A stretch of DNA of 64,000 nt from Pseudomonas marvdashtae. GTDB taxonomy: Bacteria > Pseudomonadota > Gammaproteobacteria > Pseudomonadales > Pseudomonadaceae. The notes under the pieces are model-generated. The model was not told where the DNA came from and did not search any database. It saw only the letters and a list, made by a program, of their open reading frames with translations. The stretch lies in assembly GCF_014268655.2 (NCBI RefSeq), contig NZ_JABWQX020000004.1, positions 62,001 to 126,000 of the forward strand. The letters are read 5' to 3'. Position numbers and translations under genes: made by a program. Of this stretch, positions 1 through 64,000 are shown one piece after another (positions within the stretch are counted from its first letter, which is position 1; each line of letters starts with the position of its first letter).

Positions 1-15
1 CTCCAGATAAGACCA

Positions 16-1444
16 TTACAACGTCAGGAAGCCATCGTAGAGGCCATAGGCAGCCACCAGGGCGCCTGCGACCACTGCGGCGAAAATCAGCTTCTCGATC
101 GAGGTGAAAACAGGTTTGCCCAACTCGCGCTTGGCCTTGGCGAACAGAATCGCGCCGGGGGCGTAGAGCAGGGCGGAAAGCAGCAGGTATTTGATCCCGC
201 CGGCGTACAGCAGCCACATCGCGTAGACCAGTGCGATGGCACCGATGATCAGGTCCTTGCGGCGTTCGGCCAGCGCCTTCTCATAGGTTTCACCGCGCAC
301 CGCCAGCAGCAACGCGTAGGCGGCGGACCACAGGTACGGCACCAGGATCATCGAAGTGGCGAGGTAGATCAGCGACAGGTAAGTGCTGGAGGAAAACAGC
401 GTGACGATCAGGAACACCTGCACCATCGCGTTCGTCAGCCACAGGGCGTTGGCCGGTACGTGGTTGGCGTTTTCCCGGCGCAGGAACGCGGGCATGGTGT
501 GGTCTTTGGCGGCGGCGAACATGATCTCGGCGCACAGCAACACCCAGGACAGCAGGGCGCCGAGCAGCGAGATGATCAGGCCGACGCTGATCAGCACCGC
601 GCCCCAGTGGCCGACGACATGCTCCAGCACGGCAGCCATGGATGGGTTCTGCAGCTTCGCCAGTTCAGGTTGGGTCATGATCCCCAGCGGACAGCACGTT
701 CACCAGCACCAGAAACAACAGCACGGTGATGAAACCGATGACCGTGGCCTTGCCGACGTCGCTGCGTTTTTCGGCGCGGGCCGAGAAAATACTCGCCCCT
801 TCAATGCCGATGAACACCCATACGGTGACCAGCATCATGTGCCGCACCTGATCCATCACGCTGCCCAGGTCCGGGTTCTTCAGGCCCCAGATGTCGGCGG
901 TGAAGATCTCGAGCTTGAAGGCGAACACGGCGATCAGTACGAACAGCAGCAACGGCACGATTTTGGCGACGGTGGTCACCAGGTTGATGAAGGCGGCTTC
1001 CTTGATGCCCCGCAGGACCAGGAAGTGCACGGCCCAGAGCAGCAGCGAAGCGCCGATCACCGCCGCGACGGTGTTGCCCTCGCCAAAGATCGGAAAGAAA
1101 TAGCCCAGCGTGCTGAACAGCAGCACGAAGTAACCGACGTTGCCCAGCCAGGCGCTGATCCAGTAACCCCAGGCCGAGGAAAAGCCCATGTAGTCGCCGA
1201 ATCCGGCCTTGGCATAGGCGTATACGCCGCCATCCAGATCGGGCTTGCGGTTGGCCAGGGTCTGGAACACGAAAGCCAGGGTCAGCATGCCCACGGCGGT
1301 GATGGCCCAGCCGATCAACACTGCACCGACGTCAGCGCTGGCGGCCATGTTCTGCGGCAGCGAGAAAATCCCGCCGCCGATCATTGAGCCCACTACCAGC
1401 GCGACCAACGCACCCAGTCGAAGTTTGCCAGGGGTGTTTGACAT
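16..1444 (-). pseudogene. arcD: Arginine/ornithine antiporter ArcD, frameshifted
   Basis: This is an APC-superfamily permease that in pseudomonads exchanges arginine for ornithine to feed the arginine deiminase pathway. It is read in two frames. The 5' part (665-1444) encodes 259 residues with the N-terminal signature VGSMIGGGIFSLPQ and about seven membrane segments. It then shifts after NVLS into a premature stop. The 3' part (16 to about 690) continues in the next frame with GIMTQPELAKLQNPS and the remaining helices. Together they give about 475 residues, the usual ArcD length. One extra base at about 688-690 (TCCG where TCG would restore the frame) explains the break. It could be a true mutation or a sequencing error. 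arcABC would be expected just left of the window. Confidence 0.82.
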
Positions 1445-1505
1445 TGCGTGACTCCATTGCCGGAGAAGAGAGTCAACAGCCTAGGTCGATTCGAAAGTAC
1501 AACAG

Positions 1506-1519
1506 CTGATCTGGGTCAG
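1506..1519. promoter_or_regulatory. Weak ANR/FNR-like box upstream of arcD
   Basis: CTGAT-CTGG-GTCAG resembles the ANR consensus TTGAT-N4-ATCAA with one mismatch in the left half and two in the right. It lies about 62-75 nt upstream of the arcD start codon. The arc operon of P. aeruginosa is ANR-activated, so the position makes sense, but the match is imperfect and no promoter hexamers were firmly placed. Confidence 0.3.
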
Positions 1520-1562
1520 ATAACCAGCGGGAAGTAGGGGATCGCGCGATGGCGAAGAATGT

Positions 1563-2909
1563 TCACCACCGCGCGCGATGGGCCCCCAGTTCGGCGGCTG
1601 GCAACGCCCACTGCAACGGCGTACCGGAGATTTTCAGCGGTACGTGCAGTCGATGTGCCGGGCCCCACGGCGTCTGTTCCACCAACAGGCCCTGATCGTC
1701 GTTGTCTTCGGCGCGCAGTGCCGCCGCGTTTGCGGCGCCTCGCTCGATCAACAGCTTCGCCGTGCGGGCCAGCGACAAACGTGCGCAACCGCCACGGCCA
1801 TCGGCCAAGCGGCGGGAGAACAATACAATCGCACTGGCCGCCATCAGGTAGCCCGTGCCATGGTCCAGTGCCTGGACGGGGAGCGGCGTCGGTTTGTCGG
1901 CCTGTTTCCACACCATGCCGGCCTCGGCGATGCCGCTGCTCATCTGCACCAGGCTGTCGAAGCCACGGCGATGCTGCCATGGCCCGCTCCAGCCGTAGGC
2001 GTTGAGGCTGACATCGATCAGCCCAGGCGCCACTTGCCGGCGTTGCTCGACGCTGTAGCCCAGGCGCTCCAGTGCGTCGGCGCGATAGCCGTGCAGCAAG
2101 ACATCGGCGTCTTTGAGCAACGCCTCGAACACCGCGCGGTCAGCGGATTGATGCAAGTCGAGGCGGGCACACCGTTTACCGAGGGTGACTTCCGGCACCA
2201 CGCCGGGTTCGTTCCAGCTCGGCGGGTCGATGCGCAGTACATCGGCGCCCAGGCCGGCGAGGAAGCGACTGGCAATCGGGCCGGCCAGTACGCGGGTCAG
2301 GTCCAGTACCTTGAGGCCGGCCAATGGCTGGGCGACGGAGCCAAGCCAGGGCCTGAGCGGACCTTGCCCATCGTCGCGCCGGTGGACGAGGGGCTCGGCG
2401 TTCACGGCCATGCCCTGTGGATGAGCCTGCCATGCTTGCCAGGATCGCATCTGCGCGGCGCAACCACCGGCCTCGACCACGGCCTGTTCCAGATCCGCCT
2501 TGTGCCAACGGGCAACTTTGCGCGCCATGTCGGCGCGGTCGGTGCAGGTGCCGAGGACTTTTTCCGCGGCAAGGCGATGGTGCGGTGCATTGGTGTGCAG
2601 GCGAATCCAGCCGTCGGCGGTGGCGTAGTCGCCAGCCACGGGATCCCACATGGGCGGTACGCTCCAGCCGATCGGGCGCAGGGAGGTCGAGAACCAGAAC
2701 GAGGCCAGGCGTCGGTCGACCTCAAGCGTCGGCAAGCGGCCGGTGTGCTGGCGGATGAGTTCGGCGACCGCTTGACCGGCCGTGGCGATGCTGGCGCACG
2801 CCAACTCGGTGACGGCGAAGGCCGAGGGCAGGGCGCCGTCGCCAGTGAAGGGGATCGGGGCCGTAGGCAAACCGAGGGCGGTTTGCATCGGCGTAAGCAG
2901 ATCTGACAT
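1563..2909 (-). CDS. CaiB/BaiF family III CoA-transferase with shifted domain order
   Basis: This 448-residue protein belongs to the family III CoA-transferase (CaiB/BaiF) group, which moves CoA between carboxylic acids through an aspartyl-CoA thioester. The family's N-terminal Rossmann signature (LAGLKVLDLTRVLAGP...GADVLRID) appears only at about residue 196, after a preceding region of about 190 residues. The candidate catalytic Asp is Asp349 in ALDHGTGYL. In standard members the signature is at the very N-terminus, so the architecture looks permuted or fused and truncated. The ATG at 2909 is chosen because GGAGGG lies 6-7 nt upstream; an in-frame GTG directly before it is less likely. Substrate is unknown. 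It lies upstream of arcD on the same strand, 118 bp apart, with no obvious functional link. Confidence 0.75.
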   Translation of the reverse strand: MSDLLTPMQTALGLPTAPIPFTGDGALPSAFAVTELACASIATAGQAVAELIRQHTGRLPTLEVDRRLASFWFSTSLRPIGWSVPPMWDPVAGDYATADGWIRLHTNAPHHRLAAEKVLGTCTDRADMARKVARWHKADLEQAVVEAGGCAAQMRSWQAWQAHPQGMAVNAEPLVHRRDDGQGPLRPWLGSVAQPLAGLKVLDLTRVLAGPIASRFLAGLGADVLRIDPPSWNEPGVVPEVTLGKRCARLDLHQSADRAVFEALLKDADVLLHGYRADALERLGYSVEQRRQVAPGLIDVSLNAYGWSGPWQHRRGFDSLVQMSSGIAEAGMVWKQADKPTPLPVQALDHGTGYLMAASAIVLFSRRLADGRGGCARLSLARTAKLLIERGAANAAALRAEDNDDQGLLVEQTPWGPAHRLHVPLKISGTPLQWALPAAELGAHRARW

Positions 2910-3011
2910 CACAAGCCCTCCAGAACGAGAGAGCGAGCATAGATCAAAAATCAGTGGGAGGCCGCTGCGCAGCCCCGCGAGAGCAAGCGCCCTGCGTCTG
3001 TTGGATGACCG

Positions 3012-3602
3012 TCAGGCCAATTCTGTCGCATACGCTTGTTCCAGCAGCACCGTAAACCGGTTGAAGGCATCCAGCGCGCCTTTGTCCGCCTCGGCTTCCT
3101 GCTGTGCGGTAAGGGCCAGGCCGTCGAGGGTGCGGGTGAAGGATTTCCATCCCTCGGCGCGCCCGCCCGCCGGCTCCGCCAGGTGGCGAGCGCCAAAGGT
3201 TTCGTTCATGCCAAGGGCCACGGCGCGCTTGATCAGAAACGCAGCGCCGAGCTTGGATCCTTCGGAAACGAACAGCCAACCGAGGGCTTCGGCCTGGGTC
3301 GGTTTTTTTACCGCGCCAGCCACGGGCGCGGGTACTTCGGTGTCCAGGTCGGCGAGATCCGCCTTGGCCGCTTCGGCGCGGCAGCGGGCCGGCAGATCAG
3401 GGATCAGGGCGGTCAGTTGCGCGTCGTTGTACAGCGCCACCAGTTCCGATTGGAACAGGTACTGGGCGACGACGAAGCGGGCGTAGCTGGCCTGGGTTTC
3501 GAAGGGCGCGTGGGCCTTGACCAGGGCATCGAGCTTGCCGTGGGGCTCGTGGGTGATCTGGTTCAGACGTTGGGAGCGAAGAGTGGAACGTTGAGTGGTC
3601 AT
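3012..3602 (-). CDS. hemO: Heme oxygenase (HemO/PigA type)
   Basis: This 196-residue cytoplasmic heme oxygenase opens the heme ring to release iron and biliverdin from imported heme. It follows the P. aeruginosa PigA/HemO pattern closely: LRSQRLNQIT, then HEPH with the expected proximal ligand His21, the distal-helix block ALGWLFVSEGSKLGAAFL, and GARHLAEP.GGRA.GWKSF. Residues linked to the unusual delta-selectivity of PigA (Asn19, Lys34, Phe117) have counterparts here (Asn14, Lys29, Phe of GWLF), but the Lys132 position appears to be Arg. A ribosome site AAGGAA sits 8 nt before ATG 3602. It lies downstream of the heme receptor gene in the same direction, separated by a REP doublet, so it may be co-transcribed or have its own promoter. 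Confidence 0.92.
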   Translation of the reverse strand: MTTQRSTLRSQRLNQITHEPHGKLDALVKAHAPFETQASYARFVVAQYLFQSELVALYNDAQLTALIPDLPARCRAEAAKADLADLDTEVPAPVAGAVKKPTQAEALGWLFVSEGSKLGAAFLIKRAVALGMNETFGARHLAEPAGGRAEGWKSFTRTLDGLALTAQQEAEADKGALDAFNRFTVLLEQAYATELA

Positions 3603-3628
3603 GAAAAAATTCCTTCGAACAGAAGTAT

Positions 3629-3745
3629 TGTGGCGAGGGGATTTATCCCCGCTGGGCTGCGTAGCAGCCCTAACAAAAATGGAACCGAAAGAAGCAGGCT
3701 TTGGGGGCGCTACGCACCCCAGCGGGGATAAATCCCCTCGCCACA
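3629..3745. repeat. REP doublet with 28-nt inverted arms
   Basis: TGTGGCGAGGGGATTTATCC begins the left arm at 3629-3656, and the exact reverse complement occupies 3718-3745. Each arm also contains an internal GGGGA/TCCCC hairpin. This is a typical pseudomonad REP pair lying between the heme receptor gene and hemO. Similar elements recur at 21944, 32440 and 44460. Confidence 0.9.
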
Positions 3746-3774
3746 GGACATTTGGCTTGCCGACAAAACCTTGG

Positions 3775-6366
3775 TCAGATATCCCAGATCAGGTTGACCG
3801 CGAAGTTGCGCCCGGGCGCGGTCAGGCGATCGAGGTTGGCCGGGCTCAGCACCGCTGCTTCGCCAACGCTGTCGTAGCCGCGCACGTCATCCCACAACCA
3901 GTACTTTTTGTCGGTGAGGTTGTAGAGGCCGCCGCTGACCGTGACGTCCTCCGCAACCTTGTAGTAGCCGCTCAAGTCGAGGATGCCGAAGCCGGGCGTC
4001 TTGAACTGGCTGGTAACGCCGTCGGGCGAATTGAAATTGCTGTCGTCGACGCGGTTTTTCTTCTTCACCAAGGTCCAGCTGAGCAAAGTGCCGAACTGCT
4101 CCTGGTCGTAGCCAAGGCCGAACACGCCGGTGAGCGGGTTGATGCTGTTGAGCGGTTCGCCGGTGTCGTTGTTGCGGCCATGGAGATAGCTGACCGAACC
4201 TTGGGTGTAGAGGCCCTGTGGTGCGCCGAACACGTCCAGGTCCAGGCGTCCCTTGGCCTCGACACCCTTGATGGTGGCGTGCTTGATGTTGTTGCTCTGG
4301 AAAGTCAACTGGTCGGCGCCAGGGGTAATGGCGTCTTCGTTGATGAAGTCGCGGTACTTGTTGTAGAACACCGCCACGTCGAACGAGCCCGAATCGAAAC
4401 GACCGCGCAGGCCGGTCTCATAGCCTTGGCTTTTTTCCGGTTCCAGATCGGGATTGGGCTTCACGCTGTAGCCCACCCCAGCGTTGTCGAAACGACCGTA
4501 CAAGGCCTTGGCGGTCGGGGTGCGGAACCCCTCGGCATACTGGCCGTACCAGGTGTATTGATCGGTGAGGGCATAGGTCAGGCCGAATTTGGGCGAGACG
4601 CGATGCCAGGTCTTGTTGTCGTCGCTGACCGTGCCGCCAGCGGTAGGGGCCACGGTGCGGAGGAACTCATCGGTCAGGTGCGGCTTGAGCCGGGTGTAGT
4701 CGTAGCGCAGCGCTGGCGTGAAGGTCCATTTGTCCCAGCTGATCTGGTCCTGGGCGAACAGGCTGTAGGTGTTGATCGTCGGGTCCGGGAAGTCACTGGC
4801 TTTTGCCAATACGTCTCGTGTGCTGATTGCGCCAACGGCGGGACAACCCACGCCGACCGCCAGGCACACGCCGTTGCCGCTGCGCGAACCGGTGACCTTT
4901 TGTTGCTTGAGGGTAGTGCCGTAGGTCAGCGCGTGATCGGTGTCGGCAATTCTGAAAGCCTTGTCCAACTGCGCGTCGAAGACCCACTGCTTTTCTTCAT
5001 AGAGTGTTTCCCGGGTGCGCAGTACCTGGCGGGTGATCGGGAAATAGAACTCGGCGGTGCTCTGGTCGGTCTTGGCGACCTGATGGTTCAGGCTCCACTT
5101 GATGCTATCGGCGAACAGGCTATCCAAGGCGAAGCTGTGTTCCAGGCCGAAACGCTCGCGGGTAATGGTGTCGTTGCCGGTGCGCCATTGGTACATGCCG
5201 CCGGGCAGGATCGACCCGGGAATGGCCGGTTGGCCGTTGGCGTAGGGGCCGCCGTAGGCGCTCTTCAGGTCGGTATCGCGATCATCCTTGTACTTCTCAT
5301 AGACCAGGGACAGGCGCGCATCATCGCTGTAGTTCCAGCCGAGTTTGGCCAGCACGTTATGGGCGCGCACGTCTTCCGGGTTGGCCGCGGTGCGGTCCAG
5401 GCCGGTGCCGCTGTTACTGCCGTAGGATTCGGTTTCGTGACCGTCGCGCTGGCTGTAGTGGAACAGCCCATCAAACGGTCCGCTGCGACCGGCGACGGTG
5501 CCGGATTTAAGCCAGCTTTCATCGACGGAGCTGTAGCCGGTCTTGAGCCGGGCGCCGACGTCCTTGCCGGGCTTGATGATGTCGTCCGGGTCGAGCGTGT
5601 AATAACTGACGACGCCGCCAATGGCATTGCTGCCGTACAGCACCGAGGCCGGCCCGCGCAGGATCTCCACGCGCTTGATGATTTCCGGGTCGACATAATT
5701 GCGCTGGGTCTTGGCGTAGGGACCGTTGAAAAAACCGCCGGGGACTTCCACGCCATCGATCTGGGTCAGGATGCGATTACCGTCGATGCCACGGATGTTG
5801 TAGCCGCTGATGCCGCCACGCTGGCCCGCGCCGCCCACTGACACGCCGGGCTCGTAGCGTACCAGGTCCTTGATGGTGTTGGCGTTGTTGCGGTCCAGCT
5901 CCTGGCGATCATGAATCGAAACGGTGCTCGGCACGCTGGTGATGTCCTGTTCCTGGCGGGTGGCGCTGATGGTCACCTGCTGCAGGTCCAACACGTTGCC
6001 GGCGCTGCGCTTTTCCAGAACGATGTTGTTATTGCCCAGCTTGCGGTAGCTCAGGTTGGTCCCCACCAACAGGCGCTCCAGGGCTTTTTCCGGTGGCAGC
6101 GAGCCATTGACGCCTGGCGACGCGACCCCTTCGGCCAATTCGGCGGGCAGCCCAACCTGCCAGCCCGTGACGGCGGTAAAGGCATTCAAGGCCGAGACCA
6201 GCGGCTGCCGGGCAATCGAAAACGTGTAGTCGCCCATGTTGCGGGCCGGCGGTTGCTCGGCGTTGGCGGCGAGGGCGGCCGGTGCTATGCCGGCCATCAA
6301 GATGGCGGCGGTCAGCAGTGACAGCGTGCTAGGGGCAAGGAATCGGCAAGTAAAGCGAGAGGACAT
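3775..6366 (-). CDS. TonB-dependent heme/hemoprotein receptor with signalling domain
   Basis: This is an outer-membrane TonB-dependent transporter of 863 residues. Order: signal peptide (about 1-33, ending APAALA), an STN/secretin-like signalling domain (about 40-105, starting YTFSIARQPLVSALNAF), a plug with VLYGSNAIGGVVSYYT, then the 22-strand barrel. FRTPTAKALYGRF and NPDLEPEKSQGYETGLR correspond to the FRAP and NPNL boxes of heme/hemoglobin receptors. No histidine is visible between them, although many heme receptors use one there. ATG 6366 is preferred because GGAG lies 8 nt upstream; an in-frame ATG at 6387 has no ribosome site. The STN domain, the adjacent sigma/anti-sigma pair and hemO indicate a heme-inducible surface-signalling system. 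The ligand (free heme, hemoglobin or hemophore) is not settled. Confidence 0.9.
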   Translation of the reverse strand: MSSRFTCRFLAPSTLSLLTAAILMAGIAPAALAANAEQPPARNMGDYTFSIARQPLVSALNAFTAVTGWQVGLPAELAEGVASPGVNGSLPPEKALERLLVGTNLSYRKLGNNNIVLEKRSAGNVLDLQQVTISATRQEQDITSVPSTVSIHDRQELDRNNANTIKDLVRYEPGVSVGGAGQRGGISGYNIRGIDGNRILTQIDGVEVPGGFFNGPYAKTQRNYVDPEIIKRVEILRGPASVLYGSNAIGGVVSYYTLDPDDIIKPGKDVGARLKTGYSSVDESWLKSGTVAGRSGPFDGLFHYSQRDGHETESYGSNSGTGLDRTAANPEDVRAHNVLAKLGWNYSDDARLSLVYEKYKDDRDTDLKSAYGGPYANGQPAIPGSILPGGMYQWRTGNDTITRERFGLEHSFALDSLFADSIKWSLNHQVAKTDQSTAEFYFPITRQVLRTRETLYEEKQWVFDAQLDKAFRIADTDHALTYGTTLKQQKVTGSRSGNGVCLAVGVGCPAVGAISTRDVLAKASDFPDPTINTYSLFAQDQISWDKWTFTPALRYDYTRLKPHLTDEFLRTVAPTAGGTVSDDNKTWHRVSPKFGLTYALTDQYTWYGQYAEGFRTPTAKALYGRFDNAGVGYSVKPNPDLEPEKSQGYETGLRGRFDSGSFDVAVFYNKYRDFINEDAITPGADQLTFQSNNIKHATIKGVEAKGRLDLDVFGAPQGLYTQGSVSYLHGRNNDTGEPLNSINPLTGVFGLGYDQEQFGTLLSWTLVKKKNRVDDSNFNSPDGVTSQFKTPGFGILDLSGYYKVAEDVTVSGGLYNLTDKKYWLWDDVRGYDSVGEAAVLSPANLDRLTAPGRNFAVNLIWDI

Positions 6367-6447
6367 CGATAGTGCTCCGTGTCGCATCTGTTATAGGTGC
6401 AGATCGGCATCGCGAGATGCGAATCAATTGCATTGGCTATAACGAGA

Positions 6448-6487
6448 CGAACCAGCGAAGCCTATCGAGTAAAAATAATTCTCATTT
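6448..6487 (-). promoter_or_regulatory. Candidate heme-receptor promoter with Fur-like A/T element
   Basis: On the minus strand, AATGAGAATTATTTTTA (6471-6487) resembles a Fur half-site array and overlaps the fecR stop codon. It is followed by TTCGTCTCG at about 6448-6456, whose CGTCT resembles the -10 of FecI-type ECF promoters. Together these could give sigma-factor-dependent, iron-controlled expression of the receptor. A clear -35 was not identified. Confidence 0.4.
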
Positions 6488-7448
6488 AGTTCAAGATCAC
6501 CAGCGCCGGAAATTCCCTCAGGCGCGCGGAGGTTATGTGGGCCAGGGAGCGCACCACATCGAGGGGTTGATCGAGGCGGTAGTTGCCGGTGACCGCGACG
6601 TTGGCCAGCCGGTCGTTGCTGCTGATGATCCAACCGGGGTAGTAGCGCCGCAATTCGGCAAGGACCTGGCTCAGCGGCCGATTCTCGAACACCAGTCGTC
6701 CTTGGACCCAGGCCAGGTCGGTGCCGACGTCGAGCCGTGCCGGGCGGTCGAAACCGTTGGGGCCGATGCGGATGCTCTCGCCGGCCGAGAGCCGGACATG
6801 GGTGTCATAACGGGTTGCCCTCAGGTCGATATCGCCGCGTTGCACCTGGACCTGCGCGACGCCATCCAGGTAACGCACTGCGAATGTGGTATCGCTGACG
6901 CTGGCGGTGACCGGGCCGGCGTCCAGCTCCAGCGGCAGGGTGCGGCTGGCTGGCACTTCGAAAAACGCCTCGCCCTTGTACAGCCGGGCCACGTGCCGGT
7001 GTTCGTCGAAGGAACTGGAAAAAGCCGAATTGGTGTTGAGCAGGACCTTGGAACCGTCTTCCAGTTGCACGCGTTGGCGTTCGCCAACCACGGTCAGGTG
7101 ATCGGCCTGGAATTGCAGCGGCAGGTCGCTGAAATTGAACAATCCCAATAACAGCACGGCTGCCGTGGCTAATGGTTTCCAATGGCTGCGCAGGCGCGAC
7201 AGTGCGCTGACCTTGGGGCGGTCCTGCAGCTGCCGGGCGCTTTCGATGATTTGCGGGCCGTTCCAGATCGCCTGGGCCCGGGCGAACGCTTCGCCGTGGC
7301 GCGGGTCGGCCGCCAGCCAGGCCTGGAACTGTCGGCGCTGTTCCTCGCTGGGGTTATCGAGCAGGATCAGCCAGTCCAGCGCCTGGTCCATGGCATGGGC
7401 GGTGTGCCGTGCCTCGGCGGTTTCAGGGGGGCGATGGTTGTCCGTCAC
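6486..7448 (-). CDS. FecR-family anti-sigma/signal transducer
   Basis: This 320-residue inner-membrane regulator is partner of the upstream ECF sigma factor and relays receptor occupancy to it. The N-terminal DUF4880 domain (about 20-65: ALDWLILLDNPSEEQRRQFQAWLAADPRH) contacts sigma. One membrane segment lies near residue 105 (PLATAAVLLLGLFNF), and the periplasmic FecR domain follows (VGERQRVQLEDGSKVLLNTNSAF). The C-terminus (LSQVLAELRRYYPGW...VTGNYRLDQPLDVVRSL) is the usual receptor-contacting, STN-like region. The start is GTG 7448 with GAGG 7 nt upstream; the longer frame lacks a ribosome site. It lies between the sigma and receptor genes, as in fec/hxu-type operons. Confidence 0.92.
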   Translation of the reverse strand: MTDNHRPPETAEARHTAHAMDQALDWLILLDNPSEEQRRQFQAWLAADPRHGEAFARAQAIWNGPQIIESARQLQDRPKVSALSRLRSHWKPLATAAVLLLGLFNFSDLPLQFQADHLTVVGERQRVQLEDGSKVLLNTNSAFSSSFDEHRHVARLYKGEAFFEVPASRTLPLELDAGPVTASVSDTTFAVRYLDGVAQVQVQRGDIDLRATRYDTHVRLSAGESIRIGPNGFDRPARLDVGTDLAWVQGRLVFENRPLSQVLAELRRYYPGWIISSNDRLANVAVTGNYRLDQPLDVVRSLAHITSARLREFPALVILN

Positions 7449-7563
7449 GGTGTTTCCTCTGCAGTGTCTATGCACGGCTGTTTCGTTTCTGGCGACCAAG
7501 ACTAGCAGGCTCGCCAGCCAACACAATTGGACGAAGGTGCTGGCTGCGAATGTCTCTGCAGGC

Positions 7564-8082
7564 TCACTCGGTGTCCAGGCGTTCGGCCACGCCCATGCAG
7601 ATCGCCATGATCAATTTCAGTTCCTTTTGCACGGTACTCAACGACACGCCCAAGCGCTCGGCGATGTCCTGGTAGCTGTGGCCGTGCAGGCGGCTGAGGA
7701 TAAAAATCTGCTGCTGGCGCGAGCTCAGCGATTGCAAGCGCACATTCAGTCGCTCAAGCATTTGCTTGGCGTGGGCGGCGTCTTCGGCGCTGCTTTGGGG
7801 CGCGACGACACTATTCACTACGTCCAACGGAACGTCGTCGAGCACGGTTCGCGACTGGATCCGCCGCGCGCGCAAATGGTCCAACGCCAAGTTGCGGGCG
7901 GTCTGGAAGACAAAGGGCTCAAGATGATCGACCGTGCGTTCGGCCAACGCGCGGGTGACGCGCAGGTAGGTTTCCTGCAGCAGGTCTTCGGCGGTGCTCG
8001 GGTTGTTGACCATGCGCTCGAGGGTGCGCAGCAACGGTGTGCGCTGGGCAAGAAAGACGTGGTGAAAGCGCGATTGACTCAC
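7564..8082 (-). CDS. FecI-type ECF sigma factor for the heme receptor
   Basis: A 172-residue iron-starvation-type ECF sigma factor. Region 2 includes FHHVFLAQRTPLLRTLERMV...AEDLLQETYLRV and FVFQTARNLALDHLRARR. Region 4 has LSSRQQQIFILSRLHGHSYQDIAERLGVSLSTVQKELKLIMA, a helix-turn-helix. It should direct RNA polymerase to the receptor gene promoter when FecR signals that ligand is bound. The start is a GTG (8080-8082) without a strong Shine-Dalgarno sequence. A palindromic Fur-box-like sequence lies just upstream at 8108-8126. It is first in a probable sigma-fecR-receptor-hemO series. Confidence 0.92.
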   Translation of the reverse strand: MSQSRFHHVFLAQRTPLLRTLERMVNNPSTAEDLLQETYLRVTRALAERTVDHLEPFVFQTARNLALDHLRARRIQSRTVLDDVPLDVVNSVVAPQSSAEDAAHAKQMLERLNVRLQSLSSRQQQIFILSRLHGHSYQDIAERLGVSLSTVQKELKLIMAICMGVAERLDTE

Positions 8083-8107
8083 GGTAGGGCCCGATCCGAT
8101 TTGAGTA

Positions 8108-8126
8108 GATGATAATGCTTATCATC
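8108..8126. promoter_or_regulatory. Fur box upstream of the ECF sigma gene
   Basis: GATGATAATGCTTATCATC is a near-perfect 19-bp dyad matching the Fur consensus GATAATGATAATCATTATC. It lies 26-44 nt upstream of the sigma factor start codon, where bound Fe-Fur would block transcription. This predicts that the whole heme uptake unit is expressed only under iron limitation. Confidence 0.8.
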
Positions 8127-8168
8127 TGCGCGAATGGTCAAGCCCTGATTTCCTGCGGCAGAGCCGTT

Positions 8169-8186
8169 GTGGGAGCGCGCTCCCAC
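8169..8186. repeat. Short REP palindrome GTGGGAGC-GC-GCTCCCAC
   Basis: A perfect 18-bp palindrome between the divergently placed ends of the heme sigma promoter region and the gapA stop codon. The sequence type (GTGGGAGC...GCTCCCAC) is one of the commonest intergenic palindromes in the P. fluorescens group and recurs at 35996. Confidence 0.75.
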
Positions 8187-8214
8187 GATTGGCTCGCCTT
8201 GACGTCGCGCTGAG

Positions 8215-9216
8215 TTACTCGGCGTTACACAACGCCAGGCAGTTATCGAGCATGCGGTTGGAGAAACCCCATTCGTTGTCATACCAGGCCAATACCTTGA
8301 GCAGCTTGCCGCTGGCCTTGGTGTGGTTGGCGTCGAAGATCGACGACAGCGGGTTGTGGTTGAAATCGCTGGAGACCAACGGCAGGGTGTTGTAGCCGAG
8401 GATTTTCGAATGCTGGCTGGCATGGCGCAGCAGTTCGTTGACTTCTTCGGCCGACGCTTCGCGCTTGAGCTGTACGGTCAGGTCCACCAGGGACACATTG
8501 ATCACCGGTACACGCACGGCCATGCCGGTCAGTTTGCCAGCCAGTTCCGGCAGCACCAGGCCCACCGCTTCGGCGGCGCCGGTCTTGCTCGGGATCATGT
8601 TCTGGGTGGCCGAGCGGGCGCGGTACGGATCGCTGTGATAGACGTCGGTCAGGTTCTGGTCGTTGGTGTAGGCATGGATCGTGGTCATCAGGCCGCTTTC
8701 GATGCCCAGCTCGCGGTGCAGCACTTGGGCCACCGGGGCCAGGCAGTTGGTGGTGCACGAAGCGTTGGAAATGATCTGGTGGGACTGGCGCAGGATATCG
8801 TGGTTAACGCCATACACCACGGTGGCATCGGCGCCCTTGGCCGGGGCCGAGATGATTACCTTGCGCGCGCCGGCGTTGATATGCGCGGCGGCCTTGGCAC
8901 GGTCGGTGAACAGCCCGGTGCACTCGAACACCACGTCGATTTTCTCGGCGGCCCAAGGCAGTTCGGCCGGGTTGCGGATGGCGCTGACCGAGATGCGGTC
9001 GCCATTGACCGTCAGGCTCTCATGGTCGTGCTGTACGTCAGCATCGAAGGTGCCATGGACGGTGTCGAACTTGAGCAGGTGAGCATTGATTGCACTGTCG
9101 CCCAGGTCGTTGATGGCGACGATCTGCAAGTCGCGACGGTAGCCTTGGGTATACAGTGCACGGAGGACGTTGCGGCCGATGCGGCCAAAACCATTGATTG
9201 CAATTCGAAGAGTCAT
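8215..9216 (-). CDS. gapA: Glyceraldehyde-3-phosphate dehydrogenase, type I
   Basis: This 333-residue tetrameric dehydrogenase oxidises glyceraldehyde-3-phosphate, the C3 product of the Entner-Doudoroff pathway. The N-terminal NAD-binding motif is [15 protein letters not shown]. The active-site motif is [13 protein letters not shown] with the catalytic Cys. Also present are the conserved [29 protein letters not shown] and [12 protein letters not shown]. It is divergent from edd across a 230-bp region carrying two HexR-type operators, as in P. putida gap-1/edd, so both are expected to be induced by KDPG via HexR. The Shine-Dalgarno sequence before ATG 9216 is weak. Confidence 0.97.
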
Positions 9217-9238
9217 TAACTGCGCCGCCGTCGATTTG

Positions 9239-9253
9239 TTGTTGGAATTACAA
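9239..9253. promoter_or_regulatory. HexR operator 1 (gapA/edd intergenic)
   Basis: TTGT-TGGAATT-ACAA matches exactly the published HexR consensus TTGT-N7/8-ACAA. It lies 23 nt upstream of the gapA start and on the gapA side of the divergent region, so it probably governs gapA and may contribute to edd control. Confidence 0.85.
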
Positions 9254-9300
9254 GATTATTCGCATAAAAATAGAAAACAAGCCTTTTTAGTGGCAATATT

Positions 9301-9315
9301 TTGTTTTATCTACAA
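9301..9315. promoter_or_regulatory. HexR operator 2 (gapA/edd intergenic)
   Basis: TTGT-TTTATCT-ACAA is a second exact match to the HexR consensus, 62 bp from the first and 132 nt upstream of edd. It is probably the operator for the edd-glk-gltR-gtrS promoter. Confidence 0.85.
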
Positions 9316-9446
9316 CGAGTGACCTGAATCAACTGGTCCGATTGGTCAGAAACCGTTTGTCGCCCGGTCTTTCCTGCGGTGCGCAAGGGGCTTTGAACCA
9401 GCATAGACAATCAGGTCGCCATACCCGTTAGCCTGGAGTTCTACAC

Positions 9447-11273
9447 ATGCATCCCCGCGTACTTGAGGTCACCGAACGGCTCATCGCCCGCAGTCGCGCT
9501 ACACGCGAGGCTTACCTTGAACTGATTCGCGGTGCAGCCAGCGACGGTCCGATGCGCGGCAAGTTGCAGTGCGCCAACTTCGCCCACGGCGTGGCCGGTT
9601 GCGGCACCGAAGACAAGCATCACTTGCGGATGATGAACGCCGCCAACATCGCCATTGTGTCGTCCTATAACGACATGCTTTCGGCGCACCAGCCCTACGA
9701 AACCTTCCCTGAACAAATCAAGAAAGCCCTGCGCGAGATCGGCTCGGTCGGCCAGTTCGCCGGCGGCACGCCCGCCATGTGCGACGGCGTGACCCAGGGC
9801 GAGGCGGGGATGGAACTGAGCCTGCCGAGCCGTGAAGTGATCGCGCTGTCCACGGCGGTGGCGTTGTCTCACAACATGTTCGATGGCGCGCTGATGCTCG
9901 GTATCTGCGACAAGATCGTCCCGGGCCTGATGATGGGCGCGCTGCGCTTCGGTCACTTGCCGACGATCTTCGTGCCAGGCGGGCCGATGGTGTCGGGCAT
10001 TTCCAACAAGGAAAAAGCCGACGTACGCCAGCGCTACGCCGAAGGCAAGGCCACCCGCGAAGAGCTGCTGGAATCGGAGATGAAGTCCTACCACAGCCCC
10101 GGCACTTGCACCTTCTACGGCACCGCCAACACCAACCAGTTGCTGATGGAAGTCATGGGCCTGCACCTGCCGGGCGCTTCGTTCGTCAACCCGAACACGC
10201 CGCTGCGCGATGCCCTGACCCGCGAAGCGGCGTTCCAGGTGACGCGCCTGACCAAGCAGAGCGGTAATTTCATGCCCATCGGCGAAATCGTCGACGAGCG
10301 TTCGCTGGTCAACTCCATCGTCGCGCTCCACGCCACCGGCGGTTCCACCAACCACACCTTGCACATGCCGGCCATCGCCATGGCGGCGGGCATCCAGTTG
10401 ACCTGGCAGGACATGGCCGATCTCTCCGAGGTGGTGCCGACCCTGAGCCACGTCTACCCGAACGGCAAGGCTGACATCAACCACTTCCAGGCGGCGGGCG
10501 GCATGTCGTTCCTGATCCGCGAACTGCTGGAAGCCGGTCTGCTTCATGAGAACGTCAACACCGTGCTCGGTCATGGCTTGAGTCGCTACACCCAGGAACC
10601 GTTCCTGGAAGACGGCGAGCTGGTGTGGCGCGACGGCCCGACCGAAAGTCTCGACGAAAACATCCTGCGCCCGGTGGCCCGTGCTTTCTCGCCGGAAGGC
10701 GGGTTGCGGGTGATGGAAGGCAACCTGGGCCGTGGCGTGATGAAGGTTTCGGCCGTGGCCCTGGAAAATCAGGTCGTCGAAGCCCCGGCCATGGTCTTCC
10801 AGGATCAACAGGACCTGGCCGATGCGTTCAAGGCCGGTTTGCTGGAGAAGGATTTTGTCGCGGTGATGCGCTTCCAGGGCCCGCGCTCCAATGGCATGCC
10901 GGAACTGCACAAGATGACGCCGTTCCTCGGCGTGCTGCAGGATCGCGGCTTCAAAGTGGCACTGGTGACCGACGGGCGCATGTCCGGCGCGTCGGGGAAA
11001 ATCCCGGCGGCGATCCATGTCAGCCCCGAAGCGTATGTCGGTGGTGCGTTGGCTCGGGTGCGGGAGGGCGATATCATCCGCGTCGATGGCGTCAAAGGCA
11101 CCTTGGAATTGAAGGTGGACGCCGATGAGTTCGCCGCGCGCGAGCCGGCCAAAGGCCTGTTGGGCAACAACATCGGCACCGGTCGCGAGCTGTTCGGTTT
11201 CATGCGCATGGCCTTCAGCTCGGCGGAGCAGGGCGCCAGCGCGTTCACTTCTGCCCTGGAGACGCTTAATTGA
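9447..11273 (+). CDS. edd: 6-phosphogluconate dehydratase
   Basis: This 608-residue [4Fe-4S] dehydratase converts 6-phosphogluconate to 2-keto-3-deoxy-6-phosphogluconate (KDPG), the first committed Entner-Doudoroff step. It has the IlvD/Edd family signatures: [54 protein letters not shown], and [13 protein letters not shown]; the conserved cysteines are candidate cluster ligands. The C-terminal block [18 protein letters not shown] is also conserved. GGAG lies 9 nt upstream of ATG 9447. Its stop overlaps the start of glk by four bases, indicating translational coupling. Regulation by HexR is expected from the upstream operators. Confidence 0.97.
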
Positions 11274-12235
11274 AACTGGCTTTGGTCGGTGACATCGGTG
11301 GGACCAACGCACGTTTCGCGTTGTGGAAGAACCACAACCTGGAAAACATCCAGGTGCTGGCGACGGCGGATTACGCCTGCCCGGAAGATGCCATCAAGGT
11401 GTATTTGAGCGGCATGGGCATGGCGCCGGGGGCGATTGGCTCGGTGTGCCTGTCGGTGGCCGGCCCAGTGAGCGGCGATGAGTTTCGCTTCACCAACAAT
11501 CATTGGCGACTGAGCAACCTGGCCTTCTGCAAGACCTTGCAGGTGGACATGCTTATGCTGGTCAACGACTTCTCCGCCATGGCCCTGGGCATGACCTGTT
11601 TGCGTCCCGATGAATATCGGGTCGTCTGCCAGGGCACGCCCGAGCCGATGCGCCCGGCGGTGGTGATTGGTCCGGGCACCGGGCTGGGCGTCGGTACGCT
11701 GCTGGACCTGGGCGAGGGCCGTTTCGCGGCGTTGCCGGGAGAGGGCGGTCATGTCGACCTGCCAATGAGCAGTCCGCGCGAGACTCAACTCTGGCAACAC
11801 ATCTACAACGAGATCGGCCACGTCAGCGCCGAAACGGCCCTGAGCGGCAGTGGCCTGCCTCGCGTCTATCGGGCGATCTGCGCGGTGGACGGCCATGTGC
11901 CGGTGCTCGATACCCCCGAGTCGATCACCGCAGCTGGCCTCGCCGGCGACCCCATCGCGCTGGAAGTCCTGGAGCAATTCTGCCGCTGGCTGGGGCGCGT
12001 GGCGGGCAACAACGTGTTGACGGTCGGTGGGCGTGGCGGCGTTTACATTGTTGGCGGGGTAGTCCCTCGGTTCGCCGATTTCTTCCTCGAAAGCGGCTTC
12101 GCCAAATGCTTCGCCGACAAAGGTTGTATGAGCGATTATTTCAACGGTATTCCGGTCTGGCTGGTGACCGCGCCGTACTCTGGGCTGATGGGCGCGGGCG
12201 TGGCGTTGGAGCAATCGGCGTCGGCCTTCGTCTGA
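11270..12235 (+). CDS. glk: Glucokinase
   Basis: This 321-residue ATP-dependent glucokinase phosphorylates glucose imported by the Gts transporter to glucose-6-phosphate. It is the bacterial Glk (ROK-unrelated) type: phosphate-binding [13 protein letters not shown], sugar-binding [19 protein letters not shown], and [11 protein letters not shown]. It begins with TTG (11270-11272), which overlaps the edd stop in TTGA; no better start precedes the conserved [13 protein letters not shown]. The rare start plus overlap suggests expression strictly coupled to edd. Confidence 0.95.
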
Positions 12236-12247
12236 AATAGGCTACCT

Positions 12248-12277
12248 GTGGGAGCGGGCTCGCTCGCCTCGCAGGTT
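12248..12277. repeat. Degenerate REP-like hairpin between glk and gltR
   Basis: CTGTGGGAGCGGGCTCGCTC followed by GCCTCGCAGG forms an imperfect stem-loop of the REP type. It lies directly after glk and may attenuate or stabilise the transcript entering gltR. Confidence 0.45.
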
Positions 12278-12344
12278 GTGGTGTTTGCAGGTTCCGTCCA
12301 TCAGGCATAATCCGCCCCAACCTAAACAGCAAGGACGATGCCCC

Positions 12345-13076
12345 GTGAGTTCAGTGAACAAATCGATTTTGTTGGTCGACGACGACCAAGAGATTCGCGA
12401 GCTGCTGGACACTTACCTCAGCCGTGCGGGGTTCCAGGTGCGCACCACGCCTGATGGCGCCGGGTTTCGCCAGGCCTTGAACGAGGCACCGAGCGACCTG
12501 GTGATCCTCGACGTGATGCTGCCGGATGAAGACGGCTTCAGCCTCTGCCGCTGGGTTCGCCAGCACCCGCGCCAGGCGCACGTGCCGATCATCATGCTCA
12601 CCGCCAGTTCCGACGAGGCCGACCGGGTCATTGGGTTGGAGTTGGGTGCCGATGATTACCTGGGTAAACCTTTCAGCCCCCGTGAATTGCAGGCGCGCAT
12701 CAAGGCGCTGCTGCGCAGGGCGCAGTTCGGCCAGGAACGCACCGGCGGCGAGGTGCTGGCTTTTGACGAGTGGCGCCTGGACATGGTCAGCCACCGGCTG
12801 TTCCACGCCGATGGCGAAGAAGTGATTCTGTCTGGCGCCGACTTTGCCCTGCTCAAACTGTTTCTCGACCATCCCCAGGAAATCCTCGACCGCGACACCA
12901 TCGGCAACGCCACCCGGGGACGTGAACTCATGCCGCTGGACCGGATTGTCGACATGGCGGTGAGTCGCCTGCGCCAGCGCTTGCGCGACACTGATAAGCC
13001 GCCGCGATTGATCCGTACGGTGCGCGGCAGCGGTTATCAACTGGCGGCCACTGTGGTTGCCAGCAATGGTCATTGA
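12345..13076 (+). CDS. gltR: Response regulator GltR (glucose transport)
   Basis: This 243-residue OmpR/PhoB-type regulator controls glucose uptake genes in pseudomonads. The receiver domain spans about 1-120: acidic pocket LLVDDDQEIRE, phospho-acceptor Asp in VILDVMLPDEDGF, and Lys in DDYLGKPFSP. A winged-helix DNA-binding domain follows (about 140-238), ending DMAVSRLRQRLRDTDKPPRLIRTVRGSGYQL. Start GTG 12345 is chosen because AAGGA lies 9 nt upstream and the frame begins SSVNKSILLVDDD; a longer frame reaching back to 12276 has no ribosome site. It overlaps gtrS and follows glk in the same operon. Confidence 0.93.
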   Translation: MSSVNKSILLVDDDQEIRELLDTYLSRAGFQVRTTPDGAGFRQALNEAPSDLVILDVMLPDEDGFSLCRWVRQHPRQAHVPIIMLTASSDEADRVIGLELGADDYLGKPFSPRELQARIKALLRRAQFGQERTGGEVLAFDEWRLDMVSHRLFHADGEEVILSGADFALLKLFLDHPQEILDRDTIGNATRGRELMPLDRIVDMAVSRLRQRLRDTDKPPRLIRTVRGSGYQLAATVVASNGH

Positions 13077-14535
13077 CGGGATCAAAAAACTGGCAAGGCG
13101 AGTGCCCGTGCCGCGCTCGCTGTTGGGGCGCATGCTGCTGCTGACCTTGTTGGTGGTGCTGTTCGCCCAGACGTTGTCCAGCCTGATCTGGGTTTCGCAA
13201 CTGCGCGCGACCCAGCTCGAAGGCCTGGTCACCAGCGCGCGCAGCCTGGCTCACTCGATGACCGCCACCGTCAGCTACCTGCGCTCGCTGCCGGTGGCGT
13301 ATCGTCCCTTGGTGCTGGACCAGTTGCGCAGCATGGGCGGTACGCGATTCGTCGTCACGCTCAACGACAAACCCCTGGGCATGGACGTGCTGCCGGTCAC
13401 GCCGCGCAAGCTGGCAGTGCTCAAGGCCGTGGACGAAGTGCTGCGTCGTTCCCTGGGCAACAACGCCGACATTTCCGTCAAGTTCGTCAGCCCCGAGGAC
13501 CTGCGGATTTTCAACGGCGGACTCAAGCTCGATGAGTTGCCCCGCTCTTGGGCCCATTACGCCTTGACCCTTGAACCGGTAAACCCGCCGGTGCTGGTCA
13601 CGCAGATCCAGATGGCACCGGGCGAATGGCTGTACATCGCCTCGCTGCTGCCCGAACCCTATACCAGCCTCGAAGAACAGGACCTGCCCAAGCAACAGGT
13701 CGGTTTCATCGTGCTCACCAGTAGCTTGTTGTTGCTGTTCATCGGCTTGCTGGTGCATTGGCAGAGCCGGCCGCTCAAGCGCTTGGCGCGGGCGGCGCGG
13801 GACATGTCCCTGGGCGCCGAAGTGGAGCCCGTGGCCGAGGGCGGCGGCAGTGAAGTGGTGGAAGTGGGGCGCGCCTTCAACGCCATGCGCGAGCGCATCA
13901 GCCGCTACCTGACCGAGCGCAGCCAGTTGTTCAGCGCGATTTCCCACGACTTGCGCACACCGATCACCCGGCTGCGACTGCGGGTGGAGCTGCTGGAGGA
14001 CGAAAACCTGCAAGCCAAGTTCGGCCGTGACCTGGACGAGTTGGAGCTGCTGGTCAAGGGCGCGCTGCAATGCGTCAAGGACACCGATATCCATGAAAAC
14101 ATCGAGCCAGTGGACCTCAACCATGTGCTCGATTGCCTGGTGGAGCCTTATCTCGCGCCCAACGGCAACGGCCGGGTTACACAGGATGGTCGGGCGCTGG
14201 CCCCGTATCCCGGCAAGCCGCTGGCCCTCAAGCGTTGTATCGGCAACCTGATCGACAACGCCTTGAAATACGGGCAGAAGGCCCATCTGCACATCGACGA
14301 CGACGAAACGGCGTTCGTCCTGCACGTTGACGATGAAGGCCCGGGCGTGCCGGAGCAGCGCCTGGAGCAAGTCTTCGAGCCGCACTTTCGCTTGGCCGGG
14401 CAACAGCAGGGATATGGCCTGGGGCTGGGCATCGCACGCAATATTGCCCACAGCCATGGCGGCGAAGTGAGCCTGCAAAACCTGCGCGAGGGTGGGTTGC
14501 GGGTGACGTTGCAATTGCCGCGCAGCCAGGATTAG
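13066..14535 (+). CDS. gtrS: Sensor histidine kinase GtrS (GltS), partner of GltR
   Basis: This 489-residue inner-membrane kinase is the sensor partner of GltR; in P. aeruginosa GtrS senses 2-ketogluconate/6-phosphogluconate. Two membrane segments (about 22-43 MLLLTLLVVLFAQTLSSLIW, and about 220-240 VGFIVLTSSLLLLFIGLLV) enclose a periplasmic domain, then come HAMP, the H-box SAISHDLRTPITRLRL with phospho-acceptor His, N-box CIGNLIDNALKYG, and G-boxes DEGPGVP and GYGLGLGIARNI. ATG 13066 overlaps the end of gltR by 11 bp; an in-frame TTG at 13057 is less likely. Confidence 0.92.
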   Translation: MVIDGIKKLARRVPVPRSLLGRMLLLTLLVVLFAQTLSSLIWVSQLRATQLEGLVTSARSLAHSMTATVSYLRSLPVAYRPLVLDQLRSMGGTRFVVTLNDKPLGMDVLPVTPRKLAVLKAVDEVLRRSLGNNADISVKFVSPEDLRIFNGGLKLDELPRSWAHYALTLEPVNPPVLVTQIQMAPGEWLYIASLLPEPYTSLEEQDLPKQQVGFIVLTSSLLLLFIGLLVHWQSRPLKRLARAARDMSLGAEVEPVAEGGGSEVVEVGRAFNAMRERISRYLTERSQLFSAISHDLRTPITRLRLRVELLEDENLQAKFGRDLDELELLVKGALQCVKDTDIHENIEPVDLNHVLDCLVEPYLAPNGNGRVTQDGRALAPYPGKPLALKRCIGNLIDNALKYGQKAHLHIDDDETAFVLHVDDEGPGVPEQRLEQVFEPHFRLAGQQQGYGLGLGIARNIAHSHGGEVSLQNLREGGLRVTLQLPRSQD

Positions 14536-14590
14536 CCGGGCTGTGTCGACTGATCGTTCCTGCGCAGAGCGTGGGAACGTTCATTATCAA

Positions 14591-14654
14591 TGTCACGGAT
14601 CGGTGACATAACTCGTCCCTTTCGTTACCTGTCGCTTGCCTTCCCTTGTTTAGA
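14591..14654 (+). promoter_or_regulatory. Promoter of the AGE epimerase gene with palindrome and shared motif
   Basis: A dyad TGTCAC-N6-GTGACA (14591-14608) precedes a candidate sigma-70 promoter: -35 TTACCT (14625-14630), 18-nt spacer, -10 TTTAGA (14649-14654). GTGACATA, CGTCCCTT and TTCGTTACCTG are repeated at equal or nearly equal spacing before gtsA. This suggests a common regulator, with GltR the natural candidate because its gene is immediately upstream. Confidence 0.6.
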
Positions 14655-14667
14655 CTCCCCGGGTCAG

Positions 14668-14675
14668 AACAACAA
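14668..14675 (+). promoter_or_regulatory. Crc/Hfq-type A-rich motif before the AGE epimerase gene
   Basis: AACAACAA matches the AAnAAnAA catabolite-activity motif bound by Hfq/Crc in pseudomonads. It sits just upstream of the ribosome site AAGGGA and would allow translational repression while preferred carbon sources are present. Confidence 0.6.
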
Positions 14676-14688
14676 AAAAGGGACCTCG

Positions 14689-15948
14689 ATGGATACCTTC
14701 CAACCGGCGTTCAGCAGTTGGCTGAATGCACCTGCCCACCAGCAATGGCTCGCCGCCGAAGGCTTGCGCCTGTTGGCGTTCGCCAAGGCCTCGAAACTGC
14801 CCGACGGTTTCGGCAATCTGGATGAGCTGGGTCGCCTGCCGGCCAATGCGCGGGCCGAGACCATGAACACCGCGCGCATGACCCACAGCTTCGCCATGGC
14901 CCACATCCAGGGCCTGCCAGGGTTCGCCGAGCTGGTGGATCATGGCGTCCAGGCGCTTATGGGGCCGCTACGTGATGCGGAATATGGCGGCTGGTTTGCC
15001 ACGACCCATCCCGATGAGGACGGCACCGGCAAAGCCGCTTACCTGCATGCATTCGTTGCCTTGGCCGCCAGCTCCGCGGTGGTGGCCCAGCGTCCCGGTG
15101 CCGAGGCATTGCTCAAGGAGGCGATACGGGTCATCGACGAGCATTTCTGGAGCGAAGAAGAGGGCGCCCTGCGCGAATCCTTCAACCGCGACTGGAGCGA
15201 GGAAGAAGCCTATCGCGGCGCCAACAGCAACATGCACGCCACCGAAGCCTTTCTCGCCTTGGCCGATGCCACCGACGACCCGCGCTGGCTGGCCCGTGCG
15301 CTGCACATCGTCGAACGGGTGATCCATGTCCATGCCGCCGCCAACGACCACATGGTCGTGGAACATTTCGACCGCGACTGGCAACCGTTGCGTGAGTACA
15401 ACCACGACAACCCAGCCGACGGTTTCCGCCCATATGGCACCACGCCGGGCCATGGTTTCGAATGGGCGCGGCTGCTGCTGCACCTTGAAGCCGCGCGGGT
15501 TCGGATCGGCATGCTGACGCCGGGCTGGCTGGTCCAGGATGCGCAAAAACTCTTCGAGCAAAACTGCCGCCATGGTTGGCAGATCGATGGTGCGCCGGGC
15601 ATTGTCTACACCTTGGACTGGGACAACCGTGCCGTGGTCCGCCATCGCTTGCACTGGGTGCATGCCGAAGCGGCAGCGGCGGCCAGTGCCTTGCTCAAGC
15701 GCACCGACGAGGTCCAATACGAGACCTGGTACCGGCGCTTTTGGGAATTTTGTGACAAACATTTCATCGACCGCTGCAACGGCAGCTGGCACCACGAGCT
15801 CGACCCGCAAAACCGCCCCAGTGCCGACATCTGGCCGGGCAAACCGGATCTTTATCACGCCTGGCAGGCGGTGCTGATACCTCGCCTCCCGCTGGCGCCC
15901 AGCATGGCGTCGGCCCTGGCACGGTTATCCGAGCCTGAGCCTGTGTAA
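14689..15948 (+). CDS. AGE-family sugar epimerase/isomerase
   Basis: A 419-residue member of the N-acylglucosamine 2-epimerase / mannose isomerase (AGE, YihS) superfamily, an alpha6/alpha6-barrel fold. Visible family features: RMTHSFAMAH, GGWFATTHPDEDG, KAAYLHAFVALAASS, ANSNMHATEAFLAL, PGHGFEWARLLLHLEAA, the LHWVHAEAAAAASAL block and SWHHELDPQNRPS. The histidines in these blocks are typical active-site residues. Start ATG 14689 has AAAGGGA upstream; a longer frame from 14590 contains the promoter. It lies between gtrS and gtsA and shares gtsA's promoter pattern. Interconversion of mannose/fructose/glucose for the imported hexose pool is inferred, not shown. Confidence 0.85.
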   Translation: MDTFQPAFSSWLNAPAHQQWLAAEGLRLLAFAKASKLPDGFGNLDELGRLPANARAETMNTARMTHSFAMAHIQGLPGFAELVDHGVQALMGPLRDAEYGGWFATTHPDEDGTGKAAYLHAFVALAASSAVVAQRPGAEALLKEAIRVIDEHFWSEEEGALRESFNRDWSEEEAYRGANSNMHATEAFLALADATDDPRWLARALHIVERVIHVHAAANDHMVVEHFDRDWQPLREYNHDNPADGFRPYGTTPGHGFEWARLLLHLEAARVRIGMLTPGWLVQDAQKLFEQNCRHGWQIDGAPGIVYTLDWDNRAVVRHRLHWVHAEAAAAASALLKRTDEVQYETWYRRFWEFCDKHFIDRCNGSWHHELDPQNRPSADIWPGKPDLYHAWQAVLIPRLPLAPSMASALARLSEPEPV

Positions 15949-15951
15949 CCA

Positions 15952-16007
15952 TGTCGTGACATACACGCGTCCCTTCGTTACCTGCGAAGGGATATCCCCT
16001 GATTAGA
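15952..16007 (+). promoter_or_regulatory. gtsA promoter with motif shared with the AGE gene
   Basis: ATGTCGTGACAT (15951-15962) is a compact dyad, followed by CGTCCCTTCGTTACCTG (15968-15984). Candidate -35 TTACCT (15978-15983) and -10 ATTAGA (16002-16007) are 18 nt apart, the same as before the AGE gene. The dyad plus shared -35 block is a plausible operator for GltR or another glucose-responsive regulator. Confidence 0.6.
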
Positions 16008-16041
16008 ATCCATGCAGCGCAAGCACCAGACTTGCATGCAT

Positions 16042-16049
16042 AACAACAA
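16042..16049 (+). promoter_or_regulatory. Crc/Hfq-type motif before gtsA
   Basis: AACAACAA fits the AAnAAnAA motif, lying immediately 5' of the ribosome site GAAAGG of gtsA. Glucose transport genes are known Crc targets in Pseudomonas, so this is a likely translational control element. Confidence 0.65.
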
Positions 16050-16064
16050 GAAAGGTACTTCTAG

Positions 16065-17366
16065 ATGAATGCGATTTCTCGCCTCGCTACTGTCATTTCT
16101 CTTGCTTCCTTGCTTCCCGTCGCAGCATTCCCTGTCAGCGCCCTTGCCGCCGAATCGAAAGGTTCCGTGGAAGTCGTCCATTGGTGGACATCGGGTGGTG
16201 AGAAAGCCGCGGTCGATGTGCTCAAGGCCCAAGTAGAAAAAGACGGCTTTACCTGGAAGGACGGCGCTGTCGCCGGCGGTGGCGGCTCCACTGCCATGAC
16301 CGTGCTCAAGAGCCGCGCCGTGGCCGGCAACCCTCCGGGCGTAGCCCAGATCAAGGGTCCTGACATCCAGGAATGGGCGACTACCGGCCTGCTCGACACC
16401 GACGTCCTGAAAGATGTCGCCAAGGAAGAAAAGTGGGACAGCCTGCTCGACAAGAAAGTCTCGGACACCGTGAAGTACGAAGGTGACTACGTGGCCGTGC
16501 CGGTGAACATCCACCGCGTCAACTGGCTGTGGATCAACCCGGAAGTCTTCAAGAAAGCCGGCATCACCAAGAACCCGACCACCCTTGAAGAATTCTACGC
16601 AGCCGGTGACAAGCTCAAGGCCGCGGGCTTCATTCCCCTGGCCCACGGTGGCCAACCTTGGCAGGACAGCACCGTGTTCGAAGCCGTGGTGCTTTCGGTC
16701 ATGGGTGCCGATGGCTACAAGAAGGCACTGGTCGACCTGGACAACAAGGCACTGACCGGTCCTGAAATGGTCAAGGCGCTGACCGAGCTGAAGAAAGTCG
16801 CGACCTACATGGACCCTGATGGCAAGGGCCAGGACTGGAACCTGGAAGCGGCCAAGGTCATCAATGGCAAGGCCGGCATGCAGATCATGGGTGACTGGGC
16901 CAAGAGTGAATGGACCGCCGCGAAGAAAGTCGCCGGCAAGGACTACGAATGCGTAGCCTTCCCGGGTACCGACAAGGCCTTCACCTACAACATCGACTCC
17001 CTGGCGGTGTTCAAGCAGAAAGACCAAGGCACCGCCGCCGGCCAGAAAGATATTGCCAAGGTCGTGCTGGGTGAAAACTTCCAGAAAGTCTTCAGCATCA
17101 ACAAAGGCTCGATCCCGGTGCGCAACGACATGCTGGGCGACATGGCCAAGTACGGTTTCGACTCCTGCGCCCAGACCGCTGCCAAGGACTTCCTGGCGGA
17201 CGCCAAGTCCGGCGGCCTGCAACCAAGCATGGCGCACAACATGGCGACCACGCTGGCGGTACAGGGCGCGTTCTTTGACGTGGTGACGAACTACATCAAC
17301 GACCCGAAAGCCGACCCTGCCGATGCCGCCAAGAAGCTTGGCGCAGCGGTTCAGTCGGCCAAGTAA
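16065..17366 (+). CDS. gtsA: Glucose/mannose ABC transporter substrate-binding protein GtsA
   Basis: This 433-residue family 1 solute-binding protein captures glucose in the periplasm for the GtsBCD importer. A Sec signal peptide ends near residue 29 ([13 protein letters not shown]). The mature protein opens with [20 protein letters not shown], and carries [21 protein letters not shown] and GWKGQDWN-like family features. AAAGG lies 10-11 nt before ATG 16065. It is first of the gtsABCD-oprB operon. A hairpin in the gtsA-gtsB gap (17384-17417) may allow the binding protein to be made in excess. Confidence 0.95.
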
Positions 17367-17383
17367 AGCGGCTACAAGCGACG

Positions 17384-17417
17384 AGCTGCAAGCAGGCACT
17401 TTGCTGGGCTTGCAGCT
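17384..17417 (+). repeat. Intercistronic hairpin between gtsA and gtsB
   Basis: AGCTGCAAGC (17384-17393) and its exact complement GCTTGCAGCT (17408-17417) form a 10-bp stem with a 14-nt loop. There is no following T-run. Such structures after a binding-protein gene usually protect the upstream mRNA and reduce downstream expression. A related pair occurs after argP at 56329-56365. Confidence 0.65.
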
Positions 17418-17459
17418 TGCAGCTGCCCTTAGTCCTTATTCTCTGTTTTGGATTTCCCC

Positions 17460-18368
17460 ATGAGTTCTGTTGCTGTATTCAGCAAGGCCTCGCCGTTCGA
17501 TGCATTGCAGCGCTGGCTACCAAAACTGGTGCTGGCGCCGAGCATGTTCATCGTGCTGGTGGGCTTCTATGGCTACATCTTGTGGACGTTCGTCCTGTCG
17601 TTCACCACGTCGACTTTCCTGCCGACTTACAAGTGGGCGGGCCTGGCGCAATACGCGCGGCTGTGGGACAACGACCGCTGGTGGGTAGCGAGCAAGAACC
17701 TCGCGGTCTTCGGCGGCATGTTCATCGGGATCACCCTGGTGATTGGCGTGCTGCTGGCGGTGCTTCTTGACCAGCGTATCCGTCGCGAAGGCTTTATCCG
17801 CACCATTTACCTGTACCCGATGGCGCTCTCGATGATCGTCACCGGTACCGCTTGGAAGTGGTTGCTCAACCCGGGCATGGGCCTGGACAAATTGTTGCGC
17901 GACTGGGGTTGGGAAGGCTTCCGCCTGGACTGGCTGATCGACCCTGATCGTGTGGTGTACTGCCTGGTGATCGCAGCGGTCTGGCAGGCCTCGGGCTTCA
18001 TCATGGCGATGTTCCTGGCCGGCCTGCGGGGCGTCGATCAATCGATCATCCGCGCCGCGCAGATCGACGGCGCAAGCATGCCGCGCATCTACTGGAAAGT
18101 GGTGCTGCCAAGCCTGCGTCCGGTGTTCTTCAGCGCCGTAATGATCCTGGCGCACATCGCGATCAAGAGCTTCGACCTGGTAGCGGCCATGACAGCCGGT
18201 GGACCGGGTTACTCCTCGGACCTGCCAGCCATGTTCATGTATTCCTTCACATTCAGTCGCGGCCAGATGGGCATGGGCTCGGCCAGTGCCATCCTGATGC
18301 TCGGTGCGATTCTCGCCATCATCGTGCCTTATCTGTATTCCGAGCTGAGGGCCAAGCGTCATGACTAG
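17460..18368 (+). CDS. gtsB: Glucose ABC transporter permease GtsB
   Basis: A 302-residue MalF-type inner-membrane permease with about six helices, starting LPKLVLAPSMFIVLVGFYGYILWTFVLSF. The EAA loop that contacts the ATPase is RAAQIDGASMPRIYWKVVLPSLRP. Start ATG 17460 gives MSSVAVFSKASPFDALQRW, as in other pseudomonads; an in-frame TTG at 17448 is disfavoured. The 3' end overlaps gtsC by 8 bp. Confidence 0.95.
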   Translation: MSSVAVFSKASPFDALQRWLPKLVLAPSMFIVLVGFYGYILWTFVLSFTTSTFLPTYKWAGLAQYARLWDNDRWWVASKNLAVFGGMFIGITLVIGVLLAVLLDQRIRREGFIRTIYLYPMALSMIVTGTAWKWLLNPGMGLDKLLRDWGWEGFRLDWLIDPDRVVYCLVIAAVWQASGFIMAMFLAGLRGVDQSIIRAAQIDGASMPRIYWKVVLPSLRPVFFSAVMILAHIAIKSFDLVAAMTAGGPGYSSDLPAMFMYSFTFSRGQMGMGSASAILMLGAILAIIVPYLYSELRAKRHD

Positions 18369-19206
18369 TCTCGCTGCCAAACCCTCCATCAGCCTGAGCC
18401 GCATCGCGATCTACGCGGTGCTGATCGTCGCGGTATTGCTTTACCTGGTGCCGCTGGTGGTCATGCTGTTGACCAGCTTCAAGACTCCGGAAGACATCAG
18501 CACCGGCAACCTGTTGAGCTGGCCGACCGTGGTCAGTGGTATTGGCTGGGTCAAGGCCTGGGCCACGGTCAATGGCTATTTCTGGAACTCGATCAAGATC
18601 ACCGTTCCGGCCGTGTTGATCTCCACCGCCATCGGCGCGCTGAATGGCTATGTGTTGTCGATGTGGCGTTTCCGTGGCTCGCAGCTGTTCTTCGGCCTGT
18701 TGCTGTTCGGTTGCTTCCTGCCGTTCCAGACCGTGCTGCTGCCGGCCTCGTTCACCCTCGGCAAGATGGGCCTGGCCAGCACCACTACTGGCCTGGTGTT
18801 TGTCCACGTGGTCTACGGGCTGGCGTTTACCACGCTGTTTTTCCGTAACTACTACGTGAGCATCCCGGACGCGCTGGTGAAGGCCGCACGCCTGGATGGT
18901 GCGGGCTTCTTCACGATCTTCCGCCGGATCATCCTGCCGATGTCGACGCCAATCATCATGGTCTGCCTGATCTGGCAGTTCACCCAGATATGGAATGACT
19001 TCCTGTTTGGCGTGGTGTTCTCCAGCGGCGACTCCCAGCCCATTACGGTGGCGCTGAACAACCTGGTCAACACCAGCACCGGGGCCAAGGAATATAACGT
19101 GGATATGGCGGCGGCGATGATCGCCGGGTTGCCGACCCTGCTGGTCTATGTGATCGCAGGCAAGTATTTCGTGCGCGGCCTCACGGCCGGCGCGGTCAAG
19201 GGGTAA
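18361..19206 (+). CDS. gtsC: Glucose ABC transporter permease GtsC
   Basis: A 281-residue MalG-type permease, the second membrane subunit of the glucose importer. About six helices begin with SRIAIYAVLIVAVLLYLVPLVVMLLTSF. The EAA motif is VKAARLDGAGFFTIFRRIILPMSTP, followed by the typical C-terminal GLTAGAVKG. It overlaps gtsB by 8 bp and is 2 bp from gtsD, so the three are translated as a unit. Confidence 0.95.
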   Translation: MTSLAAKPSISLSRIAIYAVLIVAVLLYLVPLVVMLLTSFKTPEDISTGNLLSWPTVVSGIGWVKAWATVNGYFWNSIKITVPAVLISTAIGALNGYVLSMWRFRGSQLFFGLLLFGCFLPFQTVLLPASFTLGKMGLASTTTGLVFVHVVYGLAFTTLFFRNYYVSIPDALVKAARLDGAGFFTIFRRIILPMSTPIIMVCLIWQFTQIWNDFLFGVVFSSGDSQPITVALNNLVNTSTGAKEYNVDMAAAMIAGLPTLLVYVIAGKYFVRGLTAGAVKG

Positions 19207-19208
19207 TC

Positions 19209-20369
19209 ATGGCTACGCTTGAACTTCGCAATGTAAACAAGACCTATGGCGCGGGCCTGCCCGACACCTTGAAAGACATCCAGTTGTCGATCAAGGAAGG
19301 TGAGTTCCTGATCCTGGTCGGCCCTTCGGGCTGCGGCAAATCCACACTGATGAACTGCATCGCCGGCCTCGAGACTATCACCGGCGGCGCGATCATGATC
19401 GGCGACCAGGATGTCAGCGGCATGAGCCCCAAGGATCGTGACATCGCCATGGTGTTCCAGTCCTACGCGCTGTATCCGACCATGAGCGTGCGCGAGAACA
19501 TCGAGTTCGGCCTGAAGATTCGCAAGATGAAACAGGCGGACATCAACGAAGAAGTCGCGCGTGTTGCCAAGCTGTTGCAGATCGAACACCTGCTGAACCG
19601 CAAGCCCGGCCAGCTCTCCGGCGGCCAGCAGCAGCGCGTTGCCATGGGCCGGGCCCTGGCGCGGCGGCCGAAGATCTATCTGTTCGACGAACCGCTGTCC
19701 AACCTCGACGCCAAGCTGCGGGTCGAGATGCGCACCGAAATGAAACTGATGCACCAGCGCCTGAAAACCACCACGGTCTACGTGACACACGACCAGATCG
19801 AAGCCATGACCCTGGGCGATAAGGTGGCGGTAATGAAGGACGGCATCATCCAGCAGTTCGGCACGCCAAAAGACATCTACAACAACCCGGCCAACCTGTT
19901 CGTGGCGAGTTTCATCGGTTCTCCACCGATGAACTTCATTCCCCTGCGCCTGCAACGCAAGGACGGTCGCCTGCTGGCTTTGCTCGACAGCGGTCAGGCC
20001 CGTTGCGAGTTGCCGATGGGCATGCAAGACGCCGGCCTCGAAGATCGCGAAGTGATCCTGGGCCTGCGCCCGGAGCAGATCGTGCTGGCCGGAAACGAGC
20101 CGAACGGTTTGCCGACCATTCGGGCAGAAGTCCAGGTCACCGAGCCCACCGGTCCGGACACCCTGGTGTTCGTCAACCTCAACGACACCAAGGTCTGCTG
20201 CCGCCTCGCACCGGACGTTGCGCCAGCGCCGGGCGAAACCCTGACGCTGCAATTCGACCCATCGAAAGTGCTGCTGTTCGACGCCAAGTCTGGCGAGCGC
20301 CTGGGCGTGGCCGGCCAGCCGCAAGCAGAAGCCCGAACCGACAATGTCGCGCAGTTCAAAGGCCGATGA
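19209..20369 (+). CDS. gtsD: Glucose ABC transporter ATPase GtsD
   Basis: A 386-residue MalK/UgpC-type ATPase energising GtsBC. Motifs: Walker [10 protein letters not shown] (about residue 37), Q-loop [12 protein letters not shown], signature [19 protein letters not shown], Walker [15 protein letters not shown]-loop [12 protein letters not shown]-terminal TOBE/regulatory domain (about 240-370) follows. It lies two bases after gtsC and 130 bp before oprB. A weak hairpin-like GGAGCGGGCTTGCTCGCTCT sequence follows it at about 20383-20402. Confidence 0.95.
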
Positions 20370-20472
20370 GTAATAGAAGACGGAGCGGGCTTGCTCGCTC
20401 TCGACAGGAGTCTGCGGCGAGTGGGGGACCTCCCGTCGCAATCGTTGTAAACCGCGTTAGATAAAAACAGTT

Positions 20473-20483
20473 AATAACAATAA
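20473..20483 (+). promoter_or_regulatory. Crc/Hfq-type motif before oprB
   Basis: Overlapping AATAACAA and AACAATAA match AAnAAnAA and lie 17-27 nt upstream of the oprB start codon, close to its GAGG ribosome site. Expected to mediate catabolite repression of porin synthesis. Confidence 0.55.
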
Positions 20484-20499
20484 AGACGAGGATGTAGGG

Positions 20500-21846
20500 A
20501 TGAAGAAGAAGAACAATGCCCAGCTTATCTGCCAGTTGTCAGCCGTTGCGGCGATGATGCTGGCCGGTAGCGCCCATGCGGCCGACGCGTTCAGCGCCGA
20601 CTCGAAGTGGATGACGGGCGACTGGGGCGGTGAACGGACCAAGCTGATCGAGCAGGGTATCGACATCAAGGCTGACTTCGTCGGTGAGATGGGTGCCAAC
20701 CTCGACGGCGGCTACAACGATGACAAGACCGCGCGTTGGTCCCAACAGTTTGGCTTGGGCGTAGCCCTCGACCTGGAAAAACTGCTGGGCTGGAATGAAA
20801 CGGAAGCCAAGATCCAATTCACTCGCCGTGATGGTCGCAACATCTCCAACGACCGTATCGGTGACCCGCGTGCCGGCACCCTCAGCTCCTCCCAGGAAGT
20901 CTGGGGTCGCGGGCAGACTACCCGTCTGACCCAGTTGTGGATCAAGCAGAAATACTTCGACAGCAAGCTGGATGTCAAAGCCGGTTACTACGGCGTGGGC
21001 GAAGACTTCAACACCTTCCCTTGCGAGTTCCAGAACCTGGCCTTCTGCGGTTCCCAGGCAGGCAACTGGGCCACCGGCATCTGGTACAACTGGCCAATCA
21101 TGCAGGCAGCGATCCGGTTCAAATACAACATTACGCCTGAGCTGTATGCGCAAATCGGCGCCTACAACCAGAACCCTTCGCAGTTGGAAAACAACAACCG
21201 CTACAAGCTCAGCGGCAGCGGCACCCAGGGCACCTTGATTCCGGTCGAATTGGTCTGGTCGCCGAAGATCAACAACTTGCCGGGCGAGTACCGTGTGGGT
21301 TACTACAAAAGCACCGCCAAGGCTGATGACGTCCGCGAAGACGACAATGGCAATGACGCTGCGACCACCGGCAACGCTTACCGTAGCCACAGCAGCAAGG
21401 ACGGCTACTGGTTCGTCCTGCAGCAGCAGCTCACCGCGCACAATGGTGACGCTACGCGCGGCCTGAACATCGCGGCCAACGCCACCTTCCATGACAAGGA
21501 AACCAACGTCGTCGACAATTACCAGTCGCTGATGTTTGTGTACAAGGGGCCGTTCGATGCGCGTCCTAAAGATGACGTCGGGATCGGTTTCTCGCGCATC
21601 CATGTCAACGAAGACGTGAAGAAAAACGCCGAGCTGACCAACGTTGCCAATGGTGTAAGCGACTACGACAATCCGCTGTTCTCGCCGTTGCGCAGCACTG
21701 AATACAACTATGAAATCAACTACGGCTTCCATGTCACCAACTGGCTGACCGTGCGTCCTAACTTGCAATACGTGACTCACCCAGGCGGTGTCAACGAAGT
21801 CGATGACGCGCTGGTGGCCGGTCTGAAAATTCAGTCGGTGTTCTAA
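20500..21846 (+). CDS. oprB: Carbohydrate-selective porin OprB
   Basis: This 448-residue outer-membrane porin lets glucose and related sugars into the periplasm, upstream of GtsA. A signal peptide ends near residue 27 (MMLAGSAHA/ADAF). The mature start KWMTGDWGGERTKLIEQGIDIKADFVGEMGANL and the terminal aromatic residue (...KIQSVF) are typical OprB features. It lies 130 bp after gtsD, probably in the same transcript, with an A-rich Crc/Hfq site upstream and a strong terminator at 21885. Confidence 0.96.
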   Translation: MKKKNNAQLICQLSAVAAMMLAGSAHAADAFSADSKWMTGDWGGERTKLIEQGIDIKADFVGEMGANLDGGYNDDKTARWSQQFGLGVALDLEKLLGWNETEAKIQFTRRDGRNISNDRIGDPRAGTLSSSQEVWGRGQTTRLTQLWIKQKYFDSKLDVKAGYYGVGEDFNTFPCEFQNLAFCGSQAGNWATGIWYNWPIMQAAIRFKYNITPELYAQIGAYNQNPSQLENNNRYKLSGSGTQGTLIPVELVWSPKINNLPGEYRVGYYKSTAKADDVREDDNGNDAATTGNAYRSHSSKDGYWFVLQQQLTAHNGDATRGLNIAANATFHDKETNVVDNYQSLMFVYKGPFDARPKDDVGIGFSRIHVNEDVKKNAELTNVANGVSDYDNPLFSPLRSTEYNYEINYGFHVTNWLTVRPNLQYVTHPGGVNEVDDALVAGLKIQSVF

Positions 21847-21884
21847 CGCTGTTGCGATAAGCTCCTCTCTATGTGCGCATATTT

Positions 21885-21914
21885 GCGGACAGCCAAGGCT
21901 GTCCGCTTTTTTTT
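21885..21914 (+). terminator. Rho-independent terminator of the gts-oprB operon
   Basis: GCGGACAGCC-AA-GGCTGTCCGC followed by eight T residues. The 10-bp perfect stem and T-run start 38 nt after the oprB stop. Confidence 0.92.
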
Positions 21915-21943
21915 GCGGAGTGCGTTTGGTTGCGCGCAGAACC

Positions 21944-22076
21944 TGTGGCGAGGGAGCTTGCTCCCGCTGGGTTGCGAAGCGACCCGAAAGCCATTCACTG
22001 CGGTGCTTCAGCCAGACCGCATTTGTCCGGTTTACGACTGCTTCGCAGCCGAGCGGGAGCAAGCTCCCTCGCCACA
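21944..22076. repeat. REP doublet with 25-nt inverted arms
   Basis: The left arm begins TGTGGCGAGGGAGCTTGCTC (21944-21968) and its exact reverse complement is at 22052-22076. The 84-nt spacer contains GCGAAGC/GCTTCGC elements. Together with the terminator at 21885 it fills the 282-bp oprB-mutarotase gap; no gene is supported there. Confidence 0.9.
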
Positions 22077-22128
22077 AAAGAAGAGTCGTACACAGTTGAG
22101 TATCGAATGATTTCCAGGACTGCGGCCC

Positions 22129-22983
22129 ATGCATGAGCATCCGCTACAACGCTTTTTCAGATCCTTGCGCGAGCGTCCGGTATTTGCCTGGGAGCGCTAT
22201 CAGCAGCGCGATGTATTGGTGATCGATCACCCGTTGTGCCAGGCGGTGTTCAGTCGCCAGGGTGCGCAGTTGTTGCACTTTCAGCCGCGCGGCCAGAAAC
22301 CCTGGCTGTGGTGCGCGGCCAAGTGGCCACAAGTCGGCGCCATACGGGGTGGCGTCCCGGTGTGCTGGCCTTGGTATGGCCGTCACCCGAGCGAAAATGC
22401 CTGGCCGTCCCATGGTTGGGCGCGTCTGATCGACTGGAAGCTGCTGGAGAGCAGCAGCGATCACGATGGCGTGCACTTGCACTGGCAGTTGCAGCTGTGC
22501 GACTGGCAAGTCGATCTGTATGCCGACTTGGGCGAGGGCATGGAGCTGCGCTTGAGCACCGAGCATCACGACAGCCTGCCTTGCCAGTTGAGCCAAGCCT
22601 TGCATGCCTATTGGCGTATTGGTGACGTCGGCGAGGTAGCGCTGTCTGGGCTCGAAGGCGCGCACGGTTACGACCAGTTGAACCGTGCGGTTTGCCAACA
22701 GGAAGGCGAGTTGCGGGTCGACGGTGGCTGTCAGCGGGTGTTCCAGCATGAGGGAGAATTGCAACTCAAGGATCACGCCTGGCAGCGCGAGTTGTGCATC
22801 GATACCGGTGATAGCGCCGACACGGTGGTGTGGCACCCCGGTGCCAGGCCATTGCTGGGGGTGAGCTGGGATGAAGTCAGTGAGTTCGTTTGCGTCGAAG
22901 CGGCCAGTGGCGGCACCGAGAGCCTATGCCTGGCACCCGGGGAGCAGGCGCATTTGAGTTTGCAGGCGCGGGCGGGAGTTTAG
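22129..22983 (+). CDS. D-hexose-6-phosphate mutarotase (YeaD family)
   Basis: This 284-residue aldose-1-epimerase superfamily enzyme interconverts alpha and beta anomers of hexose-6-phosphates. That speeds supply of the beta-glucose-6-phosphate used by Zwf. Family blocks: GAQLLHFQPRGQKPWLW, IRGGVPVCWPWYG, SHGWARLIDW, ALHAYWRIGDV, VVWHPG. It follows oprB and converges on hexR with a 46-bp gap. The start ATG 22129 is preceded by AGGA 9 nt upstream. Its genomic position matches the same gene in P. putida. Confidence 0.88.
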   Translation: MHEHPLQRFFRSLRERPVFAWERYQQRDVLVIDHPLCQAVFSRQGAQLLHFQPRGQKPWLWCAAKWPQVGAIRGGVPVCWPWYGRHPSENAWPSHGWARLIDWKLLESSSDHDGVHLHWQLQLCDWQVDLYADLGEGMELRLSTEHHDSLPCQLSQALHAYWRIGDVGEVALSGLEGAHGYDQLNRAVCQQEGELRVDGGCQRVFQHEGELQLKDHAWQRELCIDTGDSADTVVWHPGARPLLGVSWDEVSEFVCVEAASGGTESLCLAPGEQAHLSLQARAGV

Positions 22984-23029
22984 CTCTGGATGACCTTTCC
23001 CACGCTCTGCCTGAGAAAGGTCAGGATGG

Positions 23030-23899
23030 TCAATTGAACTCATCCCCCACCGGATACCGGCTGGCGTTCAGGCTTTCCTTGATCTTGCGCAGGTGCGGCT
23101 GGAAATCCACGCCTCGGCGCAAGGTCATGCCGGTGGCCAGCACGTCCAGTACGGTGAGTTGGATGATGCGCGAAGTCATAGGCATGTAGATATCGGTGTC
23201 TTCCGGCAGCGGAATGTTCAGGCTCAAGGTGCTCGCCTTGGCCAACGGCGAGCCCTCGGCGGTCAGGCCGAGCACCGAAGCGCCGTTCTCTCGGGCGATG
23301 CGTGCTACTTCCACCAACTCGCGGGTACGCCCGGTGTAGGAGATGATCACGAACAGCTCACCGGTATGCGCCACCGACGCGATCATGCGCTGCATCAGCA
23401 CATCGGCGTGGGCGGTCACCGCCAGGTTGAAGCGAAAAAATTTGTGCTGGGCATCCAGCGCCACGGGGGCCGAGGCGCCGAGGCCGAAGAAGTGGATCTG
23501 GCGGGCCTGGATCAGCAGATCCACCGCGCGGCTGATCAAATTGGGATCAAGGGCCTGGCAGGCGCTGTCCAATGAGGCAATGGCACTGCCGAAGATTTTC
23601 CGGGTGTAGGCTTCGGGGTTGTCATCGGCTTCGACGGCGCGGCTGACGTACGCCGCGCCGCTGGCCAGGCTCTGGGCCAGTTGCAGTTTGAGTTCCGGGT
23701 AGCCGCTGACACCGAACGAGCGGCAGAAGCGGTTGACGGTCGGCTCGCTGACCGAAGCCGCCTGGGCGAGGGCGGCGATGCTGAAGCGGGTAGCCTGCTG
23801 TGGGTTGAGCAGGATTACTTCGGCCACCTTGCGTTCGGCCTTGTTCAGGTCTTCCAGGCGACTCTGGATTTGCTCCAGTAGATTTCGCACGCGGTCCAT
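23030..23899 (-). CDS. hexR: Transcriptional repressor HexR
   Basis: This 289-residue RpiR-family repressor senses KDPG and controls zwf-pgl-eda, gapA and edd-glk. An N-terminal helix-turn-helix (about 1-80; [34 protein letters not shown]) precedes a SIS sugar-phosphate domain (about 125-255; [48 protein letters not shown]). AGGAA lies 6 nt before ATG 23899. It is divergent from zwf; the shared 187-bp region carries a HexR-type operator, indicating autoregulation plus control of zwf. Confidence 0.96.
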
Positions 23900-24002
23900 A
23901 CAAGATTCCTAAAGAGACGGGTCTTTGATACGACCCTTTGCGGTGGCCTATCCTACTGATGGCTCCGACGGACCACCACTCGGAATCGGTATTTTTGGAA
24001 AA

Positions 24003-24021
24003 TGTTGTGGTTATTACTACA
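24003..24021. promoter_or_regulatory. HexR operator in the hexR-zwf intergenic region
   Basis: TGTTGT-GGTTATT-ACTACA is a dyad with a 7-nt centre. Its core TTGT-N7-ACTA differs at one base from the HexR consensus TTGT-N7/8-ACAA. It lies 66 nt upstream of zwf, in the same place as the mapped P. putida zwf operator. Confidence 0.8.
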
Positions 24022-24073
24022 TTTTTCCTTGAGTGATACCTTAAAAAAAGGTATTTGTAGCTTAACTTGATAA

Positions 24074-24081
24074 AAGAACAA
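24074..24081 (+). promoter_or_regulatory. Crc/Hfq-type motif at the zwf ribosome-binding region
   Basis: AAGAACAA matches AAnAAnAA and ends 5 nt before the zwf start codon. No separate Shine-Dalgarno is visible, so Hfq/Crc binding here would directly compete with ribosomes. Confidence 0.5.
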
Positions 24082-24086
24082 ACATC

Positions 24087-25559
24087 ATGCATTCGATTAC
24101 GGTTGAACCGTGCACTTTTGCCTTGTTCGGCGCGCTGGGCGACCTGGCGTTGCGCAAGCTGTTTCCTGCCCTTTATCAGCTCGATGGCGCCGGCCTGCTG
24201 CACGAGGACACGCGAATCTTCGCGCTGGCCCGTGAACCCGGCAGCGAGCAGCAGCACTTGGCATTCATCACCACGGAGCTGCGCCGTTATGTTGGCGATA
24301 AAGACCTCGACGAAGCCGTGATCGAACGCTTCCTGGGGCGGTTGACTTACCTGCATGTGGATTTTCTCAAGGCCGACGACTACGTCGCGCTCGCTGAGCA
24401 GGTCGGCCAGACCCCACAACAGGTCATCGCCTATTTCGCCACCCCGGCGGCGGTCTACGGTGCTATCTGCGAAAACCTGGCGAAAGTCGGCTTGAGCGAA
24501 AACACCCGCGTCGTGCTGGAAAAACCCATCGGCTCGGACCTGGAATCGTCGCGCAAGGTCAACGACGCCGTGGCGCAATTCTTCCCGGAAAACCGCACCT
24601 ATCGTATCGACCATTACCTGGGCAAAGAGACGGTCCAGAACCTGATCGCGCTGCGGTTCGCCAACAGCCTGTTCGAAACCCAGTGGAACCAGAATTACAT
24701 TTCCCACGTGGAAATCACGGTGGCCGAGAAGGTCGGTATCGAAGGCCGTTGGGGTTATTTCGACAAGGCCGGCCAGCTGCGCGACATGATCCAGAATCAC
24801 CTGCTCCAGTTGCTGTGCCTGATCGCCATGGACCCGCCGGCCGACCTGTCCGCTGACAGCATCCGTGACGAGAAGGTCAAGGTGCTCAAGGCACTGGCGC
24901 CGATCAGTCCGGAAGGCTTGACCACCCAAGTGGTGCGCGGCCAGTACATTGCCGGCCACAGCGAGGGCAAGGCGGTCCCGGGTTACCTGGAAGAACCCAA
25001 TTCCAATACCCAGAGCGACACCGAGACGTTCGTCGCCCTGCGCGCCGACATCCGTAATTGGCGTTGGGCTGGGGTGCCGTTTTACCTGCGCACCGGCAAG
25101 CGCATGCCGCAGAAGCTGTCGCAGATTGTCATCCACTTCAAGGAACCGTCCCACTACATCTTCGCCCCCGAGCAGCGCCTGCAGATCAGCAACAAGCTGA
25201 TCATCCGCCTGCAACCGGACGAGGGGATTTCCTTGCGGGTGATGACCAAGGAGCAAGGCCTGGACAAGGGCATGCAATTGCGCAGCGGTCCATTGCAACT
25301 CAACTTCTCCGACACCTATCGCAGCGCACGGATTCCCGATGCCTACGAGCGGTTGTTGCTGGAAGTCATGAACGGCAATCAGAACCTGTTTGTCCGTAAA
25401 GATGAAATTGAAGCCGCGTGGACGTGGTGTGACCAGTTGATCGCCGGATGGAAGAAGTCTGGCGATGCGCCCAAGCCGTATGCCGCTGGGTCATGGGGGC
25501 CGATGAGCTCCATTGCACTGATCACGCGGGATGGGAGGTCATGGTATGGCGATATCTGA
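24087..25559 (+). CDS. zwf: Glucose-6-phosphate 1-dehydrogenase
   Basis: This 490-residue enzyme oxidises glucose-6-phosphate to 6-phosphogluconolactone, producing NADPH/NADH. The N-terminal dinucleotide motif is [17 protein letters not shown]; the usual GASGDLAKKKIYP Ser is Ala here. The active-site block [14 protein letters not shown] contains the catalytic His and substrate-binding residues; [15 protein letters not shown] is also conserved. It is first in zwf-pgl-eda and overlaps pgl by 14 bp. Regulation by HexR (operator at 24003) is expected. Confidence 0.97.
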
Positions 25560-26259
25560 ATTGAAACTGCCCCAGGGCGTCACTGCCCTGGCGTTCAAGA
25601 GCCCGGTGCTGTTGGCTGAAAGCCTGGCGCTGAACGTTGCCGAGCAACTGCGTGCCGCGATCGACGGCAATGGCACGGCGACCCTGGTGGTCTCGGGCGG
25701 TCGCAGCCCGGTGGCGTTTTTCCAGCACCTGTCCAAGCAAGCGCTGGATTGGTCGAAAGTGGTGGTGAGCCTGGCGGACGAGCGCTGGGTGCCGGTTGAA
25801 CATGCCGACAGCAATGCCGGCCTGCTCAAGCGGTATCTGCTCCAGGGCGCGGCGGCCAAGGCGCAATTCCTGAGCCTGTACAACGCCAGCGCGAACCTGG
25901 AAGCGGCGGCCGAACAGGCCGATCGCCTGCTGGCCGAGTTGCCGCCTATCGACGTGCTGGTGTTGGGCATGGGCGATGACGGGCACACCGCCTCGTTGTT
26001 CCCCGACAGCCCGAACCTGGCCAAGGCCCTGGACGAACAAGGACCTCGCCGTTGCTGGCCGATGCTCGCACCGACCGTGCCGCACCAGCGCCTGACCATG
26101 AGTCGCGCCTTGCTGGCTTCGGCGAAACACAAGGTGCTGGCGATTTCCGGTCAATCGAAATTGACCACCCTGAGCGCCGCGGTGGCCGGTGACGACGTCG
26201 CCGCAATGCCGATCCGCGCGTTTCTGCAACCTACGTTAGAGATTTACTGGTGCCCATGA
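25546..26259 (+). CDS. pgl: 6-phosphogluconolactonase
   Basis: This 237-residue lactonase (DevB/NagB-like fold) hydrolyses 6-phosphogluconolactone to 6-phosphogluconate. Motifs: [40 protein letters not shown], and [21 protein letters not shown]. Start ATG 25546 is chosen because GGGAGG lies 8 nt upstream and homologues begin MAISEL; an upstream ATG at 25531 lacks this. It overlaps the zwf stop by 14 bp and ends 17 bp before eda. Confidence 0.96.
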
Positions 26260-26276
26260 ACCAAGGATCAGCCGCT

Positions 26277-26942
26277 ATGAAAAACCCATCTCCTACCGTT
26301 TCCATGGCGGACAAAGTGACGCTGATCGACAGCCTCTGCGCCAAGGCGCGGATCCTGCCGGTGATAACCATCGCCCGTGAACAAGACATCCTGCCATTGG
26401 CCGATGCCTTGGCCGCCGGTGGCCTGACGGCACTGGAAGTGACCTTGCGTTCGCAGTACGGCCTCAAGGCCATCCAGGTGTTGCGCGAGCAGCGCCCGGA
26501 GTTGGTGACTGGCGCTGGCACGGTGCTCGACCGCCATATGCTTGCTGCCGCTGAGGCGGCCGGTTCGCAATTCATCGTGACCCCGGGCATCACCCGGGAT
26601 TTGCTGGAAGCGAGCGTCCAGAGCCCGATCCCATTGTTGCCGGGGATCAGTAACGCCTCGGGCATCATGGAAGGCTACGGCTTGGGCTATCGCCGCTTCA
26701 AGTTGTTCCCGGCCGAAGTCAGCGGCGGCGTTGCCGCTATCAAGGCCTTGGGCGGACCGTTTGGCGAAGTGAAATTCTGCCCGACCGGCGGCGTGAGCCC
26801 GGCCAACATCAAAAGCTACATGGCGTTGAAAAACGTGATGTGCGTGGGCGGCAGTTGGATGCTCGATCCGGAGTGGATCAAGAACGGCGACTGGGGCCGT
26901 ATCCAGGAATGCACCGCCGAGGCGCTGGCGTTGCTGGACTGA
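26277..26942 (+). CDS. eda: KDPG aldolase
   Basis: This 221-residue class I aldolase splits KDPG into pyruvate and glyceraldehyde-3-phosphate, completing the Entner-Doudoroff route. Motifs: ARILPVITIAREQDILPLADALAAGG, ALEVTLRS with the catalytic Glu, GAGTVLD, FIVTPGIT, and the Schiff-base Lys in RRFKLFPAEVSGG, plus FCPTGGVS. Start ATG 26277 has AAGGA 9 nt upstream; in-frame GTG/ATG codons at 26250/26256 lie further 5'. Last gene of the zwf operon, followed by a terminator. Confidence 0.96.
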   Translation: MKNPSPTVSMADKVTLIDSLCAKARILPVITIAREQDILPLADALAAGGLTALEVTLRSQYGLKAIQVLREQRPELVTGAGTVLDRHMLAAAEAAGSQFIVTPGITRDLLEASVQSPIPLLPGISNASGIMEGYGLGYRRFKLFPAEVSGGVAAIKALGGPFGEVKFCPTGGVSPANIKSYMALKNVMCVGGSWMLDPEWIKNGDWGRIQECTAEALALLD

Positions 26943-26981
26943 TTGTTTACCGAACTTCGTTGGGTGTTCTACGGCTTTACG

Positions 26982-27011
26982 GTGCGCTTGGTCGGCGCGC
27001 CGTTTTTTTTT
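26982..27011 (+). terminator. Terminator after eda
   Basis: CGGTGCGC-N7-GCGCGCCG forms a stem with one wobble pair, followed by nine T residues, 40-70 nt after the eda stop. It closes the zwf-pgl-eda operon before the convergent aminotransferase gene. Confidence 0.8.
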
Positions 27012-27030
27012 GCCTGTATTTTCGCCACAA

Positions 27031-28218
27031 CTAGATTCGGCTCAGGTCGGTCAGCGCTCGGGTCAAACGCTCGATATCACGGCCCAAGGTAATCAACCCC
27101 GGCGTAATGCGAATGCACGGCCCAACGCTGGTCTTGCGCACCACGGTAAAAATCCCATAGTCGTCGAGCAGTCGATCGGCCATGGCCTGCTGGTCATTTT
27201 GGGCGGTAAACCGCATCGAGGTGATGCCGCAATAAAGACGACGGTCGTCCGGCGTCATGACTTCGATGCCAGGCACATTGCGCACCGCGCTCACCCACAT
27301 ATCCCGCAAGTAGCACAGCCGTGCACCTTTGGCTGATGCGCCACCCAACGCACGGTGTTCTTCAAACACCAGTGGCAGCGTCAGCAGGGCCGGGATGTTG
27401 GGCGTGCTGTGTGGCGTGCGTGAGCGTATGTCGGTGGCGGGATAGGTGGCTTCGTCCATGTCCGGGTCGATGTCGGCCAGCCGCTGCGGCGCGATATAGA
27501 GAAAGCCCAGGGCCAAGGGGCCGCCAATCCACTTTTGCAAGTTGAACCCGGCGAATTGAATACCGAGTTTCTTCAAGTCGAATTCGATCTGACCCAAGGC
27601 GTGGGCGCCATCAAGAATGATGTCGACATCGAATTCCCGAGCCGCCGCGGCAATGGCCTGGACCGGCATCACCAAGCCGGTCAGGTGGTTGACATAGGTC
27701 AGTGGCATCAACTTGAGGCGGGGATAACGAATGAAGGTTTCTCGATACGTGCCGACCAGGCTGTCGAAACTGGCGGGGTGCGGGTGGACCAGCTCAACGA
27801 CCTCTGCCCCGCGTTGGCGGGCCAGCCAGCGCATCGCACTCTTGACCGACTCGTATTCGACATCGCTTATCAAGACCTGGTCGCCAGGCTTGAGACCGTT
27901 GTAATTACGAATCAGCGTTTGCAAGGCGTCCACGGCGCTGGTGGCCAGCGCCACGGTAGACGGGGGGACATGGATCAGTTTCGCCACTTGTAGACGAATC
28001 GCCTCGCCATGTTCCCGATCAAAATGCTGGCGCACGTACAACGAGTTGCCGCGGTTGACGAATTCGATGTTGCGTTGGTACTCCTCGACCACGGTGCGCG
28101 ACATCCGCCCGAAGTAGCCATTTTCAAGATTGAGCGGCCCGCCGGCATCGACATCGTACCGATCGACAAAGGTTTCCCAGAAGCGTTCATCGTGGGCGCG
28201 TAGCGTATTTTCGGGCAT
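27031..28218 (-). CDS. Class V aminotransferase-fold PLP enzyme (isopenicillin-N epimerase-like)
   Basis: A 395-residue fold-type I PLP enzyme of the class V/CsdA-like group. Features: LNLENGYFGRMSRTVVEEYQR at the N-terminus, ALATSAVDALQTLI, the PLP Asp/His motif DIILDGAHALGQIEFD, the probable Schiff-base Lys in FNLQKWIGGPLALGF, and the C-terminal ITPGLITLGRDIERLTRAL. Such proteins are often labelled isopenicillin-N epimerase, but substrate cannot be deduced. ATG 28218 is preferred over the in-frame TTG at 28233; neither has a strong ribosome site. DUF3820 gene 28247-28483 lies 28 bp upstream in the same direction and may be co-transcribed. Confidence 0.8.
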   Translation of the reverse strand: MPENTLRAHDERFWETFVDRYDVDAGGPLNLENGYFGRMSRTVVEEYQRNIEFVNRGNSLYVRQHFDREHGEAIRLQVAKLIHVPPSTVALATSAVDALQTLIRNYNGLKPGDQVLISDVEYESVKSAMRWLARQRGAEVVELVHPHPASFDSLVGTYRETFIRYPRLKLMPLTYVNHLTGLVMPVQAIAAAAREFDVDIILDGAHALGQIEFDLKKLGIQFAGFNLQKWIGGPLALGFLYIAPQRLADIDPDMDEATYPATDIRSRTPHSTPNIPALLTLPLVFEEHRALGGASAKGARLCYLRDMWVSAVRNVPGIEVMTPDDRRLYCGITSMRFTAQNDQQAMADRLLDDYGIFTVVRKTSVGPCIRITPGLITLGRDIERLTRALTDLSRI

Positions 28219-28246
28219 GGCGGGCTCAATCAATCAATGGCAGCGG

Positions 28247-28483
28247 TCAGTGGCGAGGTTTAGGCAAGCCATGTTTAGCCCGCAGTGGGTCCAGCAGGTC
28301 TGACAAACCGTTGTGGTCGATCTCCTGCATCAGTGCCAGCAAACCGCCCAGTTCCCCCTTGGGGAAACCCTCCCGGGCGAACCAGTTCAAGTACTGGCCC
28401 GGCAGGTCGGCAAGGATTCGACCCTTGTATTTACCGAAGGGCATTTGGCGCGTTACCAGCAGTTCGAGTTTTTCCGGATTCAT
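28247..28483 (-). CDS. DUF3820 small protein
   Basis: A 78-residue conserved protein of the DUF3820 (QSregVF_b) type. The signature is MPFGKYKGRILADLPGQYLNWFAREGFPKGELGGLLALMQEI. The same GKYKG...LP..YL.W pattern occurs in DUF3820 domains attached to exonuclease-like proteins. Its function is not known. ATG 28483 is the most natural start; an in-frame ATG lies 10 codons upstream. It sits 28 bp before the aminotransferase gene. Confidence 0.75.
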   Translation of the reverse strand: MNPEKLELLVTRQMPFGKYKGRILADLPGQYLNWFAREGFPKGELGGLLALMQEIDHNGLSDLLDPLRAKHGLPKPRH

Positions 28484-28628
28484 GGCAATTGTCTTGTTCA
28501 GGACCATCGGCAAAATACAGGCATTCTGCATGCAGGCCAAATGACAGATCATGCAAATAACGCGGATACAGATTCTTTGTTCGTATATAACTCATTGAAT
28601 TTAAATGTATTTTTCTACAAGCAAAGGC

Positions 28629-28644
28629 TGGCACGACCGATGCA
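28629..28644 (+). promoter_or_regulatory. Sigma-54 promoter of the DUF2383 gene
   Basis: TGGCACGACCGATGCA keeps the invariant GG (-24) and GC (-12) exactly 12 nt apart and the full TGGCACG block; only the first T of TTGC is changed to A. It lies 45 nt before ATG 28689, leaving room for a short leader. RpoN-dependent transcription is predicted. Confidence 0.7.
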
Positions 28645-28688
28645 ATATTCCTTGCAGGTTTTTATTCACCAAGCAAAGGAACTGAAAA

Positions 28689-29156
28689 ATGACTGACATC
28701 AATAAAGAATCCATCTCTGTCTTGAACGACCTGATCGAGACCAGCAAGGATGGCCAGGAAGGATTCAAGACCTGCGCTGAAGACATCAAGCATCCAGAAC
28801 TCAAGGCGCTGTTCGTCAAGCGCGCTGCCGATTGCGCGACCGCAGCGGCCGAGCTGCAAGCCGCTGTTCGTTCCCTGGGTGGTGATCCGGAAACGTCTAC
28901 CAGCGTTGCCGGTGATCTGCATCGTCGCTGGGTGGACGTGAAAGCCATGTTCACTGGCAAGGACGAAGAAGCGGTGCTCAACGAAGCCGAACGCGGCGAG
29001 GATCACGCACTGACGGCCTACAAGGAAGCCATCGAGAAGATCAACAAGCACAACCTGGTGGGCATTCGTGATCTGGTGGAACGCCAGTACCACGGCGTGC
29101 AACGCAACCATGACCAAGTCAAGGCCCTGCGTAACCAGGCGCGTGCCCAGAGCTAA
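28689..29156 (+). CDS. DUF2383 / PA2169-family four-helix-bundle protein
   Basis: A 155-residue all-helical protein of the PA2169 (DUF2383) family, a ferritin-like-fold bundle without clear metal ligands. Features: LNDLIETSKDGQEGFKTCAEDIKHPELKALF, RWVDVKAMFTGKDEEAVLNEAERGEDHALTAYKEAI and a C-terminal helix with RDLVERQYHGVQRNHDQVKALR. AAAGGA precedes ATG 28689. Homologues are stress/stationary-phase associated, but the biochemical role is unknown. A sigma-54-like promoter lies upstream and a strong terminator downstream, so it is a single-gene unit. Confidence 0.88.
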   Translation: MTDINKESISVLNDLIETSKDGQEGFKTCAEDIKHPELKALFVKRAADCATAAAELQAAVRSLGGDPETSTSVAGDLHRRWVDVKAMFTGKDEEAVLNEAERGEDHALTAYKEAIEKINKHNLVGIRDLVERQYHGVQRNHDQVKALRNQARAQS

Positions 29157-29178
29157 ACACGCTGTCAACGCCGATAAG

Positions 29179-29204
29179 AACGCCAGCCTGCCTGGCGTTT
29201 TTTT
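29179..29204 (+). terminator. Terminator after the DUF2383 gene
   Basis: AACGCCAG-N4-CTGGCGTT followed by a run of T residues; perfect 8-bp stem beginning 23 nt after the stop codon. Confidence 0.92.
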
Positions 29205-29352
29205 ATGGGAGGCGATCAGCGGAAATACGCGCAATATTGTTTGTCGAATTCGTCAACAAACAACTCTGGACTCAGTTAGATAGCTAGCTAATAATTGCAT
29301 CACTTCTAACGCAATCTATTGTTACAACGTCCTCAGAAAAAGAGTTTTCCGC

Positions 29353-31353
29353 GTGCCCATCACCTTCCAGGCCCTGTTCGCTCCCGACCGCCTCGCTGTG
29401 CAGTTCGCCATCAAAACCGTCCTCGGTGGTGGCCTGGCGCTGTGGCTGGCGTTGCGCTGGGGTTTGGAGCAGCCGTCCTGGGCTTTGATGACGGCGTTCA
29501 TCGTCGCCCAGCCGCTGTCCGGAATGGTAGTGCAAAAGGGCTTGGCGCGGTTGGTCGGGACTTTGGTGGGAACGATCATGTCGGTCGTGTTCATGGGGCT
29601 ATTTGCCCAGGCACCGTGGTTGTTTTTGCTGGCGCTGGCGTTGTGGCTCGGCGTGTGCACAGCCTGTTCGACGCTGTTGCGCAGCGCCTGGTCGTATTCT
29701 TTCGTGCTGGCCGGCTACACGGTGGCGATCATCGCCTTGCCGGCCATTTCCCATCCGCTTGGCGTGTTCGATCAGGCCGTGGCCCGTTGCACCGAGATCA
29801 GCCTGGGCATCACCTGCGCCACGGCCGCCAGTGCGTTGCTCTGGCCGTTGCGGGTCGAACGGCAACTGGCGGATCAGGCTCGCGCTGCCTGGCAGAGCGG
29901 CATGCAGGCGGCCCGTGCGACATTGGCCGGCGATGCCCAGGCCCGCAAAGGTTTGCTGGAGATTCTTGGCAAGATCGTCGCGGTGGACGCCCAGCGTGAA
30001 CACGCTTGGTTCGAAGGCAGCCTGGGTCGCCAGCGCGCCCGGGCCATCAGCGGTTTGAGCCAGAAGTTGTTGATGCTGCTGCGTATAGCCCGTTCGGTGC
30101 GTCGGCAGTGGAAACAGCTTGAGCCAGCGGAAGCTGAAGTGCTCCAGCCCTGGATGACGGAGGTGCAGCAGGCCTTGGACGCGGACAGCGCGACGCTACA
30201 GGCGTTGCGCCCCCGGGTTCTGGACGCGTCTCACGATCCACGCATCAGCTCGGCGCAAAGTTACTGCCTGGCTCGTTTGGCCTTGTTGCTCGACACTGCC
30301 CTGGCCGCTTGCGCTGCGCTGTCGGCAGTGCAGGAGGGCAGGGAGGCGGCGGACCCGCCGCGAACCCTGGCGCCGCACCGGGATGTGTCCTTGGCCATGG
30401 TATTCGGCGCCCGTAGCGCCTTGGCGTTCCTGACGGTGTCGTGTTTCTGGTTGGCGACGGCCTGGCCCGCCGCGTCGGGTGCACTGCTGCTCACCTGCGT
30501 GGTCTGCAGCCTGTTCGCCAGTCGCGAAAATGGCGCGCAGATCGGCATGAGCTTTTTGCGCGGCATTCTGTTGGCGGTGCCGACAGCGTTTGTGATCGGT
30601 GAAATCCTCCTGCCGCAATGGAGCAGTTTCGCGATGCTTTGCATGGCCATGGGCGTGCCGTTGTTCTTCGGGGCGCTGGGCATGGCCAAGCCGCCGCTCT
30701 ACGCCACGGCCACTTCGTTCTGCCTGCACTTTGTGGTGTTGGTGTCGCCGCTCAACGCCATGAAATATGACGTCTCGACTTTCTTCAATAACGCCCAGGC
30801 CATAATGATTGGCGTAGGTGCGGCGGTGTTGGCGTTCAAGCTGTTGATTCTGCGCAACCCGGCCTGGCACAGCCGTCGGCTGCTGGCCGCGACGCTGGAC
30901 GATCTGGTGCGCCTGACCCATCGCAACCTGCGCGGGGCCGAGAGCTGGTTCGGCGGACGCATGGCCGACCGTTTGTTGCAACTGGCGCGGCATTATCCCG
31001 AACTGCCGGTGCCGGCGCGCAGTCGTTGGGATGACGGTTTGTTGGGCCTGGACATTGGCGATGAGTTGCTGCACCTGCGCTTGAGCCTGGCCGTCGCCCA
31101 AGTGCCCGAGGCCCCGGCCCAGCGCCGCTATTTCGAAACCCTGGAGCAGGCGCTGGAACGCGGTCCGTCCGGCGGCCAGGCCGAGGCATTGGCCCAGGCG
31201 AGCGACGAGTATCTGCAGGTGCTGTCGCAGCAGCCCTCCAGCGATGCGCTGAAGTTGGCGCAAGGCGCGGTCGTGCAGTTGCAGAACAGCTGGCGCGCCT
31301 GGTGCCGTCAGCACGAATCTCAGCGTGGGGAGCATAGCCATGGGCTTGCGTGA
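29353..31353 (+). CDS. FUSC/AaeB-type inner-membrane efflux transporter
   Basis: A 666-residue fusaric-acid-resistance family (FUSC) transporter with two blocks of membrane helices. Block one (about 15-175) includes FAIKTVLGGGLALWLALRWGLEQPSWALMTAFIVAQPLSGMVVQKGLARLVGTLVG; block two (about 340-500) includes SALAFLTVSCFWLATAWPAASGALLL. Cytoplasmic helical domains follow each block. It probably exports aromatic carboxylic acids as in AaeAB. GTG 29353 is the start; the ribosome site AAAAAGAG is modest. It heads a three-gene operon, overlapping the DUF1656 gene by 14 bp. Confidence 0.9.
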   Translation: MPITFQALFAPDRLAVQFAIKTVLGGGLALWLALRWGLEQPSWALMTAFIVAQPLSGMVVQKGLARLVGTLVGTIMSVVFMGLFAQAPWLFLLALALWLGVCTACSTLLRSAWSYSFVLAGYTVAIIALPAISHPLGVFDQAVARCTEISLGITCATAASALLWPLRVERQLADQARAAWQSGMQAARATLAGDAQARKGLLEILGKIVAVDAQREHAWFEGSLGRQRARAISGLSQKLLMLLRIARSVRRQWKQLEPAEAEVLQPWMTEVQQALDADSATLQALRPRVLDASHDPRISSAQSYCLARLALLLDTALAACAALSAVQEGREAADPPRTLAPHRDVSLAMVFGARSALAFLTVSCFWLATAWPAASGALLLTCVVCSLFASRENGAQIGMSFLRGILLAVPTAFVIGEILLPQWSSFAMLCMAMGVPLFFGALGMAKPPLYATATSFCLHFVVLVSPLNAMKYDVSTFFNNAQAIMIGVGAAVLAFKLLILRNPAWHSRRLLAATLDDLVRLTHRNLRGAESWFGGRMADRLLQLARHYPELPVPARSRWDDGLLGLDIGDELLHLRLSLAVAQVPEAPAQRRYFETLEQALERGPSGGQAEALAQASDEYLQVLSQQPSSDALKLAQGAVVQLQNSWRAWCRQHESQRGEHSHGLA

Positions 31354-31546
31354 GTGGTCGATCGGCGGGGTCTTGCTCAGCCCGTTCCTGATTTATGTGG
31401 TGCTGGCCTTGCTGGTGACGGGGGCGCTGCGCCTGTTGCTCAGCCTGGTGCCGGCCGGGCGCTGGATCTGGCATGAGGCGTTGTTCGACTGCGCCCTGTA
31501 TGTCTGTGTCCTGACTGTCATTACCCTGGTCCTCGGACCGTTATAA
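31340..31546 (+). CDS. DUF1656 small membrane protein (AaeX-like)
   Basis: A 68-residue protein with two membrane helices (IGGVLLSPFLIYVVLALLVTGALRLLL and ALFDCALYVCVLTVITLVLGPL). It belongs to the DUF1656/AaeX group, always found between FUSC and HlyD genes. GGGGAG precedes ATG 31340. Overlap with the FUSC gene and the 10-bp gap to the HlyD gene indicate a translationally coupled efflux operon. Confidence 0.9.
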   Translation: MGLREWSIGGVLLSPFLIYVVLALLVTGALRLLLSLVPAGRWIWHEALFDCALYVCVLTVITLVLGPL

Positions 31547-31556
31547 GGAGTTGAAC

Positions 31557-32420
31557 ATGCGTACTTCCGTACGTGTTGCCGTCACGCTGAGTGTGGTGGC
31601 CGTGGCGATCTTCGCCGGGTTTCATTTGTGGCAGTACTACATGCTCACGCCCTGGACCCGGGATGCGCGGATCCGTGCCGACGTGGTGGTGATCGCTCCC
31701 GACGTATCGGGTTGGGTGCGCGAGCTCAAGGCCGTGGATAACCAGCAGGTCAAGGCCGGCGACGTATTGCTCAATATCGATCGCGAGCGTTTCGAGGCCG
31801 CAGTGGAGAAAGCCAGGGCGGTGGTCCAGACTCGCCAGCAGCAACTGAGCCTGCGCGAACACGAAGCCAGTCGCCGCGCCGCATTGGGTCCACAGGCCAT
31901 CAGCGCCGAGTTGCGCGAAAACGCCCAGATCAACGCAGGGATTGCCCGTGGTGAACTGCGCGAGGCCCAGGCCGAGGCCAAGGTTGCCGAGCTGAACCTG
32001 GCGCGCAGCCAGGTCCTGGCCCCACGTAGCGGTCACATCACCAACCTGCGCCTGGCCGAAGGCAACTATGTGAACGCCGGGCAGCCGGTCATGGCGCTGG
32101 TGGATGACTCAACGTTCTACGTGCAGGCCTATTTCGAAGAAACCAAACTGCCGAGGATCCGCGTCGGCGATCCGGTCAAAATCTGGTTGATGAGCGCCGG
32201 TCATGCGCTCGAAGGTCATGTGGAAAGCATCAGCCGAGGCATCACCGACCGCAATACCAACCCCGATGCGCAACTGCTGGCCGAGGTCGAGCCGACATTC
32301 AACTGGGTGCGCCTGGCCCAGCGGATTCCGGTACGGATCAAGCTGGACAAGGTGCCGGAAGGGGCGAGCCTGAGCGCGGGGATGACGGCGAGTGTGCAGG
32401 TGCGGGAAGCCCAGCAATAG
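31557..32420 (+). CDS. HlyD-family periplasmic adaptor (AaeA-like)
   Basis: A 287-residue membrane fusion protein anchored by an N-terminal helix (VAVTLSVVAVAIFAGFHLWQYY). It contains the biotinyl-lipoyl-like hairpin (DVVVIAPDVSGWVRELKAVDNQQVKAGDVLLNID), an alpha-hairpin (about 80-150) and a beta-barrel domain (VQAYFEETKLPRIRVGDPVKIWL). It should connect the FUSC pump to an outer-membrane factor encoded elsewhere. AAGGAG lies 6 nt before ATG 31557. Third gene of the operon. Confidence 0.92.
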   Translation: MRTSVRVAVTLSVVAVAIFAGFHLWQYYMLTPWTRDARIRADVVVIAPDVSGWVRELKAVDNQQVKAGDVLLNIDRERFEAAVEKARAVVQTRQQQLSLREHEASRRAALGPQAISAELRENAQINAGIARGELREAQAEAKVAELNLARSQVLAPRSGHITNLRLAEGNYVNAGQPVMALVDDSTFYVQAYFEETKLPRIRVGDPVKIWLMSAGHALEGHVESISRGITDRNTNPDAQLLAEVEPTFNWVRLAQRIPVRIKLDKVPEGASLSAGMTASVQVREAQQ

Positions 32421-32439
32421 CCGCAACACTGCAGTCATT

Positions 32440-32580
32440 TGTGGCGAGGGGATTTAGCGAAACGTCGCACCGCCCCGCTGGGCTGCGCAGCAGCCCCCTG
32501 TGCCCAGGCTGGCACACCGCAGTGGTCTTGAGGTATTGGGGGCGCTTCGCGCCCCAGCGGGGATAAATCCCCTCGCCACA
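32440..32580. repeat. REP doublet, one arm altered
   Basis: TGTGGCGAGGGGATTTA at 32440 is matched by TAAATCCCCTCGCCACA at 32564-32580, with CCCCGCTGGG/CCCAGCGGGG-type elements inside. The left arm carries GCGAAACGTCGCACCG in place of the short hairpin found in other copies. It fills the 184-bp gap between convergent HlyD and phaJ genes. Confidence 0.85.
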
Positions 32581-32604
32581 TTTCATTCCCATAGATCGCG
32601 GTAG

Positions 32605-33075
32605 TCAGCCAACAGTAATCGGCGGCAACGTCGGCAATGTCACGGTCTGCTGTTTACGCGGGGCGAGAATCTCGGCCTCGCCGTCCACCACCAGTTCATC
32701 ACGCTGGTTGAACACGCGGGTGGCGATGCGCACGCGAAATTTTGGCAGCTTCTCCAGGATCTCCAGGCGCACGGTCAAGGTGTCGCCGATCTTTACCGGT
32801 TTCTGGAAACTCATCTGCTGGCCAATATAAATGGTGCCCGGCCCAGGCAACTCGCACGCGACCGCCGCGCTGATCAGTGCACCGCTGAACATGCCATGGG
32901 CGATGCGCTCCTTGAACATGCTGGCTGCGGCAAATTCGGCGTCCAGGTGCACCGGGTTGTGATCGCCCGACATCGCGGCGAACAACTGGATGTCGCGCTC
33001 TTCGACGGTCTTGCTGTAGCTGGCAGTCTGACCGACTTCGAGGGCTTCGTAAGGGATGTTGGTAACCTGGGTCAT
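32605..33075 (-). CDS. phaJ: (R)-specific enoyl-CoA hydratase (MaoC/PhaJ)
   Basis: A 156-residue hot-dog-fold hydratase that adds water to trans-2-enoyl-CoA to give (R)-3-hydroxyacyl-CoA, linking beta-oxidation to PHA monomers. The hydratase motif is FAAMSGDHNPVHLDAEFAAASMFKERIAHGMFSGALIS, with catalytic Asp and His in GDHNPVH. ATG 33075 with GGATCC upstream is preferred over a longer frame to 33111. Genes for a lipase and two acyl-CoA ligases nearby reproduce the PhaJ4-fadD neighbourhood of P. putida. Confidence 0.88.
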   Translation of the reverse strand: MTQVTNIPYEALEVGQTASYSKTVEERDIQLFAAMSGDHNPVHLDAEFAAASMFKERIAHGMFSGALISAAVACELPGPGTIYIGQQMSFQKPVKIGDTLTVRLEILEKLPKFRVRIATRVFNQRDELVVDGEAEILAPRKQQTVTLPTLPPITVG

Positions 33076-33113
33076 GTCTGGATCCTGGACGGGTAAAGGA
33101 AAACGCGGCAAAG

Positions 33114-34058
33114 CTACTCGCTGCGTGGCGGCCGCTTGTGACTCAAGGCCTGGGCAATCCAGGCCAGCACATCGGCGGTCACTTCATCGCGGTTGGTTTC
33201 ATTGAACAGTTCGTGCCGGGCCTGCGGGTAAATCGTCAATTGCATATGTTGGTTGCCGGCGTCGCGCAAGGCGTCGGCCAGATCCTTCAGACGCTTGCCC
33301 TCGCTCACCGGATCACATTCGCCGCCAATTACCAGCAGCGGCAGGCCTGGATCGATCTGCGCGAGATTGGACGCTTTGCTGATCTGCTGCAACCCACCCA
33401 GCAGGTCGACCCACAGCTGATTGGTGCAACGAAAGCCGCATAGCGGGTCTCGGACGTATTTGTCCACCTCGGCCGGGTCGCGGCTGAGCCAGTCGAAAGG
33501 CGTACGCACGGGTTTGAATTTTTTGTTGAAGCTGCCGAATGACAACCACTCGATCAGCGCGCTACGCCCCGTTGCTCCCTGACGTCGACGCTCGAAGCGG
33601 GCGATCAGGCGCGCCGCACGGTAAAGCGCCACGGGTTGGAAGTTCGAACCGCTGAGAATCGCCCCGTGCAGGCTGGCGCTGTGGTGCAGCAGGTAAGCTT
33701 GGGCGATGTAGCTGCCCATGCTGTGGCCCAGCAGCAGTATGGGGATATCCGGATGCTGCTGGCCGATGTGGTGGTTAAGGCTCGCCAGGTCGCCGACGAC
33801 CTTGGCCCAGCCGTCCTCGTTCGCGAAATGACCGAGGATGGCTTCTTCACCCGTCTTGCCGTGGCCACGCAGGTCCAGCGCATAGACGCCATAACCTTCG
33901 GCGCACAGCGCTTGCGCCAGGCGCCCATAGCGGGCGCTGTGTTCGGCCATGCCGTGGGCCAGCATGATGACCGCCGATGGGGCGGTTTCGGGCAACCACT
34001 GATTGACGAACAGGCGGTTGTGGTCGGTCGCGGTCAGCCAGAACGTTTGGTGGATCAT
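33114..34058 (-). CDS. Alpha/beta hydrolase, monoacylglycerol-lipase-like
   Basis: A 314-residue serine hydrolase of the acylglycerol lipase (Hydrolase_4/LPL) group. The nucleophile elbow is LLLGHSMGSYIAQAY, with oxyanion region VIMLAHGMAEHSARY; the acid is Asp in GGECDPVSEG and the base His in YPQARHELFNE. The block GVYALDLRGHGKTG is also typical. ATG 34058 with AAGGAA 6 nt upstream is the start; a longer frame has no ribosome site. It precedes phaJ on the same strand (38 bp apart) and is divergent from fadD2, suggesting it releases fatty acids for the ligases. Confidence 0.88.
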   Translation of the reverse strand: MIHQTFWLTATDHNRLFVNQWLPETAPSAVIMLAHGMAEHSARYGRLAQALCAEGYGVYALDLRGHGKTGEEAILGHFANEDGWAKVVGDLASLNHHIGQQHPDIPILLLGHSMGSYIAQAYLLHHSASLHGAILSGSNFQPVALYRAARLIARFERRRQGATGRSALIEWLSFGSFNKKFKPVRTPFDWLSRDPAEVDKYVRDPLCGFRCTNQLWVDLLGGLQQISKASNLAQIDPGLPLLVIGGECDPVSEGKRLKDLADALRDAGNQHMQLTIYPQARHELFNETNRDEVTADVLAWIAQALSHKRPPRSE

Positions 34059-34282
34059 GGCGGTTCCTTTGCACAAATCAGACGCAGCGTTGCTGCATTG
34101 TATAGCGCATCCGCTGCGTCTCGCCTGATCAGCTCTCGGCGAGGCAGGAAGATTCACATAATCTATGACGCAAGTTGCCATATTTGCCTGATTGGCCATA
34201 GCTGCTAGTGTCCCATGAGCTCCGCCTGTGAAAGCGATACGCAAGCGGTCCCGGATACGTTCAGGTAAAGAGGATAAAAACA

Positions 34283-35971
34283 ATGCAGCCTGATTTCTGG
34301 AATGACAAACGCCCGGCCGGCGTGCCTTCGGACATCGAACACGGTGTCTACAAGTCGGTCGTTGAGGTGTTCGAGCGTTCCTGCAAGAAATTTGCCGACC
34401 GTCCGGCGTTCAGCAACATGGGGGTGACGCTCACTTACGCCGAGCTCGAGCGCTACAGCGCGGCCTTTGCCGGTTACCTGCAGGCCCATACCGACCTGGC
34501 ACCGGGCGATCGCATCGCGGTACAGATGCCCAACGTCCTGCAATACCCGATCGCCGTTTTCGGTGCGCTGCGCGCCGGACTGGTGGTGGTCAACACCAAC
34601 CCGTTGTATACCCCGCGGGAAATGCGCCACCAGTTCAAGGACTCCGGCGCCCGGGCGTTGGTGTACCTGAATATGTTCGGCCAGAAAGTCCAGGAAGTGC
34701 TGCCTGACACCGACCTGCAATACCTGATCGAGGCGAAGATGGGCGACCTGATGCCCACCGCCAAGGGCTGGTTGGTGAATACGGTGGTGAGCAAGGTCAA
34801 GAAAATGGTCCCGGACTATTCGCTGCCCCAAGCCGTTTCTTTCAAGACCGCCCTGCGCCTGGGGCGTGGCCAAGGCATCAAGCCGTTGAACGTGAGCCTC
34901 GCCGACATCGCCGTGTTGCAATACACCGGCGGCACTACCGGGCTGGCGAAAGGCGCGATGCTGACCCACGGCAACCTGGTCGCCAACATGCAACAGGCCC
35001 GGGCCTGCCTGGGGCAGATCGGCGACGACGGCCAGCCGTTGTTGCGCGAAGGCCAGGAAGTCATGATCGCGCCGCTGCCGCTGTACCACATCTATGCATT
35101 CACGGCGAACTGCATGTGCATGATGGTCACGGGCAACCACAACGTGTTGATCACCAATCCACGAGACATCGGCGGCTTCATCAAGGAGCTGAAGAACTGG
35201 CGGTTTTCCCTGTTGTTGGGGCTCAACACGTTGTTCGTGGCGCTGATGGATCACCCGGATTTCAAGACGCTGGATTTCTCCAATCTCAAGGTCACCAACT
35301 CAGGCGGTACCGCGTTGGTCAAGGCCACCGCCGAGCGTTGGAAACAGCTCACCGGTTGCAGTATTACCGAAGGGTACGGGCTGACCGAAACCTCGCCAGT
35401 GGCCAGTGCCAACCCTTACGGCGGCAAGTCGCGCCTGGGTACGGTGGGTTTGCCGGTGCCGGGGACGCTGATGAAAGTCATCAGCGATGACGGTATCGAG
35501 CTGCCTCTTGGTGAGCGCGGAGAACTGTGCATCAAGGGCCCGCAGATCATGAAGGGCTACTGGAACAAGCCTGAAGCTACCGCTGAGGTGCTGGACAGCG
35601 AAGGCTGGTTCAAGTCCGGCGATATCGCGGTGATCGACCCCGATGGATTTGTGCGTATCGTCGACCGCAAGAAGGACATGATCATCGTCTCGGGTTTCAA
35701 CGTGTACCCCAACGAGATCGAGGACGTGGTGATGGCGCACCCGAAAGTCGCCAGCTGCGCCGTCATCGGCGTGCCGGACGAACGTTCGGGGGAGGCGGTG
35801 AAACTGTTCGTGGTGGCGCGTGAGTCGGGCGTCAGCCTTGAAGAGCTCAAGGCGTACTGCAAGGAGAACTTCACGGGGTACAAGATACCCAAGCACATCG
35901 TGCTACGAGAGTCGCTGCCAATGACGCCGGTGGGCAAGATCTTGCGACGGGAGCTGCGCGACATCGCCTGA
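34283..35971 (+). CDS. fadD2: Long-chain acyl-CoA synthetase FadD2
   Basis: This 562-residue ANL-superfamily ligase activates fatty acids to acyl-CoA at the inner membrane. The AMP/P-loop motif is YTGGTTGLAKGAMLTH; the A5 motif is EGYGLTETSP; GWFKSGDIAVIDPDGFVRIVDRKKDMI and the C-terminal catalytic Lys in MTPVGKILRRELRD follow. It is a paralogue of the gene at 36275, in the tandem arrangement known from pseudomonads. Here it is nearest the phaJ/lipase pair, which matches the fadD2 position. An RBS AAAGAGG precedes ATG 34283. Confidence 0.93.
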   Translation: MQPDFWNDKRPAGVPSDIEHGVYKSVVEVFERSCKKFADRPAFSNMGVTLTYAELERYSAAFAGYLQAHTDLAPGDRIAVQMPNVLQYPIAVFGALRAGLVVVNTNPLYTPREMRHQFKDSGARALVYLNMFGQKVQEVLPDTDLQYLIEAKMGDLMPTAKGWLVNTVVSKVKKMVPDYSLPQAVSFKTALRLGRGQGIKPLNVSLADIAVLQYTGGTTGLAKGAMLTHGNLVANMQQARACLGQIGDDGQPLLREGQEVMIAPLPLYHIYAFTANCMCMMVTGNHNVLITNPRDIGGFIKELKNWRFSLLLGLNTLFVALMDHPDFKTLDFSNLKVTNSGGTALVKATAERWKQLTGCSITEGYGLTETSPVASANPYGGKSRLGTVGLPVPGTLMKVISDDGIELPLGERGELCIKGPQIMKGYWNKPEATAEVLDSEGWFKSGDIAVIDPDGFVRIVDRKKDMIIVSGFNVYPNEIEDVVMAHPKVASCAVIGVPDERSGEAVKLFVVARESGVSLEELKAYCKENFTGYKIPKHIVLRESLPMTPVGKILRRELRDIA

Positions 35972-35995
35972 AGCCAGAGAGGTCCAGTAAAAACC

Positions 35996-36021
35996 CTGTG
36001 GGAGCACGCGTGCTCCCACAG
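35996..36021. repeat. Perfect 26-bp REP palindrome
   Basis: CTGTGGGAGCACG followed by CGTGCTCCCACAG, a gapless inverted repeat. It is 24 nt after the fadD2 stop, within the 303-bp fadD2-fadD1 gap. It could terminate or process the fadD2 message; no T-run follows, so this is not a classical terminator. Confidence 0.88.
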
Positions 36022-36274
36022 TGCTTTATGTATTTGAGGTAATTACACAGGGCTTAGAATTTTTACTCTAAAAATGACTATTGCATATTCTTGAGTCAGA
36101 TTCGTGACCGTAGGGGCCGTTTTTGGCTCTAGGCGACCCTTGGCAAAGCTGCTACTCTCGGCGCGCTTTTGTGACTTCTCGGCCTTTATCCAGCCAGATT
36201 CACCAACAGACACACACCAATAATAATCGCATCAAATGCGGTGAGAATTCGCGTTGCTGAGGAGTGGGGCTTCC
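36022..36274 (+). other. fadD2-fadD1 intergenic remainder
   Basis: No coding potential was found. The region is A/T-richer than its neighbours (for example AATTTTTACTCTAAAAATGAC around 36058-36078) and probably carries the separate fadD1 promoter and leader. No PsrA-type GAAAC-N4-GTTTC site was recognised. Confidence 0.4.
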
Positions 36275-37966
36275 ATGATCGAAGACTTTTGGAAGGATAA
36301 ATACCCAGCTGGGATTGCTGCCGACATCAATCCAGATGAGTATCCGAATATTCAGGCGGTGTTGAAGCAATCCTGCCAACGCTTCGCCGACAAGCCGGCA
36401 TTCAGCAACCTTGGCAAGACGATCACCTACGGTGAGCTGTACGAGTTGTCCGGTGCCTTTGCCGCTTACTTGCAACAGCATACCGATTTGCAGCCGGGCG
36501 ATCGAATCGCCGTGCAACTTCCCAACGTCCTCCAATACCCAGTGGCCGTGTTCGGTGCGATTCGTGCCGGGCTGATCGTGGTCAATACCAACCCGCTCTA
36601 CACCGCGCGGGAAATGGAACATCAATTCAATGATTCCGGTGCCAAGGCGCTGGTGTGCCTGGCAAACATGGCGCACCTGGCCGAGCACGTGGTGCCCAAG
36701 ACGGGCGTCAAGCACGTCATCGTGACCGAAGTCGCCGATCTTCTGCCGCCGCTCAAGCGTATGCTGATCAACAGCGTCATCAAGTACGTCAAGAAGATGG
36801 TCCCGGCTTATCACTTGCCCAAGGCCATCAAGTTCAACGATGTGCTGAGCAAGGGCCATGGCCAGCCCGTGACCGAAGCCAACCCTGCCAGCGATGAAGT
36901 GGCCGTGCTGCAATACACCGGCGGCACCACTGGCGTGGCGAAGGGCGCGATGCTTACCCACCGCAACCTGGTGGCGAACATGCTGCAGTGCAAGGCGCTG
37001 ATGGGCTCCAACCTCAATGAAGGCTGCGAAGTGCTAATCACGCCGCTGCCGCTTTATCACATCTACGCATTCACCTTCCATTGCATGGCGATGATGCTGA
37101 TCGGCAACCACAACATCCTGATCAGCAACCCGCGCGACCTGTCGGCGATGGTCAAGGAACTGTCGAAGTGGAAGTTCAGCGGTTTCGTTGGCCTCAACAC
37201 GTTGTTCGTGGCGCTGTGCAACAACGAAGCTTTCCGCAAGCTGGACTTCTCGGCGCTGAAGGTGACTTTGTCTGGCGGCATGGCCTTGCAATTGGCCGCG
37301 GCGGAGCGTTGGAAAGCGGTCACCGGTTGCCCGATCTGCGAAGGCTACGGCATGACCGAGACGAGCCCGGTCGCCACAGTCAACCCGATCCAGCACATCC
37401 AGGTTGGCACGATCGGTATTCCGGTGCCGTCGACGCTGTGCAAGGTCATCAATGACGCGGGCGTCGAGCTGCCATTGGGTGAAATCGGCGAGTTGTGTGT
37501 GAAAGGTCCACAGGTCATGAAGGGCTATTGGCAGCGCCAGGACGCCACCGACGAGATGCTCGACAGCGATGGCTGGCTCAAGACCGGCGACATCGCGGTG
37601 ATCCAGCCGGACGGCTACATGCGCATTGTCGATCGCAAGAAAGACATGATCCTGATCTCCGGCTTCAACGTGTACCCCAACGAATTGGAAGATGTGTTGG
37701 CGACCCTGCCGGGTGTGCTGCAATGCGCGGCCATCGGGGTGCCGGATGAGAAATCCGGCGAGGCGATCAAGATATTCATCGTCGCGCGCCCGGGTGTCAC
37801 CCTGACCAAGGAGCAGGTGATGGAGCACATGCGCGCCAACGTCACGGGTTACAAAGTGCCCAAGACCGTGGAATTCCGCGATGCGTTGCCTACCACCAAC
37901 GTGGGCAAGATCCTGCGTCGCGAATTGCGGGATGAAGAGTTGAGGAAGTTGGGGTTGAAGAAGTAA
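36275..37966 (+). CDS. fadD1: Long-chain acyl-CoA synthetase FadD1
   Basis: A 563-residue acyl-CoA ligase paralogous to the preceding gene. It has YTGGTTGVAKGAMLTH, EGYGMTETSPVATVNP, DGWLKTGDIAVIQPDGYMRIVDRKKDMI and NVGKILRRELRDEEL. Start ATG 36275 (MIEDFWKDKYPAGI) has GGAG about 10 nt upstream; a longer frame starting at 36254 is less likely. In P. aeruginosa, FadD1 prefers longer chains and FadD2 shorter ones; that division is only inferred here. A terminator follows. Confidence 0.93.
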   Translation: MIEDFWKDKYPAGIAADINPDEYPNIQAVLKQSCQRFADKPAFSNLGKTITYGELYELSGAFAAYLQQHTDLQPGDRIAVQLPNVLQYPVAVFGAIRAGLIVVNTNPLYTAREMEHQFNDSGAKALVCLANMAHLAEHVVPKTGVKHVIVTEVADLLPPLKRMLINSVIKYVKKMVPAYHLPKAIKFNDVLSKGHGQPVTEANPASDEVAVLQYTGGTTGVAKGAMLTHRNLVANMLQCKALMGSNLNEGCEVLITPLPLYHIYAFTFHCMAMMLIGNHNILISNPRDLSAMVKELSKWKFSGFVGLNTLFVALCNNEAFRKLDFSALKVTLSGGMALQLAAAERWKAVTGCPICEGYGMTETSPVATVNPIQHIQVGTIGIPVPSTLCKVINDAGVELPLGEIGELCVKGPQVMKGYWQRQDATDEMLDSDGWLKTGDIAVIQPDGYMRIVDRKKDMILISGFNVYPNELEDVLATLPGVLQCAAIGVPDEKSGEAIKIFIVARPGVTLTKEQVMEHMRANVTGYKVPKTVEFRDALPTTNVGKILRRELRDEELRKLGLKK

Positions 37967-37984
37967 GACCGCCGCCAACAAAAC

Positions 37985-38009
37985 GCCCCGCCAAGTGCGG
38001 GGCTTTTTA
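37985..38009 (+). terminator. Terminator after fadD1
   Basis: GCCCCGC-N5-GCGGGGC followed by TTTTT, 7-bp perfect stem starting 18 nt after the stop codon. Confidence 0.92.
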
Positions 38010-38050
38010 TTGCGGGAAAATTTCTACAGCCAGGCGCCCCTGGCCTTGGG

Positions 38051-38428
38051 TTACAACCGAAATTGCGCAAAATCCAGGTTGGTGCCACCCGGGCGCATGT
38101 CTTGGAGGTAGGAATCCTTGTCGGCACTGAGTTCCAGGCTCAGGGCTGCCTTGCGTTTGCCTTGGTTGCGCACTTCGAGGTTTTCCATTTTTTCGCGAAG
38201 GAACACGGTCGGTACCTTCAGATGCAACAACTCGTCGGTGGCCGGCGTGTGCAGCAGCAGGTGAATCCATTCGTATTGCCCAATGGCCAGCCGGGCCACT
38301 GGAATGTCGAACCAGAAGATGTTGCGGTTGCGGTTCAGTTCGCTGAAATGGCAGTTATTGACGCCTAGGACGGCGCCGCCCAGTTCTTGATTCCTGCGGG
38401 CGATGGCCTGCTTTTTATCGAGTTTCAT
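38051..38428 (-). CDS. Conserved hypothetical protein (basic, 125 aa)
   Basis: A 125-residue cytoplasmic protein, without signal peptide or membrane helix. It starts MKLDKKQAIARRNQELGGAVL and contains FWFDIPVARLAIGQYEWIHLLLHT and LHLKVPTVFLREKMENLEVRNQGKRKAALSLELS. The second half has a beta-rich look. It is common in pseudomonads as an uncharacterised gene; I could not assign a family with confidence. AGGAA lies 5-6 nt before ATG 38428. It stands alone, convergent with fadD1. Confidence 0.7.
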   Translation of the reverse strand: MKLDKKQAIARRNQELGGAVLGVNNCHFSELNRNRNIFWFDIPVARLAIGQYEWIHLLLHTPATDELLHLKVPTVFLREKMENLEVRNQGKRKAALSLELSADKDSYLQDMRPGGTNLDFAQFRL

Positions 38429-38622
38429 AACGTTCCTACGGGATTGGAGCTTCGGGCCGCAGCCTGAATACGTGGAGCATTCTCGGGGGTGGATCGACAA
38501 ACATAAAGCGCAACCTGCATCTGACGATGAAATGCGCCGCTGAAAAAATGAAACTCCCTGCAAACGGCCCCGGTCAACCCATATGTAATGACTTTTCGTA
38601 CAGTTATTCACAGGAGAGAATC

Positions 38623-38814
38623 ATGGGTAGCACGAGCGATAAAGTGAAGGGCGTTGCCAACGAAGCCGTCGGCAACATCAAGCAAGGCGTCGGCAAGGCC
38701 ACAGACAATGACCGTATGCGCGCCGAGGGCGTGGTCCAGGAGAAAAAAGGTGAGGCCCAGCAAACCGTGGGCAAGGCCAAGGATGCGGTCAAGAAAGGCG
38801 TTAACGAGGCGTAA
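38623..38814 (+). CDS. CsbD family stress protein
   Basis: A 63-residue CsbD-like protein. It has the repeated pattern [54 protein letters not shown], hydrophilic and helical. CsbD proteins accumulate under osmotic or stationary-phase stress in many bacteria, with no established molecular role. CAGGAGAG is 7-8 nt before ATG 38623. A stem-loop follows at 38838. Confidence 0.93.
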
Positions 38815-38837
38815 CCGGCCTGTTAAAAAACGATTGG

Positions 38838-38862
38838 AACGGCCATCCGCGGGTGGCCGTTA
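38838..38862 (+). terminator. Probable terminator after csbD
   Basis: ACGGCCA-N8-TGGCCGT stem near 38838-38862 without a long T-run. Moderate support. Confidence 0.55.
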
Positions 38863-38989
38863 TCATGTCGGCTCGAACTTGCACCGGGGAAAATTGTTCC
38901 AAAGTCGCCAAACAGGTTACTTTTGTCTTGGATAGCAACTCCGTGAGTCGCCAGGCGACCTTCCTTTTTTGCGGCGAAAGGAGACGCAC

Positions 38990-39943
38990 ATGATGTTCTC
39001 GGCCTTGAAAGGCTTACCCCTGCACCGCGTGATGATACGCACGGTGAATGAATTTCTCGACGACGAGATGTCGACGTACGCCTCCGCTCTGGCTTACCAG
39101 ATGCTGTTTTCGCTGTTCCCCTTCATTCTGTTTCTGATCGCGCTGATCGGTTTCCTGCACCTGCCGGACTTCTTCTCCTGGTTGCGCCTGCAATCGGAGC
39201 TGGTGCTTCCGCCCCAGGCCCTGGAACAGGTCAATCCGGTGATCGACCAGCTCCAGCAATCCAAGGGCGGATTGCTTTCGATCGGTATCGTGATCGCGTT
39301 GTGGACTGCCTCGGCCGGTGTGCGGCTGATGATGAGCGCGATGAACGCAGCCTACGATGTGGTCGAGGGGCGTCCGGCCTGGAAGCGCTTCCCGCTGTCG
39401 ATTTTCTACACCATCGGCATCGCGGGCATGTTGCTGGCCGCCGCGGCACTGATGGTGCTGGGGCCGCAGGTGATGGGCTGGATTGCCGCCCAGGTCGGGC
39501 TGGAGGAGTTTATCGTCACCGTCTGGACCCTCGTGCGCTGGCCGATCATCGTCTTTCTGCTGATGGTGGCCGTGGCGCTGATCTATTACGTGATGCCCGA
39601 CGTCAAGCAGGAGTTTCGCTTCATCACGCCAGGCTCGGTGTTGGCCGTGGTGGTCTGGATCATCGCTTCCCTGGGCTTCGCGTTCTACGTCAAGACCTTC
39701 GCCGACTACAACGCCATGTATGGCAGTATCGGCGCGATCATCGTCTTGTTGCTGTATTTCTATATTTCTTCAGCGGTGCTGTTACTCGGTGCGGAGATGA
39801 ATGCAGTGATCGAGCACATGTCCGCCGAGGGCAAGGACAAAGGCGAAAAACACCCAGACGAGCATAGCGAAAAACAGCATGTGTCCGGTCTTGGTCGCGA
39901 CCATTCCATCCCTCTCACTCATACTGACGAAGCCCGACCATGA
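38990..39943 (+). CDS. YihY/BrkB family inner-membrane protein
   Basis: A 317-residue integral membrane protein of the YihY (formerly RNase BN/BrkB) family. It has about six helices, for example [62 protein letters not shown] and [32 protein letters not shown]. The C-terminus is charged and hydrophilic ([16 protein letters not shown]). Function is not established; the old ribonuclease assignment is considered wrong. AAAGGAG lies 6 nt before ATG 38990. It overlaps def by 4 bp (ATGA). Confidence 0.9.
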
Positions 39944-40479
39944 TCCGCGAAATCCTGAAGATGGGCGATGAACGCCTGCTGCGCATCGCGCCGCCGGTGC
40001 CGGAGGAGATGTTCGACACGCCCGAGTTGTGGCAACTGATCGATGACATGTTCCAGACCATGGAGAGCGTTGGGGGCGTAGGCCTGGCGGCGCCGCAAAT
40101 CGGTGTCGACCTGCAATTGGTGATCTTCGGCTTCGAGCACAGCGAGCGTTATCCCGACGCCGAGGCCGTGCCGCAGACTATCTTGATCAACCCGCTGATC
40201 ACGCCGCTGAGTCCGCTGATGGAAGAGGGTTACGAAGGCTGCCTGTCGGTACCGGGCCTGCGCGGTGCGGTGGATCGCTACCAGCACATCCGCTACGAAG
40301 GTTTCGACCCCAAGGGCGAAGCCATCGTGCGCACGGCTTCAGGTTTCCACGCCCGGGTGGTCCAGCACGAATGCGATCACCTGATAGGTCGCTTGTACCC
40401 ATCGCGCATCACCGATTTCAGCAAGTTCGGATTTACTGAAGTGATGTTCCCGGACCTTGACCCAGCGGCCGACGATTGA
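39940..40479 (+). CDS. def: Peptide deformylase
   Basis: A 179-residue metalloenzyme removing the N-formyl group from nascent proteins. All three motifs are present: [23 protein letters not shown] and [15 protein letters not shown]. The two His and the Cys bind the metal, and the Glu is catalytic. It is coupled to the upstream YihY gene by an ATGA overlap, not placed with fmt. Pseudomonads often carry more than one deformylase, so this may be a secondary copy. Confidence 0.95.
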
Positions 40480-40482
40480 TCG

Positions 40483-40902
40483 TCAGGGTTTTGCAGGTTC
40501 CAACCCCATTGCAATCATCGGCTTGCTGCGCGCGTATCGGCTCAAACGCTCAGCCATTGCGTAAGGCAGTTCGGGGTTGAAGCGGAACCCGCGCCGCTCA
40601 TAAAAGCCGCGCAGATCCGGATGGCAGAATAACCACACTGGCTCGTCCATGCCGTTCACCGCCTCTCTGATCAACCGCGCCGCGATGCCCTGCGCGCGGT
40701 ACGCCGGGTCAACGAACAACCCCGTCAGCCAATGCCCACCAGACACCGGTCGCAGGCACAACGCCGCGATGATCTCATCGCGGCGCGCCACCCAGAGCTG
40801 CGCGTCACGCACGGCTTTCATCGAAGATTGGTGGGCACGATAGAACTTGTTCATCAGCGGCCACAGCGGTTCTTCGAGCTGTGTGTAATGGATTTGTGGC
40901 AT
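40483..40902 (-). CDS. GNAT family N-acetyltransferase
   Basis: A 139-residue acetyltransferase. The acetyl-CoA motif A is LFVDPAYRAQGIAARLIREAV, with the (R/Q)xxGx(G/A) loop as RAQGIA; FYERRGFRF is the usual motif B/C region. Substrate is unknown. It is convergent with def, 3 bp apart, with no room for a dedicated terminator. Confidence 0.85.
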   Translation of the reverse strand: MPQIHYTQLEEPLWPLMNKFYRAHQSSMKAVRDAQLWVARRDEIIAALCLRPVSGGHWLTGLFVDPAYRAQGIAARLIREAVNGMDEPVWLFCHPDLRGFYERRGFRFNPELPYAMAERLSRYARSKPMIAMGLEPAKP

Positions 40903-41004
40903 GGCAGGGGACGTTGGCGATGAGAGGAGGGCGATTATAAAAGAACGCCGGTGCAGCGATAGGTGTATACCTGGCTTACATCCCGTATGACTGGAGTACG
41001 TATC

Positions 41005-41115
41005 ATGGCCAAAGGCATGGATTCAAAAAAAGCGGCAAAGAAAAAACCGGCGAAGACCGCCGATGAAAAGCGCGCCGACAAAAAAACCAAGAAGGTCAAC
41101 CTGTTCGGCCATTGA
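41005..41115 (+). CDS. Lysine-rich 36-aa protein
   Basis: This short ORF encodes 36 residues with 12 Lys and 1 Arg: MAKGMDSKKAAKKKPAK at the N-terminus, ending KKVNLFGH. GGAG sits 9 nt before ATG 41005, and a hairpin follows the stop. The composition suggests a disordered, nucleic-acid-associated protein, resembling small basic proteins kept in pseudomonads. The function is unknown. It stands alone between a GNAT gene and gntR. Confidence 0.65.
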   Translation: MAKGMDSKKAAKKKPAKTADEKRADKKTKKVNLFGH

Positions 41116-41146
41116 ACCGGCAACGCCTGGCTTTGCCTCGGGAGGA

Positions 41147-41171
41147 GCTGGGGCTGTAGCCCCAGCTTCAC
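41147..41171. terminator. Stem-loop between the Lys-rich ORF and gntR
   Basis: AGCTGGGGCT-GT-AGCCCCAGCT forms a perfect stem between two converging genes. It lacks a clear T-run and may act in both directions. Confidence 0.6.
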
Positions 41172-41217
41172 ACTCGCGGTTCGTCGGCATGGATCGACCG
41201 CTTCATGTCGGAACCGC

Positions 41218-42249
41218 TCAGGTACTTTCGCGAACCTTGAGTTCGAATCCCAGGTCAACCACCGGCTGGGTAATACGATTGCCAGCCATCAAGGTGAGCA
41301 TCTGTTCAGCGGCGCGGCGGCCAATCGCTTCCCTTGGAGTGCTGATGCTGCTCAAGCGCGGCACCATATGGGCCGAGGCGGGCAGATCGTTGAAGCCCAG
41401 GATCGATACCTGTTCGGGGACCTTGATGCCACAGCGCAACGCCTCGAGCAGGGCGCCGTGGGCCAGATCGTCGTTACCGAAGAAAATCGCATCGACGTCC
41501 GGGTGGCTGGCGAGCAATTGCAGGAACAGTTCTGCGCCCAAGCCCACCGACGACGGACGCGGCGTCAGTATTTCCAGGTCCGGGTCGTAGAGTTCGGCTT
41601 TCTGCAGCGCACGGCGGAAACCCTCGCCGCGCAGCAGCGTGCGTTGGTCCAGCTGGGCGCCGATATAGGCCAGGCGCTTGCGACCTCGGGAAATCAGATG
41701 CTCGGCGGCGGTCTCGCCGGCCTTGAGCTGGGAAAAACCGACGCAGTTCAGGCCGGCGCCTGGGTCCAATTCCATCATGTACACGCAAGGAATATTGCTG
41801 GCCTCGATCATGCGCCGGGCGCTTTCGGTACGGTCGAATCCGGTCAGCAGCAAGCCTCGAGGCTGGTACGCCATGTAATTGCGCAGCAGGTCTTCTTCTT
41901 CATCCCGGGAATAGTGGTAGTTGCCAATCACCACTTCGAAGCCTTTGGGCCGCAGCACGCGATGAATGGCTTCCAGGGTGTCAATGAACAGGAGGTTGGA
42001 CAACGACGGCACCAGCACCACCACCGAATGGCTCTGGGCCGAGGCCAGTGCGCGGGCGGCGGGGTTGACGACGTAGTTGAGTTCCAGGGCGGCCTGGCGG
42101 ACCTTGTCCACCAATTCGGCGGCCACGGTGCTGACGCCACGCAGGGCACGGGAGGCGGTGATCGGACTGACACCGGCCAGGCGTGCGACTTCGTTGAGCG
42201 TGGGGCGACCGGTGGTGCGAGTATTCTTATCGTTTTTAGGGGCGGTCAT
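41218..42249 (-). CDS. gntR: LacI-family gluconate repressor GntR
   Basis: A 343-residue repressor with an N-terminal LacI helix-turn-helix (PTLNEVARLAGVSPITASRALRGVSTV, hinge LNYVVNPAARALAS) and a periplasmic-binding-protein-like effector domain (VVVLVPSLSNLLFIDTLEAI..., IFFGNDDLAHGALLEAL, ILGFNDLPAS). It probably binds gluconate or 6-phosphogluconate and controls gntK and gntT. ATG 42249 gives MTAPKNDKNTRTTGRPTL; the Shine-Dalgarno sequence is poor. It is divergent from gntK, and a matching operator lies upstream of each. Confidence 0.94.
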   Translation of the reverse strand: MTAPKNDKNTRTTGRPTLNEVARLAGVSPITASRALRGVSTVAAELVDKVRQAALELNYVVNPAARALASAQSHSVVVLVPSLSNLLFIDTLEAIHRVLRPKGFEVVIGNYHYSRDEEEDLLRNYMAYQPRGLLLTGFDRTESARRMIEASNIPCVYMMELDPGAGLNCVGFSQLKAGETAAEHLISRGRKRLAYIGAQLDQRTLLRGEGFRRALQKAELYDPDLEILTPRPSSVGLGAELFLQLLASHPDVDAIFFGNDDLAHGALLEALRCGIKVPEQVSILGFNDLPASAHMVPRLSSISTPREAIGRRAAEQMLTLMAGNRITQPVVDLGFELKVREST

Positions 42250-42279
42250 CAGGGTGGCTTGCCAAACAAAAATCAAGGC

Positions 42280-42293
42280 ACTAAGGTAGCGCT
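42280..42293. promoter_or_regulatory. GntR operator upstream of gntR
   Basis: ACTAAGGTAGCGCT matches exactly the P. aeruginosa GntR motif AC-N-AAG-N-TAGCGCT as I recall it. It lies 31-44 nt upstream of the gntR start codon, indicating autoregulation. Confidence 0.8.
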
Positions 42294-42429
42294 GTCTCGG
42301 CGCGGCTGCAAATGCGCGAGCAGGGTTTGCCTGATCCCTGTGCGCAAGTGTCGTGGACGTACATGCTGCAACCACAAAAATGACAAGAAGGCGTCGGCAA
42401 CTTCTGCTTTTGCTGCGGTGTCATAACTG

Positions 42430-42443
42430 GCAAAGGTAGCGCT
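42430..42443. promoter_or_regulatory. GntR operator upstream of gntK
   Basis: GCAAAGGTAGCGCT, one mismatch from the GntR motif, followed by GTCTG. It lies 22-35 nt before ATG of gntK. Confidence 0.78.
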
Positions 42444-42464
42444 GTCTGCGCGCTGAGGTGTTAC

Positions 42465-42998
42465 ATGAATAATCCAATCACCGCCCTGGTCATCATGGGC
42501 GTTGCCGGTTGCGGCAAAACTTGCGTCAGCCAGGCCCTGTGCCAACTGAGCGACGCCACCGCCATTGAAGGCGACACGTTCCACCCTGCGGCCAACATCC
42601 AGAAGATGAGCGCCGGTATTCCCTTGAACGATGACGACCGTGCCGGCTGGCTCGACAGCCTGTGCGACGAGTTGCGCCGTGTCGACGCCACGGGCGAGCG
42701 CCCAGTGCTGACCTGCTCGGCCCTCAAGCACAGTTATCGCGAGCGTCTGCGCAGCGCCTTGCCAGGCCTGGGCTTCGTATTCCTTGAATTGACTCCAGAA
42801 GTGGCCGCTGATCGGGTTTCCCATCGTCCCGGCCATTTCATGCCGTCGACCCTGATTGACAGCCAGTTCGCCACTCTTGAATCCCCTGTCGGCGAGCCCC
42901 TGACCCTGGCTCTGGATGCGTCCAGCCACAGCGTTGATGAACTGGCCCGCCAGGCTTACGTCTGGTGGTTGGCCCACGGTTTGAAGCTTGCCGGCTGA
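42465..42998 (+). CDS. gntK: Gluconokinase
   Basis: This 177-residue P-loop kinase phosphorylates gluconate to 6-phosphogluconate, feeding Edd. Walker A is IMGVAGCGKTCVSQAL. EGDTFHPAANIQKMSAGIPLNDDDRAGWLDSL, TCSALKHSYRERLR and VSHRPGHFMPSTLIDSQFATLE are the standard GntK blocks. It is divergent from gntR and 92 bp before gntT, which has its own GntR-type site. Confidence 0.96.
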   Translation: MNNPITALVIMGVAGCGKTCVSQALCQLSDATAIEGDTFHPAANIQKMSAGIPLNDDDRAGWLDSLCDELRRVDATGERPVLTCSALKHSYRERLRSALPGLGFVFLELTPEVAADRVSHRPGHFMPSTLIDSQFATLESPVGEPLTLALDASSHSVDELARQAYVWWLAHGLKLAG

Positions 42999-43017
42999 GC
43001 TTCAGAAAATTTGCGTC

Positions 43018-43031
43018 AGAAAGATAGCGCT
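43018..43031. promoter_or_regulatory. GntR operator upstream of gntT
   Basis: AGAAAGATAGCGCT, again followed by GTC, between gntK and gntT. It indicates that gntT has a GntR-controlled promoter in addition to read-through from gntK. Confidence 0.72.
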
Positions 43032-43062
43032 GTCCCGACGGCTTGAAAATAACTGCTTCAAT

Positions 43063-43073
43063 AACAACAACAA
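43063..43073 (+). promoter_or_regulatory. Crc/Hfq-type motif before gntT
   Basis: AACAACAACAA contains two overlapping AAnAAnAA motifs just upstream of the AGGAG ribosome site, so translation of the permease is probably repressed by Hfq/Crc. Confidence 0.6.
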
Positions 43074-43090
43074 ATCAGGAGACACCTCCC

Positions 43091-44443
43091 ATGTTCGGCA
43101 TGTCCCACGAGACGTTCCTACTGCTTGATGCAGTGGTCACGGTGATCGGACTCATCGTCCTTATCACCAAGTTCAAATTCCACCCGTTCATCGCACTGAC
43201 CATCGCCGCCGCGTTCCTCGGCCTGACGTCGGGCATGCCGACCGGCACCATCATCAAGGCGTTCCAGGACGGCTTCGGTGGCGTGCTTGGTTTTGTCGGC
43301 ATCATCCTCGCGCTGGGCACGATGCTCGGCAAGATGATGGCCGAGTCGGGCGGGGCCGATCAGATCGCCCAGACCCTGATCCGCGCCTTCGGCAAGGACA
43401 AGGTGCAGTGGGCCATGATGTTCGCTGCGTTCCTGGTGGGCATCCCGCTGTTCTTCGAGATCGGCTTCGTGTTGCTGATCCCGCTGGTGTTCATCGTGGC
43501 GCGCCGCACCGGCGTGTCGATCATCAAGATCGGTATCCCGCTGCTGGCCGGCCTTTCCGCCGTCCACGGCCTGGTGCCACCGCACCCGGGCCCGCTGCTG
43601 GCGATCGGCATCTTTGGCGCTGACATCGGCAAGACCATTCTCTATGGCCTGATCGTCGCGCTGCCGACCGCCATCATTGCCGGGCCGATCTTCGGTACCT
43701 TCATTGCCAAGCACATCCCCGGTCATCCGAACCAGGAACTGGTGGATCAACTGGCGCGCGAGACGAACGCCGCCGAGCTGCCAAGCTTCAGCATCACCTT
43801 GATCACCGTGTTGTCGCCGGTGTTCCTGATGTTGCTCAAGACCTTCGCTGACGTGGCGCTGCCGGACGGCAACCTGTTCCGCGTCTGGATGGACATGATT
43901 GGCCACCCGATCTCGGCGTTGCTGCTGGCGTTGCTGCTGTCGTTGTACACCTTCGGCTACAAGCAGGGCATCGGCTCCAGCCAGATGCTCAAATGGCTGG
44001 ACGCAAGCCTGGCTCCGACGGCCGCGATCATCCTGATCATCGGTGCCGGTGGCGGCTTCAAGCAGATGCTCGTGACCAGCGGCGTGGGCGATGTGATCGG
44101 CCATATGGCGGTCAGCGCGCAGATCTCGCCGATCCTGCTGGCCTGGCTGGTGGCGGCGGTGATTCGAATTGCGACGGGTTCGGCGACGGTGGCAACCATT
44201 ACCGGTGCCGGGATCGTCGTGCCGGTGGTGGGGATGATGCCGGGTGTGAACCGTGAGCTGCTGGTGCTGGCGACCGGTGCCGGCTCGTTGATCCTGTCTC
44301 ACGTCAACGACGCAGGCTTCTGGCTCGTCAAGCAGTACTTCAATATGACCGTGGCCGAAACCTTCAAGACCTGGACCGCGATGGAAACCATCCTGTCCGT
44401 GGTGGCGCTGATCTTTATCCTGCTGTTGTCGCTGGTGATCTAA
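43091..44443 (+). CDS. gntT: Gluconate permease (GntP family)
   Basis: A 450-residue GntP-family symporter with about 12-14 helices that imports gluconate. Features: FKFHPFIALTIAAAFLGLTSGMP, GFGGVLGFVGIILALGTMLGKMMAESGGADQIAQTLI, GIPLFFEIGFVLLIPLVF, HGLVPPHPGPLLA and the C-terminal HVNDAGFWLVKQYF. ATG 43091 with AGGAG 9 nt upstream is the start; a longer frame to 43043 overlaps the control sites. A REP palindrome separates it from convergent alaC. Confidence 0.95.
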   Translation: MFGMSHETFLLLDAVVTVIGLIVLITKFKFHPFIALTIAAAFLGLTSGMPTGTIIKAFQDGFGGVLGFVGIILALGTMLGKMMAESGGADQIAQTLIRAFGKDKVQWAMMFAAFLVGIPLFFEIGFVLLIPLVFIVARRTGVSIIKIGIPLLAGLSAVHGLVPPHPGPLLAIGIFGADIGKTILYGLIVALPTAIIAGPIFGTFIAKHIPGHPNQELVDQLARETNAAELPSFSITLITVLSPVFLMLLKTFADVALPDGNLFRVWMDMIGHPISALLLALLLSLYTFGYKQGIGSSQMLKWLDASLAPTAAIILIIGAGGGFKQMLVTSGVGDVIGHMAVSAQISPILLAWLVAAVIRIATGSATVATITGAGIVVPVVGMMPGVNRELLVLATGAGSLILSHVNDAGFWLVKQYFNMTVAETFKTWTAMETILSVVALIFILLLSLVI

Positions 44444-44459
44444 GCAGCGACTGACAATC

Positions 44460-44489
44460 TGTGGCGAGGGAGCTTGCTCCCTCGCCACA
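44460..44489. repeat. Single REP palindrome between gntT and alaC
   Basis: TGTGGCGAGGGAGC-TT-GCTCCCTCGCCACA, a perfect 14-bp stem between two convergent genes. It may double as a bidirectional transcript end. Confidence 0.88.
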
Positions 44490-44509
44490 TCAGCGGTTGT
44501 GATTGGCTG

Positions 44510-45724
44510 TCAGGCTTGTTTGCCAGCCAAGCCATCCGCCCGGAACATCCCACGGATCCCGCGCACCGCCTGGCGAATCCGGTCCTGGTTTTCGATCAGC
44601 GCAAAGCGCACGTGATCATCCCCATATTCCCCGAACCCCACCCCCGGCGAGACGCAAACCTTGGCCTCGGCCAACAGCTTCTTGGCGAATTCCAGCGAGC
44701 CGAGGTGGGCATAGGCCTCGGGGATCTTGGCCCAGACGTACATCGACGCCTTGGGGATTTCCACCATCCAGCCCAGCTCATGCAGGCCCTTGACCAGCAC
44801 ATTACGGCGCTGGCGGTACTGCTCGGCGATGTCGCGCACGCATTGCTGATCACCTTCAAGGGCGGCGATGGCGGCAACTTGAAGCGGGGTGAAGGTGCCG
44901 TAGTCGTGGTAACTCTTGATCCGAGCCAGGGCGTTGACCAGTTCCGGGTTGCCGACCATGAAGCCGATGCGCCAGCCGGCCATGTTGTAGCTCTTGGACA
45001 GGGTGAAGAACTCCACCGCAATGTCTTTCGCACCCGGCACCTGCATGATCGAAGGGGCTTTCCAGCCGTCATAGACGATGTCGGCGTAGGCCAGGTCGTG
45101 GATCACCAGCACGTCGTATTGCTTGGCCAGGGCGATGACCCGCTCGAAGAAATCCAGCTCCACGCACTGCGCGGTCGGGTTGGATGGGAAGCCCAGGATC
45201 ATCATCTTCGGCTTGGGAATCGAGCCGCGAATGGCCCGCTCCAGTTCGTCGAAGAAATCCACGCCAGGCACCAGCGGCACCGAACGCACCTGGGCGCCGG
45301 CGATCACTGCGCCGTAGATGTGGATCGGATAACTGGGGTTGGGCACCAGCACCGTGTCGCCCTGGTCCAGGGTCGCCAGCATCAAGTGCGCCAAGCCTTC
45401 CTTGGAACCGATGGTGACGATGGCTTCGGTTTCCGGGTCGATGTCCACCTCGTAGCGGTCCTTGTACCAGCGCGAAATGGCGCGGCGCAGGCGCGGGATG
45501 CCTTTGGAGGTGGAGTAGCCGTGGGTGTCTTCACGCTGGGCGACCGTGACCAGTTTTTCCACGATGTGCGGGGGCGTGGCGCCGTCGGGGTTACCCATGC
45601 TCAAGTCGATGATGTCTTCGCCGCGCCGACGCGCAGCCATCTTCAGCTCGGCAGTGATATTGAATACATACGGGGGGAGTCGATCGATGCGCGCAAAGCG
45701 GCGCGGCGAACCTTGTTCGGCCAT
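44510..45724 (-). CDS. alaC: Alanine transaminase AlaC
   Basis: A 404-residue class I/II PLP aminotransferase, glutamate-pyruvate type (AlaC). It has [40 protein letters not shown] at the N-terminus, [37 protein letters not shown] and the Schiff-base Lys in [22 protein letters not shown] 45724 has GAGG 6 nt upstream. It is well separated (207 bp) from the divergent LysE gene. Confidence 0.92.
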
Positions 45725-45931
45725 TGTTGCCTCGAAATACGTGAGCGCCCGGAACCGTCCGAGCGACGTCGGCCACTGCGGTGGCCTGCGGCGCAAGATA
45801 ATAGGGCCAGTGTCAGATTGTCCAGTAGCGGCGCCGAACTATTTTCGACGACACTGTGGCGCTGCTGTGGCGCCATCGAGGCGTCCCGTCGGCCGTTGAA
45901 CACGTCATACCCAATCCTGATGGAACGAATC

Positions 45932-46594
45932 ATGGAATTTTCCAGCGGCTTCCTGCTGAGTCTTTCGCTGTGCCTGGACATCGGCGTCGCCAATATCGCG
46001 ATGATCACCCTGGCGATGCAGCGCGGCTATTTCCAGGGGTTTGCCCTGGGCCTGGGCACCTGCGTGGGGGATCTGGTCTACGCGGTCCTGGCATTGGCGG
46101 GCATGACCGTGCTGCTGCAATACGAAACGGTGCGCTGGGTCCTGTGGATCGGCGGCTCGGTGCTGCTGTTGTATTTCGCCGCGAAAATGGTGCATTCGGC
46201 GATCTATCACAACGCGTTGCTGGCCGAGGCCGGCGAGGTCCGGGGCAACTCGCCACGCCAGGAGTTTTTCCGCGGGATCTTCCTGGCCATGTCATCCCCC
46301 AGCGCCATCCTCTGGTTTGCCGCGGTGGGCGGGACGCTCATCGCCCGCTCCGGGGGTGGAACGATGCTCAGTTCGGCGCTGTTCCTGGGCGGATTTCTCT
46401 GCGCCGGGCTGCTGTGGAGCGCGGGCTTGTGCCTGGCGGCGACCCAAGGTGGCAAATTGTTGGGCGACAAGTTGCTGCGCTACTCCTATTGGGCATCCGC
46501 GGCGATCTTCTGCTATTTCGCGGTCTATGTGATCGTTTCTGGTTACAACGAGTTTGTAGGAAAAACCGCCGCAGTCGTCCTGCCTGGACTTTGA
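45932..46594 (+). CDS. LysE family exporter
   Basis: A 220-residue transporter of the LysE/RhtB group with six predicted helices. The family start is FLLSLSLCLDIGVANIAMITLAMQRGYFQGFALGLGTCVGDLVYAVLAL; the usual PGP of RhtB proteins is replaced by IGV. SSPSAILWFAAVGGTL is the second repeat signature. Probably exports amino acids or related metabolites; the substrate is unknown. ATG 45932 with GGAA upstream is chosen over 45920, which has none. Confidence 0.85.
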   Translation: MEFSSGFLLSLSLCLDIGVANIAMITLAMQRGYFQGFALGLGTCVGDLVYAVLALAGMTVLLQYETVRWVLWIGGSVLLLYFAAKMVHSAIYHNALLAEAGEVRGNSPRQEFFRGIFLAMSSPSAILWFAAVGGTLIARSGGGTMLSSALFLGGFLCAGLLWSAGLCLAATQGGKLLGDKLLRYSYWASAAIFCYFAVYVIVSGYNEFVGKTAAVVLPGL

Positions 46595-46673
46595 CAAGCG
46601 AAACGGTCTGGTAATCACGGTTTGGCTTCTATACTGCCAAGCCCGACTTCAAGTTTTCCGGAGTGTTGAAACA

Positions 46674-47162
46674 ATGGAAACACAAAAACGCGTTAACGCA
46701 ATCGAGCCGCGCTTTGAACAGGGACGCTTTCAGCTCATCGCCGGTTTCGGCGCGCGTTTTACCCAGGACACCGCCCAGGACATCCCGCTGCTCTGGGAAA
46801 AATTCCTGCCTTGGCTCGGTAAGGTGCCAGGTCAGAAAGACGAAGTGACCTATGGAGTGTGTTGCAACCCGGACGGCCAGGGTGGCTTCGAATACATCGC
46901 CGGCGTGGAAATCAGTCGGCTCGACGACCTGCCGGAGCAATACCGCTGGATCGAAATCCAGCCCGGGCCCTATGCTGTGTTCCAGCACAAAGGGCCGCTG
47001 AAAAGCCTTCCGGACACCTTCCAATACATTTGGAAAGAATGGCTGCCAACGTCCGGCCACCAAGCGGCGGATGAGCCTGAGTTCGAGCGCTACAGCGAGG
47101 ATTTCAATCCCAGGACCGGTGAAGGCACCCTGGAAATCTGGATACCCCTCAAACCGAGCTGA
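46674..47162 (+). CDS. GyrI-like small-molecule-binding protein
   Basis: A 162-residue protein with a GyrI-like/AraC effector-binding (SOUL-like BRCT-fold) domain: FQLIAGFGARFTQDTAQDIPLLWEKFLPWLGKV, YGVCCNPDGQGGFEYIAGVEIS, YAVFQHKGPLKSLPDTFQYIWKEWLP and the C-terminal GTLEIWIPLKPS. No DNA-binding domain is attached, so it is a stand-alone ligand-binding or gyrase-inhibitory-like protein. It overlaps the convergent GNAT gene by 14 bp. Confidence 0.88.
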   Translation: METQKRVNAIEPRFEQGRFQLIAGFGARFTQDTAQDIPLLWEKFLPWLGKVPGQKDEVTYGVCCNPDGQGGFEYIAGVEISRLDDLPEQYRWIEIQPGPYAVFQHKGPLKSLPDTFQYIWKEWLPTSGHQAADEPEFERYSEDFNPRTGEGTLEIWIPLKPS

Positions 47163-47664
47163 GCGATGGATCCGTCTGGTCAAACACCAGCCGCATCCGC
47201 CGTTCATAACCGATACGGCCTTTATAGGCCTCGCCGCTGTCGACCCAGCCCAGTCGCGTGTACAGGCCAATCGCTGCTTCATTGTCGGCGTCGACTGACA
47301 GCTCCAGTCCATTTATTTCCGGCCACGCCGAGCGCGCCACCGTCGGCAATGCCTGCAAGCAGGCCTTGCCGTATCCCTTGCCCTGGGCTCGGAAGTCGAC
47401 CTGCAAGGCATGCAGGGTGGCGCTGTGTTCATCGGCCCACGCGGGCAGCACGGGCGGGCGCTTGAGCAGCAAGAACGCGACGGGCACATCGCCAGCCAGC
47501 AATGCGAAACCCTTTACACCCGGCCCGGGCCTGGACAGCAGCGTATGCAGTGCACCGTGGATATCGCCGGAAAACTTGATCTGGTCAGGGTGGATTTCGA
47601 TGGCTTCGACCTGTTGCTGTTGCGTCGGGGTCAGGTCTTCATAGGGTACGAGCTGAGCGGTCAC
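47149..47664 (-). CDS. GNAT family N-acetyltransferase
   Basis: A 171-residue acetyltransferase. Motif A: LHALQVDFRAQGKGYGKACLQAL with the QGKGYG acetyl-CoA loop; ELSVDADNEAAIGLYTRLGWVDSGE is the usual C-terminal block. The substrate is not deducible. Its 3' end overlaps the GyrI-like gene by 14 bp. Confidence 0.88.
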   Translation of the reverse strand: MTAQLVPYEDLTPTQQQQVEAIEIHPDQIKFSGDIHGALHTLLSRPGPGVKGFALLAGDVPVAFLLLKRPPVLPAWADEHSATLHALQVDFRAQGKGYGKACLQALPTVARSAWPEINGLELSVDADNEAAIGLYTRLGWVDSGEAYKGRIGYERRMRLVFDQTDPSLSSV

Positions 47665-47741
47665 GAAAACGTCCGTTGTTTGCCGAGAGAATGGGTCTCG
47701 GATTCTAGCGAAAATTTTTCTTTGGTTTATTTTTGTTTGGC

Positions 47742-47768
47742 TGTCGATTCACCGTTTCTCCAGACGAC
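47742..47768 (+). promoter_or_regulatory. ECF42-type promoter
   Basis: TGTCGA (47742-47747), 17-nt spacer, CGAC (47765-47768). This matches the ECF42 target pattern reported for Streptomyces (TGTCGA at -35 and CGA/TC at -10), as far as I recall. It lies 38-64 nt upstream of the SnoaL-like gene, first of a probable operon ending with the ECF42 sigma gene. Confidence 0.7.
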
Positions 47769-47805
47769 TAAGGATGTCTCTAACAAAAACCTGCGGAGAA
47801 TCATC

Positions 47806-48240
47806 ATGAATACCCAAGCTACCGAAAGCGAAATCCAGACGCTGATCGACACCTATCGCCAGGCGGTCATGGCCAAGGACGTGGAAAAGGTCATGGCACT
47901 CTATGACGACAACATCGTCTCGTTCGACGCCATCCAGGCCCTGCAATTCAAGGGCAAGGTCGCCTACCGGGCCCATTGGGAGGCGTGCATGGAAATGTGC
48001 CCCGGCCCGCACAAGTTCGATTTCCATCAGGTCCAGATCACGCCGGCCGAGAACATCGCGTTCGCCCATTGGCTGGCCTATTGCGGCGGCACCAACGACA
48101 AAGGCGAAGAGCAGGCATGCTGGATGCGCGTGACAGCTTGCTACAAGCGTACGGCCGGCGCGTGGAAGATCGTCCATGAACATTGGTCGGCGCCATTCGA
48201 CCCGATGGCGGGTACGGCGATATTCGACTCGCAGCCCTGA
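47806..48240 (+). CDS. SnoaL-like/DUF4440 protein in the ECF42 operon
   Basis: A 144-residue NTF2-fold protein (YybH/SnoaL-like): ESEIQTLIDTYRQAVMAKDVEKVMALYDDNIVSFDAI and a C-terminal WMRVTACYKRTAGAWKIVHEHWSAPFDP. Such proteins bind small molecules or act as isomerases. CGGAG is 8 nt before ATG 47806. The ECF42-type promoter upstream and the 56-bp gap to the DGPF gene indicate membership of the sigma operon. Confidence 0.85.
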   Translation: MNTQATESEIQTLIDTYRQAVMAKDVEKVMALYDDNIVSFDAIQALQFKGKVAYRAHWEACMEMCPGPHKFDFHQVQITPAENIAFAHWLAYCGGTNDKGEEQACWMRVTACYKRTAGAWKIVHEHWSAPFDPMAGTAIFDSQP

Positions 48241-48296
48241 TCGGCTACGGTTTCCTCCTGCCACCTTTGTCGATCGGTTCGATCACGGAGCTTTCC

Positions 48297-48641
48297 ATGA
48301 AGTATTTATGCCTGGTGTATAGCAACGAACAGGCCCTGCACAACTCGCCCGACAGCCCTGAGGACGCAGAGTGCATGGCTTATGCCGAGTCGATCCAGGG
48401 CAGCGGCCGGATGGTTGCCGCCGAAGCCCTGGAGTCGGTGCAGACCGCCACCACGGTGCGCATGCGCGGCGGCAAGCTGTCGATCACCGACGGCCCGTTC
48501 GCCGAAACCAAGGAGCAACTGGCGGGCTTCTACCTGATCGATGCCAAGGACCTCAACGAGGCCATCCAGGTCGCCGGCAACATACCGGCGGCCCGGGTCG
48601 GCTGCGTTGAAGTCCGGCCGGTCCGTCAACTCAATCCCTGA
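48297..48641 (+). CDS. YCII-related DGPF-domain protein
   Basis: A 114-residue protein of the YCII/DGPF family. It starts MKYLCLVYSNEQALHN and has the diagnostic DGPF at residues 65-68 within LSITDGPFAETKEQLAGFYLIDAKDLNEAI. Genes of this family are the conserved companions of ECF42 sigma factors and are their usual targets. Biochemical function is unknown. CGGAG lies 7-8 nt upstream of ATG 48297. The gene ends 28 bp before a 25-codon ORF. Confidence 0.92.
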   Translation: MKYLCLVYSNEQALHNSPDSPEDAECMAYAESIQGSGRMVAAEALESVQTATTVRMRGGKLSITDGPFAETKEQLAGFYLIDAKDLNEAIQVAGNIPAARVGCVEVRPVRQLNP

Positions 48642-48668
48642 ACAGCAACCACGAACAGGACTGTGTCC

Positions 48669-48746
48669 ATGAGTCTCAAACCCGCATCTTTGGAGTGGGC
48701 CGTCGGCCGGCTCGAAATGCTGATAGCCCAAGGCATGCCCGACTGA
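48669..48746 (+). CDS. Possible 25-aa leader/coupling peptide
   Basis: This ORF runs from ATG 48669 to TGA 48744-48746, encoding 25 residues (MSLKPASLEWAVGRLEMLIA...QGMPD). AGGA is 8 nt upstream, a credible ribosome site. Its stop overlaps the sigma start codon in TGATG, so it would couple translation. The sigma start has no good ribosome site of its own. It may be a coupling ORF or the relic of a longer gene. Confidence 0.45.
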   Translation: MSLKPASLEWAVGRLEMLIAQGMPD

Positions 48747-49981
48747 TGCCGGGCGAGGCGGTCAAGGCGCGGGTCGAGCAGGTTTATCGGCAGGACTCGC
48801 GGCGGATCCTGGCAACGCTGATTCGCTTGCTGGGCGACTTTGATCTTGCCGAAGAAGCCCTGCACGAAGCGTTCTTCATTGCGGTCGAGCGCTGGGAGCG
48901 CGACGGTGTGCCGGACAATCCGCGGGCGTGGCTCGTGTCCGCCGGACGTTTCAAGGCGATTGACAGCCTGCGCCGTCGGGCGCGCTTCGCGGCGTCCCAG
49001 CCGATGCTGGTTGCACAGCTCGAAGAGCTGGAGCAGGCCGATTGGAGTGGTGAGGACGTGGAAGACGATCGCCTTCGGCTGATTTTTACCTGTTGCCATC
49101 CGGCCCTGGCGGCTGATGCCCAGGTGCCGTTGACGCTGCGTGAAGTGTGCGACTTGACCACCGAAGAAATTGCCCGTGCCTTTCTCGCCGCGCCGGCGGC
49201 CATCGCCCAGCGCATCGTTCGGGCCAAGGCGAAGATTCGCGACGCGAAGATTCCCTATCAAGTGCCATCGCGCACCGAACTCCCGGAACGACTCGACAGT
49301 GTGTTACGGGTGATTTACCTGGTGTTCAACGAGGGGTATTCGGCCTCGATGGGCGCCGAATTGACCCGTGAAGATCTCACCCGCGAAGCCATACGCCTCG
49401 CGCGTTTGCTGATGGAGTTGTTGCCGGAAGCTGAAGTCATGGGGTTGTTGGCGCTGATGCTGTTGCACGAATCGCGACGCCGGGCACGAAGCTCGGTGAC
49501 GGGTGAACTGATTCTGCTGGACGAGCAGGACCGATCCCTGTGGGATCAAGGGATGATCGCCGAAGGCTGTGCCATGGTGGAGGCCGCGCTCAACACCCGG
49601 CGGTTCGGACCCTATTGTCTGCAAGCAGCGATTGCCGCCGTGCACGCTGAAGCGCCCACCGCGCAAGAAACCGACTGGCCGCAGATCGTTGGCCTCTACG
49701 ATGTGTTGTTGCGCGCGATGCCATCGCCAGTCATCGAGCTCAACCGCGCGGCTGCCCTGGCCAAGCGCGATGGGCCGCAGGCAGGGTTAAGTCTGGTCGA
49801 GGGGATACTCGCAAGGGGTGAGTTGCTCGACTATCACCTGGCCCATTCGGCGCGGGCGGAATTCTGTCGGCAGTTGGGGCGGGTGGAGGAGGCGAGGGCG
49901 GCTTATGGACGGGCGCTTGAACTGACGCAGCAATTGCCGGAGCGACGGTTTATCGAAGCCAGGTTGGCCGGGTTGGATTAA
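48746..49981 (+). CDS. ECF42-type RNA polymerase sigma factor with C-terminal extension
   Basis: A 411-residue protein: sigma region 2 (about 1-75; RVEQVYRQDSRRILATLIRLLGDFDLAEEALHEAFFIAVERWERDG, AWLVSAGRFKAIDSLRRRARF), region 4 (about 110-165; LTLREVCDLTTEEIARAFLAAPAAIAQRIVRAKAKIRD) and a helical C-terminal extension of about 240 residues with TPR-like repeats. Size and DGPF neighbour identify the ECF42 group, which lacks an anti-sigma factor; the extension is thought to control activity. ATG 48746 overlaps the preceding small ORF. A longer frame reaching 48695 would overlap that ORF and lacks a ribosome site. A terminator follows at 50025. Confidence 0.92.
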   Translation: MPGEAVKARVEQVYRQDSRRILATLIRLLGDFDLAEEALHEAFFIAVERWERDGVPDNPRAWLVSAGRFKAIDSLRRRARFAASQPMLVAQLEELEQADWSGEDVEDDRLRLIFTCCHPALAADAQVPLTLREVCDLTTEEIARAFLAAPAAIAQRIVRAKAKIRDAKIPYQVPSRTELPERLDSVLRVIYLVFNEGYSASMGAELTREDLTREAIRLARLLMELLPEAEVMGLLALMLLHESRRRARSSVTGELILLDEQDRSLWDQGMIAEGCAMVEAALNTRRFGPYCLQAAIAAVHAEAPTAQETDWPQIVGLYDVLLRAMPSPVIELNRAAALAKRDGPQAGLSLVEGILARGELLDYHLAHSARAEFCRQLGRVEEARAAYGRALELTQQLPERRFIEARLAGLD

Positions 49982-50024
49982 TAGTCCAAAGGCTCGCTGG
50001 CATTCCATTTCCGGCCGACTTCAA

Positions 50025-50052
50025 CAAAAAAGGCGACCCGAAGGTCGCCTTT
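50025..50052. terminator. Bidirectional terminator between the ECF42 gene and icmP
   Basis: AAAAAAGGCGACC-N4-GGTCGCCTTT with A-run and T-run on either side; serves both convergent genes. Confidence 0.93.
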
Positions 50053-50071
50053 CTCATTCGCCCAACGTTGA

Positions 50072-51415
50072 TCAGAACTCGTGATCAGCGCTGTCCGGGT
50101 TCAGGTCGCTGATGCCCAGCTTGCCTGCGGCTTGTTCGATCGAACCGGTCTGCTTGACCAGGGCGGCGATGGCGTCGCGCACGATCTGGTTGCCCGCGGT
50201 GTTGCCGGCGGCGATCAACTGATCGTAGTGCTCACCCTTGTTGGCGTGATCGACCATGACCTGGATCTTGGCTTCGGTGTCGGCGAGGTCGGCCTTGAGC
50301 GCGGTGTCAGCGGCCGGATCGGCCTTGGCTACCAGCGACGACAGGCTGGCGCCGGTCATCTTGGTGCCGTCTACGCGGGAGTATTCGCCCAGGTAAACGT
50401 TACGGACACCCTTGGCATCGTAGAAATGCGAGTAGTGGGTGTTGTCGCTGAAGCAGTCCTGCTCGTCTTCTGGCGAGTTGGCTTCCAGGGACACCTTCAT
50501 GCGCTCGCCCGCCAGTTCGCCCAGGGACAGGCTGCCCATGCCGAACAGCATTTTGCGCAGGCCGGTTTCGGCCGGCTCGGCTTCCAGGGTGGCGCGGTAG
50601 TTGTCGGCCACGTTCGGCTTCCAGTTACCGACCATTTCCTGCAGGTCGTTGACCAGCAGCTGGGTCACGGACTTCAGATAGGCACGTCGACGGTCGTTGT
50701 GGCCACCGGTGGCGCCTGCGCCTTCCAGGTAATCCGAAGCTGGGCGATTGCCAGCACCAGGGCCGGTGCCGTTGAGGTCCTGGCCCCACAGGAGGAATTC
50801 GATGGCGTGGTAGCCCGTTGCGACGTTCGCCTCGGAACCGCCCAGCTCGTTCAGGCTGGCGAGTTTTTCCGGGGTAATGTCCTTGACATCGACCTTGTCT
50901 TCGCCGACCTGAACTTCGGTATTGGCGATGATGTTGGCGGTGGCGCCCGGGTTACCCAGGGCATGCTCGTAGGACTTGTCGACATAGTCGATCAGGCCCT
51001 CGTCCAGGGGCCATGCGTTCACTTGGCCTTCCCAGTCGTCGATGATGGTGTTGCCGAAGCGGAACACTTCGCTCTGCAGGTAAGGCACGCGGGCGGCGAC
51101 CCAGGCAGCCTTGGCGGCTTTCAGGGTGTCGGCGTTCGGCTTGGCCAGGAACGCGTCGACGGCGGTTTGCAGGGTTTTCGCGGTGGATTCGGCATCGCTG
51201 TAGACGGCATAGACGATGTCGGCATAGTGCGCGACAACAGCCTTGGCGGCGGTTTCGTCGATCTTGCCAGCGGCAGCGGGGGCAGCCGGAGCAGCGGTAC
51301 TGGCGGCCGGCGTTGGCGCTTGCGGCGCGGCGGCCTTGTCTTTGCCTTCGCCGCAACCGGCGAGGGAAATAGCGATGGCCAACAGACTGGCGGTAGCCAG
51401 AGGCATACGAATCAT
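50072..51415 (-). CDS. icmP: Imelysin-family lipoprotein (IcmP-like)
   Basis: A 447-residue exported lipoprotein: signal peptide with lipobox LAGC (Cys21), a Pro/Ala-rich linker, then an imelysin peptidase domain (M75). The GxHxxE motif is GYHAIEFLLWGQDL. DCFSDNTHYSHFYDAKGVRNVYLGEY and the helical repeats are also typical. P. aeruginosa IcmP was described as an insulin-cleaving metalloproteinase; imelysins are often iron-linked. ATG 51415 has AGGA 8 nt upstream. The same order icmP-bifA-sodB occurs in P. aeruginosa (PA4370-PA4366). A dyad upstream is a possible Fur site. Confidence 0.88.
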   Translation of the reverse strand: MIRMPLATASLLAIAISLAGCGEGKDKAAAPQAPTPAASTAAPAAPAAAGKIDETAAKAVVAHYADIVYAVYSDAESTAKTLQTAVDAFLAKPNADTLKAAKAAWVAARVPYLQSEVFRFGNTIIDDWEGQVNAWPLDEGLIDYVDKSYEHALGNPGATANIIANTEVQVGEDKVDVKDITPEKLASLNELGGSEANVATGYHAIEFLLWGQDLNGTGPGAGNRPASDYLEGAGATGGHNDRRRAYLKSVTQLLVNDLQEMVGNWKPNVADNYRATLEAEPAETGLRKMLFGMGSLSLGELAGERMKVSLEANSPEDEQDCFSDNTHYSHFYDAKGVRNVYLGEYSRVDGTKMTGASLSSLVAKADPAADTALKADLADTEAKIQVMVDHANKGEHYDQLIAAGNTAGNQIVRDAIAALVKQTGSIEQAAGKLGISDLNPDSADHEF

Positions 51416-51474
51416 GGCGAACATCCTGCTTCGGTGATGAATGGGACAGGCGCAAGGGTGCGCAAAAGCTGCGA

Positions 51475-51499
51475 CATAATGCGAAAGATTTGCATTATG
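51475..51499. promoter_or_regulatory. Inverted repeat upstream of icmP, possible Fur site
   Basis: CATAATGC-N9-GCATTATG, a perfect 8-bp dyad 60-84 nt upstream of icmP. ATAAT/ATTAT arms resemble Fur half-sites, but the centre departs from the consensus. Confidence 0.4.
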
Positions 51500-51621
51500 T
51501 GTAAAGGGCTGTGGCTGTAAATATTTCTTATTTAATGATGCAGATCGCCGCGTGTGGGCGGCGTCTGTAGGGATTGTCTCGTTGCCAACTCCTGGAACGG
51601 AGCAATGGCAGCGCAAAAGAA

Positions 51622-53673
51622 TCAGACGATGGAGGCCTTGGTGCGCTCCGCCTGCTTCAGATAAAGGCCCAGTTCCCGTGCCGGCAGGGGTTTGCTGTAG
51701 TAATACCCCTGACCTTCATGGCAGCCCTCGGAGATGATGTAGGCCTCTTGCTCGATCGTCTCGACGCCTTCGGCAATGACCTGCATCCCCAGGCTTTTGC
51801 CTAGCTGGATGATGGCCCGGACGATGGTGGCGTCGTCTTCGTCGTCGAGCAGGTCCTGGACGAAGCTCTTGTCGATCTTGATCTTGTCCAGCGGCAGGCT
51901 CTTGAGGTAACTCAACGAGGAATAGCCGGTTCCGAAGTCATCGATGGCAATCAGCGCACCGGAACGGCGCAGGCTCAGCAGGTGCTGGGCAGCGGTGGTG
52001 ATGTCTTCCATCAGGCCGGTCTCGGTGACTTCCAGCTCCAGGCTGCGAGGCGGCAAGCGATACATCTGCAGGAAGTTGTTCACCACCCGCGGCAATTCGG
52101 CGTGGTGCAATTGAACGGTGGACAGGTTGACCGCCATGCGCAAGTCGACGAAGCCTTGGTCGTGCCATTCGCGCAATTGCTTGCAGGCCTGGTCCAGTAC
52201 CCATTCGCCAATGGCAATGATGGTGCCGTTCTGCTCGGCCAGGGGAATGAACAGGTCTGGCGGCACGAGACCGTGTTCCGGATGATGCCAGCGGATCAAG
52301 GCTTCGGTGCCCACCACGCGCAAATCGCGATAACTGATCTGTGGCTGGTACACCAGGCTGAATTGCCCGCGGGCCAGCGCCTCGCGCAGGTCCTTTTCCA
52401 GTTCGCGACGGCGGCGCATCTCGCTGTCGACGCTGGCGATGTAGAACTGGTAGCGATTGCGCGAGCGGGTCTTGGCCAGCGTCATGGTCTGCTCGGCCTT
52501 TTGCAGCAGCTTCTCGGTGCTGTCGCCGTCCTCGGGAAACAGGGTGATACCGATGGTTGCCCGTAGGCGGATCTCCTGATCATCCAGCGCGAACGGCGCT
52601 TCCAAGTCATCCAGAATGCTCTGGGCCAGTTCGGCGGCCTCGTAAGGTTGCTCGATATCGGCCTGGACCAGGGCGAACTGGTCACCGCCCAACCGGGCCA
52701 ACGCACCGAGGCGTCCGCTGTGAGCCCGCAGCCGATCAGCCAGGGCCAGCAGCAACTGGTCGCCGGTCTGGTAGCTGAACTGTTCGTTGATGCTCTTGAA
52801 ATCATCCAGCCCCACGCAGAGCACCGCCACGCGACGTTGCAGGCGTCCGGCATCTACCAGGATCTTGTCGAGTTGTTGTTGCAGCTGCTGGCGATTGGGC
52901 AAGCCAGTCAGGAAGTCGTACTGCGCCATGCGCAACAAGCTGTTCTCGGCTTCGTGGCGTAGATGGGTGTTGCGCTCGATGGAGGCCAGGAGCTGATTGG
53001 CGGTATTGATCCACAGGCCCAGCTCGTTTTTCTCATGGCCTCGCAGCTGCGGGATCTTGTGTGCGCTTGGGCGGTCAGGGTTGATTTCGGTCAGGTGCTG
53101 GATAATCCGCGACAACGGCTTGGTCAGCAGCCAGTGATAGACCAGGTACAGCACCAGCCCCATGGCGAGGGCGCGCAGCATCCCGGAAATGAAGATGATC
53201 ACGGAGCTGACAATGAAGCCCTGGCCGTAGGTCGCGGTATCGAGCGTGATGCTCAGGTCGCCGTAATACTCGCTGTAGGGACCGCGGCCCACCAGTTGTG
53301 TGGTGAAGGTTCGTTCCTGGCCAAGGATCAGGTCGGTCAGCCAGCGGCTTTCGGAGCGCTGCAAGGGCCGGGTTTTTTCGGCAAGCATGGTTTCGCGAGG
53401 GTGGCCGATGGAGGCCATGCGCACGGCCTCGTCCTGGAACAGCCCTTCGATCACCTGCATGCCCATCTCCCGATCCAGGCTGTAGACCGCCTGGGTAGAA
53501 GGGTCGCGGAACATATCAAGGATGCGCTGGGCGTCGACAGCTACGGCCCGGTTGGTTTTGTAGGCGTCGAACACGATCTGGGCACAGCTCAAGATCATGC
53601 CAACGATCAACGCCGAGAGGAGCACGACCCGGAGCAACTTCACAGACAAGCTGTTTTTAAGTTCCAGCTTCAA
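51622..53673 (-). CDS. bifA: c-di-GMP phosphodiesterase BifA (degenerate GGDEF + EAL)
   Basis: A 683-residue inner-membrane protein that degrades c-di-GMP and so promotes motility over biofilm. Two membrane helices (about 12-32 and about 158-182) flank a periplasmic domain. A degenerate cyclase domain follows with GGDQF at about 329-333 in place of GGDEF, typical of BifA. The EAL domain (about 428-670) has EAL at 457-459, IDDFGTGYSSLSYLKSLPLDKIKIDKSF and EGVET intact. It lies between icmP and sodB as in P. aeruginosa PA4367. Confidence 0.95.
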   Translation of the reverse strand: MKLELKNSLSVKLLRVVLLSALIVGMILSCAQIVFDAYKTNRAVAVDAQRILDMFRDPSTQAVYSLDREMGMQVIEGLFQDEAVRMASIGHPRETMLAEKTRPLQRSESRWLTDLILGQERTFTTQLVGRGPYSEYYGDLSITLDTATYGQGFIVSSVIIFISGMLRALAMGLVLYLVYHWLLTKPLSRIIQHLTEINPDRPSAHKIPQLRGHEKNELGLWINTANQLLASIERNTHLRHEAENSLLRMAQYDFLTGLPNRQQLQQQLDKILVDAGRLQRRVAVLCVGLDDFKSINEQFSYQTGDQLLLALADRLRAHSGRLGALARLGGDQFALVQADIEQPYEAAELAQSILDDLEAPFALDDQEIRLRATIGITLFPEDGDSTEKLLQKAEQTMTLAKTRSRNRYQFYIASVDSEMRRRRELEKDLREALARGQFSLVYQPQISYRDLRVVGTEALIRWHHPEHGLVPPDLFIPLAEQNGTIIAIGEWVLDQACKQLREWHDQGFVDLRMAVNLSTVQLHHAELPRVVNNFLQMYRLPPRSLELEVTETGLMEDITTAAQHLLSLRRSGALIAIDDFGTGYSSLSYLKSLPLDKIKIDKSFVQDLLDDEDDATIVRAIIQLGKSLGMQVIAEGVETIEQEAYIISEGCHEGQGYYYSKPLPARELGLYLKQAERTKASIV

Positions 53674-53932
53674 AGATGGATTCCTTGTTTCGTGCGGATA
53701 GCGTCAAGTTGCCATGAGTATTGGCAATCCTGTGATGTCAGTCAAAGGGACAATCAAACACAAGGGTTTTCGCCTGAAGCCTGGCCGTTATACGGTGTCT
53801 ACAGAGTTATTACTCTACGACCATTGTTTCGGTTGGAAGGGCCCGCAACTTGAGGCCTGGCGGGATTTTTTATTGGGTTTCAGACGCGAGGTCATGTGCC
53901 TGCTGCTGGGGATTGTGGATGCAAGCTTAAAA
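53674..53932. other. bifA-sodB intergenic region
   Basis: About 260 bp upstream of bifA and before the sodB terminator. It must hold the bifA promoter. The weakly coding plus-strand frame starting at 53714 runs into sodB antisense and is not supported as a gene. No repeat was recognised. Confidence 0.4.
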
Positions 53933-53969
53933 AAAAGGCGCTTTGCCCTCTCGGGAAAAGCGCCTTTTT
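53933..53969. terminator. Terminator after sodB
   Basis: AAAAGGCGCTTT-N11-AAAAGCGCCTTTTT; stem AGGCGCTTT/AAAGCGCCT with an A-run and T-run. It lies 14 nt beyond the sodB stop on the minus strand. Confidence 0.92.
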
Positions 53970-53983
53970 CCTGGCATCAAAGC

Positions 53984-54580
53984 TTAGGCAGTAAAGGCTT
54001 TGCCTTCGAACTGCTCAGCCACGAACTTCCAGTTGACCAGGTTCCAGAACGCTTCGACGTATTTCGGGCGAACGTTGCGGTAGTCGATGTAGTAGGCGTG
54101 TTCCCAGACGTCGCAGGTCAGCAGCGGGGTGTCGCCGCTGGTCAGCGGGTTGCCGGCGCCGATGGTGCTGGCCAGGGCCAGGGAACCGTCAGCCTTTTTC
54201 ACCAGCCAGCCCCAGCCGGAACCGAAGGTGCCGATGGACGTCTTGCTGAATTCTTCCTTGAACTTGTCGAACGAACCGAAGGCAGCGTTGATGGCTTCAG
54301 CCAGTGCGCCGGTTGGTTGACCGCCGGCGTTTGGCGCCAGGCAGTTCCAGTAGAAGGTGTGGTTCCAGACCTGAGCGGCGTTGTTGAAGATACCGCCCGA
54401 GGAAGTCTTGACGATTTCTTCCAGGGTCTTGCCTTCGAACTCGGTGCCAGGCACCAGGTTGTTCAGGTTCACGACATAGGTGTTGTGGTGCTTGTCGTGG
54501 TGGTATTCCAGAGTCTCTTTGGAGATGTGCGGCTGCAGTGCATCGTGAGGATAGGGCAGCGGCGGCAATTCGAAAGCCAT
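53984..54580 (-). CDS. sodB: Superoxide dismutase (Fe)
   Basis: A 198-residue iron superoxide dismutase that disproportionates superoxide in the cytoplasm. Metal ligands: His in [13 protein letters not shown], His in NHTFYWNCL, and Asp/His in [14 protein letters not shown]. Gln in [13 protein letters not shown] marks the Fe-type over the Mn-type. AGGAG lies 7 nt before ATG 54580. It is a single-gene unit with its own terminator. Confidence 0.97.
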
Positions 54581-54754
54581 GGTGATTCTCCTAATCAGGT
54601 CAGTTGCGGTGAGCGCAAGGCCGATCACGGGCGGCCAGACTAGCGCCGGGGAGTTTGTACTCTTTGCGGCGCAGGAGTCGGATCATAGCACCGGGGGTGC
54701 GGCATAACCACGCAACAACTGTGTGGAATAGAGGTTCCAGAGCGGTTTGGAATA

Positions 54755-55357
54755 TCAGCCGAAGACGATCAGCTGCACCGCCACGGTGAACATCATCAGT
54801 GCCACCAGCAGGTCGAGGATTCGCCAGGTAGCGGGTCGGGCCAGCCAAGGGGCCAGCCACGCGGCGCCCAGCGCCAAGGTGGAAAACCAAAGCAGCGAGG
54901 CGCTGGCCGCGCCCACCACATAAGCACCGGGGACGCTTTGCTGGGCGCCGAGGGAGCCAATCAGCAACACCGTGTCCAGATAAACATGGGGGTTGAGCAG
55001 TGTGACCGCCAAGGCGCTGAGCAGCACGGTTCGCAATGAGCGCGTGACGTGTTCTTCACTGCGCTGCAGGCTCTGTTTCGAACACGCCCGACGCAGCGCC
55101 TGGCTGCCGTACCAGAGCAGGAACGCCGCGCCGCCCCATCGTGCGATCGAAAGCAGCAGCGGGCTTTGAGCCAGCAGCGTCGCCAACCCGAACACGCCGG
55201 CGGCGACCAATAGCGCATCGCAAATGATGCACACCGCGGCCACTGGCAGGTGATGCTCACGCCGCAGGCTCTGAGCCAGCACAAACGCGTTTTGGGCGCC
55301 AATCGCCATGATCAATCCAAGCGCTACCAGCAGCCCGTTGACGTAACTTTGCCACAT
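54755..55357 (-). CDS. argO: LysE/ArgO family amino acid exporter
   Basis: A 200-residue LysE-type exporter with six helices: GLLVALGLIMAIGAQNAFVLAQSLRREHHLPVAAVCIICDALLVAAGVFG and SALAVTLLNPHVYLDTVLLIGSLG. The AIGAQNAFV and NPHVYLDT blocks define the basic-amino-acid exporter subgroup. It is divergent from an ArgP-like regulator gene, the classic argO/argP (lysE/lysG) layout, so export of arginine or lysine is likely. GGGGAAG precedes ATG 55357. Confidence 0.9.
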   Translation of the reverse strand: MWQSYVNGLLVALGLIMAIGAQNAFVLAQSLRREHHLPVAAVCIICDALLVAAGVFGLATLLAQSPLLLSIARWGGAAFLLWYGSQALRRACSKQSLQRSEEHVTRSLRTVLLSALAVTLLNPHVYLDTVLLIGSLGAQQSVPGAYVVGAASASLLWFSTLALGAAWLAPWLARPATWRILDLLVALMMFTVAVQLIVFG

Positions 55358-55453
55358 GAATTCTTCCCCTTGATTGTTCGCAATGCTGGTCATTCTCCGG
55401 TGCAGGGGCGTATAAGAAAAACCAATGTTGCTGATTGCCCATTAGGAATACTG

Positions 55454-56347
55454 ATGTTCGATTACAAACTGCTTTCTGCCTTGGCAGCCGTCGTCGAGCA
55501 GGCCGGTTTCGAGCGTGCCGCGCAGGTGCTGGGATTGTCGCAGTCGGCCATCTCCCAGCGAATAAAACTGCTGGAAGCACGGGTCGGCCAGCCCGTCCTG
55601 GTGCGCGTCACGCCGCCGGCGCCGACCGAAATCGGCCGCCGATTACTCAACCATGTGCAACAGGTCCGGCTACTGGAGCGTGACCTGCAAAGCCTGGTGC
55701 CGGCGCTGGATGAGGAAGGGGTGCCGGAGCGCCTGCGGATTGCATTGAACGCCGACAGCCTGGCCACGTGGTGGGCCGGTGCCGTGGGGGCTTTTTGTGC
55801 GGAACAGCATCTGTTGCTCGACCTGGTGGTGGAAGACCAGACCGTGGGACTCAAGCGAATGCGCGCCGGCGAAGTAGCGGCGTGTGTCTGCGCAAGCGAA
55901 CGCCCGGTGGCCGGGGCCCGCAGCGTATTGCTGGGGGCGATGCGCTATCGTGCGCTTGCCTGTCCTGCGTTCATCACCCGACATTTCCCCGAAGGGGTGC
56001 GCGCCGATCAGCTGGCGCGCACGCCGGCCCTGGTATTCGGCCCGGACGATTTCCTGCAACACCGATACCTGGCGTCCCTCGGCGTCGAAGGCGGTTTCGA
56101 GCACCATTTGTGTCCTTCGTCCGAAGGCTTCATTCGCCTCATCGAGGCGGGGCTGGGATGGGGCCTGGTGCCTGAGCTGCAAGTGCGCGAGCAGTTGGAG
56201 CGAGGCGAGTTGGTGGAATTGCTGGCAGATAAGCCGATCGACGTTCCGCTGTACTGGCATCATTGGCGCAATGGCGGACAGTTGCTCGGTTTGCTGACCG
56301 AACAATTGATCGCAGCGACAAGCAGCACGCTGCAAGCAGTGAATTGA
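55454..56347 (+). CDS. argP: LysR-family regulator ArgP (IciA)
   Basis: A 297-residue LysR-type regulator. The helix-turn-helix is LAAVVEQAGFERAAQVLGLSQSAISQRIKLLEARVGQPVLVR (about 8-50), followed by a substrate-binding domain with RIALNADSLATWWAGAVGAF and SEGFIRLIEAGLGWGLVPELQV, characteristic of ArgP/LysG. It probably activates the divergent argO gene in response to basic amino acids. AGGAA is 6 nt before ATG 55454. A longer upstream frame overlaps argO and is not used. Confidence 0.94.
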   Translation: MFDYKLLSALAAVVEQAGFERAAQVLGLSQSAISQRIKLLEARVGQPVLVRVTPPAPTEIGRRLLNHVQQVRLLERDLQSLVPALDEEGVPERLRIALNADSLATWWAGAVGAFCAEQHLLLDLVVEDQTVGLKRMRAGEVAACVCASERPVAGARSVLLGAMRYRALACPAFITRHFPEGVRADQLARTPALVFGPDDFLQHRYLASLGVEGGFEHHLCPSSEGFIRLIEAGLGWGLVPELQVREQLERGELVELLADKPIDVPLYWHHWRNGGQLLGLLTEQLIAATSSTLQAVN

Positions 56348-56365
56348 AGTCGTATGGCTTGCAGC
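56329..56365 (+). repeat. Hairpin GCTGCAAGC...GCTTGCAGC after argP
   Basis: GCTGCAAGC (56329-56337), at the end of argP, pairs with GCTTGCAGC (56357-56365). Same sequence family as the gtsA-gtsB hairpin. It lies in the 57-bp gap before the SDR gene. Confidence 0.5.
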
Positions 56366-56404
56366 TCTTGGCTTGTAGCTCGAAACTGATTTTAGGAGCA
56401 CTAC

Positions 56405-57397
56405 ATGAAAATTCTGGTCACCGGCGCAAGTGGCTTCATTGGCGGACGCTTTGCGCGTTTTGCCTTGGAGCAAGGCCTGGATGTTCGGGTCAACGGCCGC
56501 CGGGCCGAAAGCGTTGAGCATCTGGTCCGGCGCGGCGCCGAGTTCATCGAGGGCGACCTGATCGACCCGATGCTGGCCCGTGATCTGTGTCGCGATATCG
56601 ATGCCGTGGTGCATTGCGCCGGTTCGGTGGGCGTCTGGGGACGCTATCAGGATTTCCACCAGGGCAACGTCCAACTCACCGAAAACATCGTCGAGGCTTG
56701 CCTGAAGCAGAAGGTCCGGCGATTGGTGCATCTCTCATCGCCGTCCATTTATTTCGACGGTCGTGACCACCTCGGGTTGACCGAAGAGCAAGTGCCCAAA
56801 CGCTTCAAGCATCCCTATGCCGCCACCAAATACCTGGCCGAACAGAAAGTCTTCGGCGCCCAGGAGTTCGGCCTGGAAGTGTTGGCCCTGCGGCCGCGTT
56901 TCGTCACCGGGGCCGGCGACATGAGCGTCTTCCCGCGACTGCTCAAGATGCAGCGCAAGGGGCGACTGGCTATAGTCGGCAACGGATTGAACAAGGTCGA
57001 TTTCACCAGCGTACAGAACCTCAACGAAGCGCTGCTCAGCAGCTTGCTGGCCACCGATTCAGCCTTGGGCAAGGCCTACAACATCAGCAACGGAGCGCCG
57101 GTCCCGCTGTGGGACGTGGTCAATTACGTAATGCGACAAATGGAGGTCCCACAGGTCAGGCGCTACCGCTCCTACGGGCTGGCCTACAGCGTCGCGGCCA
57201 TGAATGAAGGTTTCTGCGCGCTGTGGCCCGGCCGCCCCGAGCCGACGCTGTCGCGCCTGGGCATGCAGGTCATGAACAGGAATTTCACCTTGGACATCGG
57301 TCGGGCGCGGCATTATCTCGATTATGATCCGCAGGTCAGTTTGTGGGCCGCCCTTGATGAATTTTGCGCCTGGTGGCGCGTCCAAGATGCCCGCTGA
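56405..57397 (+). CDS. Extended SDR (NAD-dependent epimerase/dehydratase or 3-beta-HSD-like)
   Basis: A 330-residue extended short-chain dehydrogenase. Rossmann motif ILVTGASGFIGGRFARF (GxxGxxG), AVVHCAGSVGVWG, catalytic block RLVHLSSPSIYFDG with Ser, and HPYAATKYLAEQKV with the YxxxK pair. The rest resembles 3-beta-hydroxysteroid dehydrogenase/isomerase-like proteins; the natural substrate is unknown. It follows argP at a short distance; cotranscription is possible. Confidence 0.87.
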   Translation: MKILVTGASGFIGGRFARFALEQGLDVRVNGRRAESVEHLVRRGAEFIEGDLIDPMLARDLCRDIDAVVHCAGSVGVWGRYQDFHQGNVQLTENIVEACLKQKVRRLVHLSSPSIYFDGRDHLGLTEEQVPKRFKHPYAATKYLAEQKVFGAQEFGLEVLALRPRFVTGAGDMSVFPRLLKMQRKGRLAIVGNGLNKVDFTSVQNLNEALLSSLLATDSALGKAYNISNGAPVPLWDVVNYVMRQMEVPQVRRYRSYGLAYSVAAMNEGFCALWPGRPEPTLSRLGMQVMNRNFTLDIGRARHYLDYDPQVSLWAALDEFCAWWRVQDAR

Positions 57398-57504
57398 TCG
57401 GTCCGTCATGAACCGAGTGCCCAGTTCGGGGTCAATGGGTGCGGCGGGTGAGGGGGTTATACTCGCTGCACCGAGCCATTACCGGTTTTCCAAAGGTTGA
57501 ACCC

Positions 57505-58386
57505 ATGCCCATGCGTAACGATGCCGACGACGACTTCGATGATGTACCGAGCCTGCGGATGCGGGCCGACATTCCCGATGACGATGACTTCCCGACCAAC
57601 CGCGAGCCCCGCGTGCAAGCGCGTCCGGCACCCGCTGCGGCGGCCAAGGTCAAGGCTCCCAGCACTGGGCCGTTGTGGGCATTGGTCGGCGCCCTGCTGT
57701 GTGCCCTGGCATTCCTGGCTTGGTGGAGTTTCCAGCAGATCTCCTTGATGGAACAACAGCTGGTGGCCACTCAGGAAAGCTTCGCGCGGATCAGTGAGGA
57801 TGCGGCGGGACGCTTGCAGGATATTTCCGGCAAAGTGGTCGCTGGGCAGTCCAACGTGATGAGCGACAGTGAAGCGTTGAAATTGCAGATCAAACAGTTG
57901 GATAACAAGCTGCAGGACCAGGCACGGCAATTCGAAGGCAAGCTGCAAGAACAATACAAACTCCTGCAAGGCGCGTTCGGTCCATCTGCCGACCTGGATA
58001 AGCAGCTGGCCCAGATGATTGCCCAGGACTCCGAACAGCAGAACGCCTACACCCAGCTGCAAGCAGCCAATACCCAGCTTCAGGGCCAGGTCAAAACGTT
58101 GGCGGCTGAGGTATCAGCCTTGAAGAACCAGGGCGAGGGCGGCGCGCTGGATGCCCAGCTCAAGAGCATCGGTGCCGACATCACCGCTTTGAAAAGAGCC
58201 ACCTCGAGCTCGGCCATCGAACGCCTGGAACAGGACATGGTCGTGCTCAAGAGCCAACAGGAGAATCGTTCGGGCGGCTCTGCTGCGGAGTTCGATGCCT
58301 TCCGTGGTCAGGTCACGCGTAACATCAATACCCTGCAATCGCAGATCCAGTACCTGCAACAGCAACTGAGCAACCGGGCCCAGTGA
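57505..58386 (+). CDS. Coiled-coil inner-membrane protein
   Basis: A 293-residue protein: an acidic N-terminus (NDADDDFDDVPSLRMRADIPDDDDFP), a basic Pro/Ala linker, one membrane helix (about 53-75; LWALVGALLCALAFLAWWSF) and a long periplasmic coiled coil rich in Gln (about 75-290; LKLQIKQLDNKLQDQARQFEGKLQEQYKLL, QLQAANTQLQGQVKTLAAEVSAL, INTLQSQIQYLQQQLSNRAQ). It resembles uncharacterised pseudomonad proteins found next to this SDR gene. AAAGG lies 8 nt before ATG 57505. A strong hairpin follows. Confidence 0.75.
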   Translation: MPMRNDADDDFDDVPSLRMRADIPDDDDFPTNREPRVQARPAPAAAAKVKAPSTGPLWALVGALLCALAFLAWWSFQQISLMEQQLVATQESFARISEDAAGRLQDISGKVVAGQSNVMSDSEALKLQIKQLDNKLQDQARQFEGKLQEQYKLLQGAFGPSADLDKQLAQMIAQDSEQQNAYTQLQAANTQLQGQVKTLAAEVSALKNQGEGGALDAQLKSIGADITALKRATSSSAIERLEQDMVVLKSQQENRSGGSAAEFDAFRGQVTRNINTLQSQIQYLQQQLSNRAQ

Positions 58387-58394
58387 CGCCCTGG

Positions 58395-58426
58395 AACCTG
58401 TGGAAGCCAGCTCGCTTCCACAGGTT
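58395..58426 (+). terminator. Strong stem-loop after the coiled-coil gene
   Basis: AACCTGTGGAAGC-N6-GCTTCCACAGGTT, a perfect 13-bp stem 9 nt after the stop. TTTG follows, so it may act as a terminator or as a REP-like element. Confidence 0.75.
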
Positions 58427-58518
58427 TGTGCTTGCCCTCGCAACAATCCCCTGAATACTCCCACATCACCCCGCGCCGTCTACGCTCTTGGAACATCAAC
58501 AAGAACGAGGGCGCGCGC

Positions 58519-59358
58519 ATGGGATTGATTCGAAAGATGGCCAGGCTGACGGCGTTGCTGTTTCTGGTAACACAGGTCCAGGCCGCCACTCCGGACGACG
58601 GCCAGGCAGCCCGGGCACTGCTGGAAAAGGCCCTGGCCTACTATGACGACTACGGCGACTATGCGTTCGCCGCCTTCAGCCGCCAAGGCGAGTTCGTCGA
58701 CAAGGACCGCTACGTGTTTGTGGTCGACACCCAAGGCGTGATGCTCGCCAGCGGCGGTCCCTCGTCAGCATTGATCGGGCGAGACGTTTCCGAGGTGTTG
58801 GGGCCGGATTTGCGCAAGGCTTTCAAGGACGCACTGAAAACCCCTGAAGCCAGCGGTATCCAGCAGGCTGAGTACCGTTGGCAGAACTGGGCCGACGGCA
58901 AGGTCGAGCGCAAGCATGTGTACTTTCAGCGGGTCGGTGAGCGAATCCTCGCGGTCGGCTATTACCTGCCACGGGCCTCAGCCGAACAGGCCAGGGCGCT
59001 GCTGGACAAGGCGTCGGCCGACTTGTTGAAAAACCAGAAAGCGACGCTGACGGCGATCAACTCCCTCAAGGGCGGCTATCTTCAGGATGACCTGTATGTC
59101 TTTGTCGTCGACCTTGATACGCGACGCTATGTCGGTCATGGCACCAACCTGCGCTTGATCAATACTGATTTTGCCAAGGTCAAGGATCCGGATAGCAAGC
59201 CTGTGGGCGAGCCGATATTGGCCATGATTGGTAAGCAGGATGCGGGGGAGTATGAGTATCGCTGGAAGAATCCGGTGACGGGGAAGGTCGAGAACAAGCA
59301 TGCCTATTTGAAGAAGGCGGGGCATCTGCTGGTTGCGGTGGGGTATTACAGTCCTTGA
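58519..59358 (+). CDS. Secreted tandem Cache-domain protein
   Basis: A 279-residue exported protein with a Sec signal peptide (MGLIRKMARLTALLFLVTQVQA). Two similar halves follow. Each has a DxYVFVVD strand (RYVFVVDTQGVMLASGG and LYVFVVDLDTRRYVGHG), a helix, EYRW/EYEYRW, KVERKHVYF/KVENKHAYL, and AVGYYLP/AVGYYSP. These match single-Cache (Cache_2) sensor domains but with no membrane anchor or signalling domain attached. Likely a periplasmic ligand-binding protein; the ligand is unknown. GAGG lies about 8 nt before ATG 58519. Confidence 0.85.
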   Translation: MGLIRKMARLTALLFLVTQVQAATPDDGQAARALLEKALAYYDDYGDYAFAAFSRQGEFVDKDRYVFVVDTQGVMLASGGPSSALIGRDVSEVLGPDLRKAFKDALKTPEASGIQQAEYRWQNWADGKVERKHVYFQRVGERILAVGYYLPRASAEQARALLDKASADLLKNQKATLTAINSLKGGYLQDDLYVFVVDLDTRRYVGHGTNLRLINTDFAKVKDPDSKPVGEPILAMIGKQDAGEYEYRWKNPVTGKVENKHAYLKKAGHLLVAVGYYSP

Positions 59359-59368
59359 GGTGGTTTCT

Positions 59369-59393
59369 GGGTTTTGGGTTCTGGGTTTCTGGG
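59369..59393 (+). other. Potential G-quadruplex downstream of the Cache gene
   Basis: Four GGG tracts spaced by 4, 4 and 5 nt (GGG-TTTT-GGG-TTCT-GGG-TTTCT-GGG) begin 11 nt after the stop codon. The tracts fit the G3+N1-7 rule for intramolecular quadruplexes on the coding (mRNA) strand. Confidence 0.6.
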
Positions 59394-59426
59394 TGTATAT
59401 CCGTTACCGAAGAAACGGATATACAC
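59393..59426. terminator. 13-bp hairpin between the Cache gene and rapA
   Basis: GTGTATATCCGTT-N8-AACGGATATACAC, a perfect stem between two convergent genes. It shares the last G of the G-tract element. Likely a bidirectional transcript end, although there is no T-run. Confidence 0.7.
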
Positions 59427-59444
59427 ACGCAAAAACCGCTGAAA

Positions 59445-62291
59445 TCAGCCCGCCACCAACACCCGAATCGCCTCCAACCGCAACGCAGCCTTCTCCAGCA
59501 TCGCCAGCCCTTGCTCGCGCTGCTGACGCAAAGCCTCCAGCTCGCTATCGCGCACGGTAGGGTTCACCGCTTGCAGCGCGGTCAGACGTGCCAGCTCCTC
59601 TTCGGTATCGGCTGCAAGGCGGCGTTGAGCCTCGGCCACGCGCTCGGCATGGCGCGGGATGATCTTCTCTTCGCCAGCATTGATCCGTGGTGACAGCTGG
59701 TCACGCTGGGCCTGGATGAACTTGTTGGCGCTGGCGCGGGGCACGCTTTCGAGCTGGTCGTTCAGGGTTTCGAACAAGACCCGGGCCGCCAAGTCGTTGC
59801 CGTTGGCATCCAGCAGGCAGCGCAGGGCGGCCGGTGGCAGGTAGCGGCCCAGTTGCAGCGAGCGTGGGGCAACCACTTCGCTGACGTAGAGCAGTTCCAG
59901 CAACACGGTGCCGGGCTTGAGTGCCTTGTTCTTGATCAGCGCCACGGCGGTGTTGCCCATGGAGCCGGACAGCACCAGGTCCATGCCGCCTTGCACCATC
60001 GGATGCTCCCAGGTGATGAATTGCATGTCTTCGCGAGACAGCGCCTGGTTGCGGTCGTAAGTGATGGTCACGCCTTCGTCGTCGCCCAGCGGGAAACTGG
60101 CGTCGAGCATTTTTTCGCTCGGCTTGAGGATCAGCGCGTTGTCGGAATGGTCCTCGCTGTCGATGCCGAAGGCGTCGAACAGGGTTTCCATGTAGATCGG
60201 CAGGGCGAACTGGTCGTCCTGTTCGAATATGGCTTCCACCAATGCGTCACCTTCTCCCGCACCGCCGGAATTGAGCTCCAGCAGACGATCACGGCCGGTA
60301 TGCAGTTCGGCTTCCAGGCGTTCACGCTCGGCGCGCGCCTCGTCGATCAGCGTTTGCCACTCGCCGTCATCGGCTTCTTCCAGCAAGGGCAGCAGGCGCG
60401 GGCCAAACTGGTGTTGCAAGGCGTTGCCGGTCGGGCAGGTGTTGAGGAACGCATTCAGCGCTTCGTGATACCACTGGAACAACCTCGCCTGCGGGCTGGT
60501 TTCCAAATAGGGCACGTGCAGCTCGATCGTGTGTTTCTGGCCGATCCGGTCCAGTCGGCCGATGCGTTGTTCCAGCAGGTCCGGGTGCGCCGGCAGGTCG
60601 AACAGGACCAGGTGATGGGCAAACTGGAAGTTGCGACCTTCGCTGCCGATTTCCGAGCAGATCAGCACCTGGGCACCAAACTCTTCGTCGGCGAAGTAGG
60701 CGGCCGCGCGGTCTCGCTCAAGGATGTTCATGCCCTCGTGGAACACCGTGGCCGGGATGCCGGAGCGCACGCGCAGGGCGTCTTCCAGGTCCATGGCGGT
60801 TTCGGCGTGCGCACAGATCACCAGGACTTTGGTGCGTTTGAGCATTTTCAACTGATCGATCAGCCACTCGACGCGCGGATCGAATTTCCACCAGCGCTCT
60901 TCTTCACTGGCGTCCGGCTGGGCCTGGAAGCTGACTTCCGGGTACAGCTCGGCGTGATCGCCCAATGGCAGTTCAAGGTATTCATCCGGGCACGGCAACG
61001 GATAGGCGTGCAGCTTGCGCTCCGGGAAGCCCTGTACGGCGGCGCGAGTATTGCGAAACAGCACGCGGCCGGTGCCGTGGCGGTCCAGCAATTCGCGAAC
61101 CAGGCGGGCGCTGGCTTCGATATCGCCATCGTTGACGGCGGTCAGCAGCGCTTCGCCTTCGTTACCCAGGAAACCATGGATGGTCTTGTGGGCTTCAGGC
61201 GACAGGCGACCTTTGTCCAACAGCTCCTGAACGGCCTCGGCCACCGGGCGATAGTTTTCGCTCTCGGCGCGGAAGGCCTTGAGGTCATGGAAACGGTTCG
61301 GGTCGAGCAGGCGCAGACGGGCGAAGTGGCTGTCTTGGCCCAATTGTTCTGGGGTTGCGGTCAGCAACAACACACCCGGGATCGTTTCGGCAAGCTGTTC
61401 GACTAGCGCGTATTGCGGGCTCACGTGGTCTTCATGCCAGACCAGGTGATGGGCTTCGTCGACGACCATCAAGTCCCAGCCGGCGGCGAACAGCGCGTCC
61501 TGGGCTTTCTCATCTTCCACCAGCCACTCCAGCGCCACCAGTGCCAGTTGGGTGTCTTCGAACGGGTTGCTGGCATCGCTTTCGATAAAGCGTTCTTCGT
61601 CGAACAGCGCAACCTGCAGGTTGAAGCGTCGGCGCATTTCCACCAGCCATTGGTGCTGGAGGTTTTCCGGCACCAGGATCAGCACACGGTTGGCGCGGCC
61701 GGACAGCAGTTGCCGATGGATGATCAGGCCGGCTTCGATGGTCTTGCCCAGGCCCACTTCGTCCGCCAGCAATACCCGGGGCGCGATGCGGTCGGCCACT
61801 TCACGGGCGATGTGCAGTTGGTGCGCGATCGGTTGGGCGCGTACGCCACCCAGGCCCCAGAGCGACGACTGCAATTGGCGGCTGGTATGTTCCAGCGTGT
61901 GGTACCGAAGGGAGAACCAGGCCAATGGGTCGATCTGGCCGGCGAACAGGCGGTCGCTGGCCAGGCGGAACTGGATGAAATTCGACAGTTGGGTTTCCGG
62001 CAGCGTGACGACTTCGTTCTGGCCGTTGAGGCCGTGATAAACCAGCAGCCCATCGACGTCGTCGACTTCGCGCACGGTCATTTTCCAGCCTTCGAAGTGA
62101 GTGATCACATCGCCCGGCGAAAACCGTACACGGGTGAGGGGCGCATTCCGTAGCGCGTACTGGCGGGTGTCGCCAGTGGCCGGATAGAGCACGGTCAACA
62201 AGCGGCCGTCCTGTGCCAGAACGGTGCCTAAACCCAGCTCGGCTTCGCTGTCACTGATCCAGCGTTGCCCCGGTTGATACTGCTGCGCCAT
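59445..62291 (-). CDS. rapA: RNA polymerase-associated helicase RapA
   Basis: A 948-residue SWI2/SNF2-type ATPase that recycles RNA polymerase. N-terminal Tudor-like domains (about 1-105) are followed by Walker [23 protein letters not shown] box [10 protein letters not shown], motif [14 protein letters not shown], and lobe 2 with [25 protein letters not shown] and [11 protein letters not shown]. The C-terminal spacer and RapA_C region complete the usual length of about 950. The start is ATG 62291 with GGGAG 11-14 nt upstream. Single gene, convergent with the Cache gene. Confidence 0.97.
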
Positions 62292-62539
62292 GCTGCCTGA
62301 CTCCCGCCGTGAAAAAGCCGGCTATCTTAACGGAATGAGCCGTCAGACCAAAGGATTTACGCACGCATCCCGGCCTCATGTGGGCTTGCCCATCAACCAC
62401 CCCAAGGGAACTTAAGCGGACTTCGCGATCAAACAAGCTTGTGTGTGGGCAGGGCATAATGCCAACCGGGTCACAAGTTTCAGACCAGCGGTTCAAGCTG
62501 CACCCGCCACAGCCGACAACCTGAAGACAGGAGACCTTT

Positions 62540-62881
62540 ATGTTGCCACCCATGCTTCCTCTGAGCGCGGTACCCGTTACCGCGCAACAGGATCCGGTCC
62601 GCCCGCGACCGGACATACCGCCCGTGGTCCCCGTGCAGGAAAGCTCCAACGAAAGCACCATCGACCTGCAAAAGCGTGACCCGGAAGAAACCGCGCTGCT
62701 GCTGCGCGAGGAACAGCGTCGCAAGCATGAGCGCGAGAGACGCCGTCGTGAAGCCGATGAAGATCCTGAGGAGCACCTGGCTATACCCGGGACGGAACTG
62801 AACGCCGATAACACCGTGCCGGTTGTGCCGCTGGTGGAGGGGGAGTCGCGCCAGGGCCTGTGGGTCGATATTCAGATCTGA
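62540..62881 (+). CDS. Conserved hypothetical charged protein (113 aa)
   Basis: A 113-residue, probably disordered protein: Pro-rich N-terminal half (MLPPMLPLSAVPV...RPRPDIPPVVPV), then a charged helix EETALLLREEQRRKHERERRRREADEDPEEHLAIPG and C-terminal GLWVDIQI. AGGAG lies 8 nt before ATG 62540. Homologues in pseudomonads are sometimes mislabelled as aspartate-semialdehyde dehydrogenase; nothing here supports that. Function unknown. Confidence 0.7.
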   Translation: MLPPMLPLSAVPVTAQQDPVRPRPDIPPVVPVQESSNESTIDLQKRDPEETALLLREEQRRKHERERRRREADEDPEEHLAIPGTELNADNTVPVVPLVEGESRQGLWVDIQI

Positions 62882-62972
62882 TCCAGGCGAACCGAGCCGA
62901 CAGGCTGGTCAACTTCGACGACAGCCCGCATCATTGGGCGCATCCGCAACTCACGTACGATGCCGACACGCC

Positions 62973-63134
62973 ATGAGCCACGAAGACAAGCTGGTTGATC
63001 TTAGCGCTGAGCGCGCCAAGCGCGTTCACGACCTCAACGAAAAGCGCCTCAATGAAGTCCGCCAGGCGTTCGAGCAGGCGATGCCGTTGGGCAAGCCGAA
63101 GAAAAAAACCAAAAGCAAACCGAAAAAGCGCTGA
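62973..63134 (+). CDS. Conserved hypothetical small basic protein (53 aa)
   Basis: A 53-residue protein starting MSHEDKLVDLSAERAKRVHDLNEKRLNEVRQAFEQAMPLG with a Lys-rich tail (KPKKKTKSKPKKR). The first part is a predicted amphipathic helix; the tail suggests nucleic acid or membrane contact. The ribosome site is weak. It follows the 113-aa gene by 91 bp and may be co-transcribed. Confidence 0.65.
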   Translation: MSHEDKLVDLSAERAKRVHDLNEKRLNEVRQAFEQAMPLGKPKKKTKSKPKKR

Positions 63135-63278
63135 CCCCCCTCGATCCATTGATGCAGATCAGTTATTCCCCCTCCTTTTCGCTCAGTCACGAGCGTTATT
63201 GACGCCGGTCAATTTTTATCCAGGCCTGATTGGTTACCTTGGCTCCAACGAAACAAGGGCAAGACCAGGAGGCCAGTC

Positions 63279-63395
63279 ATGTTTATCGATAATGTGGTGT
63301 TTGCCGGAGTGTTGACGGTCGGCCTCATGTTCGTGTTTTTCGCAGGTTTTGGATTATTCATCTGGAAAGACGCACACAAGCGCAAGAAGCCGTAA
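63279..63395 (+). CDS. Single-pass small membrane protein (38 aa)
   Basis: A 38-residue ORF with one membrane helix (VVFAGVLTVGLMFVFFAGFGLFIW) and a basic tail (KDAHKRKKP), positively charged inside. CAGGAGG lies 6 nt before ATG 63279, an unusually good ribosome site, and a strong terminator follows. The arrangement argues for a real gene too small for most annotation pipelines. Function unknown; topology is N-out/C-in. Confidence 0.72.
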   Translation: MFIDNVVFAGVLTVGLMFVFFAGFGLFIWKDAHKRKKP

Positions 63396-63430
63396 ATCTT
63401 TCCAGCGACAACGAGCACGCAAGGCATTTT

Positions 63431-63457
63431 GGGCGACTTCGGTCGCCCTTTTTTTTT
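63431..63457 (+). terminator. Terminator after the 38-aa membrane protein gene
   Basis: GGGCGAC-TTCG-GTCGCCC followed by nine T residues; UUCG tetraloop stem. Confidence 0.95.
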
Positions 63458-63493
63458 GCGCCGCGATTGTTGGGCTTACAAAATCACTGACCT

Positions 63494-63530
63494 AAAAAAA
63501 AGGTGCGAACCGCAAGGGACGCACCTTTTT
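63494..63530. terminator. Terminator after the Pit permease gene
   Basis: AAAAAGGTGCG-N-CGCACCTTTTT dyad 16 nt beyond the stop codon of the minus-strand gene. Confidence 0.88.
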
Positions 63531-63545
63531 ACGTGCCGCTGGAAA

Positions 63546-64000
63546 TCAGCTGCCGATGGCTTTGGAGGCCAGCCAGAACAGTGCGGCAGACAAGGCCACC
63601 GTGGCCGGCAGGGTCAACACCCAGGCCAGCAGGATTGTCTTGACCGTGCCGCCTTGCAGGCCGCTCTTGTTGGCGACCATGGTGCCCGCCACGCCGGAAG
63701 ACAGCACGTGGGTGGTGGACACCGGAAGGCTGAATATATTTGCCGCGCCGATCATGCAGGCAGTGGTGATCTGGGCGGACATGCCTTGGGCATAGGTCAT
63801 GCCTTGCTTGCCGATCTTCTCGCCGATGGTCAATACCACGCGTTTCCAGCCGACCATGGTGCCCAGGCCGAGTGCCAAGGCGACCGCCAGGATCACCCAG
63901 AATGGGGCGTATTCGGTGGTGGCGGTCAGGTCCTTGCGCAGCTTGTTCAGGTCGTCTTTTTCACGCGCCGCCAGCCCAGGCAACTTGCCGACTTTTTTCG
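63546..64000 (-). CDS. Inorganic phosphate transporter (PitA family), 3' part
   Basis: The C-terminal about 150 residues of a PiT-family phosphate permease; the 5' end lies beyond the window. Visible: [111 protein letters not shown]. The motif [14 protein letters not shown] is the duplicated PiT signature. Probable low-affinity phosphate/metal-phosphate uptake. Confidence 0.93.

Follow-up and report, generated by a model that had tools for sequence, protein, structure and literature searches.

The window, a stretch of 64,000 nucleotides from a contig of Pseudomonas marvdashtae, carries on its + strand a compact operon whose last gene encodes a sigma factor of the ECF42 type. The letters TGTCGATTCACCGTTTCTCCAGACGAC at 47742-47768 represent a predicted ECF42 promoter, TGTCGA-N17-CGAC (in extended form TGTCGAT-N16-CGACTAA), which draws on a footprint, a sequence logo and a matrix score. 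Downstream of it lie snoaL (47806..48240), encoding a SnoaL-like protein of the NTF2 fold (144 aa; Pfam SnoaL_3, 1.7e-17), and dgpf (48297..48641), encoding a YCII protein in which the DGPF motif is present (114 aa; Pfam YCII, 1.1e-24). For both proteins solved relatives were found by sequence, namely 3f7s for SnoaL (5.7e-45) and 1s7i (PA1349) for DGPF (2.7e-38). These genes are followed by a 25-codon stub of an AHSA1 gene (48669..48746) and by the sigma gene itself (48746..49981; 411 aa). A possible intrinsic terminator, GGCGACC-CGAA-GGTCGCC-TTTCT at 50032..50054, picked out by eye and absent from the terminator scan listing, sits between the sigma gene and a convergent imelysin gene. The motif, snoaL, dgpf and the sigma gene had already been named in a sequence-only reading of this DNA, and the sequence together with Pfam bears out all four at these coordinates.

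The sigma protein features an ECF core, both parts of which score above the Pfam cut-off (Sigma70_r2, 3.7e-09; Sigma70_r4_2, 5.3e-08), and region 4 stops at around residue 164 of the 411, which leaves an extension of ~245 residues. This extension matches DUF6596 at 1.5e-37 and has been described as DUF6596/TPR-like, the TPR part being weak, as the TPR matches at residues 365-399 fall below the Pfam cut-offs. No sigma model stood above its cut-off among the NCBIfam matches listed (25 of 26), and a sequence search at E 0.001 found no solved relatives of the sigma factor. The gene is present in single copy in the genome of the window. The nearest neighbours of the operon are, by Pfam, a GNAT gene and the imelysin gene, and there is no anti-sigma gene among these adjacent genes. 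In these respects the locus resembles the ECF42 group, in which a sigma factor with a long C-terminal extension and a YCII/DGPF neighbour likewise occurs without an anti-sigma (PMC8999054), and the assignment to ECF42 and the lack of an anti-sigma, both proposed from the letters alone, are supported. Another group without an anti-sigma, ECF41 (SigJ type), also links a SnoaL-like domain to an ECF sigma factor, but there SnoaL is fused to the sigma factor (PMC8999054, PMC9023288), whereas in the window snoaL is a separate gene, the sigma factor has no SnoaL match and it carries DUF6596 instead. Judged from dN/dS against three stub-bearing and three intact relatives (sigma 0.04-0.06, dgpf 0.02-0.06, snoaL 0.05-0.10), the operon is under purifying selection, and the idea of a decaying operon was rejected because of these low values. 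A defence system was likewise considered and dropped, as the PADLOC anti-phage models gave 0 families for the three proteins. By its sequence features, this is a real and functional-looking ECF42-type operon.

To place the operon within the genus, 149 Pseudomonas genomes were searched, of which 129 gave some sigma match and 100, counted by hand, a long one (E 1e-150 or better), the remaining matches being weak, as a rule at ~30% identity, and including one short fragment in G052. Loci were drawn from 98 of the 100 long-match genomes (G095 and G076 were left out), to which were added 30 loci that a DNA search picked up in 398 genomes, and 80 named loci, two sets which favour close relatives. 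Among 212 loci, 3 were without a sigma match, 16 had no dgpf upstream of sigma and 193 had one there, and the latter were reduced to 164 distinct sequences once truncated copies (L114, L115) were merged. A snoaL gene is present in 153 of these distinct loci, and in 8 of the 11 others the promoter lies within 200 nt of dgpf. The sequence-only reading regarded the SnoaL-like gene as added at the front of the module; instead, SnoaL is standard in this part of the genus rather than something added by this genome, which departs from the four-gene form through loss of its AHSA1 gene.

The promoter motif is equally widespread. In all 153 snoaL-bearing distinct loci TGTCGA-N17-CGAY stands upstream of snoaL (CGAC in 152), with a spacer that is always 17 and a motif start 53-109 nt ahead of the start codon (75 loci), and the logo displays a T-rich tract followed by TGTCGAT-N16-CGACNA[AG]GG. 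The genome scan for bare TGTCGA-N16..18-CGAC that the sequence-only reading had suggested proved hardly informative, with 102 sites versus 76 in the reversed control, and the bare pattern was rejected as sole evidence. The extended motif TGTCGAT-N16-CGACNAR, on the other hand, occurs at 112 sites versus 10 for the control pattern in 79 genomes (controls counted by hand). Additionally, a matrix derived from 42 sites in other genomes (40 remote, 2 between sigma and dgpf, and none a snoaL promoter) gives the 47742 site a score of 26.4, the runner-up in the 64 kb scoring 11.2. Because of the footprint, the extended motif and the matrix score, the site is beyond chance, and the proposal of such a promoter ahead of snoaL is upheld as a prediction. 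Its TGTCGA/CGAC type is, we presume, the motif reported for ECF42. It could be argued that a different sigma factor transcribes snoaL and dgpf and that the motif is incidental, given how common the bare pattern is in this genome. However, the footprint has neither exceptions nor variation in spacer length, a scan of 47600-50200 found no sigma-70-type promoter, and the remote targets described below co-occur with the sigma gene, all of which makes this alternative extremely improbable. The sigma gene closes the very operon that is its predicted target, a layout with which the self-amplification proposed earlier would fit.

In many relatives dgpf and the sigma gene are separated by ~500 bp, versus 104 in the window, and the intervening gene of ~160 codons encodes a product that is AHSA1 by Pfam (6.3e-35, one protein tested). 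The gap in the window is filled at 48669-48746 by the open reading frame MSLKPASLEWAVGRLEMLIAQGMPD, whose N-terminus resembles the start of the intact AHSA1 protein, MNLKPASFELSISR..., whose C-terminus resembles its end, ...RLEALVTQGMPD, and whose stop codon shares 1 nt with the sigma start codon (TGATG). The nearest sampled loci (L131, L100 and L101; sigma gene DNA 85-86% identical to that of the window) also carry stubs, of 20-21 codons and with different inner sequences. When loci were sorted by the length of the gap between dgpf and sigma, with the frame disregarded (intact, 470 bp or more; stub, 24-469 bp), the AHSA1 gene was intact in 73, a stub in 34 and absent in 57 of the 164 loci, and in the genus-wide part of the sample (82 loci) it was intact in 46, a stub in 10 and absent in 26. 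On the sigma tree, a quick maximum-likelihood one of a single gene with 168 rows, the intact or lost state changes at least 21 times, or by 26 losses if loss is one-way, numbers that recombination or tree error could reduce. A search for a replacement found one other AHSA1 gene elsewhere in the genome of the window, but it shares only 26% identity with the operon type over 70 residues, which makes orthology improbable, and it was rejected as such a replacement. Most likely, the operon is derived from a four-gene form, snoaL-dgpf-ahsA-ecf42. The AHSA1 remnant of 25 codons, the stop/start coupling and the wider regulon had all been overlooked by the sequence-only reading.

The way in which the AHSA1 gene has been shortened is strongly biased towards one frame. 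Wherever the AHSA1 gene is intact, its stop overlaps the start of sigma, in 73 of 73 loci (TGATG in 59, TTGA in 14). Of the 34 stub loci, 30 have kept the AHSA1-type ATG, although that of L075 was assigned by judgement, another ATG there lying in the sigma frame, and in 29 of these 30 the frame is open to the sigma start, where it overlaps as TGATG or, in L070 and L073, as ATGA. The one out-of-frame stub (L121) has a frame which ends 8 nt into sigma, and it sits inside one of the stub clades. The four stub loci without an AHSA1-type ATG are L046, L138, L151 and L191, and in the first of these dgpf itself extends to the sigma start. Counted by junction class, 17 are in frame and 1 is out of frame (chance at one third, 9.6e-8), with an approximate number of independent events, since the classes were drawn by eye and the single-gene tree is a quick one. 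On the same tree there are 16 clades with such stubs, and 16 of 16 hold in-frame ones (chance at one third, 2.3e-8). In 56 of the 57 loci in which AHSA1 is absent, the distance from the end of dgpf to the sigma ATG is between -8 and +7 nt, the remaining one being without an ATG. The in-frame stubs might still be neutral, either with out-of-frame deletions having been missed or with a few events in frame by chance. The loci share ancestry, so that 29 of 30 do not amount to 30 independent events, and the clade of the window by itself shows three junction types. Against this, the sorting by gap length was blind to frame, and in-frame stubs recur across every stub clade and in all but one of the 18 junction classes, which leaves a neutral origin very unlikely.

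The sigma start also stands apart from the other genes in lacking a Shine-Dalgarno sequence. Its mean duplex energy is -3.2 (n=148) versus -3.1 at random positions, and the corresponding means are -6.8 for snoaL (n=153), -6.9 for dgpf (164) and -6.8 for ahsA (74). For sigma the energies are alike in the intact, stub and absent classes (-3.1, -3.5 and -3.2, respectively), and in the window they are -3.0 for sigma and -4.0 for the stub, both weak. Among neighbouring genes no arrangement is nearly as common as an overlap of 1 or 4 nt, and a distance of ~20 nt nearly abolished reinitiation in six tested pairs (PMC10666635). Taken together, the frame bias, the missing Shine-Dalgarno sequence and the published data on overlap and reinitiation make selection for coupling the best reading of the bias, and its likeliest cause would be selection keeping the translation of sigma coupled to the preceding cistron. 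The out-of-frame stub of L121 shows that coupling through exact overlap is not without exception. The arrangement resembles termination-reinitiation at -1/-4 nt overlaps, which likewise features a 1- or 4-nt stop-start overlap and no separate ribosome-binding site (PMC10666635), but in the pairs described in that source the upstream gene is intact, whereas in the window the coupling appears to have outlived it.

The 25-codon reading frame could alternatively encode a leader peptide or small protein with a function in regulating sigma translation, and not be a relic retained for coupling only. In favour of this, the frame is open and starts with an ATG that has a weak ribosome-binding site, and short reading frames are found at the same place in relatives. 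Yet the peptides vary widely, both in sequence and in length (from 11 to 133 codons among the 29 that are in frame), many loci have none (57 of the 164 are without the gene), and both ends of the stub match intact AHSA1 proteins, the common trait being the end point. A peptide function is accordingly unlikely, and a relic that retains coupling is the reading which we follow.

Within the genus, the ECF42 group is exemplified by ECF-10 (PP4553) of Pseudomonas putida KT2440. We take the KT2440 operon to have all four genes, and 3f7s to be its SnoaL protein (PP_4556). Compared with ECF-10 and ECF42, the window is without an intact AHSA1 gene and has the 25-codon stub in its place. In P. putida, biofilm formation and antibiotic resistance both increased when ECF-10 was inactivated (PMC4613276). 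Outside the genus, RpoE10, an ECF42 factor of Sinorhizobium meliloti, likewise has a YCII gene ahead of sigma, although the parts of PMC6180224 cited here name no SnoaL gene in its operon, unlike that of the window, and the S. meliloti promoter table in that source has TGTCG...CGTC types. For the ECF42 extension, which is TPR-rich in the group (PMC8999054), a requirement for activity has been reported, and it is thought to bind a protein or a ligand (PMC8999054, PMC9023288). The wiring of the sigma gene also varies. Of the 16 loci with no dgpf upstream, 12 form a sister group in the same genus with dgpf downstream of sigma, and all 12 of these have the promoter between the two genes, whereas 1 of the 12 has one before sigma; the other four had no dgpf or motif in the 420-480 nt available. 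The sigma gene of the sister group would, thus, be outside its own target unit, whereas that of the window is inside it, as the last gene. In S. meliloti, the first gene of the RpoE10 operon showed no increase when RpoE10 was overexpressed (PMC6180224). Because of this result and the promoter position in the sister group, autoregulation is not a constant feature of ECF42, and in the operon of the window positive feedback is possible on the strength of its layout.

The motif extends beyond the operons. Of the 112 extended-motif sites, 41 are within 4.5 kb of a sigma gene and 71 elsewhere, and 58 of these 71 remote sites were read, the 13 unread ones all being in sigma-bearing genomes. At 37 of the 58, the site precedes, with a good Shine-Dalgarno sequence, a gene of one of five groups, namely DUF899 (14), DGPF (13), DUF1428 (5), VOC (3-dmu-9_3-mt; 3) and GST (2), with one protein per group identified using Pfam; the other 21 read sites stand before other reading frames (4) or before none (17). 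Targets from the five groups occur in at least 26 of 54 sigma-bearing genomes versus 0 of 25 without sigma (Fisher 4.6e-6, genomes taken as independent), where 26 is a lower bound because all unread sites are in sigma-bearing genomes. In the genome of the window the operon has the only exact match of the extended motif, but with at most one mismatch there are 21 sites versus 6 in the control, and 2 of the other 20 precede genes of the five groups. These two predicted remote targets are a second DGPF gene with a VOC gene directly after it (C1:2351249, motif ending CGAT) and, on the - strand, a DUF899 gene (1.8e-101; C1:1448947, motif TGTCGAA). Two other YCII genes exist in this genome, one with a promoter site and one (L210) with none above threshold; none above threshold was found either for L347, one of two VOC genes there, and DUF1428 was not found in the genome. 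The targets of RpoE10, which include glyoxalase-like proteins and one protein with a hydrophobic-ligand domain (PMC6180224), are similar in kind to these remote genes, and the latter would point to a small, perhaps reactive compound. Our literature search returned nothing tying AHSA1, DUF899 or DUF1428 to ECF42 and nothing describing frame-keeping decay; an earlier description is possible, as the primary papers on Streptomyces ECF42 and on ECF-10 were outside its coverage. Relative to the known ECF42 operon type, the stub with its apparently kept coupling and the predicted regulon are what this analysis would add.

A further alternative is that the system has no sensor, DGPF, SnoaL and the remote targets being enzymes acting on a small molecule, with sigma only setting their dose. 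The remote VOC/glyoxalase, GST, DUF899 and DUF1428 proteins do look like small-molecule proteins, and AHSA1 has often been lost while sigma, dgpf and snoaL are under strong selection. However, ECF42 sigma genes are widely accompanied by a YCII gene, and some sigma factors carry a fused YCII domain, a pattern that suggests a role in control (PMC8999054). Pure dosing is therefore a tentative option, and dosing and control may both hold.

Our main reading, to which we assign a probability of roughly 0.7, is that the window holds a Pseudomonas ECF42 operon which once had the four-gene form, which is part of its own target unit and in which an AHSA1 stub keeps the coupling to the preceding cistron. 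RNA polymerase with the ECF42 sigma factor would transcribe the operon from TGTCGAT-N16-CGAC at 47742, thereby placing sigma within its own target unit and allowing autoactivation, and would also act on two remote targets in this genome, the DGPF-VOC gene pair and the DUF899 gene. In the cell, sigma would be translated by ribosomes that have just finished on the preceding cistron, and this coupling would tie the amount of sigma to the amount of the small partner proteins, while partners or a ligand may control the extension, as has been proposed in print for ECF42. Nearly all surviving AHSA1 deletions would have left either a frame that closes at the sigma start or sigma next to the end of dgpf, and in the window the AHSA1 protein would have gone with the coupling kept. 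It is also slightly more probable than its negation that selection has locked this Pseudomonas ECF42 type to the translation of the preceding cistron, that coupling and not the AHSA1 protein is conserved there, fixing the ratio of sigma to its partners, and that the same sigma factor runs a small-molecule regulon of DGPF, DUF899, DUF1428, VOC and GST genes. We go no higher because the count of independent events rests on classes drawn by eye and one quick tree.

For ECF42 sigma factors, which have no anti-sigma and, in the literature consulted, no known signal, the small-molecule genes with the same promoter motif and a distribution that follows sigma are candidates for leading to that signal. 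The presence of two gene orders in one genus, with sigma inside or outside its target unit, would offer a natural comparison of closed-loop and open-loop wiring. Further, the frame-keeping decay of AHSA1 would represent natural evidence for selection on the coupling between a sigma gene and its neighbour, and it bears on how a switch without an anti-sigma is kept in balance.

Across the alignment of 155 distinct promoter loci, strong conservation was found at promoter positions 28-39, a stretch that lies 3' of the CGAC box and reads about GGGTGTCTTC; this degree of conservation exceeds what a start site alone would need. A nearly palindromic site, TGTCGATTTTTCGGTGGAGCCATCGACAAA, was found in four genomes (loci L290 and L331, and sites in genomes G055 and G033), and at the two of these four sites that were examined, L290 and L331, no gene of the five predicted remote target groups (DUF899, DGPF, DUF1428, VOC and GST) was found after it. 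In the window, the operon is preceded by a GyrI-like/Cass2 effector-binding gene (46674-47162, forward strand) and a GNAT gene (47149-47664, reverse strand), the ends of which overlap.

Loci L138 and L151 are without SnoaL and without an AHSA1-type start, no promoter site was found within 200 nt of their dgpf, and they represent a more reduced form of the operon. The sigma match in genome G052 (locus L300) is a fragment of only 37 residues, with an exact promoter-like site kept about 1 kb from it, and this locus is possibly a dying operon. At locus L053 (genome G125), the reading frame of the sigma gene is broken into two segments that overlap, one encoding residues 1-358 and the other, in another frame, residues 358-410, which points to a frameshift or sequencing error within the C-terminal extension.

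In 12 loci (L082, L083, L086-L090, L092-L095 and L097), dgpf instead lies 3' of the sigma gene. The TGTCGA-N17-CGAC promoter stands between sigma and dgpf in all 12, and ahead of sigma in one of them. This sigma-then-dgpf arrangement would be an open-loop version of the ECF42 switch.
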